Assembly (NCBI GenBank): GCA_014378525.1 | Contig: JACMNL010000064.1 | Coordinates: 1 to 34,695 of the forward strand | DNA: 34,695 bases | Direction of reading: 5' to 3' | Origin: Bacteriovorax sp. | GTDB lineage: Bacteria; Bdellovibrionota; Bacteriovoracia; Bacteriovoracales; Bacteriovoracaceae | In this document: in pieces, positions 1-34,695 of the stretch | Layout: each line of letters starts with the position of its first letter | How positions within the stretch are numbered: the first letter of the stretch is position 1 | Made by a program: the position numbers and the translations under genes | Notes under the pieces: model-generated | What the model was told of the DNA's origin: nothing | Seen by the model: only the letters and a program-made list of their open reading frames with translations | Databases searched by the model: none

Positions 1-3000
1 AACTTCAACTAACTCCTGTTCAGTATGTGCAAGGTTGATGAACCATGGGAATCCATCATAAACGTGAACTCCGTTGTATCTTAGAATAGCAAACAGCAAA
101 TCGCCACTAACAATATCTGAATTCCATTTAGGTTTCATCAACGGGCCAAAGTTGTCCATTTGAATCGGCGCGTTTTCTATTAGTAAGAAAAGGTTAAGAT
201 CATCTGCAAATTTTTGCGCTCTGTTGTTTAACTGCGTAAGTCGTTCAACACCACCTTCTTTAAGAATTTCAAGAGCTCCCTTAGCTGCTGCAAGCGCTAA
301 TGGATGGCGCACAAAAGTTCCAGCGAAGTATGTAACTCCAACTGTAGGAGTAGAATCATCTCCGTATTGCCAGTGACCGCCATCAAGCGCGTCCATATAT
401 TCTGTTTTCCCGGATACAACGCCGATAGGCATTCCACCACCGACAATTTTTCCGTACGTACAAAGATCAGCGCGAATTCCAAAATACCCTTGTGCCCCGG
501 CCGGGTGAACGCGGAATCCCGTAATGATCTCATCAAAAATTAAACATGTGTTTGATTCAAGCGTGATCTTTCTTACTTCTTTTAAAAATTCTACCGGGTG
601 AAAGTTACAGCGACGCGATTGAACCGGTTCAACAAGAACCGCAGCAACCTCTGAAGCCATTTCTCTGATAATTTTTAAAGATTCTGCTGTTCCATAATCA
701 AGAACGATCATGTTTGAAACTGATTCGCCGTTAATTCCAGGAGCTGCAGGAAATGATTTTCCTGATTTCGATCCTCTTAAAATAACTTCATCATTTATCC
801 CGTGGTATGAACCAGTGAAACAAATAATTTTTTCTCTTCCTGTCACTGTACGTGCAATTCTCATTGCACCTAAAACGGCTTCAGATCCTGTATTACAAAA
901 TGCAGTTCTGTCGTTTCCAGTCATCTCATTGATCATGTTTGAAACTTCAGAAACAAGTGGATGTTGAGGCCCAATCTCAATCCCTTCTTCAATTTGTTTC
1001 AGAACATGTTTTTTAATTCTTTCGTTTCCGTTACCGAAAAAGTTTGAACCGAAACCACAAGTCATATCGATGTATTTATTGTCATCGATATCCCATAGAG
1101 TTTGCAGGTAGGATTTTTTAACAACGATCGGGTAAACTACTTCTTTGCTTTCAGGTTTGAATCCTGTTACAGCACGAGGGTCTGCGTGATTTTTGCGATT
1201 ATCCTGAGTAAACTTTTTTGAGCCTTTTGTTTTCTCAGTGTATTTTGCAAAAAAATCTTTCAGCTTTTTATTTTGTGCTTCTGTAAGCTGAGAGTTTTTT
1301 TCAGTTGAAATTCTTGCGATCGCTCCGAAAGCTACTTTCACGTTTGTGACGGCAAGTTTACCTTTTTTCTCATTAACAGCATCTACAACTGGCGCTGATT
1401 GAGCCGCTTCTATTTTCGCTGTTGCAATTTGAGGTTGCGCTTGAGGTGCAGTCATTTGAGGAGCAGCTTCATAAGTTTCAGTCTGAGTAAGCTCTGTTGA
1501 AATTTGATTTCCGCTTAAAAGCATAATTTGCTGAGACATAAGCTCCAGCTGACGATTGATGATATTTTCTAGACCTGATCCAGAGGCCATTGGGGCCATT
1601 GGCTGCATATTCACTTTTGGTACTTGCACTTGTTGAGTAGCTGCAGATTGTGCAGGAAAAGTATTGGCCGGTGCTGCAAGTGCTGCAATAACAGGCTGTG
1701 CTTCAGGAGCTTTCACTGCAGGTGCTGCAACTGGTGTAGTCTCAATTTTTACTTCGACAGATTTCACTAAATGATTCGCCAGAAGATTGATTGATCCATA
1801 ATCTTCCATGAGTTGTCTGAAAGTTACAGTCGTCTTAAGTTCTTTCTTCAGTAGTAATGCAACCTGAGTTAAGAACAATGAATCCATTCCCATTTCAAGG
1901 AAAGTTGTATCATTGTCAAAACTTCCAACTTCAATTCCCGATGATCTCTCGAAAAGTTCAATCAGAGTGTTTTGTAGTGATGTTAATTTCTCGCTCATAA
2001 TGTTGTCCTTAATTGTCGGGTGATTTAAAATATTGGTGTTCGTATTTGTAATTTTTGTATTTTTTGGTTCTAGCCAGTGTCTGGTTTCTTCAAAAATATA
2101 AGTCTGTGCGGGAACTCTGCTTCTATCTGCTTCTTCAAATAATATATTTGAATCGCTGACTTTTAATCCAGCAAGCCAAAGATCGCCAAGCGCCTTATTG
2201 AAACTAAAGTTTTCCAGTTCAGCTTTGTTGCTTAAAAGAGTAACGATTTTCGTGTCCGATCCAGGGATCAGCAACTGCTCTTTTTTTGCCAGGTTAGTAA
2301 GAATATTTCTCGTGCCTACTTCTAGCAGGAGTATGTTAGGGAGGACAAGGACGCTTGAAATAGTTTTAGAGAATTGTACAGTTTCCTCAATGTGATTGGC
2401 CCAGTAATCGATACTGCCAATCAACTCTTTTTCAAGGTCTGCAGTCACTGTCGAATACATTGCTTCACGTGGCTCAGAAATCGTCAGAGTCTTAAGGAAT
2501 TCTTTATATTCAATGACGGCCGGTTTCATCATTCTCGAGTGGAAAGCGTGTGAAGTTTTTAGTTCAATAGAAGCGATATCCAGGTCAGATAAAGTGCGCT
2601 TGAAATCCAGAACTTCACCATGAGATCCGGCCACAACACATGACTGGGATCCGTTGATGACAGCGATATCAAGTTCGCGGCCTTTTAACAACTCACGCAA
2701 TTTTTCTTCCGTTAAACTCACAGACAACATCATTCCCGTAGGAAGTTTTTGCATGACTTCTGCTCTCTTCGCAATAGCACGAAGTCCGTCTTCCAGTGAA
2801 AAAACTCCGTTCAGAGTAGCTGCAACAAATTCACCGATGCTGTGACCAATTGATCCTTTTGGATTAAATCCTAAAGACTGAAGTGTCATTGCAAGTGAGT
2901 ATTCAATGATAAAGATCGCAGGTTGAGAATAGAAAGTATTATTTAAATTCTCTTCTGAGTTTTCGCTCAGGATAATATCTTTGATGTTGTAAGTAAGATG

Positions 3001-6000
3001 TTTATTGATTAGTGAACAGCACTGATCAAAAACTTCCCTGAAAATTCCACTGGACTCATAAAGACCCAGTCCCATTTGTTTATAATGGCTGCCCTGGCCT
3101 GGGAACATGAAATATAAAGATGGAAGTTTTGTAAATTGTCCCTTGCCGCTATTTAAAGCACAAAGACGCTTTAGATCGCTGTGATCTTTTGCTGTAACAA
3201 AACTTCTGAACTTGTATTCTTTTCTTCCGACTTCAAGCGTATAGGCAATTTTCTTCCACTCCGAAAGATCAGTTTCTTTTAATTTTTCAACCAGAGAGTT
3301 TTGCATCAACTCTAACTGCTTTTCGGATTTGGCAGAAATTTTAAAAACAGAAGCTGTCTTATCATGAGATATTTTTTTATCTGCAATTTTATATTCTTCA
3401 ATGATCACATGAGCGTTTGTCCCGCCAACTCCGAATGCAGAAATTCCTGCACGTCTGTGAGTATGGTTTTCGGGGAAAGGACGTGATTCATTTGTAATGA
3501 TAAATGGTGATTCATCAAGAGCTAAAAGTTTATTAGGTGAAGTATAATGTGCTGTTCCCGGAATGATTCCGGTATTTACTGCTTTTACTGCTTTAATAAA
3601 ACTCGCCACACCAGCTGCACCTGTTAAGTGGCCGACGTTTGATTTTACCGATGTCAGGTAACAGTAATTTCTATTTTCTGTAGATTTTCTGAATGCCTTA
3701 ATCAGTGCTTCAACTTCAATCGGATCACCGACAGGTGTCGCCGTTCCGTGAGCTTCAATAAGCCCCAGTGTATCAGCTGTGATTCCTGCATCTCTATGTG
3801 CGCGAAGGATGGCCTCTGCCTGCCCTAAAACGCTTGGAGCGGTGAAACTCATTTTGTTAGCACCGTCGTTGTTGATCCCGACACCTTTAATGACAGCGAG
3901 AATTGTATCACTGTCTTTTTCAGCGTCTGATAAACGTTTTAACACAACAACACCGCTTCCATCTGTAAACGCTGTACCTGTTGCTTCACTGTCGAATGAA
4001 CGACACTCACCGTTTTGTGTGAGGATTCCTCCTTCCTGAAATAAATGTCCTGTTGATGGGGCACCTGAAATGGAAATACCACCAGCAAGTGCCATGTCAC
4101 AGTTATGTAGTCTAAGATTTTTTACAGCTTCAATAATTGCTACCAGCGAAGTTGAGCATGCTGTGTGAATACTTAATGCCGGTCCTTTTAAATTTAATTT
4201 AAAAGCAACTCTGGTTGCGATGTAATCTTTTTCCAGACCGAGCATGACGTTAAAGTCGCCGATCATTTTTACTTTTTCCGGATACTGGTCAACAAGTCGG
4301 TTGTACTTTGAATTCCCCATTCCGGCGAATATACCAATTGATCCATTGTAGTTTTCAGGATTGTATCCTGCGAGCTCCAGACCTTCGTGAGTAATCTCTA
4401 AAAATTTTCTTTGCTGAGGATCCATCAACTCTGCTTCACGCGGAGTCATACCAAAAAACTTATTATCGAAGTTTTCCTGTCCAGGATGATTTCCCTGAAC
4501 GAAAACATAATTACTGTCCTGAGCAAGTTCAGGATCTACAGCAGGATTTAATAAGTCCGGGCTGAACTTTTCCAGACTATTTTTTACCGCTACTAAATTA
4601 TTCCAGAATTCATCTATATTACTTGATCCAGGAAATCTTCCGGTCATTCCGATAACGGCGATGTCACCTGAGATTGTTCCAGTTGAATCATTCTGTCTTT
4701 CAATGAACATATCAAGTTCATCTTTTTCATTATCAATGAAAGATGAAATCTTTCTGATCGTTGAATACTGAAAAAGATTAACAACAGTCAATTTTTTTTC
4801 AGAGATCTGGTTAAGATCAATTAAAATCTTGATGGCCATGAGAGAAGTTCCTCCCAGGTCAAAGAAATTATCGTCAATTCCTATTTCAGAAATTTTTAAA
4901 TATTTTTTCCAGCACTTCTGGATTAATTTTTGAGTTGCTGATTCAGCAGCAACAAACTCTTCTGCAAGCTCAGGACGTGTATTATCAGGCTTCGGAAGAT
5001 TTTTGTAGTCTACTTTCCCCGATGGAGTAATTGGGATGGATTCTATCTTCAAAAAGTGGCTTGGAACCATATACTCAGGAAGTTCAGAGCGAAGAGCTTC
5101 GCGGAGTTTTCCAATGTTCACATTACCTGTTACATAAGCACAGATATAATTTTCACCTTCACCATCATGGCTCTCGATAACTTTTACGACGCTGCGATTT
5201 ACATCACTTTGTTTCATGATCGCCAGTTCGATTTCACCAAGCTCGATTCTGTATCCTCTGATTTTTACCTGTCCGTCTTTTCTTCCGAGAAAAACAATAT
5301 TTCCTTCAGCATTGACGTATCCGATATCGCCGGTTTTATAGATGCGGCCGAATTCTTTGGTATTTAAAAATCTTTCGTTAGTCAGCTCAGGAGAATACAA
5401 ATATCCGTTCGCAAGACAAATACCTCCGAGATAAATATCCCCTTCGCTACCTGTATCCACTGGCAACATATTTTCATCGAGAAGATATGTGAATGAATTA
5501 CTGATTGCTTTTCCGATTGTCGGTAGCGCAGGCCAAGCTGATGCCTCACCGGAAAGCGTTAAACTTGTGACCACGTGAGATTCGCTGGGTCCATAGTGAT
5601 TGTAAAGTGTGGCCTGATTTAATTTTGTGAAGAACGCCCTGATGTTGCTCGTAATTTTTAACTGCTCACCTGCAGTCGTTACTTCTTTCAGAGCTGAAGG
5701 ATAAAGATTGTGAGCAACAGCGATTTCAGAAAGATGATTAAGAGCTACGTACGGTAGAAAAATTCTGTTAACTTTTTTCTCTTCAAGAGTTTTTAAAAGG
5801 GCGTATGTATCTAAACGAAGCTCTTCTGAAATCATAACCAGATGCCCGCCCAGCGATAATGTCGAAAATATTTCCTGAAAGTGAACATCAAAACTTAATG
5901 GCGTGAATTGAAGAGTGATACTGTTTGTTTTAAAAATTGTCTGTTCGTTTTGCCACTGGATTAAATTCACCAGGGCCTTATGTCCCATAGAAACACCTTT

Positions 6001-6468
6001 CGGATTTCCAGTGGAGCCGCTGGTATAAATAACGTAAGCTAGATCGATTTTAGATTCATCGACCACTGGACGCATGTCTGAAACATTAAGATTTATTTTT
6101 TCAAAAACCATGATATCTGCTTTTGAATCTTTGAAAATTCCTGCGAGACTCTGGTGAGTAATAATTTTTTCTACACGCGAATGAGAAACCATGTATTTCA
6201 AACGTTCGAGCGGATACTCTGGATCAAGAGGAAGATAAGCTGCACCCGCTTTTAAAATTCCAAGTACAGTCGCAACGAGTTCTGGTGATCGTTTAAGTGA
6301 AACACCAACGATGTCTCCAGGATGTACACCAGAGTTTATAAGGGCATTAGAAATTTTATTCGACTTAGTTTCCAGTTCCAGATATGTGAGAACAGTTGCA
6401 CCAATCGATAATGCAATCGAGCTTTTTTTATCGTCAGAAATTTTTTCAAACAAGTTGTGGATGAACAA
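1..6468 (-). CDS. Hybrid NRPS-PKS with aminotransferase domain (A-PCP-KS-AT-ACP-AMT), partial at 3' end
   Basis: This is a multimodular assembly-line enzyme with 2156 codons visible and no in-frame stop, continuing past the left edge. The adenylation domain (about 10-500) has YTSGSTGNPKG near 153 and the A4 motif FDVHFQE. A PCP follows (GGTSL, Ser542). The ketosynthase has the triad Cys771 (TACSTS), His907 (EAHGTA) and His947 (KSNVGH). The acyltransferase has GHSIGEF (Ser1210) and HAFH (1307-1310), the malonyl-CoA signature. An ACP (GMDSL, Ser1530), an Ala/Pro/Gln-rich linker, then a class III PLP aminotransferase with Lys2007 complete the visible part. The order resembles the MycA/ItuA and McyE systems, where the aminotransferase converts a beta-keto to a beta-amino group. 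No condensation domain precedes the A domain, so this is probably a loading module. The A-domain code reads about D-V-Q-F-T-A-H-V-V, close to the proline type DVQLIAHVV; substrate call is weak. The TTG start at 6468 is used because an in-frame TAG lies at 6480-6478. Confidence 0.93.
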   Translation of the reverse strand, partial: MFIHNLFEKISDDKKSSIALSIGATVLTYLELETKSNKISNALINSGVHPGDIVGVSLKRSPELVATVLGILKAGAAYLPLDPEYPLERLKYMVSHSRVEKIITHQSLAGIFKDSKADIMVFEKINLNVSDMRPVVDESKIDLAYVIYTSGSTGNPKGVSMGHKALVNLIQWQNEQTIFKTNSITLQFTPLSFDVHFQEIFSTLSLGGHLVMISEELRLDTYALLKTLEEKKVNRIFLPYVALNHLSEIAVAHNLYPSALKEVTTAGEQLKITSNIRAFFTKLNQATLYNHYGPSESHVVTSLTLSGEASAWPALPTIGKAISNSFTYLLDENMLPVDTGSEGDIYLGGICLANGYLYSPELTNERFLNTKEFGRIYKTGDIGYVNAEGNIVFLGRKDGQVKIRGYRIELGEIELAIMKQSDVNRSVVKVIESHDGEGENYICAYVTGNVNIGKLREALRSELPEYMVPSHFLKIESIPITPSGKVDYKNLPKPDNTRPELAEEFVAAESATQKLIQKCWKKYLKISEIGIDDNFFDLGGTSLMAIKILIDLNQISEKKLTVVNLFQYSTIRKISSFIDNEKDELDMFIERQNDSTGTISGDIAVIGMTGRFPGSSNIDEFWNNLVAVKNSLEKFSPDLLNPAVDPELAQDSNYVFVQGNHPGQENFDNKFFGMTPREAELMDPQQRKFLEITHEGLELAGYNPENYNGSIGIFAGMGNSKYNRLVDQYPEKVKMIGDFNVMLGLEKDYIATRVAFKLNLKGPALSIHTACSTSLVAIIEAVKNLRLHNCDMALAGGISISGAPSTGHLFQEGGILTQNGECRSFDSEATGTAFTDGSGVVVLKRLSDAEKDSDTILAVIKGVGINNDGANKMSFTAPSVLGQAEAILRAHRDAGITADTLGLIEAHGTATPVGDPIEVEALIKAFRKSTENRNYCYLTSVKSNVGHLTGAAGVASFIKAVKAVNTGIIPGTAHYTSPNKLLALDESPFIITNESRPFPENHTHRRAGISAFGVGGTNAHVIIEEYKIADKKISHDKTASVFKISAKSEKQLELMQNSLVEKLKETDLSEWKKIAYTLEVGRKEYKFRSFVTAKDHSDLKRLCALNSGKGQFTKLPSLYFMFPGQGSHYKQMGLGLYESSGIFREVFDQCCSLINKHLTYNIKDIILSENSEENLNNTFYSQPAIFIIEYSLAMTLQSLGFNPKGSIGHSIGEFVAATLNGVFSLEDGLRAIAKRAEVMQKLPTGMMLSVSLTEEKLRELLKGRELDIAVINGSQSCVVAGSHGEVLDFKRTLSDLDIASIELKTSHAFHSRMMKPAVIEYKEFLKTLTISEPREAMYSTVTADLEKELIGSIDYWANHIEETVQFSKTISSVLVLPNILLLEVGTRNILTNLAKKEQLLIPGSDTKIVTLLSNKAELENFSFNKALGDLWLAGLKVSDSNILFEEADRSRVPAQTYIFEETRHWLEPKNTKITNTNTNILNHPTIKDNIMSEKLTSLQNTLIELFERSSGIEVGSFDNDTTFLEMGMDSLFLTQVALLLKKELKTTVTFRQLMEDYGSINLLANHLVKSVEVKIETTPVAAPAVKAPEAQPVIAALAAPANTFPAQSAATQQVQVPKVNMQPMAPMASGSGLENIINRQLELMSQQIMLLSGNQISTELTQTETYEAAPQMTAPQAQPQIATAKIEAAQSAPVVDAVNEKKGKLAVTNVKVAFGAIARISTEKNSQLTEAQNKKLKDFFAKYTEKTKGSKKFTQDNRKNHADPRAVTGFKPESKEVVYPIVVKKSYLQTLWDIDDNKYIDMTCGFGSNFFGNGNERIKKHVLKQIEEGIEIGPQHPLVSEVSNMINEMTGNDRTAFCNTGSEAVLGAMRIARTVTGREKIICFTGSYHGINDEVILRGSKSGKSFPAAPGINGESVSNMIVLDYGTAESLKIIREMASEVAAVLVEPVQSRRCNFHPVEFLKEVRKITLESNTCLIFDEIITGFRVHPAGAQGYFGIRADLCTYGKIVGGGMPIGVVSGKTEYMDALDGGHWQYGDDSTPTVGVTYFAGTFVRHPLALAAAKGALEILKEGGVERLTQLNNRAQKFADDLNLFLLIENAPIQMDNFGPLMKPKWNSDIVSGDLLFAILRYNGVHVYDGFPWFINLAHTEQELVEV
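1996..2010 (-). promoter_or_regulatory. Internal Shine-Dalgarno and ATG inside the NRPS-PKS frame
   Basis: Within the continuous frame, AAGGA (minus strand 2010-2006) stands 7 nt before an in-frame ATG at 1998 (Met1491). It sits at the junction between the end of the AT region and the second ACP, just after an Asn/Thr-rich low-complexity segment. This is the geometry of a genuine gene start. It may be a fusion scar from two ancestral genes or a live second start giving an ACP-AMT protein. Confidence 0.4.
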
Positions 6469-6479
6469 ACCAAGGCCCT
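6466..6479 (-). promoter_or_regulatory. Ribosome binding site that decides the TTG start of the NRPS-PKS
   Basis: On the minus strand AGGG (6479-6476) lies 7 nt before TTG (6468-6466), and an in-frame TAG directly precedes it. No ATG or GTG lies between the stop and the adenylation domain homology, so TTG is the most likely start. The Ppx/GppA-like gene at 24079 uses a similar AGGGG-TTG arrangement. A TATACT (minus strand, 6519-6514) about 45 nt upstream could be a -10 box, but no good -35 accompanies it. Confidence 0.6.
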
Positions 6480-6612
6480 AGTTAAAGTAATGTTCTAAAC
6501 AAATTATTCACGCAGTATAACATCCAGCGCACTAATCCTTATCGGCATACTGGTCTAAATGTAAAATTTTCACAACAAAAACGATAACTTGAGACATCTA
6601 CAAGAGATTGAT

Positions 6613-6639
6613 TTTAAAGGCCAAAATTTGACCTTTAAA
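6613..6639. other. AT-rich stem-loop in the PPTase/NRPS intergenic region
   Basis: TTTAAAGG (6613-6620) and CCTTTAAA (6632-6639) form an 8-bp inverted repeat with an 11-nt loop, about 45 nt downstream of the PPTase stop. In the minus direction no T-run follows, so it is not a classical intrinsic terminator for PPTase; on the plus strand a short T-rich run follows. It could be an mRNA 3'-end or attenuation structure. Nothing else clear is seen in the roughly 215-base gap. Confidence 0.3.
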
Positions 6640-6683
6640 TTATTTTTCTCTAAAGATAGAAAAAGCACCCCAGCTTGAGTATT

Positions 6684-7361
6684 TCACTCGGGATTTACCT
6701 CTAAAACGGTTAAACAGGTTTTATTTGAAAGTGTAAAGCGGCCTTGAAAACTTTTGCGTGAATTTGGGCCAAAATTAAGAGTAAGTTGAGTTAGTAATTC
6801 AATTTCAAATACTCCGTTAGCCTTATCAACTGATCGAAGAGCTGCATCTTCAAATCCAAAAAATTTTTGAACAGATGGATACAAAGCTTTGTAGAGAGTT
6901 TCTTTTGTAGAAAAAATAAGTGTGAGTAATTCGACATCAGAAAATTCTGGATGGGATTTTAAATCACCTGCACTTCTGATGTGTGAGCTCAATTCCATTT
7001 TTGTTCTGCCCATTTCTTCAAAATCAATTCCTACTCCGATAAGATCTGATTTTTTTGCAACAGCTGCACCAACAAAATTTTTATCATGAGTGATGCTTCC
7101 TACGACATCATCAGGCCATAATGGTGCGCGGGATTGAAGTGATTGAAGTGAAAGAAGTTCTTTTGTCGTCAGCATTTCATAAGCTTTTGAGGCACATAAT
7201 CTTCCAAGGATAAATTCCTCTTTTCTATTGGGGTGAAAGCCGTTTACTGAATCCTGAATTTGAAGTTTTGATTTGAGGTTCTGAAGATCTGAATTTAAGT
7301 CCTCTTCTTTTTTAAGTGAAAAAAAAGAGGACTTTGAAAAAAGTTTTGACCATTCGTTCAT
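6684..7361 (-). CDS. 4'-phosphopantetheinyl transferase (Sfp/EntD type)
   Basis: This enzyme transfers 4'-phosphopantetheine from CoA to the conserved serine of carrier domains, converting apo-PCP/ACP to the holo form in the cytoplasm. The 225-aa length fits the Sfp/EntD type. Visible motifs are a Gly-Arg-x-Cys-Ala-like segment near 53-57, SITHD near 89-93, the metal-binding GVGIDFEE (Asp113, Glu115) and FSTKETLYKALYP, the WxxKEA-like motif with Lys153, Glu154 and Lys158. It starts 4 nt after the stop of the export lipoprotein gene and has no clear Shine-Dalgarno sequence, so it is probably translated by coupling. It lies directly upstream of the NRPS-PKS, whose PCP and two carrier serines are its obvious substrates. 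It may also serve other carrier proteins in the cell. Confidence 0.93.
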   Translation of the reverse strand: MNEWSKLFSKSSFFSLKKEEDLNSDLQNLKSKLQIQDSVNGFHPNRKEEFILGRLCASKAYEMLTTKELLSLQSLQSRAPLWPDDVVGSITHDKNFVGAAVAKKSDLIGVGIDFEEMGRTKMELSSHIRSAGDLKSHPEFSDVELLTLIFSTKETLYKALYPSVQKFFGFEDAALRSVDKANGVFEIELLTQLTLNFGPNSRKSFQGRFTLSNKTCLTVLEVNPE

Positions 7362-7365
7362 TAAA

Positions 7366-8379
7366 TTAAAGTGCGATAATCAGAAGGGCTGCCGTAGAAA
7401 TAATTCCTGCAACCTGACTAAAACGTGTTAACCACGTGTCACCTTCTGTCTCAACTTTTGTATTCATGTAAATTGTATCATTGGCCATGATCACTGGAAT
7501 TGTATCTGGTTTATCGAATGAAAAGTTGATGCGTTTAACTCCATCTTTTGTATTTCTAAAAACATAACATTCGTTATAACCAAGTCCAGAGACTAATCCA
7601 CCAGATTTTTCGATGTAATAATAAAGACTGGCATCTCTTTGATGAAGAACTTTACCTGGTTTAGTAACTCCACCGATTAAAGTTACGAATGGAATTTCTT
7701 TTGAGCCACCAGCTAAACTATCAAGCTTTGTGATGAAAACGCTGTCTCCACCAAGCCATCTGATTTTTTCAACGCTTTCACTTGATTCAAAATAACGATT
7801 CAATAAAACCTGATACTCATATTTCGATTGTTTTAAAGAAGCTGTAAAGTAATCTACGCTAATATCCCCTTGAACTCCGCCTGCAGCATCAACTACTAAG
7901 TCCAGAGTGTCTGAAGGACGTACTAAATATCTTCCCGGCTTCTTAACCAGACCTCTTACTTCTACCCAGAAATCTTTTGAAGCAAGAGCGAAATTTACAC
8001 TCTCAACACCCTTCTGAAAAAATTTTCTATATGAGTTTAAAACCTGCTCTTTAACTTCAGCAAAAGTCTTTCCTGTTACATCAATATTTACGTTGTATGG
8101 AAGTTGCAAAATTCCATTGAAGTCTGCTCTGAATTTACCTGAAAGTTTACTGTCACTCGAGTGAGATAATGTAAACTGATGACCTGGTGCCATGTAGACT
8201 GGAACTTTCGAAAGATCAGGAACATCACTACTGATTGTGTTAGCAGGATTGTTTACTTCAAGGTTTTCCATTTGCTTTGCAACGTGTTCGCTGTAGCGAG
8301 GATAATCCCTTAGAGTATTGCTTGAGCATCCTGTTAAGAAAACTGTTGTCGATGCTAAAAGAAAGAGTAAATATTTCAC
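7366..8379 (-). CDS. Wza-like polysaccharide export lipoprotein
   Basis: This is an outer-membrane polysaccharide export protein of the Wza/KpsD type. The signal peptide ends in a lipobox LTGC with Cys18 as the predicted lipidated residue. A polysaccharide-export (Poly_export) domain covers roughly 58-125 (VYMAPGHQF onward). Two SLBB-like segments follow, each with a G-x-V-x-KPG core (near 144 and 236). A hydrophobic helix closes the C terminus (last 18 residues), reminiscent of the Wza helix that crosses the outer membrane. The start is GTG at 8379, supported by GGGGAG 6 nt upstream; no ATG fits better. It heads an apparent operon with the PPTase gene and is divergent from the GT4/Wzx/GT4 operon, so it probably exports the polymer made by region 8478-18852. 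Confidence 0.88.
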   Translation of the reverse strand: MKYLLFLLASTTVFLTGCSSNTLRDYPRYSEHVAKQMENLEVNNPANTISSDVPDLSKVPVYMAPGHQFTLSHSSDSKLSGKFRADFNGILQLPYNVNIDVTGKTFAEVKEQVLNSYRKFFQKGVESVNFALASKDFWVEVRGLVKKPGRYLVRPSDTLDLVVDAAGGVQGDISVDYFTASLKQSKYEYQVLLNRYFESSESVEKIRWLGGDSVFITKLDSLAGGSKEIPFVTLIGGVTKPGKVLHQRDASLYYYIEKSGGLVSGLGYNECYVFRNTKDGVKRINFSFDKPDTIPVIMANDTIYMNTKVETEGDTWLTRFSQVAGIISTAALLIIAL

Positions 8380-8477
8380 GTCCTGCTCCCCAATTCGTAG
8401 TTATTTAGATATAGGTTTATTGAAAATAAGAATAACACGATTTCTGTAAAAGGCATACGCCGGACAAATTAAACATT

Positions 8478-9581
8478 ATGAGAATTATTCATGTGGCCCA
8501 ATTCCTGGGAATTGGCGGACTGGAAAAAATTGTTTTTCACTTAGCACTTGAGCAACAGCGACGTGGTCATAACGTAGAAATATATATCTACGATTATGAA
8601 CGCACTTGGGTGGAGTATTTTAGAAAAAGCGGCCTGACTGTCATTACGCCCAAACTTAAAAAACCTGGCTATGATATTGAGCTTTTACAACGGATGAATG
8701 TTGATTTATTTTCTGCTGATGTCATACACAGTCACGATTTAAATCCATTAATGTATCTCGGTCCTCTTTCATTGTGGAAACGCTTAACATTCCAGAAGAG
8801 ACCCAAGCTTATTCACACTACGCATGGTCTTGATCATGTTGATAACTATCCGCGTGGAAAACTTTATCAAAAAATCTTTGCGCGTCTTGCTGACACGATG
8901 ATTGGTGTTAGTGAGAAGATTGGAAAATTTTATCTGGAAGATATTAAATTAAATCCAAAAAAAGTAGTTGTTATCCCCAATGGGATTTCGACATACCCAG
9001 GCATCATTACAGATCAGATGAGGGCAGAAAAAAAAGCATGGATTGCAGAGAGACATGGTCTCGATGTGAATCGTCCGGTTATTCTTTCACTCTCTCGTGT
9101 AGTACCTCTTAAAGACCAAAAATTTTTAATGCTGGCATTAAAGCAACGTCCTGATTATCAATTAATTATTGCAGGCCCTCCCAGCGACCAGACCTATTAC
9201 GATGAACTAAAAACTCTGGAAGATAAAAATATTAAACTCATAGGTTCGCAGGAACTGGTACTCGAATACAACATGGGTTGTGATATGTATGTGACGGCTT
9301 CAACACACGAAGGAATTCCAGTGGCGGTGCTCGAAGCACTGGCCGTTGAAACTCCATGTTTGATGAGTGAAATTCCCGGCCATATGACTCTTTTGAAATA
9401 TGGATCATTCTTCAAGACATTCGCACTGAATGATACTGAAGGATTTTTAAAAAAATTTGATAAAATGTTTGCGGATCAACAAGGAACTATCTCTGACGCG
9501 AAAAAAGCTCGTGGCCTGGTCGAAGATCATTATTCGGTTAAAACAATGGTTAATAAATATTTGCAGGTATATGAATCATGA
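8478..9581 (+). CDS. Family 4 glycosyltransferase
   Basis: A retaining GT-B glycosyltransferase of family 4 that would add one sugar to the lipid-linked repeat unit at the cytoplasmic face of the inner membrane. The N terminus has the GIGGLEK loop typical of this group (about residues 12-18), and the C-terminal half carries EGIPVAVLEALAVETP with the E-x7-E nucleotide-sugar binding motif near 275-290. The 367-aa length is normal. There is no evident Shine-Dalgarno sequence before the ATG. The stop overlaps the flippase start (ATGA at 9578-9581), so the two are translationally coupled. Donor and acceptor cannot be read from the sequence. Confidence 0.88.
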   Translation: MRIIHVAQFLGIGGLEKIVFHLALEQQRRGHNVEIYIYDYERTWVEYFRKSGLTVITPKLKKPGYDIELLQRMNVDLFSADVIHSHDLNPLMYLGPLSLWKRLTFQKRPKLIHTTHGLDHVDNYPRGKLYQKIFARLADTMIGVSEKIGKFYLEDIKLNPKKVVVIPNGISTYPGIITDQMRAEKKAWIAERHGLDVNRPVILSLSRVVPLKDQKFLMLALKQRPDYQLIIAGPPSDQTYYDELKTLEDKNIKLIGSQELVLEYNMGCDMYVTASTHEGIPVAVLEALAVETPCLMSEIPGHMTLLKYGSFFKTFALNDTEGFLKKFDKMFADQQGTISDAKKARGLVEDHYSVKTMVNKYLQVYES

Positions 9582-11011
9582 TCGGTCTACATAAACTCAA
9601 AGAAGGTCACTGGCCGGTTTATCTTATCAGTATGGTCTCGGCCATCACTAATCTCTTCCTTCCGGTTGCACTGGTGAGAATTTTAGATCCGGTTGATATC
9701 GGTATTTATAAAATCTTTTTCCTCTATGCTCAATCAATCACATTTCTATCTTTAACCGGCGGGCCGCTTTACAGCGTGTACTACTGGATTGGTAAAAAAG
9801 AAAATGCTTCAATGTATATTGAACATGCATGGGTATTAAGTTTTGTTTTAAGTATTGTGAGTGCGGCAGTTGGATTACTTTTTTCAAGACCGCTATCTCA
9901 TGTTATCTCAATAACAGAAACGCAGACTATTCTTCTTCTTTTATCTGCGATCACTGCTGCCCCTGCTTCCTTCTACGGTGAATACTTAATTGCCAAAGGT
10001 AAAAGGATCAATGGAAGTTTATTCAACAGCGGCTTTGAGATTTTAAAAGGTGTCATAATCGTAGGCCTGGTTTATGTCACAAAACATATCAATGCTGCTT
10101 TCATCGGTTTCACCGTTTTATTCCTTGTAAAACTTCTTCTTGCGGCTTCATTGGGAAAAAAAGAAAAAGTACTTACTTTCAATATTAAGAAAGAAAGACT
10201 TATGGAAGTGTGGAAGTACTGCGCTCCTATTTCTATAGCAGGTGTTTTAAGTTTCTTCCTGGAAAAAGTTGACATGATTCTTTTATCATCCCAACTTAGC
10301 CCACAAAGCTTCGCGTTCTACTCAATGGGATGTCTCGGAATACCTCCACTTTATATTTTAGAGATGTCGATTCAAAAAGTACTGGTTCCTGCACTATCTA
10401 TTTCCTATCACGCCGGTGACAAACTCAGTATGGTTCAGCATTACCGAAAAGCACAAAGTGATATTGCTTATCTGATGATACCAGCGGTTTTTGGACTGAT
10501 TATTTTTAACAGACCGATCATTGAAATTCTTTTCACTTCCCAATACATGGACTCAGCCGTTTACTTAAAAGTTTTCGCAATTACATATCTGGCATACATT
10601 ATTCCTCACGATGCAATTCCTCGTGCGACAGGACAGACTGGTTGGGTCTTAAAAATGTATTGCATCTTAACTCCACTATCTCTTCTAGTAGTGTACGTTT
10701 GCGCGGGACAATGGGGAGCAATGGGTGCACTTATTTCATCAATGGTTTTCTTTTACCTTCCGAAAATTCCAGGGCTCATCTATTCATCACGAATTACAGG
10801 ATACGGGGCAAAAGATTTAATTGCATGGAGAGGACTGGGACTATTCACAGCGATTAATGCAGTCTTAACAGTTGGTACTTATGCTGGAAGACATTTTTTT
10901 ACGACTGAAAAAATGTGGTTTCTGGTTTTAGCTCCTATTTATGCAGCACTATATCTGGGACTGGTAAATATCATCAAGCACTTTAAGGTAAAGCATGAAA
11001 TCCAAAACTAA
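9578..11011 (+). CDS. Wzx-like polysaccharide flippase (MOP superfamily)
   Basis: A 477-aa protein with about 12-14 hydrophobic segments spread along its length, typical of oligosaccharide flippases (RfbX/Wzx) that move undecaprenyl-linked repeat units across the inner membrane. N-terminal features such as NLFLPVALVRILDP and the charged loops between helices fit the family. It overlaps its upstream GT4 by 4 bases and its downstream GT4 by 17 bases, so the three genes form one tight operon. The pairing with a Wzy-like gene at 14474-15931 and a Wzz-like gene at 15947-17191 supports a Wzy-dependent pathway. Repeat-unit specificity is unknown. Confidence 0.88.
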   Translation: MIGLHKLKEGHWPVYLISMVSAITNLFLPVALVRILDPVDIGIYKIFFLYAQSITFLSLTGGPLYSVYYWIGKKENASMYIEHAWVLSFVLSIVSAAVGLLFSRPLSHVISITETQTILLLLSAITAAPASFYGEYLIAKGKRINGSLFNSGFEILKGVIIVGLVYVTKHINAAFIGFTVLFLVKLLLAASLGKKEKVLTFNIKKERLMEVWKYCAPISIAGVLSFFLEKVDMILLSSQLSPQSFAFYSMGCLGIPPLYILEMSIQKVLVPALSISYHAGDKLSMVQHYRKAQSDIAYLMIPAVFGLIIFNRPIIEILFTSQYMDSAVYLKVFAITYLAYIIPHDAIPRATGQTGWVLKMYCILTPLSLLVVYVCAGQWGAMGALISSMVFFYLPKIPGLIYSSRITGYGAKDLIAWRGLGLFTAINAVLTVGTYAGRHFFTTEKMWFLVLAPIYAALYLGLVNIIKHFKVKHEIQN

Positions 11012-12116
11012 TTACAGACCAGTATTGGTACTGGCCCCCGGTGTTCTTGCAGGTGCAGAAAAAGTTGTACTGACCGGGATCAATTCACTTTATGATATGG
11101 GAGTAAAACCTCTCATGGTTATCATCAAGGAAACGCGCGTACCTGAACTTGCTTATGATTTTCAAAAAGCTCTTCCTTCACATATTGAAAGTGTCATTAT
11201 CGATTCAACCAAAGCTCTCGATTTAAATCTTCCAAAAAGATTAAAGGAAGTTTTAAAAAAAGAAACTCTTCCCTTGGTGCTTCATAGTCATGGTTTTAAA
11301 GCTCTTATTGCCTGTTATTTGGCAAAAGGGAAAACTCCTCACCTTCACACTCATCATGGAAATACCGGGCATACATTGAAAGTAAGAATCTATGAGAAGA
11401 TTGCAATGATGACGATGAAAAAATGCAATGAAGTCATCGCAGTTTCAATCAAGATGAAAGATGAACTGACACAGCTTTTGAAGCCGTATAGTAAAATTAC
11501 GGTTGTCGAAAATATGCTTTCACTCAGTAATGCTCCGAAAATCAGAAAAGAAAGAAGCAATCAAACTGAATTCAGCAATGATGTCATTAAACTTATTTAT
11601 GTGGGCAGATTAAGTCCGGAAAAAGGATTGATGCCTTTTCTGGAATGCCTTTCTAGATTCCCGCTCAAGGAACGTTTTCATTTAACTGTTCTTGGTGATG
11701 GCGTTGAAAGAGCAGAGGTGGAAAATTTTATTCAGGTAAATAATTTATCATCTCTGGTTACCATGCACGGATTTGTAACTGATCCTTCTGAATTTTTTAT
11801 CGCTCCGGACATTCTTATCATGCCTAGCTTGAGGGAAGGTCTGCCAATGACATTGATTGAAGCCCTGGCCTCAGGTATTCCGGTCATTGCCAATGACGTT
11901 GGAGCGATTGCGAGTTTAGTGACTAACGGTCACAACGGATATTTTTCGAAAGGGTTTTCGACTGAAAACTGGACTGAAGTTTTGAATATGACACTTGAAA
12001 CTTACAAGCACTGGAAGCAGAATGCGACGAATGAAGCCGTAGCATTGGAAGAGCGCTTCAGCGCTAAACTCTGGGCACAAAGAACAATAGTGTTATTTGA
12101 ATCAAATCTTAACTGA
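10995..12116 (+). CDS. Family 4 glycosyltransferase
   Basis: A second GT-B family 4 enzyme in the plus-strand operon, 373 aa. The N terminus shows LAPGVLAGAEKVV, the acceptor-side loop. The donor-binding half has YVGRLSPEKGL near 200 and EGLPMTLIEALASGIPVIA near 285, the E-x7-E region. Its ATG lies inside the 3' end of the flippase gene (17-base overlap), preceded by AAGG. Its last 15 bases overlap the 3' end of the converging GT4 gene at 12102-13307, so the two exopolysaccharide arms meet without a terminator between them. The sugar transferred cannot be inferred. Confidence 0.88.
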   Translation: MKSKTNYRPVLVLAPGVLAGAEKVVLTGINSLYDMGVKPLMVIIKETRVPELAYDFQKALPSHIESVIIDSTKALDLNLPKRLKEVLKKETLPLVLHSHGFKALIACYLAKGKTPHLHTHHGNTGHTLKVRIYEKIAMMTMKKCNEVIAVSIKMKDELTQLLKPYSKITVVENMLSLSNAPKIRKERSNQTEFSNDVIKLIYVGRLSPEKGLMPFLECLSRFPLKERFHLTVLGDGVERAEVENFIQVNNLSSLVTMHGFVTDPSEFFIAPDILIMPSLREGLPMTLIEALASGIPVIANDVGAIASLVTNGHNGYFSKGFSTENWTEVLNMTLETYKHWKQNATNEAVALEERFSAKLWAQRTIVLFESNLN

Positions 12117-13307
12117 AGAAAAAGCTTTTTCACCAATTGAATCGGGAGAATACATTTTTTCTAGTTCGATAAAGGCAGCTTGGGCCATTTTCTGGCCGTG
12201 AGCTCTATCAAGAATACTTAAAACTTTTACCCATTCTTCTTTTGTTTCAGCATGGAAAAAATCCTTCAGACCACTTCCCTGCACTCCCATATCTGTCGAG
12301 ATGATAGGAACACCTTTTGAAATACTTTCGATAACTTTAATTCTTGTTCCAGAGCCGTAACGAATCGGGATCACACTGAAGTCACAATTGGCGTAAACAG
12401 CATCAAGATCTTTGGCGAAACCGATAAATTTAATTCCCGGTTGTTTGAACAATTCTGTTCCCCAACTTGAGTCCCCGCTTCCGACAATTTGAAGTTCCAG
12501 TTTTTCTGAATCGACATGAGGCCATACATCTTCAAGGAACCACTTTAGTCCGTCCTTGTTAGGTGCCCAGTCCATTTTTCCCAGAAATAAAAGTTTGATT
12601 CGGTCGTTTTTTGAAACAAGTTTTTCAGAAGTCGATCTCTTGAATTCCAGACCAACAGGAATGTAGATTAGTTTTTTGTCATCACCATTTAAAAGTTCTT
12701 TATAACGTTTTAAATCTTCTTCAGCGATATTCCATGTACGTTCTGACCTGTTAATAAGGTTAGCTTCCAGATCAAGCATCTTTTTTCCCTGCCATAACAG
12801 CAGATTCTGGACAATCTTATTTCCGGTTTTACTAGCAGCCGTTGACCACAAATCACCTTCAACATTGTGAGCTCTGTAGGCCACTGGAATATTTTTAAAT
12901 TCCTTCATGTCCATAAAAGCAGTGTAAGGATGGATACCGTCAAAAACGATCAAATCATATTTTCTGTGTTTTAAGACCTGGCGGACTTCTTTTTTCATTT
13001 TATCAGTATGAAAATATCCGGTTGTCACCGGAAGATGAGGTGCTTTTACAAAGTTGATGGAAAGGAAAAATAATTTTTTCAGGATATTTTTGTAAGAAGG
13101 TCTTTTGAAAAAATAAACGTTCGTCGGGTTAAAATCTTTATTGTAGTGAGAAATATGAAGCTCATCTGAATCTTCTTCATTAAAGATCATGATATCCATT
13201 TCATTGAAGTGCGGTCTAACCGATTTTAACAGGGCCTGATTTGCAACTCGTGCTCCGTCTCTGACCGGAAAAATTCCTTTAGGAACAACCCACAAACATC
13301 TTTTCAT
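12102..13307 (-). CDS. Family 4 glycosyltransferase
   Basis: A 401-aa GT-B glycosyltransferase of the GT4-like group. Evidence includes the N-terminal PVRDGARVANQALL segment, a RAHNVE motif mid-protein, the domain-linker segment LFLGKMDWAPNKDG, and GSGTRIKVIESISKGVPIIST near the C terminus with the donor-binding glutamate. A GGAAG element precedes the ATG by 4-5 nt. It is the last gene of the minus-strand exopolysaccharide operon that begins at galE or the CpsD-like gene, following the GT2 gene by 18 bases. It probably adds a sugar to the repeat unit; the sugar is unknown. Confidence 0.85.
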   Translation of the reverse strand: MKRCLWVVPKGIFPVRDGARVANQALLKSVRPHFNEMDIMIFNEEDSDELHISHYNKDFNPTNVYFFKRPSYKNILKKLFFLSINFVKAPHLPVTTGYFHTDKMKKEVRQVLKHRKYDLIVFDGIHPYTAFMDMKEFKNIPVAYRAHNVEGDLWSTAASKTGNKIVQNLLLWQGKKMLDLEANLINRSERTWNIAEEDLKRYKELLNGDDKKLIYIPVGLEFKRSTSEKLVSKNDRIKLLFLGKMDWAPNKDGLKWFLEDVWPHVDSEKLELQIVGSGDSSWGTELFKQPGIKFIGFAKDLDAVYANCDFSVIPIRYGSGTRIKVIESISKGVPIISTDMGVQGSGLKDFFHAETKEEWVKVLSILDRAHGQKMAQAAFIELEKMYSPDSIGEKAFSSVKI

Positions 13308-13325
13308 ATTACTTCCAATAATTTT

Positions 13326-14477
13326 TTAGTAAACGTTGGTTTCCCATGTCGCTTCGAGATCAGTCGTAAGAGTCAGGTAAAGTGCTCTTAAACTGGCAGT
13401 GTTAATGATTACGAAGTAAGTAGGAATTGAAACAATTTTGCCTAGAATTCCCGGTGGCTTCCACAACATGCCCAACAAAGCAGCAGCATAACAAAGAAAC
13501 TGTGCGACCATTAAAATATCAGCAACCATGTTGTGGTTCATGATGAATGAAGCAAGATTTGCAATGAATAGAAAAAAAAGAAAAATCGGCATCAGCCATC
13601 TTAAAACTTTATGTCCAAAAAGCTGAAAGAATACAAAACTGTGTTTTTTAAAAGTCAGTCTTCTTGAAGCGTAAATAAAACCTTTCATACCACCACGGAT
13701 AACTCTCACTCTCATACTGAATTCCTGAGAAGGTTTTTGAGTTGTACGTTCATATGAAACAGCTTCTTCTTCATAAACAATACGATAGTCCTGAGCGACA
13801 ATCATAAGTGGTTCAGTAAAATCTTCGATAATATTTGGAGGAAGAACGTGATAAAGATTTCTTCTGAAAGCATTGATACAACCAACTGCACCCGTAAGAG
13901 TGAAAAGCCTGCTTTGTGCTTTTTTAATCATCTTTTCGTAGTTCCAGTAAAGTTTGGTCGCAAGTCCCATTGAGCCCTGGCCTTTATCGAAATATTTTAA
14001 ATTACCACTAACCATTCCGACAGTAGGGTCCGCAAAATTTCTTACCAGTTTCTGGATCGCATCTTTTTCATAAACAGCTGTGGCATCAGAAAAAACAATA
14101 ATTTCTTTTCTCATAGCAAGCACGGCCTGGTTTCTCGCTTCCGTTTTGCCAACACGTCCTTCAACTCTGAAAAGTCTGATGCCACTGGAAGCATAACTCT
14201 TTACGATCTCATCTGTTTTATCAGTAGATCCGTCAGAGACAACAACGATTTCCATCTTATCTTTTGGATAAGTAAGTTCCAGTGAATTTTTTATTTTTTC
14301 AGCGATTGTATCTTCTTCGTTGTAGGCAGCAATAAGAAGAGAAACTTCCGGCAGATACTGGTCATTTTTTAAAACTTTATGACGGGAAAAAAGTGATAAG
14401 AAAATTAACGTAAGTGGATAACCAAAATACGAATAAAACATAATGATAAGTAAAACTATAATACACGCATCCATCAT
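13326..14477 (-). CDS. Membrane-bound family 2 glycosyltransferase
   Basis: A processive-like GT-A family 2 enzyme anchored in the inner membrane, 383 aa. An N-terminal helix (about 5-28) precedes the catalytic domain with SLLIAAYNEEDTI near 46 and VVVSDGSTDKTDE near 78. The metal-binding region is SDATAVY, the catalytic-base region is IIEDFTEP, and the acceptor-site arginines lie in RVRVIRGG. Three or four C-terminal helices follow (about 285-370). Its ATG overlaps the stop of the Wzy-like gene (ATGA at 14474-14477), so the two are coupled. The architecture matches glycosyltransferases that add a sugar to a lipid carrier or a growing polymer; which of these applies cannot be told from sequence. 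Confidence 0.88.
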   Translation of the reverse strand: MMDACIIVLLIIMFYSYFGYPLTLIFLSLFSRHKVLKNDQYLPEVSLLIAAYNEEDTIAEKIKNSLELTYPKDKMEIVVVSDGSTDKTDEIVKSYASSGIRLFRVEGRVGKTEARNQAVLAMRKEIIVFSDATAVYEKDAIQKLVRNFADPTVGMVSGNLKYFDKGQGSMGLATKLYWNYEKMIKKAQSRLFTLTGAVGCINAFRRNLYHVLPPNIIEDFTEPLMIVAQDYRIVYEEEAVSYERTTQKPSQEFSMRVRVIRGGMKGFIYASRRLTFKKHSFVFFQLFGHKVLRWLMPIFLFFLFIANLASFIMNHNMVADILMVAQFLCYAAALLGMLWKPPGILGKIVSIPTYFVIINTASLRALYLTLTTDLEATWETNVY

Positions 14478-15931
14478 AAACCCTTAGCGTAGACAGCACC
14501 TTCCAGACCTTTCGTCGGAATTACTTCTTCATTCTTCATGTAAAATTGCCCGGCGGCAACAGTCATCCCCAATAAAATATAAGGGTACAACATATAGGTG
14601 TGCGATAAAAATGTTATGGCTGTTCCATAGGACAGCATGCCGAGTAAAAATTCAGGATGCTCTACCCGCATGGCCCAGGCAGATTTCAAAGAGAAGACCC
14701 AGATACCTACATAAAAAATAAATCCTACAATTCCAGTTTCTGCTAAAGCTAAAAGCCATGTAGAGTGTGCAGTTTTATGTTTCCCTTCTGATCCAACATG
14801 TCCATCTGTATAAGTCATCAGGTTCAATGGAAATCCATCGTATCCCACTCCAAACAATGGATGTCTTATACCCATGTTAATCGCAGCTCCCCAATAAATT
14901 TTTCTGTTATTAGTCGAACCTTCAATGTCACCGGCATCTCTTTTGATAAGAGACATGGCACCAAAGCTCAAGCACATTCCGACTACAACGAGCATTGAGG
15001 CCATTTTTTTATTAGTGGCCTGAAGCCAGAACCATGCAATCGCCAGCATCCCTACTCCGAGAATCGCTCCGCGGGATCTCGACTGCCAGATCAGGAAAAA
15101 ATAAAATGAGAAGAAAATTGCACCAACAGCATACCTTAGTACTTTAGAAGTGAGACCTTTCACGAAAGCAAGTGTGAAAGGAATAACCAGAATCATGATG
15201 GCAGCAATGTCGTTGGAATTTTCCAGAATACCAATCCCGGTCATACGATCACCGTCTGAAACAATTCCAAGGACAATTGTATTATAAAAAGACATTAGAG
15301 CTTTTTCAGTTATTCCCAGGACAAGGGCCGATTGAATGGGAAGAATAAATTCTTTTTTATCAACTACGTTTACGATTAGAAAATAAACGATAATCCCTTT
15401 AATGAAAATTTCGTTGTAGTTTATTAAGGCACCGACCAGCTGGCCGGAAGGAATGATCGAAAAGAAAGTCCATACTGCAAAAAACAGAACCATGGCAGAG
15501 GCCATGTTCCATTGAAAATAATATCTTCTTCTGATAATTTTATGGCAGATGAAACTCAGAAAACATAAAATAAAAATATCACGTGGCATACCGGCCATCA
15601 TCTGGTCTTTCATGATTTCCCATGGACGAGAGATCAGAAGAAAAATAAAAAATGAAACGGCGTACTTGGGATCGTAAATGGAAAGTGTAATGAGAAGTGC
15701 AAATACCAGAGGAAGGACGACTCCGCCTCCGATCCATTCATATAACAGAAGCCCGTAAAGGCCGATGAATAATCCGATCAAAAGCGGGGCAATAACTTTC
15801 AGTGAAACTTTATCTAAACGGTCAAAAGTTTTTGCGGCCTGGTCTCTCCATGCAAAATACATGAAAAAAAGACAAAGAGTCGATATGATAAACTGATGAA
15901 GCGTAAATAAAAAGTCATCGCCTGCAATCAT
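14474..15931 (-). CDS. O-antigen polymerase/ligase family membrane protein (Wzy/WaaL-like)
   Basis: A 485-aa protein with about 11-12 transmembrane segments and a large periplasmic loop late in the protein. The loop carries GVGYDGFP, then KHKTAHSTWLLALAETGIVG, matching the Wzy_C signature with its conserved His and downstream Glu/Gly. Such enzymes polymerise repeat units or transfer polymer onto a lipid or protein acceptor in the periplasm. Its setting between a Wzz-like gene (16 bases upstream) and a GT2 gene favours the polymerase role, but ligases and O-glycosylation enzymes share the domain. No strong Shine-Dalgarno sequence precedes the ATG. Confidence 0.82.
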   Translation of the reverse strand: MIAGDDFLFTLHQFIISTLCLFFMYFAWRDQAAKTFDRLDKVSLKVIAPLLIGLFIGLYGLLLYEWIGGGVVLPLVFALLITLSIYDPKYAVSFFIFLLISRPWEIMKDQMMAGMPRDIFILCFLSFICHKIIRRRYYFQWNMASAMVLFFAVWTFFSIIPSGQLVGALINYNEIFIKGIIVYFLIVNVVDKKEFILPIQSALVLGITEKALMSFYNTIVLGIVSDGDRMTGIGILENSNDIAAIMILVIPFTLAFVKGLTSKVLRYAVGAIFFSFYFFLIWQSRSRGAILGVGMLAIAWFWLQATNKKMASMLVVVGMCLSFGAMSLIKRDAGDIEGSTNNRKIYWGAAINMGIRHPLFGVGYDGFPLNLMTYTDGHVGSEGKHKTAHSTWLLALAETGIVGFIFYVGIWVFSLKSAWAMRVEHPEFLLGMLSYGTAITFLSHTYMLYPYILLGMTVAAGQFYMKNEEVIPTKGLEGAVYAKGL

Positions 15932-15946
15932 GTTTTCTACCGCGGT

Positions 15947-17191
15947 TTAAGCATTTTCGATTTTCTGTAAAGTAATTCTAGCAGAAGGTGACTTATCTTC
16001 AAGCATCTTCTTTTCTTCCCAAACGATCGCTTTATTTGTCATTAAACCAGCTTCTTCAATATGAGGCATAGAACCGAAGTATTCACCTTTAAGATCTTTT
16101 GCCATCATTCTTGCTCTTTCTACCGGCGTATATTGCATGATTTCTTTGTAAAAAACATAACCGAAGCAGAAGATCAGTCCAAGCATGAATCCCAGAGATG
16201 CAAAAAGTCTTTTCTTAGGAAATAATGGTGAGTTTGGAATTTGTGGAGCTTCAATGACTCCGATGTATCCCGGTAAACTTTTTCTTTCGATATCAAGGGC
16301 AACGTTAATGTCATTAAACTTTGTATAAAGTTTTGCAGTTATTGACTGGGAAATTTCTTTATCACCGGCCATAAGAAGTGGAGCGTCTGTATATTCCATA
16401 TCTTCTCTGTCAGCAGTTTCTTTAGCTGCTGCCTTTGCCGCAGGTGTTCCTTCTACATCCTTTAACCAGTTTTCAATTGTAGCTTTTCTTTGCTCAAGCT
16501 TTACAATCCGAGGGTGGTGTACGTTGAACTGCATTCTTAAAGCAGCAAGGTCAGAATTAATTTTTAAAATTTCAGATCTTAAAACATCAGGATTCTTTGA
16601 GGCAAGAGCGTTAGCAGAAATTGAATCATCTGTAATTTGTTTTGTTACGTTAGCTGACTCAAGTTTTTTCTGAATCGTTTTCTTTGCATTTTCTATTGTC
16701 TCGATTCTTGTATTAATGAAAGTTGCTCTTACAGCATCAAGAACTTTTTTAGTCACTTCGAAAGTTACAATCGGGTCACCATGAGAAAAAGATACTTTAT
16801 AAGACTGGCCACCAGTAGAGAAAAGTTCAAAGCGGTCTCGCAATTGTTCGCGGGCCTTTGAAAGCTGTTCAGGTGAAATGTTTTTTTTATAAATATTAAA
16901 TTCATTCCCGATCTGGTCGATAAATTCATCATTAAGAGTTTCTTTTACCATTGAATCAGTTGTCTGAGTCATTTCAGCAATCGAGTTCATTCCCGGAATG
17001 ACGTCCTGGATAAGGGCGTTTTTAAAATACTTAGAGTAGATGTTTAACTCGAATTCTGATCTGTATGTCTTTGGCAGAATGAAACTCAACTGCACAAGAC
17101 ACAGAATCGACACGACCATAATAATTGCCATCGGTTTTTTATAAAAAACTAAAAGGCTTAAAAAATCTCTAATATAAATTTTTTCTTTCAT
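15947..17191 (-). CDS. Polysaccharide chain-length determinant (Wzz/PCP-2 type, kinase-less)
   Basis: A 414-aa polysaccharide co-polymerase in the inner membrane. It has a transmembrane helix near 19-40, a long periplasmic region rich in charged helices (about 45-320, including an HPRIVKLEQRK coiled-coil stretch), a Pro-rich PQIPNSPLFPKKR segment and a second helix near 330-350, followed by a cytoplasmic tail of about 65 residues. It sets polymer length and, with an outer-membrane Wza protein, forms the export conduit. It lies 5 bases downstream of the CpsD-like ATPase gene, so the usual Wzc fusion of co-polymerase and kinase is split here into two genes. There is no clear Shine-Dalgarno sequence, suggesting coupling. 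Confidence 0.85.
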   Translation of the reverse strand: MKEKIYIRDFLSLLVFYKKPMAIIMVVSILCLVQLSFILPKTYRSEFELNIYSKYFKNALIQDVIPGMNSIAEMTQTTDSMVKETLNDEFIDQIGNEFNIYKKNISPEQLSKAREQLRDRFELFSTGGQSYKVSFSHGDPIVTFEVTKKVLDAVRATFINTRIETIENAKKTIQKKLESANVTKQITDDSISANALASKNPDVLRSEILKINSDLAALRMQFNVHHPRIVKLEQRKATIENWLKDVEGTPAAKAAAKETADREDMEYTDAPLLMAGDKEISQSITAKLYTKFNDINVALDIERKSLPGYIGVIEAPQIPNSPLFPKKRLFASLGFMLGLIFCFGYVFYKEIMQYTPVERARMMAKDLKGEYFGSMPHIEEAGLMTNKAIVWEEKKMLEDKSPSARITLQKIENA

Positions 17192-17196
17192 AATAA

Positions 17197-17784
17197 TTAT
17201 TTGTTAAAAACAACTCCTAAAACTTCTTTTCTATTTTGTTCAAGTTCCAGCTGCAGTTTGCTTCCCGTTGTTCTACCGAAAGATTTTTCTGTGCTTACAA
17301 TAATATTTGAGTGAGTGCTTACTCGAAGAGCTGTATCACCAGGAGTAACACTGTTCATTGTATCAACAATAACCATGTCGTATTGTGTAGAAAAACTATT
17401 GATCATCTGATTGGCGTAAAGACCATCATAAGCAGTCTTAAGCCAGTTCATATCGATATTTTTTAGTCTGAAAATATCAAAGTTAAACGGATGGCCTTTA
17501 ATGATTCCATCCTGAGTTTTTTCTTTTTCGAAGGAATTCAAATATTGATTTAAAAGCGGATCACCGTCCGGGTTTAAATCAATTAGTAAAATTTTAAAAT
17601 TGTAGACTTCACTTAAACCGCGGGCAATAAGCATGGCGATTGTCGTCTTGCCTTCAGAGCGGTTTTCGCTAATTACGCTAAGAGAACGCAACCCTTTTGT
17701 TGTGTGCTTAAAATGAATACGCTGAATAAGTGAGCTGATCGGATCTACTTCCCAAACTGAAGCCGCTCTTGGTCCATTTGTCAT
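17197..17784 (-). CDS. CpsD/CapB-like P-loop ATPase lacking a tyrosine cluster
   Basis: A 195-aa cytoplasmic P-loop ATPase related to bacterial tyrosine kinases (CpsD, CapB, Wzc C-terminal domain). The Walker A is SENRSEGKTT near 42-51, the Walker A' is ILLIDLNPD near 73-81, and the Walker B is MVIVDT near 138-143. Family members normally run to about 220-240 residues and end in several tyrosines that are autophosphorylated. This protein ends at GVVFNK with no tyrosine-rich tail, so it may regulate export through ATP binding without tail phosphorylation. AGGG lies 7 nt before the ATG. It is the partner of the adjacent Wzz-like protein and the probable first gene of the operon after galE. Confidence 0.8.
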   Translation of the reverse strand: MTNGPRAASVWEVDPISSLIQRIHFKHTTKGLRSLSVISENRSEGKTTIAMLIARGLSEVYNFKILLIDLNPDGDPLLNQYLNSFEKEKTQDGIIKGHPFNFDIFRLKNIDMNWLKTAYDGLYANQMINSFSTQYDMVIVDTMNSVTPGDTALRVSTHSNIIVSTEKSFGRTTGSKLQLELEQNRKEVLGVVFNK

Positions 17785-17877
17785 TACGACACCCTATTAA
17801 AAATTACACCTATAATTATGATCATATATCAGATGGGTTTACCCATTTCCAGTGCCAGTGTAAAAAGTTCAGCTGCA

Positions 17878-18852
17878 CTATCGGTTAAGTTTTTTTTCCC
17901 ATTCAACAGCGGACTTAACAATATAATCAAGATCATTATATTTAGGAGTCCAGCCTAAAGTTTTCTTAATTTTTTCTGCTCGTGAGATCAGCTCAACTGC
18001 ATCTCCTGCTCTTCTCGGTCCTTCGACGACCGGAAGCTTGCGGCCGATATATTTTTCAACAGCAACAATCATTTCTCTTACAGTGAAACCCTGTCCGTAA
18101 CCACAGTTTAAAACCTGAGACTTTCCATCTTTTTCTAAAAACGCCAGAGCATCAAGATGTGCCTGGGCCAGGTCATCAACATGAATATAATCGCGTATAC
18201 ATGTACCATCTTTTGTATTGTAGTCAGTTCCAAAGATCGACATCCCTTCTCTTTTTCCGGTCGCCACTTCTGCTGCCGTTTTTAAAAGGTGAGTTGCTCT
18301 TGGAGTCGACTGACCGATCTTCCCGGTCTTACTTGCCCCAGCTACATTGAAATATCTTAGTGCCACATAATTAAAGTCATGTGCATTTGATACATCTTCC
18401 AGCATCCACTCAGTCATAAGTTTTGATCGCCCATAAGGGTTGATCGGATTTTGCGGAGTTTCTTCTGAGGCCACTCCACTTTCAGGCATTCCGTAAACAG
18501 CAGCGGTCGAAGAGAAGATTAATTTTTTCGTTCCGTGCTTGATACAGGCCTTTATCAGGTTCAGTGAATTTTCTGTATTGTTTTTATAATAGAGAACCGG
18601 GTTCTCTACACTTTCCGGAACGACAATGCTTCCGGCGAAATGCATGACTGCATCGATTTTATTTTCAGTAAAAAGTTTTTCAAGTGCAGCTGGATCATTC
18701 AGATCGCCGACAATAAGTTTTCCATAAAGAATGTTTTCTTTTCTACCAGTCGTCAGGTTATCGAAGATAATAATATCTTTACCGACCTCACCTAAAAGAC
18801 TTACGACGTGTGAACCGATATAACCTGCTCCGCCGGTAACTAAAATACTCAT
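17878..18852 (-). CDS. galE: UDP-glucose 4-epimerase
   Basis: A cytoplasmic NAD-dependent extended SDR enzyme of 324 aa that interconverts UDP-glucose and UDP-galactose. The Rossmann motif TGGAGYIGSH is at 6-15, the substrate/catalytic serine lies in FSSTAAVYG (about 114-115), and the catalytic pair is Tyr140 and Lys144 in NPYGRSK. Length and the late RAGDAVELI region match GalE well. AGAGG precedes the ATG by 5 nt. It lies 93 bases upstream of the CpsD-like gene in the same direction, consistent with supply of UDP-galactose, or a related sugar nucleotide, to the polymer made by the neighbouring glycosyltransferases. A related epimerase specificity such as UDP-GlcNAc cannot be excluded. Confidence 0.93.
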   Translation of the reverse strand: MSILVTGGAGYIGSHVVSLLGEVGKDIIIFDNLTTGRKENILYGKLIVGDLNDPAALEKLFTENKIDAVMHFAGSIVVPESVENPVLYYKNNTENSLNLIKACIKHGTKKLIFSSTAAVYGMPESGVASEETPQNPINPYGRSKLMTEWMLEDVSNAHDFNYVALRYFNVAGASKTGKIGQSTPRATHLLKTAAEVATGKREGMSIFGTDYNTKDGTCIRDYIHVDDLAQAHLDALAFLEKDGKSQVLNCGYGQGFTVREMIVAVEKYIGRKLPVVEGPRRAGDAVELISRAEKIKKTLGWTPKYNDLDYIVKSAVEWEKKLNR

Positions 18853-18970
18853 AGAGACCTCTTATCCAATCAAAGTTTATGGAGCAAATTTAACATCTAT
18901 TGGAAAAACCCGATGGATTTTTATCCAACCGAGAAAGAATTATATTAAACAAATGTTATGGAAAGTAAAG

Positions 18971-20296
18971 TTATTGGTTAATTGCTTTTTCTCTGTAACC
19001 GTAGAGCGCCTGATTTACAATAAAGCTTGAACTAACGTTGAAAAGAACGGCCTTTGCGAATGATAGCTTCGGATTATCCTGCCCCATGCAAAGCATCCTG
19101 TAGGTGATAAAATTTTGGGCGATACTTTTCGGAATTTGAATTGCATAAAAAACGGTGTTGAAGACATACCGGTCGAGTCCTGCATCACCTGTATCGACCC
19201 ACTGCCCTTTACTTTCATTGTAAATCTGGGCCATTGCAGCTGCCACCAGTACTTCCTGCACATCCTCTCGCTCCAGATCAGAGTGAGAAAGATTGTTCCA
19301 GTCAATATTGTTTTCATCCACTGAATTCCCCTTCACTCCGAGACTGATACGCTGGGGAAGTTTTTTAAGTGAATTTATAATTTCATTTTTATATTTTCTG
19401 TAAAGTCCGCGTTCTTCATACGATCTTAGCAATGACATTACCTGACTTTTATAGTTCGGATCTTTTTTCAGTTCTTCAATACGCTTTTGTGCTTTTTCCT
19501 GCTCGTTGTTAAAAATCGGATCATAAATGACGACATCAGAAATACCCATCACTCTTCCGAAAAAATAACTTTTTAAAGATTTGACCATCTGCGAGTCAGT
19601 TACCTTTGTCTGAATGCTTCCTCCGACATAAGAAAACATTAAGGTTACACCAATATCGTATCCGAGTTTTCCAAACCATTCAGCGTTAAGATCTTTATCC
19701 ATGTTGTAGTAAGCGTAACTTGCTCCCAGTGTCCCCAGATTCAACGCAAGGTTAAAACGCTTGAAGTCTCTCGTTGCATTTTTATTCACTTCGTTCGATC
19801 TGAGTGCGCGACAGCCGTAGTAAAGTTCTTTGTAACGTTTTTGATCAGCAGATGTCGTTAGGTTTTTTGCTTTGAATTTTTCCTGAATTTTATTTTCGTG
19901 AACAATAAATTTTTTAATGTGTTTTGAATTAATCTCACGGCCGTCGAGTTGTGCCAGATCCATCAATGCAGTCTTCTGTTCCTTGTCACTCAAGCTTAAA
20001 ACATATGTCAGATAATTTCCTGCGCGCTCAGTACCCACACTCTCAGGTTGCATGTTCAGACTTTCAATCATGATCTTGATATTGTCGTCTGAAAATCCCA
20101 GCGACTTCGCTTCACTGATGAATAGTTTTTTTTGTGATTGAGACCAGCTGTTTTTTAGAAGTTCTACATTTTCTTTTTTATCTGCCTTCGCGATGAAGTC
20201 CAGCATGATCGAACGGCAGTCACCTGCATTTCCTGCTATGGCATTCGTGAATGAGAGGGCCCCTAAGATAAGGGCGAAAACTATGGATTTATGCAT
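18971..20296 (-). CDS. Secreted protein of unknown function, 441 aa
   Basis: I do not recognise this family. The protein begins with a clear signal peptide (MHKSIVFALILGALSFTNAIA, cleavage near residue 21-22). The mature part is lysine- and asparagine-rich and mostly helical in appearance, with short hydrophobic stretches near 190-240 and 410-430 that could be amphipathic or membrane-associated. There is no obvious catalytic motif; few cysteines are present (in the GDCRS, YYGCRAL and RMLCMG contexts). The start codon lies within a 38-bp near-perfect palindrome and has no Shine-Dalgarno sequence, so its translation may be regulated. The upstream gene in the same direction is a secreted esterase, 61 bases away. 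Confidence 0.72.
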   Translation of the reverse strand: MHKSIVFALILGALSFTNAIAGNAGDCRSIMLDFIAKADKKENVELLKNSWSQSQKKLFISEAKSLGFSDDNIKIMIESLNMQPESVGTERAGNYLTYVLSLSDKEQKTALMDLAQLDGREINSKHIKKFIVHENKIQEKFKAKNLTTSADQKRYKELYYGCRALRSNEVNKNATRDFKRFNLALNLGTLGASYAYYNMDKDLNAEWFGKLGYDIGVTLMFSYVGGSIQTKVTDSQMVKSLKSYFFGRVMGISDVVIYDPIFNNEQEKAQKRIEELKKDPNYKSQVMSLLRSYEERGLYRKYKNEIINSLKKLPQRISLGVKGNSVDENNIDWNNLSHSDLEREDVQEVLVAAAMAQIYNESKGQWVDTGDAGLDRYVFNTVFYAIQIPKSIAQNFITYRMLCMGQDNPKLSFAKAVLFNVSSSFIVNQALYGYREKAINQ

Positions 20297-20328
20297 ACCC
20301 GGATGTTAGCTAAAATCCGGGTATGCAT
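20291..20328. repeat. 38-bp near-perfect palindrome over a start codon
   Basis: ATGCATACCCGGAT (20291-20304) is repeated inverted as ATCCGGGTATGCAT (20315-20328), and the 10-base centre contains the palindrome TTAGCTAA. Over 38 bases only one opposed pair (20305/20314) fails to match. The left arm contains the start codon of the 441-aa secreted protein (minus strand, 20296-20294). The element lies 30 bases after the esterase stop codon. No T-run follows on either strand, so it does not look like an ordinary intrinsic terminator. It could be an operator or an mRNA hairpin hiding the start. Confidence 0.85.
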
Positions 20329-20357
20329 GTTTAAACTATGAAAAAATAACAGGGAAA

Positions 20358-22022
20358 TTAGAGCGATTTCTCACGCCAAACCTGGTCGGCACCAAGGTAA
20401 AGTGTGAAGGCATGGTGGCCATATTTCATATACCAGACACCGTAGTCTTCCCAATTCAGGCGTTTAGCTTCCATGTGCTCCTGAAGTGTCGCAGTTGCGC
20501 TCTCAAGACTTGATATAAAAGTAAACTGTTGTGAGTTACTTCTTAAACCAGTTTCGTTTTCAGCATAAACGTCAGCTGTATGCTCACCGTCAGCAAGGTT
20601 ACATGTCTTAAAACTCCACAGAGTGTTTTCGACAGGCGCAATAAAATTCTGTGTTCCGTCGATGATGATATTTACACTTGTTACTTTTGCTTCGCCGTTA
20701 TTAACCGCCTGCCCGCTTGTGATCAAACACCCAAGTGCACTCTGGAAATGAGTGTTGATAACCTGGGGAGCATTTACACCTGCCACTTCTCCCAGCCATG
20801 AATTGCGTTTGAAAATTCTGCTTAACCCAAGTGCATTTTTAACTTCGAAATCAAAATTATATTCGCCATCTTTAAGGGCCTTTGAAATTCCGATGAAGTG
20901 ATTTGAGTGATCAATTGAAGCTTCGAATTTATCAACTGTTTCTCCGGTAGATTTTTTTGTCACGACAACACTGATTGTTTTGATGATCGATTGAGGAATG
21001 GTAATCAGACCTGAAATAATAAATTTTGATACTTTAGAGTCGATGGAATCAAACATGACCTCCGGAAGTACAACAGTTTTTGTTCTGCGGTTATTCGTGA
21101 AGAAAAATCTCGCAAGGTAATCAGGATAGTTGATACTTTTTTTGTTAACAAAAGTTCCACCGTTTCCGCCTTGTCCTGCCGGCCAGTTGTGACCAAGACC
21201 TGTGTTCATAATTAAAGAAACACGCGCACCTTTAGCGTCCGACCACATTGTTCCCGTACCTGCAGTTGCGGAACCTGCAAGTTTTGTCGTATCGAAAGTC
21301 GATTTATTTTGAGCATCGTAAATCGATCTCATAATCTCAGCGTTGTTGGTATCAAAGGCCGTGTTCACGATGTAATCGTTATTTCCGTAGATGATTGATG
21401 TTAACTGAGTTTTAAAAAATTCAGTTTTACCTGTTGCAAGTTTTTTACATGTATCAAGTGAAGCCTGGACTGTCGTTTTTGGAAAAGAAATTTCCTGCGA
21501 TGTTGTTCCTGTCGACGGACCTGCATTAATACCAAGGCCCGCAAACATTTCGGGAACAAGACAACCTAAAACCATTGTCTCTCCTCCACCGGAAGAGAGT
21601 CCCGAAACATACACCTGCGCCGGATCGATATCCAATTCTGGTTTTGCAAGAAGTGCCATTACTAATTTAATCACCGGACCATTGTGACGGTTGGTTGTTG
21701 TATGATCAGCTCCGTAATAATCCCAGCATCCAGAGATCACGCCGCCGTTTGGAACTTTTGGAAGAGCTACGATCATATTAAAATCGTCAGCTGTATTTTC
21801 CCAGTTACCATCTTTTTTTATGTCTTCAGCTTTTTGAGCGCATCCATGAAGGTTTATCATCAATGCTTTTTTTGTAGAGGATTTTATACTTAAGGGAGAT
21901 GAAACTTTTGGAAGGTAATAATGAACCTGCATTCCTTCAATCGTATCAAATTTCCAGTCTGCATAAGTGGTTGATGAAAAAACCGAGAGAACAACAAGAG
22001 TAAGAATTGAAAAGTGTTTCAT
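20358..22022 (-). CDS. Secreted PHB-depolymerase-family esterase
   Basis: A 554-aa exported alpha/beta-hydrolase of the extracellular polyhydroxybutyrate depolymerase / carbohydrate esterase 1-like group. A signal peptide covers about 1-21. The oxyanion region NLHGCAQ lies near 53-59, the nucleophile is in VSGLSSGGGET, a candidate acid is in YGNNDYIVN and the candidate histidine is in GLGHNWPAGQ. The catalytic part spans about 25-310. It is followed by Ig-like or fibronectin-like segments (about 320-500) and a C-terminal tail with a LQEHMEAKRLNWEDYG-type sequence like that at the end of many PHB depolymerases. It would hydrolyse a polyester or acylated polymer outside the cell; the true substrate is unknown. 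Confidence 0.82.
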   Translation of the reverse strand: MKHFSILTLVVLSVFSSTTYADWKFDTIEGMQVHYYLPKVSSPLSIKSSTKKALMINLHGCAQKAEDIKKDGNWENTADDFNMIVALPKVPNGGVISGCWDYYGADHTTTNRHNGPVIKLVMALLAKPELDIDPAQVYVSGLSSGGGETMVLGCLVPEMFAGLGINAGPSTGTTSQEISFPKTTVQASLDTCKKLATGKTEFFKTQLTSIIYGNNDYIVNTAFDTNNAEIMRSIYDAQNKSTFDTTKLAGSATAGTGTMWSDAKGARVSLIMNTGLGHNWPAGQGGNGGTFVNKKSINYPDYLARFFFTNNRRTKTVVLPEVMFDSIDSKVSKFIISGLITIPQSIIKTISVVVTKKSTGETVDKFEASIDHSNHFIGISKALKDGEYNFDFEVKNALGLSRIFKRNSWLGEVAGVNAPQVINTHFQSALGCLITSGQAVNNGEAKVTSVNIIIDGTQNFIAPVENTLWSFKTCNLADGEHTADVYAENETGLRSNSQQFTFISSLESATATLQEHMEAKRLNWEDYGVWYMKYGHHAFTLYLGADQVWREKSL

Positions 22023-22150
22023 AATTATCTCACAGTGAAATCGTTGAAAGATGTTGAAAGATACAGAATCTCTAAAACGATAGTTAATGGAGAACGGTTC
22101 GTCATATTAATATGTATTAAATTTTGTTTCATTTGCATTTAATCTCTGTA

Positions 22151-22156
22151 TATACT
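22151..22156 (+). promoter_or_regulatory. Candidate -10 box for a leaderless transcript (alpha/beta hydrolase gene)
   Basis: TATACT is followed by exactly 6 bases and then ATG (22163), with no Shine-Dalgarno sequence in between. Normal spacing would put the transcription start at the A of the start codon. A weak -35 candidate TTTCAT (22127-22132) lies 18 nt upstream. Confidence 0.45.
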
Positions 22157-22162
22157 AGCTCT

Positions 22163-23086
22163 ATGAAAACCCTACTTCTGACCATCGTTTTCCTACTCAA
22201 TGCACCACTTCACGCCAATGAAGATTGCAGAAAAACCAACCGCGAAACATTTTTGAATATTAATGATTCTTTATACAAAGAATACTCCCGTATAGATTCA
22301 AAACAGAATATCACAGACGAGAAAAAAGCTGTCTGGATCGAAGGTGATCCAAAAATTAATAAAGCCTTATTTGTAGCGCATGGATATATGGGAAGCCCGG
22401 GCGAGATGATGTTTTTAGCTCAACCATTTATTAAAAAAGGATGGACTGTTGTCGGTTTCTTATTACCGGGACATGGTTCAACTTATAAAATTGCCAATGA
22501 ATATAAAAATACACGTTGGATTAAGGAAATGAAAACCCAGCTGAATTTAGTGACTGAGTGTTTTGCAGAAGTCAGGGCCATAGGATTTTCTACCGGCGGC
22601 CTTCTCCTTCATCACTACGCTTTAACTCAGCCAATTCCTCCCAGCTTAAAAAGTCTTCATCTTGTTTCACCATTTTTCATCCAGCGCTTCGGTGGATTGT
22701 TCGACCGCATCCTGGGATTTTTTGTCAATGGAATCAGTGTGGACAAAGCTTATTTTATCAGCCACTTCAGAGACCTTAAAGTCATGACGATTGACCGTCA
22801 ATTTTATCACCAGAATATTCCGGTAGATTCCGGACTGCAGGTAAAAGAGCTCGGGCAACAGGTTTATGAAATGAAAGCTCAACCAAAGATAAAAATTCCG
22901 GTTCAGCTTTTTCTTTCTGAAGGCGACATGACAGTTGATACAGATTCAACAAAAGAAGTCATTAACCGTGACTATGAAAAAGTAAAACTCGTCTGGTACA
23001 AAGGTGAAGAGCCTCATCACTTGATGGCCCCATCCGTGAGTCACGTGGCCCCGGAAGTTCAGCAGCTCATTTTTAATTTTAAATAA
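22163..23086 (+). CDS. Exported alpha/beta-hydrolase (lysophospholipase/esterase-like)
   Basis: A 307-aa alpha/beta-hydrolase with a signal peptide (about 1-19, ending LHANE). I chose the ATG at 22163 rather than one 13 codons upstream because the signal peptide begins there. Oxyanion-hole region VAHGYMGSPGE lies near 76-86, the cap side has LPGHGS, the nucleophile motif is GFSTGG, the acid is in SEGDMTVD and the histidine is in GEEPHHLM. This order fits monoacylglycerol lipase / lysophospholipase-like enzymes acting on lipids in the periplasm or outside the cell. It is transcribed divergently from the PHB-depolymerase-type gene and its stop directly abuts the 3' end of the Ppx/GppA-like gene. 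Confidence 0.83.
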   Translation: MKTLLLTIVFLLNAPLHANEDCRKTNRETFLNINDSLYKEYSRIDSKQNITDEKKAVWIEGDPKINKALFVAHGYMGSPGEMMFLAQPFIKKGWTVVGFLLPGHGSTYKIANEYKNTRWIKEMKTQLNLVTECFAEVRAIGFSTGGLLLHHYALTQPIPPSLKSLHLVSPFFIQRFGGLFDRILGFFVNGISVDKAYFISHFRDLKVMTIDRQFYHQNIPVDSGLQVKELGQQVYEMKAQPKIKIPVQLFLSEGDMTVDTDSTKEVINRDYEKVKLVWYKGEEPHHLMAPSVSHVAPEVQQLIFNFK

Positions 23087-24079
23087 TTATTTTAAAACAG
23101 CACCCTGAAGTAAAGTGGCATTGATGATTTTAACTTCCTTAATGCCAAGACCTTCCATAAATCCCTGAACGAGCAGAAGGTTTGTCACATCCGTTGCGCG
23201 GTAGTCACCTGTTAAATCTTTATCACTTTTTTCTGATTGCGCCTTGCCGGCCTTTTCCAGGTCATCAACAGTATAAAACAGATGATCATCATTAAGATTT
23301 AGTTGTTTTTTTATCGACTGTGAATGAACGCCGCCGACTCCAATCATCGTTCTTTCTCTAATGGCCATTTTCAAATCAGCAGGTACATGAATTTTAGCAT
23401 AAGCACGGGCAAAAGCGATAATCTGTTCGCGTTTATCTCCAATCGGATTGGGTGTTGTAACAGAGTCAGGATTTTTTAATTCCACAGCTTCAATGACCAT
23501 ATTTTTAAATGTCACAGAGGCCAGGTCTCCTAAATAAGTCTCAGGTTTTTTATTTTCATGCTGACTCCACATCTGCATTGAACCCCCACCAATATCCCAC
23601 ACAACAATTTTCTTTTCATTGGTAAATGACCTGACGGAAATAAATCCCAGCATAGCTTCATCTATTTGCGAGATCACTTCCAGTCTGAGATTTAGTTTTT
23701 TGGCATACCCTTTAATGACATCTATACCATTGTGGGCCTTTCTAAAAACGCTGGTTGCTACGCCATAAGTTTTTTTAGGTTTATAAGTCCTGCCTTTTGC
23801 AGTTAATTCCGTGAGAGTTTTTAATCCGCGTTCAATAATTTCTGCGCTTAGTTTTTCATCCTTACTTCTTTCCAGGTCTTCATTAAAAGGAACTGGTTTG
23901 CTATCTGTATAAAGAACTTCGAGAATTTTATGTTCACAAAAATCAACTTTCGCCACCAGTATCTTGGTTGATCCAGAGCCGATATCGAATCCCATGCGGA
24001 CTTCCTGGCAATTTTTAGCAGTGGCAGGAAGGGATAAGAAAAATGATAACAGGCAAAGTAAGTATAAGGTAATTTTCAA
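23087..24079 (-). CDS. Apparently exported Ppx/GppA-family phosphatase-like protein
   Basis: A 330-aa ASKHA-fold protein related to exopolyphosphatase and guanosine pentaphosphatase (Ppx/GppA). The core motifs are present: GFDIGSGSTK near 30-39 (phosphate 1), YGVATSVFRKAHNG near 105-118, SQIDEAMLGF holding the catalytic-type glutamate, VVWDIGGGSMQ near 155-165 (phosphate 2) and IGVGGVHSQ (adenosine-like region). Oddly, a convincing signal peptide precedes the domain (MKITLYLLCLLSFFLSLPATA, cleavage near 21-22), whereas classical Ppx/GppA enzymes are cytoplasmic. The start is TTG at 24079 with AGGGG 6 nt upstream. If exported it would act on polyphosphate or another phosphoanhydride outside the cytoplasm. 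Its role is unknown. Confidence 0.8.
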   Translation of the reverse strand: MKITLYLLCLLSFFLSLPATAKNCQEVRMGFDIGSGSTKILVAKVDFCEHKILEVLYTDSKPVPFNEDLERSKDEKLSAEIIERGLKTLTELTAKGRTYKPKKTYGVATSVFRKAHNGIDVIKGYAKKLNLRLEVISQIDEAMLGFISVRSFTNEKKIVVWDIGGGSMQMWSQHENKKPETYLGDLASVTFKNMVIEAVELKNPDSVTTPNPIGDKREQIIAFARAYAKIHVPADLKMAIRERTMIGVGGVHSQSIKKQLNLNDDHLFYTVDDLEKAGKAQSEKSDKDLTGDYRATDVTNLLLVQGFMEGLGIKEVKIINATLLQGAVLK

Positions 24080-24189
24080 TTATGGCCCCTGGTGATTAGT
24101 GAGACGAACAATATTCTAATGCCAAATGAACTCTTTCCCAATGAAAAAAATTCACTGTTTTTATTCTAGCCACAAAAAAATGATATGTA

Positions 24190-24215
24190 TTTGTGCACAA
24201 ACACACTTTGGAGGA
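24190..24215 (+). promoter_or_regulatory. Operator-like palindrome and strong ribosome binding site of a small secreted protein gene
   Basis: TTTGTGCACAAA (24190-24201) is a perfect 12-bp palindrome in the leader region, and GGAGGA (24210-24215) lies 4 nt before the ATG at 24220. The palindrome is operator-like, but no regulator gene is nearby. The Shine-Dalgarno sequence decides the start in favour of 24220 over an in-frame ATG 9 codons upstream. Confidence 0.45.
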
Positions 24216-24219
24216 TCCC

Positions 24220-24624
24220 ATGAAAACTTTATTATTAGCTGCTCTAGTTTTATCAATCTCTGCTGGCGCACAAGCAAGATCAATTCTTGTTTTTAAATCA
24301 GTAAATAAATGTCAGACATACACGAAACAAGAACCTGTTACTGTCGACGTTCAGGAAGCTCAGGATGGACAATCTCAACTTGTTATCGCTTACCCGCTTA
24401 AGGGTGATGCTCCTGTAAAAATTCAGACGAAGAAAATTCTACCTCCACCAATGAATGCCGGTGGATCACTTAGATATGTTGGTAAAAATGATGTTACAAA
24501 AGAAAACGTAACTCTTGCTCTTGGTATCAGACCAATTAAAGCTGGCAAACTTGTTGGAAGAGGTGCAACTCTTACTCTTGAAAAACAAGACGCGATTCAG
24601 TTAATTTGTACTACAGTAAAATAG
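24220..24624 (+). CDS. Small secreted protein, unknown function, 134 aa
   Basis: I do not recognise this family. The signal peptide is MKTLLLAALVLSISAGAQA, with cleavage near residue 19-20. The mature 115 residues contain a cysteine in NKCQTYT and one near the C terminus in LICTTVK, which could form one disulfide bridge linking the two ends. The pattern of alternating hydrophobic residues suggests a small beta-rich periplasmic or secreted protein. The gene stands alone with a strong Shine-Dalgarno sequence, an upstream palindrome and a strong terminator 10 bases after the stop, the layout of a well-expressed monocistronic gene. Confidence 0.8.
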   Translation: MKTLLLAALVLSISAGAQARSILVFKSVNKCQTYTKQEPVTVDVQEAQDGQSQLVIAYPLKGDAPVKIQTKKILPPPMNAGGSLRYVGKNDVTKENVTLALGIRPIKAGKLVGRGATLTLEKQDAIQLICTTVK

Positions 24625-24633
24625 TTTTTTAAT

Positions 24634-24665
24634 AAGCGGCCTTATCAAATAAGGCCGCTTTTTTT
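24634..24665 (+). terminator. Intrinsic terminator of the small secreted protein gene
   Basis: AAGCGGCCTTAT (24634-24645) pairs perfectly with ATAAGGCCGCTT (24649-24660) around a 3-base loop, followed by a run of T through 24665. A 12-bp stem, GC-rich at its heart, with a T-run is a textbook Rho-independent terminator. A preceding A-poor, T-rich stretch makes it less convincing for the opposite strand. Confidence 0.92.
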
Positions 24666-24728
24666 GTCCATTTGCCCTATCTAACCTTTGTCTTAATGAT
24701 TCTCATCATATTTGCCCTTCTTTACAGC

Positions 24729-24739
24729 ATTGTAACAAT
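24729..24739. promoter_or_regulatory. Possible operator upstream of the phenolic-lipid operon
   Basis: ATTGT-A-ACAAT is an 11-bp dyad within the 127-base gap before the flavoprotein gene, next to tandem AATC repeats (AATCAATCAATC). It may be a regulator site for the operon, but dyads of this size also arise by chance in AT-rich DNA. No confident -35/-10 pair was found in the gap. Confidence 0.25.
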
Positions 24740-24792
24740 CAATCAATCGACTAATTGAATGACTCCTGAGATCATAACGCACGGGAGATCTG

Positions 24793-25959
24793 ATGCTTCG
24801 TCTTAATCAGAAATTAAAAATTGGTATTATTGGCGCAGGTCCTGCGGGAAGCATGATTGCCTACAGGCTCGCAAAGGCCGGCCATGAAGTTCATATCCTT
24901 GAAAGGAAATCTTCCGTGGAAAGAAAAGTTTGCGGAGAATATTTATGTCCCAAAGGAGTCGAACTTCTGCAGGACCTCAATCTGTTAGAAAAACTTTGCC
25001 ACAAATTTTCTCCTCTTTTCGGAATGGTGCTCGTATCACCCATGGGAGAAATAATTCCAAGTTATTTTCCACAAACACTTCGCGAAGAAAAAGGCCTGTC
25101 ACTTCATAGAAAAATATTTGATGAAAATCTTTTACAACTTGCCCTGGATTCCGGCGCTGTCTTACACTATAAAACAGTTACAAACGCTTTTCAAAAAACT
25201 GATGAAACATGGTCGGTAGTAGCAAGCGAAGAAATTTTTGAATTTAATTTCCTCATTGCTGCCGACGGAAGGCAGTCTAAAATTGGAAATCACCTTGGTC
25301 ACGTTGACAATATTTACACCACCAGAATTGCTCTCCACTGTTTCCTGCCAAGAAAAATTTCCAGAGGCCAGCGTCTGGGAGAAATGCATATTCTTCCTCA
25401 TGGTGCATACTGTGGTCTTGATCCGGTCAGTGATGATGAAGTTAATTTTTCAATTGTCTGTGATTCATTAAGGCTAAAAACTGAGAGGCCTAAGGACATC
25501 ATCAATCAGGAAATAAAAAACTCAAAACGCTTAAGTGAGATGTTCGATCCTGTGACTGATGAAACTGATATTAAAATTGTCAGCAGTTTAAAAAATAAAA
25601 ATCATTTCATTGCTGGCGATAACCTTGCTTATGTTGGTGATGCTGCAGGATTCATTGATCCGTTGACAGGCGAAGGGATTTATAATGCCATTCAATCAAG
25701 TACAATACTTGCAGACTGTCTGGAGAATTACCCTGATGTTCCGCAGGCACTTGCTGCCTATAAAAAAAGAAAAAAGCAATTGAGTTTTCAAAAAAATATT
25801 CTCAATCATTTTTTCCAGTTTTTGATCAGAAGATCTTTTCTTATCAAACTCACAGTTAAGTTCTTAAAGAAGTCGCCCGAGAGGGCCAGTAATTTTATCG
25901 GGATCATTGGAAATATTCACGATCCTGTCACCGGTTTTATAAAAATGCTAAAAGCATAA
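24793..25959 (+). CDS. FAD-dependent hydroxylase/reductase (geranylgeranyl-reductase-like), phenolic-lipid operon
   Basis: A 388-aa flavoprotein of the p-hydroxybenzoate hydroxylase / geranylgeranyl reductase superfamily. The dinucleotide motif GAGPAGS lies near 15-21, with the acidic end of the fold at HILERK near 36-41. The family CGEYLCPKG segment follows, and the second FAD motif YVGDAAGFIDPLTGEGI lies near 278-294. GGGAG precedes the ATG by 5 nt. It is 11 bases upstream of a type III PKS and in the same direction as a methyltransferase. In Streptomyces griseus the equivalent srsC gene encodes a hydroxylase that oxidises alkylresorcinol products to quinones, so the same role is the best guess here. 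Confidence 0.87.
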   Translation: MLRLNQKLKIGIIGAGPAGSMIAYRLAKAGHEVHILERKSSVERKVCGEYLCPKGVELLQDLNLLEKLCHKFSPLFGMVLVSPMGEIIPSYFPQTLREEKGLSLHRKIFDENLLQLALDSGAVLHYKTVTNAFQKTDETWSVVASEEIFEFNFLIAADGRQSKIGNHLGHVDNIYTTRIALHCFLPRKISRGQRLGEMHILPHGAYCGLDPVSDDEVNFSIVCDSLRLKTERPKDIINQEIKNSKRLSEMFDPVTDETDIKIVSSLKNKNHFIAGDNLAYVGDAAGFIDPLTGEGIYNAIQSSTILADCLENYPDVPQALAAYKKRKKQLSFQKNILNHFFQFLIRRSFLIKLTVKFLKKSPERASNFIGIIGNIHDPVTGFIKMLKA

Positions 25960-25970
25960 GAGAGGATTTT

Positions 25971-27023
25971 ATGGGTGCCATACATTCAGTAGCTACGAGC
26001 TTTCCCGAAATTTATGCTTCTCAGGAAGATATTGCAAAAGAGATTGGCAGCATCTGGCCTGACAAACAAAAACATGTTGAGCAGTTTCATTCTGCTTCAA
26101 AGGTTCAGGGAAGACATCTTTCCATTCCACTGTCTGAATATAAAAATTTAGGTGATATCAGTGACCGTTCGGCAAAATGGCTGGAGACTGCACTCAAGCT
26201 GCAGACTGAAAATATCGAAAAACTTTTAACGAAAGCAGGCCTTACTCCCCAAGATATAAATCTGATCGTTTCAACAACTGTCACGGGTCTTGCCATTCCC
26301 ACTCTTGAAGCAAGACTAATGAACAGACTTCCTTTCAGTCCTAATACAAAACGCCTGCCGATTTTTGGTCTTGGCTGTTTAGGTGGAGTCGCCGGTATCA
26401 ACCGAGTGAATGATTACCTGAAAGGACATCCTAAAGAAGCAGCATTACTTTTAGCGACTGAACTATGCACTCTCACATTTCAATTCAACGACAAAAGTGT
26501 GGCAAATCTTGTAGGTACAAGTCTTTTTGCTGATGGAGCTGCGGCCGTGTTAATGGTTGGAGACGAGCATCCGCTTTATAAAAAGTCACAGTTTGAAATT
26601 CTCACAGGTGAAAGTTTCTTTTATCCAGACACTGAAAGAATCATGGGCTGGGACATTGTTTCAACTGGATTTCAAATTGTGTTGAGTGGTGATGTTCCTA
26701 AAATTGTAGTTGAACAAGTTAAGCCGAATCTCGATAGTTTTCTTTCGCATAATAAAATTACTTCGAGTGATGTGAATTTTCTGGTTTCCCACCCTGGTGG
26801 TCCTAAAGTTCTCGACAAACTGAGTGAAGTTTCGGGAAAATCTCCGGAGGATTTCAGACATAGCTGGAATAGTCTGCAGGAAAAAGGAAATATGTCTTCA
26901 GTTTCTGTTCTCCACGTTATGGAAAAAACAATTCAGGATAACCATAAAACAAATGAGATCGGACTAATGCTCGCTATGGGTCCGGCATTTTGCTCAGAGA
27001 TGTGTCTGATAAAAAAATTATGA
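25971..27023 (+). CDS. Type III polyketide synthase (alkylresorcinol/alkylpyrone synthase-like)
   Basis: A homodimeric chalcone-synthase-fold enzyme of 350 aa that extends a fatty acyl starter with malonyl-CoA units and cyclises it to a phenolic or pyrone lipid. The catalytic triad is readable: Cys136 in FGLGCLGGVAG, His274 in VSHPGGPK and Asn307 in EKGNMSS. Length and motif spacing match bacterial SrsA/ArsB-type synthases. AGAGGA lies just before the ATG. The flavoprotein gene upstream and the methyltransferase gene, overlapping by 4 bases downstream, form the same trio seen in the srs operon. Starter chain length and ring type cannot be told from sequence. Confidence 0.93.
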   Translation: MGAIHSVATSFPEIYASQEDIAKEIGSIWPDKQKHVEQFHSASKVQGRHLSIPLSEYKNLGDISDRSAKWLETALKLQTENIEKLLTKAGLTPQDINLIVSTTVTGLAIPTLEARLMNRLPFSPNTKRLPIFGLGCLGGVAGINRVNDYLKGHPKEAALLLATELCTLTFQFNDKSVANLVGTSLFADGAAAVLMVGDEHPLYKKSQFEILTGESFFYPDTERIMGWDIVSTGFQIVLSGDVPKIVVEQVKPNLDSFLSHNKITSSDVNFLVSHPGGPKVLDKLSEVSGKSPEDFRHSWNSLQEKGNMSSVSVLHVMEKTIQDNHKTNEIGLMLAMGPAFCSEMCLIKKL

Positions 27024-28144
27024 TTTTTAAAAGTGCTCTAGCTATTAATCTGATCATATTATTTTATATCATTCAAAGAGTGATGGAATTAATTATCGGC
27101 CGTAAAAATGAAGAGTGGCTTAAAAAAAATAATGATGCTTATGAAGTGAGTTCCAAAGAAAGTTTACGAATGAAGATCTTTCATATTTCATGGTTTGTTG
27201 CCTTAATTATTGAAAGTAATTTCATCCATAATATTCAGCCTGCGAATGTGGCAGTTGCCATTCTACTGGTATTATCGATTTGTCAGATCGTTCGTTTTTA
27301 TACCATGGCAAAATTGAAACAGTTCTGGACAGTCAAAGTCCTTTCGATGAGAGAGCAGGTAATAACAACAGATGGCCTCTATAAATTTATCCGCCATCCA
27401 AATTATCTCATAGTGATTATCGAACTCCTTTTGCTTCCGCTATTATTTAAGGCCTATATTACAATGACACTGTTTTCTGTATTAAATCTTTTCGTCCTAA
27501 GCAGACGGATTCAACTTGAAGAGGATACTCTTATGAAACAGACTTCTTATCAGCAGCTTTTTTCCCACACCAGCAGACTCATTCCATTTATTTTTTCTCT
27601 GCTACTTTTTTTTGCGACAACTCTTCAGGCAAATGAAATTAACTTTCACTATAATAACTACGCTGAAGCAAAAAAATCACCTGACTTTGTGAAGTTTGAA
27701 AATACGAGTACCAAGCTTGGGATGATTACGACAGGTTTCGATGGTTATTCTAAAGACATTAAGGTTCAATATACAATTTCAGGTGAGCAACTGACTCAAC
27801 TGGAAACGTCCATCCCTGTGGCCAGTCTTGATACAGATGCGGAATCGAGAGATAAAAAAATGCACAACGATATTATGGATGCAGAAAAATTCCCGAAAAT
27901 TCTCGTCTCGCTTCCTACGCCTATAGCACTTGTACCAGGTGAATATACTGTTGATATGATTTTTACTATCAAAGATAAAAAAATTAAGAAACCAGTGAAG
28001 TATTCGATTAAAAAATCAAATGGTAATTACTCTGTCAGTGGTTCATCGACTCTGGGATTAACAGAGGCAGGTCTTCCTGATCCAAGTATTTTCATTGCAA
28101 AAGTTAAAGACACTTTCGACCTTAAATTCTCTGTTACTTTATAG
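27020..28144 (+). CDS. Fusion of an isoprenylcysteine-type methyltransferase and a YceI-like lipid-binding domain
   Basis: Residues about 1-192 are a membrane methyltransferase of the isoprenylcysteine carboxyl methyltransferase family. It has four or five transmembrane helices, the SAM-site segment GLYKFIRHPNYL near 117-128, RRIQLEEDTL, and the closing RLIP near 188. In srs-like operons (SrsB) such enzymes O-methylate phenolic lipids. Directly after RLIP come a hydrophobic segment ending LQANE (about 193-208) and a 165-residue domain resembling YceI, the periplasmic lipocalin-like polyisoprenoid-binding fold: FHYNNYAEAK, LDTDAESRDKKMHNDIMDAEKFPKI and the final beta-rich segment. I start at ATG 27020, overlapping the PKS stop as ATGA, rather than TTG 26990. 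The hydrophobic segment could be a membrane anchor or a cleaved internal signal. Confidence 0.87.
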   Translation: MIFKSALAINLIILFYIIQRVMELIIGRKNEEWLKKNNDAYEVSSKESLRMKIFHISWFVALIIESNFIHNIQPANVAVAILLVLSICQIVRFYTMAKLKQFWTVKVLSMREQVITTDGLYKFIRHPNYLIVIIELLLLPLLFKAYITMTLFSVLNLFVLSRRIQLEEDTLMKQTSYQQLFSHTSRLIPFIFSLLLFFATTLQANEINFHYNNYAEAKKSPDFVKFENTSTKLGMITTGFDGYSKDIKVQYTISGEQLTQLETSIPVASLDTDAESRDKKMHNDIMDAEKFPKILVSLPTPIALVPGEYTVDMIFTIKDKKIKKPVKYSIKKSNGNYSVSGSSTLGLTEAGLPDPSIFIAKVKDTFDLKFSVTL

Positions 28145-30170
28145 TCTCAGCCTCGTAGGCCTTCCTGTGTTCACTGGTATTATACAGTAGCGTAGGAAGG
28201 ATATAGAGGTCTACCAGAGTTCCAAACAACATGATGACAGCAAGAATGCCTCCGAACTGACGGATAGGCATAAAAGTGTTGAAAGTGAATATTCCAAAAC
28301 AAGTACAAAGTAAAAGCCCGGATCCTACAACAGGATTTAGTACTGCTCTTTTGTATTCATCAAAGTCTTTAAAGCGCACTTTTTTGGCATAAATAATATG
28401 AAAGCTTGAATCCCCCACCAGCCCGAGTGAAATGGAAAATGTCATGACTGTTGCGATGTTAATTGAAAAGCCCAGCAAGTACATCACTCCGAATGTCAGG
28501 GCCACAGGCATAAGAGTCACAAAAATAAAAATGGCATTGAGCTTTACTGACTTCAGAAAAAAAGCTGAAAAAATAAAGATTACAACAGCACTTGAAATGA
28601 AACTTGAGGTCAGGACATCAATCATCGAATTCTGGGACATCATCAGGTTATGATGAATACCACTCACCTGATATTGAATTTTTTTCGAATTAAGGTAGTC
28701 ACCCACCTTTCGATAATCCTGCATGTATTCTTTGACGTTGATTGGATTTCCCAGCACAGTCATTCTGTATTTTTTCTCCAGCGGATAACTTTCCTGCAGC
28801 GAGGATGGCAGCTGGCCCCGAAGAAGATAATAAACATCAAGACTAGTGGGCAGCGATTCATTCCCGGAGTACTCTAGATTCGCTTTTGTAACCAGAGCAT
28901 TGTTGGAAACTATATTGTAGGGCTGGGATAAGTGAAGTGACTTGAAACCGTTTTCGAGCTCCTTCATTTTTTGAATATCACCTGATTCAAATTCGTGGCC
29001 CAGGTCGATGGCAAGATCCATCACCGGCATACCTGAAACTGTTTTAGTCACACTTAGAATTTTTTCCCTGATTTTTTTATTTTTTGGAAAATATAAAGTT
29101 GCATCAGTAATAATGTCCAGGTGCTTTGGTACAAACAGTACGCTGCCTATTCCAAGGAGACTTAATAGAATAATGGCCCGGTACTTTATCGAATAATCAA
29201 AAATACCTCTGGGAAAAAAGGATTTAATGACTCTTTTTTGAGGAGCAGTGATGTAGATTTCCCAAAGGTAGTACCACAAAAAAGTGTACAGCGTGGAAAA
29301 CAACACCAGCTGAGAGGCCATGATTCCAAATTCCCTGATGACCGAAATTTCGGCCCACCCCAGACTTAAAAACCCGATATAGGTCGTAAACATCATCAAA
29401 AAAATTGGTGCCCACTTTACTTTGAAGACGGCCTTCAGGTTTTTTAGTTCTGTTAAAGAAAAATACATGTGAAAAGATAATGAGAGTGTCACGGTAAAAA
29501 CGACCAGTGGAACAATCGATGTGACCATATTCATCTGGCCATCGAAAAGTTTGAGAGTTGTCAGTGAAAAACCCGCTGAAAAAAGACAAGGCAGATAGAC
29601 AACGAGTGCATTTTTCAAATTGCCGATAAACAGAATCGAAATGATCAGTCCAAGGATGAACATTGTTGGAAACAATTTTTCCTGAATTGTAAGAGAGTAT
29701 TTATCGAGCAAGAAGTTTGTGTAAGGCAAACCTGCAAAAGAAGTCTTTTCACTACTCCAGTAGGGAGATGTTTCAACGAAAGACAGGATTTTTTTGGGAT
29801 TGTCATCGTTGTTATCCAGAATCAAAGCAGAGCTAAAGTCACCTGTTTCCAGATTCATCAGTTCATTTTTCGAAGCTTTCCTGGCCCTTTTGGTTTTTTT
29901 TAAGGACCTCTGTGTGATGATCTCGCAGTCATTGGTACACAAGCTCTCGATGGACTTCAACTCTCTATAAAACTCGTCTTTATCCTGCGTTTCCCTTTTA
30001 ATAACCAGTGAGTGTTTCTCTAAAATATCTTTCTGGAAAATCTTATACTCTTCCAGCGTTTTAGTTGTCAGAAAGATGGTCTCAGGATTTTTCTGCTGAA
30101 TATTGTGGGAATAAAACAGCGAAGCGGCCCCCAGCAGAGCAAGTATTAAAATGAAAATTTTCCTGATCAT
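28134..30170 (-). CDS. RND/MMPL-family exporter
   Basis: A 678-aa inner-membrane exporter of the RND superfamily (MMPL/hopanoid-exporter-like). A first helix (about 1-20) is followed by a periplasmic loop, then a block of about five helices (about 185-315). A seventh helix and second periplasmic domain follow, then a final block of about five helices (about 540-670) with FSISLGLVGDSSFHII, the equivalent of the G-x-x-x-D proton-relay region. The start is ATG at 30170, where AAGGA lies 6 nt upstream; an upstream in-frame ATG at 30236 lacks this. It faces the phenolic-lipid operon and overlaps the methyltransferase gene end by 11 bases. Export of those lipids or other membrane lipids is a reasonable inference. 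Confidence 0.85.
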   Translation of the reverse strand: MIRKIFILILALLGAASLFYSHNIQQKNPETIFLTTKTLEEYKIFQKDILEKHSLVIKRETQDKDEFYRELKSIESLCTNDCEIITQRSLKKTKRARKASKNELMNLETGDFSSALILDNNDDNPKKILSFVETSPYWSSEKTSFAGLPYTNFLLDKYSLTIQEKLFPTMFILGLIISILFIGNLKNALVVYLPCLFSAGFSLTTLKLFDGQMNMVTSIVPLVVFTVTLSLSFHMYFSLTELKNLKAVFKVKWAPIFLMMFTTYIGFLSLGWAEISVIREFGIMASQLVLFSTLYTFLWYYLWEIYITAPQKRVIKSFFPRGIFDYSIKYRAIILLSLLGIGSVLFVPKHLDIITDATLYFPKNKKIREKILSVTKTVSGMPVMDLAIDLGHEFESGDIQKMKELENGFKSLHLSQPYNIVSNNALVTKANLEYSGNESLPTSLDVYYLLRGQLPSSLQESYPLEKKYRMTVLGNPINVKEYMQDYRKVGDYLNSKKIQYQVSGIHHNLMMSQNSMIDVLTSSFISSAVVIFIFSAFFLKSVKLNAIFIFVTLMPVALTFGVMYLLGFSINIATVMTFSISLGLVGDSSFHIIYAKKVRFKDFDEYKRAVLNPVVGSGLLLCTCFGIFTFNTFMPIRQFGGILAVIMLFGTLVDLYILPTLLYNTSEHRKAYEAETIK

Positions 30171-30270
30171 TGCTTGTCCTTGAATTTTAAGTAACATGCT
30201 TTTCCTAATCCCGACCATTGTAATCAACCAAGGCATCTTTTTCTTCGGCGAAATTGATTCCTATTCTCAC

Positions 30271-30276
30271 TATAAT
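30271..30276 (+). promoter_or_regulatory. Candidate -10 box for a leaderless transcript (59-aa protein gene)
   Basis: A consensus TATAAT is followed by exactly 6 bases and then ATG (30283). There is no Shine-Dalgarno sequence between. The predicted transcription start coincides with the start codon. No convincing -35 lies 16-18 nt upstream (TTGATT at 30254 is too close). Confidence 0.5.
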
Positions 30277-30282
30277 TACATT

Positions 30283-30462
30283 ATGAGGAAACTTAAAACA
30301 TTTTGTTTGTTCTTTCTTTTTGTTGCAGCACTGCTCATTACAGGAGCATTACAGGCACAGAGTAATCCTTATGTCGTCTGCAAATCTAAACCGAGTTTAC
30401 TCACAAAGTTTTTAAACAATCCGGAAAAAATAAAACAGAAATGCAGCAAAGGCATTCAATGA
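30283..30462 (+). CDS. Small secreted protein, 59 aa
   Basis: I do not recognise this protein. A positively charged start (MRKLK) and a hydrophobic core (about 6-25, ending GALQAQ) form a signal peptide with a likely cleavage near residue 25-26. The mature peptide of about 33 residues is lysine-rich and has two cysteines (VVCKSK and QKCSKG), which could form one disulfide bond. I chose the ATG at 30283 rather than an in-frame ATG 29 codons upstream because it starts the signal peptide and follows the -10 box by 6 bases. The gene is divergent from the RND exporter. Confidence 0.62.
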   Translation: MRKLKTFCLFFLFVAALLITGALQAQSNPYVVCKSKPSLLTKFLNNPEKIKQKCSKGIQ

Positions 30463-30536
30463 AACGTTTGAATAAAAAAATGATAATTATACTAAGAAGC
30501 TTTTTGCTAAAAGCAATCAGCTGGTCGCCGAATTAA
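30459..30536 (+). CDS. Possible 25-aa cationic peptide ORF overlapping the 59-aa gene
   Basis: An ATG overlaps the stop of the 59-aa gene in the ATGA style, and the frame encodes 25 residues: a lysine/arginine-rich start (MKRLNKK), a hydrophobic centre and SWSPN at the end. Its stop overlaps the 3' end of the converging membrane-protein gene by 4 bases. A 6-bp stem-loop (GCTTTT/AAAAGC, 30499-30514) lies inside. The ATGA coupling is the only positive sign; it may be a chance ORF. Confidence 0.25.
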   Translation: MKRLNKKMIIILRSFLLKAISWSPN

Positions 30537-31510
30537 GCAGCGGCCGTCACAAAAACCTGAAAACGTTCATTTCCTCTCTTCCATAAAATGGCGTCGAAAA
30601 TAAAATGAGAAATCAGCGGTGTAGTCAACAGGGCCACAGCAAGGCTGTCGAAAGGTTCAAAGTAAAATACGATATCTTCCTGATAGGAATCGATAAGTCC
30701 TCCGATGGCAAAAATCGCCAGCAGAATGATCCAGCCATACTTTTGAACAAAATTAAGTTTATGGGTTACGTTGATTCGTTTTTCCATCAGAAAGTAGTAT
30801 GGAACTGCATGCGAGAAAATTAAGAGCGCATAACTTTTCATTTCATTATTTGATATTAAAAATGAATAAGCATAAACGGCAGTAAAGAAGCTCATCGCTA
30901 AAAATCCACGAAAATTCTTGTGATAAATTAACCAGCAGGCAATGAATACGATAGCAGTAATATAAAAGAAAATTCCCGTTTTGAAGGCAATTTCCATAGA
31001 GTGAGCAGAAAAGAAATTATAGAAATCTACAGGTTTTAAAATCTGCTCTGATAACTTACCTGCGTTTAGTGGTGGTCTCAGGTGAAAAAGAATAAATGGA
31101 ACGATGGTTAATAAATAGTAACTCCATTTAATGAACATAGCAGAGCGCTTTTCTCCCAGCCGGTAAAGAAATGTCACTCCAAGGCCTTGTCTCATATTGT
31201 GATAAATGGTGAAGTAAAAAATATAATAGAAAAAATAATTTTTAAAAAAGAAATGAATAACAAGATTCAGAAAAAAAGATCCAAGTAGAACAATCCATAC
31301 ATATTTTTTTTTGACTTCTACAGGATCACCTACAACTTCCAGCAAAGTTGAATAGACATGGCCGCCATCCAGAAAATAAACTGTAATAAAAATGAATGTA
31401 GCGGATGTCATTATATCGGTAGTAAGCAGGCAAGCGAACACGAGGAAAGTCGCCAGAAAAATTTTGGCGAAATCTTCAAGAGGATGTAAAAAGATTAATT
31501 TTTTTTCCAT
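30533..31510 (-). CDS. Multi-pass membrane protein of unknown function, 325 aa
   Basis: I do not recognise this family with confidence. About eight or nine transmembrane helices cover most of the protein. Conserved-looking polar residues sit in or next to helices: HP near residues 9-10, DGGHVYSTLLEV near 47-58, FTIYHNMRQGLG near 100-111, FSHAVPYYFLMEKR near 236-249 and a late HFIFDAILWKR near 301-311. Histidines inside membrane segments could bind a metal, as in membrane oxygenases or desaturases, but the classical desaturase histidine boxes are not complete. It lies beyond the RND exporter in the same direction, so a lipid-related role is a guess from context only. There is no good Shine-Dalgarno sequence before the ATG. 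Confidence 0.7.
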   Translation of the reverse strand: MEKKLIFLHPLEDFAKIFLATFLVFACLLTTDIMTSATFIFITVYFLDGGHVYSTLLEVVGDPVEVKKKYVWIVLLGSFFLNLVIHFFFKNYFFYYIFYFTIYHNMRQGLGVTFLYRLGEKRSAMFIKWSYYLLTIVPFILFHLRPPLNAGKLSEQILKPVDFYNFFSAHSMEIAFKTGIFFYITAIVFIACWLIYHKNFRGFLAMSFFTAVYAYSFLISNNEMKSYALLIFSHAVPYYFLMEKRINVTHKLNFVQKYGWIILLAIFAIGGLIDSYQEDIVFYFEPFDSLAVALLTTPLISHFIFDAILWKRGNERFQVFVTAAA

Positions 31511-31668
31511 TTATTTTACAGGCCCTAGCCACTCAGTTTTTAAATAAGTTCCATGAACCATAAACTCCGGAGAAGCATGTTTCCCGTCACCACTTACCAT
31601 GTATCCTCATCTTTCTAATATTATTATTAAACTTTATCTTTATTGTTTTATTTTTCCAAGGCAAAGCG

Positions 31669-31674
31669 TATAAA
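31669..31674 (+). promoter_or_regulatory. Candidate -10 box for a leaderless transcript (LtaS-like gene)
   Basis: TATAAA is followed by exactly 6 bases (TAAAGC) and then ATG (31681). The nearest purine-rich element, AAGG at 31658-31661, is about 20 nt from the ATG, too far for normal initiation. TTGTTT (31643-31648) is a -35 candidate with a long 20-nt spacer. Confidence 0.45.
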
Positions 31675-31680
31675 TAAAGC

Positions 31681-33693
31681 ATGAAAAATAAATTATTTGG
31701 CACACCGAAACTTAGATTTCTCTATACTCTATTGGTCTTTCAGGTCGTCTTATACACCTTGTTCAGATTATGCTTCCTGGTTTACTTCAAGAGCAACATT
31801 GCCCCTGATACGACAGGTTTAATTTTTCACAATTTATTCCTGGGTATACGTTTTGATATTCGTCTGGCCATGACAGTTTTATTGCCTGCGATAATTTTTA
31901 TCAACCTTCCGCTTAACCCGGCCTTTAAAGTCCGGTTCATCAACTGGTTTTATTCCATCGTGTTTGGAATCATTACATTCCTCTACATCATGGATGCGGG
32001 ATATTTTAGTTATTTAAAGTCCCGCCTGAATGCAACGGTTCTGCAGTTCTTAAAAAACCCGAAAATTTCTTTTGAGATGGTTCGTGAGTCCTACCCATGG
32101 CCGCTTCTTTTAATCATCATTCTTATTGTTACGGCCATTATCGCTTATGTTTTAATCAAACACATCAGTCCAAAACTCATGGGCTCTCCGCTGGTAAACA
32201 GAAATAAAACACGCTTCATCGGAGGCCTGGTTTTCTTTTTACTGTTTGCCCTGGGACTTTATGGAAGCTTGAAATTATATCCTCTGAGATGGTCTGAAGC
32301 TTACTCAACTCCCGATGCTTTTGCTTCTAATCTTTCACTGAACCCTATTCTGTACGTTGCCGATACCTATGATTTTAGAAATGCTGAATTTGAAAAAGAT
32401 AAAGCTGCAAGCGGATATGAAACGGCCGCAAAATATTTAGGTGTGGATGTCATCGATGCTAAAAATTTAAATTACGTGCGTTCATTTCCGGGTGATACGA
32501 CAAAAAGTGCAGGCCACCCGAACGTTGTTGTGATTATTTGCGAATCAATGGGCTGGTATAAAACAGGAATCGGCGGATCAAAAGTAGATCCGACTCCCTA
32601 CCTGGATGCTCTGGCAAAAGAATCTATCGTCTTTAATAATTTTTATACTCCGACAGTAGCGACTGCCCGTTCGGTATTTGCAGCTGTGACAAGTCTTCCT
32701 GATACATCTAAAGTTGGTTCAGGGTCTCGCAACCCGTTTGTCGTAAATCAAAATACAATCATGGGCCAGTTCAAAGGTTATGATAAATATTATTTCCTTG
32801 GTGGAAGTGCGAACTGGGGAAATATCCGCGGTGTCTTCACTTACAACATTCCCAACTTAAAAATTTATGAAGAAGGATCCTATAAATCTCCACGTGTCGA
32901 TGTCTGGGGAATTTCTGATTTAAATCTTTTTAAAGAAGGTGGTGCTGCGATTACGGAAAAATACAATCAGGACAAAAAACCATTTTTTGCTTTGATGCAG
33001 ACTTCCGGATTTCACCGGCCTTACACAATTCCAGACGGCAGCGAAGGATTTGTTGCAAAAACTCCTCAGGAAATTTCTGTCGACGAACTTAAGAGTTATG
33101 GTTTTGAGTCCCTGGAAGAATACAATGCCATGAGACTGCAGGATTACTCGCTTGGAAAATTCTTCGAGTTTGCAAAAAAACAGTCGTGGTATGACAATAC
33201 GATCTTCGTTGTATTCGGAGACCACTCGCTTCCGCATAACAATGCCAAAAACGTTGAAGAGTGGAGAAAAAATATTAACAACGGCTACCACGTCCCTCTT
33301 GTCATTCACTCACCAAAAAGATTTCAACCTGCAGTTGAAACAAAAATAGCTTCAGAAGTAGACGTCATGCCGACACTGGCAGGGCTGGCGGGAATTCCTT
33401 ATCAGACCAGAGCGCTGGGAAGAGATTTATTCAATCCTAAATTCGATGACTACCGCGCGGCCTTTTCGTACAACTGGTACGCACCTTTTCACATCAGCTT
33501 AGTCGATAAAGATTTTTATTTTGAGTACATCCCTTACAACAACGAAGGAATCCTGATTAAGTACACAGAGGATCCTGCGTTTAAAAACATGAGAGAAAAG
33601 TATCCTGATAAATTTAAGGAAATGGAAAACCTGACGAAGAGCTTGTATGAATCGACAAGATACCTGCTCAACAATAACCCGAAAATGTATTAA
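31681..33693 (+). CDS. LtaS/MdoB-like phosphoglycerol-transferase-family membrane sulfatase-fold protein
   Basis: A 670-aa inner-membrane protein with five N-terminal helices (about 13-35, 50-75, 85-105, 137-158, 178-200) and a periplasmic alkaline-phosphatase/sulfatase-fold domain from about 280 to 640. Metal-site candidates are Glu288 in VIICESMG, the nucleophile-type Thr328 in VATARS, His in SGFHRPYT, and Asp-His in VVFGDHSLPHN. In Gram-positives this architecture makes lipoteichoic acid. In Gram-negatives the relatives (OpgB and similar) transfer phosphoglycerol or phosphoethanolamine to periplasmic glucans or envelope polymers. The gene is monocistronic, and its stop overlaps the 3' end of the peroxidase gene by 4 bases. 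The acceptor here is unknown. Confidence 0.87.
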   Translation: MKNKLFGTPKLRFLYTLLVFQVVLYTLFRLCFLVYFKSNIAPDTTGLIFHNLFLGIRFDIRLAMTVLLPAIIFINLPLNPAFKVRFINWFYSIVFGIITFLYIMDAGYFSYLKSRLNATVLQFLKNPKISFEMVRESYPWPLLLIIILIVTAIIAYVLIKHISPKLMGSPLVNRNKTRFIGGLVFFLLFALGLYGSLKLYPLRWSEAYSTPDAFASNLSLNPILYVADTYDFRNAEFEKDKAASGYETAAKYLGVDVIDAKNLNYVRSFPGDTTKSAGHPNVVVIICESMGWYKTGIGGSKVDPTPYLDALAKESIVFNNFYTPTVATARSVFAAVTSLPDTSKVGSGSRNPFVVNQNTIMGQFKGYDKYYFLGGSANWGNIRGVFTYNIPNLKIYEEGSYKSPRVDVWGISDLNLFKEGGAAITEKYNQDKKPFFALMQTSGFHRPYTIPDGSEGFVAKTPQEISVDELKSYGFESLEEYNAMRLQDYSLGKFFEFAKKQSWYDNTIFVVFGDHSLPHNNAKNVEEWRKNINNGYHVPLVIHSPKRFQPAVETKIASEVDVMPTLAGLAGIPYQTRALGRDLFNPKFDDYRAAFSYNWYAPFHISLVDKDFYFEYIPYNNEGILIKYTEDPAFKNMREKYPDKFKEMENLTKSLYESTRYLLNNNPKMY

Positions 33694-34695
33694 TTAGTTT
33701 TTTGTGGTGCCCACTTAGGATCTGTCAGGCCTTCAGTTAAAAAGACTTCGAGATCATCGAGTTCTGATTTACTAAGGCCAAGTCCTGATCGTAAAAATCC
33801 TGCCTGAATCGAAGACATAATTTCATCAAAATCTTTTGGTGTTGATAAAATTTCAAGTTCCACCGGAAATTCCGCACGTCGCTCGGGAGAAAGCTGAAAT
33901 GAGCTCAATGATGATTCAATGTTGTTGTAGTGGTTCAGTACTTCACGAATAGTTTTGAAGGCCCCATTGTGCATATAAGGTGCAGAGAGCGCCACATTGA
34001 TCAGACTTGGAGTCTTGAAAAAAAAGTTTCTGAACTTATCACCGCTCACATCCCCTAAACCGTGATCTGCAAGAAATGGTTTTGCTCCAAAGGCCGGAAC
34101 GCCGACCGACGTAAAAAAAGCATTGTTGCCAAGTAAACTTCCCTGATGACAGGCGATACATTTTCCGTTCCCGATAAACACCATGAGACCTTTTTTCTGC
34201 TGAGTAGTCATCGCAGAATTATCTCCGGCCACATAACGATGAAACGGAGAAGTGTTGGACTGAAACTGCTCGCGCATAAAAGTCGCCATCGCTTCACCTG
34301 CGTGGCCGATGGAAATTTTCTTAACATCCGGATAGGCGCGGTTGAAAAGTGCTACATACACCTGCGAGTCACTTTCTTTTTCAGTCGTAATTCTTTTAAT
34401 GATTAAATCCCATGCAGCAAGATTATTTTCTGCATTGGCGATTTCATTGTCGCCTTTTTTCCCGCGCATCTCTTCATGAGAAACCAGAGGAAAAAGTGCC
34501 TGCGCAGAAAGTGCACTGGTCATCACACTGGTAATATTTGAGGCCTTGGGGTTAACACCGTTCAGTGCTGCTTCCGGAGTTTCAAAAGTTTTTTTCGAAG
34601 GAGTGTAATGAACTCTCCCGTCCCAGAACATGAATGTATTAAATTTATCGCCGATATTAAAAAGACTGCTGGAATTTCTTTTTAAGACTCCCTTC
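33690..34695 (-). CDS. Di-heme cytochrome c peroxidase family protein, 5' end outside the window
   Basis: This is a periplasmic MauG/CcpA-type protein that reduces peroxide or oxidises a partner using two covalent hemes. The frame stays open from the first plus-coordinate ATG candidate at 34631 to the right edge, with family sequence RNSSSLFNIGDKF and FMFWDGRV before that ATG, so the real start and probably the first CxxCH lie beyond 34695. Visible are the second heme site CIACHQG, the axial/ligand region APYMHNGAFKTIREVLNHYN and the C-terminal family segment ending in LEVFLTEGLTDPKW. About 335 codons are in the window. Its 3' end overlaps the LtaS-like gene by 4 bases. Confidence 0.88.
   Translation of the reverse strand, partial: KGVLKRNSSSLFNIGDKFNTFMFWDGRVHYTPSKKTFETPEAALNGVNPKASNITSVMTSALSAQALFPLVSHEEMRGKKGDNEIANAENNLAAWDLIIKRITTEKESDSQVYVALFNRAYPDVKKISIGHAGEAMATFMREQFQSNTSPFHRYVAGDNSAMTTQQKKGLMVFIGNGKCIACHQGSLLGNNAFFTSVGVPAFGAKPFLADHGLGDVSGDKFRNFFFKTPSLINVALSAPYMHNGAFKTIREVLNHYNNIESSLSSFQLSPERRAEFPVELEILSTPKDFDEIMSSIQAGFLRSGLGLSKSELDDLEVFLTEGLTDPKWAPQKTN

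Follow-up and report, generated by a model that had tools for sequence, protein, structure and literature searches.

How did a membrane methyltransferase and a YceI lipocalin come to share one open reading frame (ORF), and do they act as one protein or as two? The question is raised by a 34,695-nucleotide stretch of DNA from Bacteriovorax sp. (contig JACMNL010000064.1 of GenBank assembly GCA_014378525.1; the whole stretch is referred to here as the window), in which such an ORF lies between the genes for a type III polyketide synthase (PKS) and an RND transporter. YceI lipocalins are widespread; to our knowledge, their natural ligand is not settled and the route by which phenolic lipids leave the inner membrane is not known. 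A motif-marked YceI group whose genes stand next to those of a lipid-making synthase and an RND transporter provides a candidate ligand and makes both questions directly testable.

The earlier note on this DNA, made from the letters alone, had read the ORF as a methyltransferase joined to a YceI-like lipid carrier, with a signal-peptidase-like end at the joint, in a phenolic-lipid (srs-like) setting. The presence of ICMT and YceI parts in one ORF is confirmed and both domains are supported: the first scores above the cut-off of Pfam PF04140 and its predicted structure has the fold of Ma-ICMT, and the second scores above the cut-off of PF04264 and is predicted to form a YceI barrel, in keeping with the proposed lipid-carrier fold. 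A non-YceI fold for the C-terminal part, which the note had raised as a way in which its reading could fail, is excluded by the structure prediction together with structural alignment. The alignments, made with VIA-align 2 by re-aligning Foldseek's own top chains, gave 9–17% identity between the window domains and the YceI structures 3q34, 5ixh, 1wub and 1y0g and the Ma-ICMT structure 4a2n. The NCBIfam equivalog NF040696 scored the ICMT part at 35.9 bits (cut-off 160); as to the substrate of this enzyme, the gene setting points to a phenolic lipid. The joint forms only a 14-residue helix in the predicted structure of the fusion, and its LQA pattern supports the signal-peptidase-like end.

Table 1. 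Features of the fused ORF and its gene cluster (positions in the window)
Feature	Positions	Strand	Basis
Terminator-like hairpin (12 pairs, then T run), upstream of cluster	24634..24660	+	Pattern scan
FAD-dependent oxidoreductase, geranylgeranyl reductase / flavin monooxygenase superfamily	24793..25959	+	
Type III polyketide synthase, Cys136-His274-Asn307	25971..27023	+	Pfam
Fused ICMT-YceI ORF, 374 aa	27020..28144	+	ORF, Pfam, relatives
ICMT-type membrane methyltransferase part, residues 1-185	27020..27574	+	Pfam, predicted fold
Shine-Dalgarno-like AGAGGA ahead of internal ATG	27520..27525	+	
In-frame internal ATG (Met172), candidate second start	27533..27535	+	
Joint, residues 186-204: signal-peptide-like h-region, end LQA	27575..27631	+	
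YceI lipocalin part, residues 205-374	27632..28141	+	Pfam, predicted fold
PDPSIFIAKV, carries DPSI motif typical of PKS-associated YceI group	28076..28105	+	
RND transporter, distantly HpnN-like, convergent with fused ORF	28134..30236	-	Profile against solved RND structures

The gene cluster in turn supports the phenolic-lipid setting (Table 1). The FAD enzyme matches Pfam FAD_binding_3 (67 bits) and NCBIfam GG-red-SF (129 bits, under the cut-off of 158.8), and its profile matches solved flavin halogenases and monooxygenases; the superfamily is that of the SrsC-type flavin hydroxylase. Among 56 aligned relatives of the PKS, the triad columns hold Cys in 54, His in 54 and Asn in all 56, and DpgA is its best NCBIfam match, at 161.5 bits where the cut-off is 425. 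The PKS gene and the fused ORF overlap at an ATGA, and the fused ORF and the convergent RND gene share 11 bases (28134–28144). The RND protein scores 41.3 bits against NCBIfam HpnN (TIGR03480; cut-off 751.85). The scan that gave the upstream hairpin found five sites in all against 4.8 expected from shuffles, which makes this feature weak alone. A PKS match stands beside ICMT in 68 of the best 80 of 222 relatives' loci (named genomes). The genome of the window holds a second PKS–ICMT pair (L083, G000:C35, 13396–15104), at a contig end and with no cluster-type YceI in the fetched stretch; pairs resembling it were seen in G003 (L084) and G010 (L085).

Taken with the conserved pattern at the joint and the co-occurrence described below, the ORF, its predicted folds and the cluster are best explained, with moderate confidence on our part, by a phenolic-lipid synthesis-and-export cluster in which YceI is the periplasmic carrier and two genes have been joined in frame. 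The type III PKS would make an alkylresorcinol- or alkylpyrone-like lipid, which the FAD enzyme may reduce or oxidize and the ICMT-type enzyme would methylate at the inner membrane; the RND protein would then lift the lipid from that membrane and the YceI protein would carry it through the periplasm. Product, ligand, membrane topology and direction of transport are thus all predicted, as are cleavage and an internal start at the joint. The cluster is read in this way because isoprenoid ligands of YceI proteins and RND proteins that move lipids are known. In PMC9113575, most YceI crystal structures are reported with an isoprenoid, typically octaprenyl compounds or ubiquinone-8; by analogy, an aromatic-headed, long-tailed PKS lipid would resemble these ligands. 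In Methylococcus, an RND periplasmic domain and a periplasmic protein bind sterols, according to PMC10942540, and a title in the reference list of that paper states that HpnN is required for hopanoid localization to the outer membrane. If the proposal is true, a single gene yields two products, an enzyme of the membrane and a lipid carrier that is secreted.

Whole-genome profile searches (25, 9, 14 and up to 26 first-look candidates scored per genome) counted, in 129 genomes of the family, PKS in 48, cluster-type YceI in 45, RND in 42, the FAD enzyme in 38 and ICMT in 35. The cut-offs were our own: at least 125 bits for PKS, E 1e-15 (at least 153 bits) for YceI, at least 370 bits for RND (next 210), E 1e-40 for the FAD enzyme and E 1e-20 for ICMT. 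The PKS matches dropped were a second G127 fragment (106 bits), two G006 fragments and matches of at most 88 bits, most of which look FabH-like; G021, G162 and G163 among the dropped matches could be true PKSs. The YceI gene lies within 6 kb of a PKS gene in 38 of 45 cases and within 6 kb of an RND gene in 32 of 45, and 38 of the 55 PKS genes have a cluster-type YceI within that distance; chance proximity of YceI and PKS is about 3% by a rough hand estimate from eight YceI matches of any kind in the 3.6 Mb of the window's own genome. Over the 129 genomes all pairs of the five genes co-occur (phi 0.82 for YceI–PKS, 0.81 for YceI–RND and 0.78 for YceI–FAD enzyme), and the lowest phi is that of ICMT and YceI (0.61; 29 genomes with both).

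Within the 48 PKS genomes, YceI is linked to RND (37 with both, four with YceI only, three with RND only, four with neither; Fisher p 0.01) and to the FAD enzyme (34, seven, three and four, respectively; p 0.04), and RND is linked to the FAD enzyme (p 0.01); ICMT, present in 34 of the 48, is linked to neither of these two (p 0.21, 0.26). The p values of these six tests are uncorrected for test number, kinship and assembly gaps. Over the family, four RND genomes are without cluster YceI and seven YceI genomes without such an RND, some of the assemblies being incomplete; in G027, G058 and G165, PKS, ICMT, RND and the FAD enzyme are present and no cluster YceI was found. These cases count against the preferred reading, as do the DpgA and HpnN scores of the PKS and RND proteins, both far under their cut-offs. 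The link with the FAD enzyme would also suit an antioxidant role, in which a phenolic or quinone lipid with redox activity is kept by YceI in the periplasm to quench lipid radicals, export to the outer membrane being beside the point. Such a role has been proposed for BcnA with LcoA; the YceI-type BcnA and ubiquinone-8 (PMC9113575) speak in its favour. We regard it as quite improbable for the cluster described here: no cytochrome b561 match was found among the eight window proteins scanned, and of the 41 genomes with PKS as well as cluster YceI, 37 have the RND transporter.

YceI and ICMT are independent within the PKS genomes (29 with both, 12 with YceI only, five with ICMT only, two with neither; p 1), and a special tie of YceI to methylation is therefore unsupported. 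The two may act hand to hand, but the co-occurrence does not show it. This independence, together with the gene order YceI–PKS–ICMT in eight genomes, where YceI lies across the PKS gene from ICMT, tells against an intact tethered fusion, in which the joint would anchor the protein in the inner membrane and the YceI barrel, lying on that membrane's outer face, would receive the methylated lipid straight from the enzyme. We consider that arrangement unlikely, and return to it with the joint.

A natural split is seen in G005, which the PKS tree places as sister to the window (98/95). It has kept PKS and an ICMT that ends at SKLVPFLLIL, just inside the joint, at a contig end. The downstream stretch lacks YceI and RND and goes on with the same neighbours; upstream of PKS there is no FAD gene. 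In the genome as a whole (87% complete), neither a cluster-type YceI nor an RND of this kind was found, and the only FAD match is weak and partial (35 bits). Because PKS and ICMT are kept and the other three genes are gone, G005, read across two contigs of a genome 87% complete, points to loss of YceI, RND and the FAD enzyme as a unit, and to a methyltransferase that can be kept without YceI.

The YceI proteins of these clusters are marked by a motif, DPSI. All 24 rows of the YceI alignment have it, as do 45 of the 50 cluster-type YceI genes examined; for the five exceptions (L081, L217, L218, L220 and L221) the fetched stretch contains no PKS. The motif is absent from the seven other YceI matches of the window's genome, one of them a fragment. 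Two of the best 80 named loci (of 222 relatives), from other proteobacterial lineages, have a DPSI YceI directly ahead of PKS and ICMT: L149:872-3292, from a MAG named as a deltaproteobacterium, and L156:6345-8558, from a contig named as proteobacterial.

The earlier note had proposed looking for the domain pair in other genomes, and it was found there: counting the window's own, six genomes have it fused, and ten have it as separate, abutting genes. The full-length fusion occurs in four of the 14 genomes of the genus, that of the window included, and the other three are 48–51% identical to the window fusion. A fifth (G153) belongs to another genus of the same family and a sixth (G356), 36% identical, to another family of the phylum. 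With the fusion present in six assemblies, a sequencing or assembly error as the cause of the joint is excluded. In G356 the gene order is FAD oxidoreductase, PKS, fusion and then an MMPL-type transporter (L212:6533-8851, minus strand), which scores 170 bits with MMPL and only 92 bits with the cluster RND profile; the position seems to be kept and the subgroup swapped. Over 368 genomes of the phylum (at most nine first-look candidates per genome), the cluster-YceI profile found 52 genes at or above 143 bits, the next match scoring 55 bits, and six of the 52 lie in long open frames with an ICMT match. Among the best 80 of 222 relatives' loci (named genomes; near records of the window's genome were possibly omitted), no ORF had both ICMT and YceI matches; L144, with two separate genes, was the only locus there to match both parts. 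Because the Pfam YceI model gives no match at E 0.001 in the fusions L050:8523-9647 and L052:8680-9792, automatic annotation may overlook fusions such as these.

The four genus fusions are referred to as lineage A and the single pair G153 and G356 as lineage B. The two members of lineage B are sisters on the PKS tree (100/100) and on the ICMT tree (100/99). On the YceI tree they are joined by the separate cluster-type gene of G144 (L219:667-1239), a genome with no PKS or ICMT by the cut-offs used, the cluster of which is decayed or unassembled. In AU tests, a single clade of all six fusions was rejected on two trees, that of PKS (p 0.017) and that of YceI (p 0.0057), and kept on that of ICMT (p 0.34), G005 being held with the six on the PKS and ICMT trees; before G356 was added, the values for PKS, YceI and ICMT were 0.0017, 0.09 and 0.50. 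A single origin is thus opposed by two trees and compatible with the third. The simplest reading of these sequences would be two fusion lineages; a single fusion that was later split repeatedly is possible. Horizontal transfer is likely to lie behind lineage B, since G153 and G356 belong to different families.

The separate ICMT and YceI ORFs of the ten genomes abut closely (at one extreme they overlap by 26 bases, at the other 14 bases separate them), and the joining might accordingly be a neutral accident: a stop codon lost between neighbouring genes with function unaffected, YceI working with RND and the FAD enzyme whether joined or not. This reading overlaps the preferred one, the sole difference being that it gives the joining no role. 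The independence of YceI from ICMT among the PKS genomes and the retention of an internal start in five of six fusions (see below) suit it too. We find it rather doubtful, the fusion having persisted as the lineage A domains drifted apart to about 50% identity, and being present in two lineages.

Whichever way it arose, the joint retains the pattern of a secretion signal. An Ala lies exactly 26 residues before an S(T/S/K)K motif in all six fusions, the −3 to −1 residues being LQA, LSA, VNA, SFA, SYA and ANA (Ala at −1), and the uncharged run ahead of the predicted site is 16–18 residues long. In stand-alone cluster YceIs a site is predicted in 34 of 35, at a median of 28 residues from the motif (range 20–42); the rule is our own and crude, and gives implausible sites or runs in some of these proteins, for example a run of one. 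Conservation in lineage A is lowest at the joint (mean pairwise identity 28%, against 52% for ICMT and 47% for YceI), the pattern persisting there although the residues themselves vary. The one pair of lineage B shows equal conservation of joint and domains (41% against 41 and 42%), a point against the preferred reading.

An in-frame ATG preceded by a Shine–Dalgarno-like sequence (at least four matching bases, 3–10 bases upstream) lies ahead of the hydrophobic run in five of the six fusions, L050 having no good internal start by this rule. Such ATGs make up five of the seven in the fused tails and nine of the 160 other in-frame ATGs of the examined ICMT frames (p 3.8e-5, kinship ignored); the tails of separate ICMTs contribute none of 11 to these nine. 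With three of the five belonging to one lineage and two to the second, about two events are independent. Among first-start ORFs of the other cluster genes, taken for comparison, 77 of 162 satisfy this rule. The internal product of lineage B would begin MKKKLIPFI or MKKKRLVPF, resembling an ordinary signal peptide, and that of lineage A would have a longer, less basic n-region.

According to the preferred reading, the joint would still be the signal peptide of YceI, with the basic methyltransferase tail as its n-region; signal peptidase I would most likely cut after Ala204, so that the methyltransferase stays in the membrane and YceI is set free, and in most fusions the internal ATG would probably be a second, independent start for YceI. 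Because the secretion-signal pattern occurs in all six fusions and a candidate internal start in five, YceI is probably released rather than tethered. For tethering speak the retention of fusions in two lineages, the absence of a good internal start from L050, and the LcoA–BcnA (cytochrome b561–YceI) chimeras, which are read as tethered in PMC9113575. However, by that paper's account those chimeras have lost the signal peptide, the pattern of which the ICMT–YceI joint keeps, and the fixed position of the predicted cleavage site and the shortness of the uncharged run also count against an anchor. The reading of the earlier note thus stands as regards both domains, their setting, the signal-peptidase-like end and the lipid-carrier fold; the RND transporter, usual in these clusters, had no part in it. 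Its suggestion that one polypeptide could methylate a lipid and hand it over is unsupported as worded, the same features of the joint telling against it.

More tentatively still, and with some doubt, we propose a dedicated route from the inner to the outer membrane for type III PKS lipids, consisting of the RND protein and a DPSI YceI, throughout the family and beyond it, the carrier having twice been welded to the methyltransferase with the enzyme tail as signal peptide and a second start inside the gene. The joint would then be a natural case of the C-terminal tail of a membrane enzyme doubling as a signal peptide.

Phenolic-lipid operons of the srs/bps type are SrsA–SrsB–SrsC and BpsA–BpsB. 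A planctomycete operon encodes a methyltransferase, an FAD enzyme and a PKS that makes alkylresorcinols (PMC10896814). Both resemble the present cluster in combining a type III PKS with a methyltransferase and an FAD oxidoreductase, whereas the YceI and RND genes belong to the Bacteriovorax-family cluster; the main text of the planctomycete paper has no mention of 'MMPL' or 'RND', and nothing related was found in the open-licence literature for YceI together with type III polyketide synthase or with resorcinol. HpnN and BstA/BstB/BstC likewise place an RND-type inner-membrane protein beside lipid biosynthesis genes, Bst also with a periplasmic lipid-binding protein (PMC10942540), but the lipid and the periplasmic protein family are others, and the window RND is only weakly similar to HpnN. 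Identity to the YceI structures 3q34, 5ixh, 1wub and 1y0g is low, and the cluster YceIs carry DPSI, a motif missing from the other YceI genes of the window's genome. The claim of the earlier note that no such fusion had been described agrees with the open-licence literature, in which we found no description of an ICMT–YceI fusion; yet YceI fused to another membrane protein has been described. In most alpha-proteobacteria, according to PMC9113575, a YceI lipocalin is joined to cytochrome b561. This LcoA–BcnA protein shares with the window fusion an N-terminal inner-membrane protein and a C-terminal YceI lipocalin, encoded elsewhere by separate neighbouring genes; it differs in its N-terminal partner (cytochrome b561 rather than ICMT), in its gene cluster, and in having a linker where the signal peptide would be, whereas ICMT–YceI keeps the signal-peptide pattern and a predicted cleavage site. 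Chimeras of a membrane protein and YceI are thus already known, and ICMT as the partner is a new variant.
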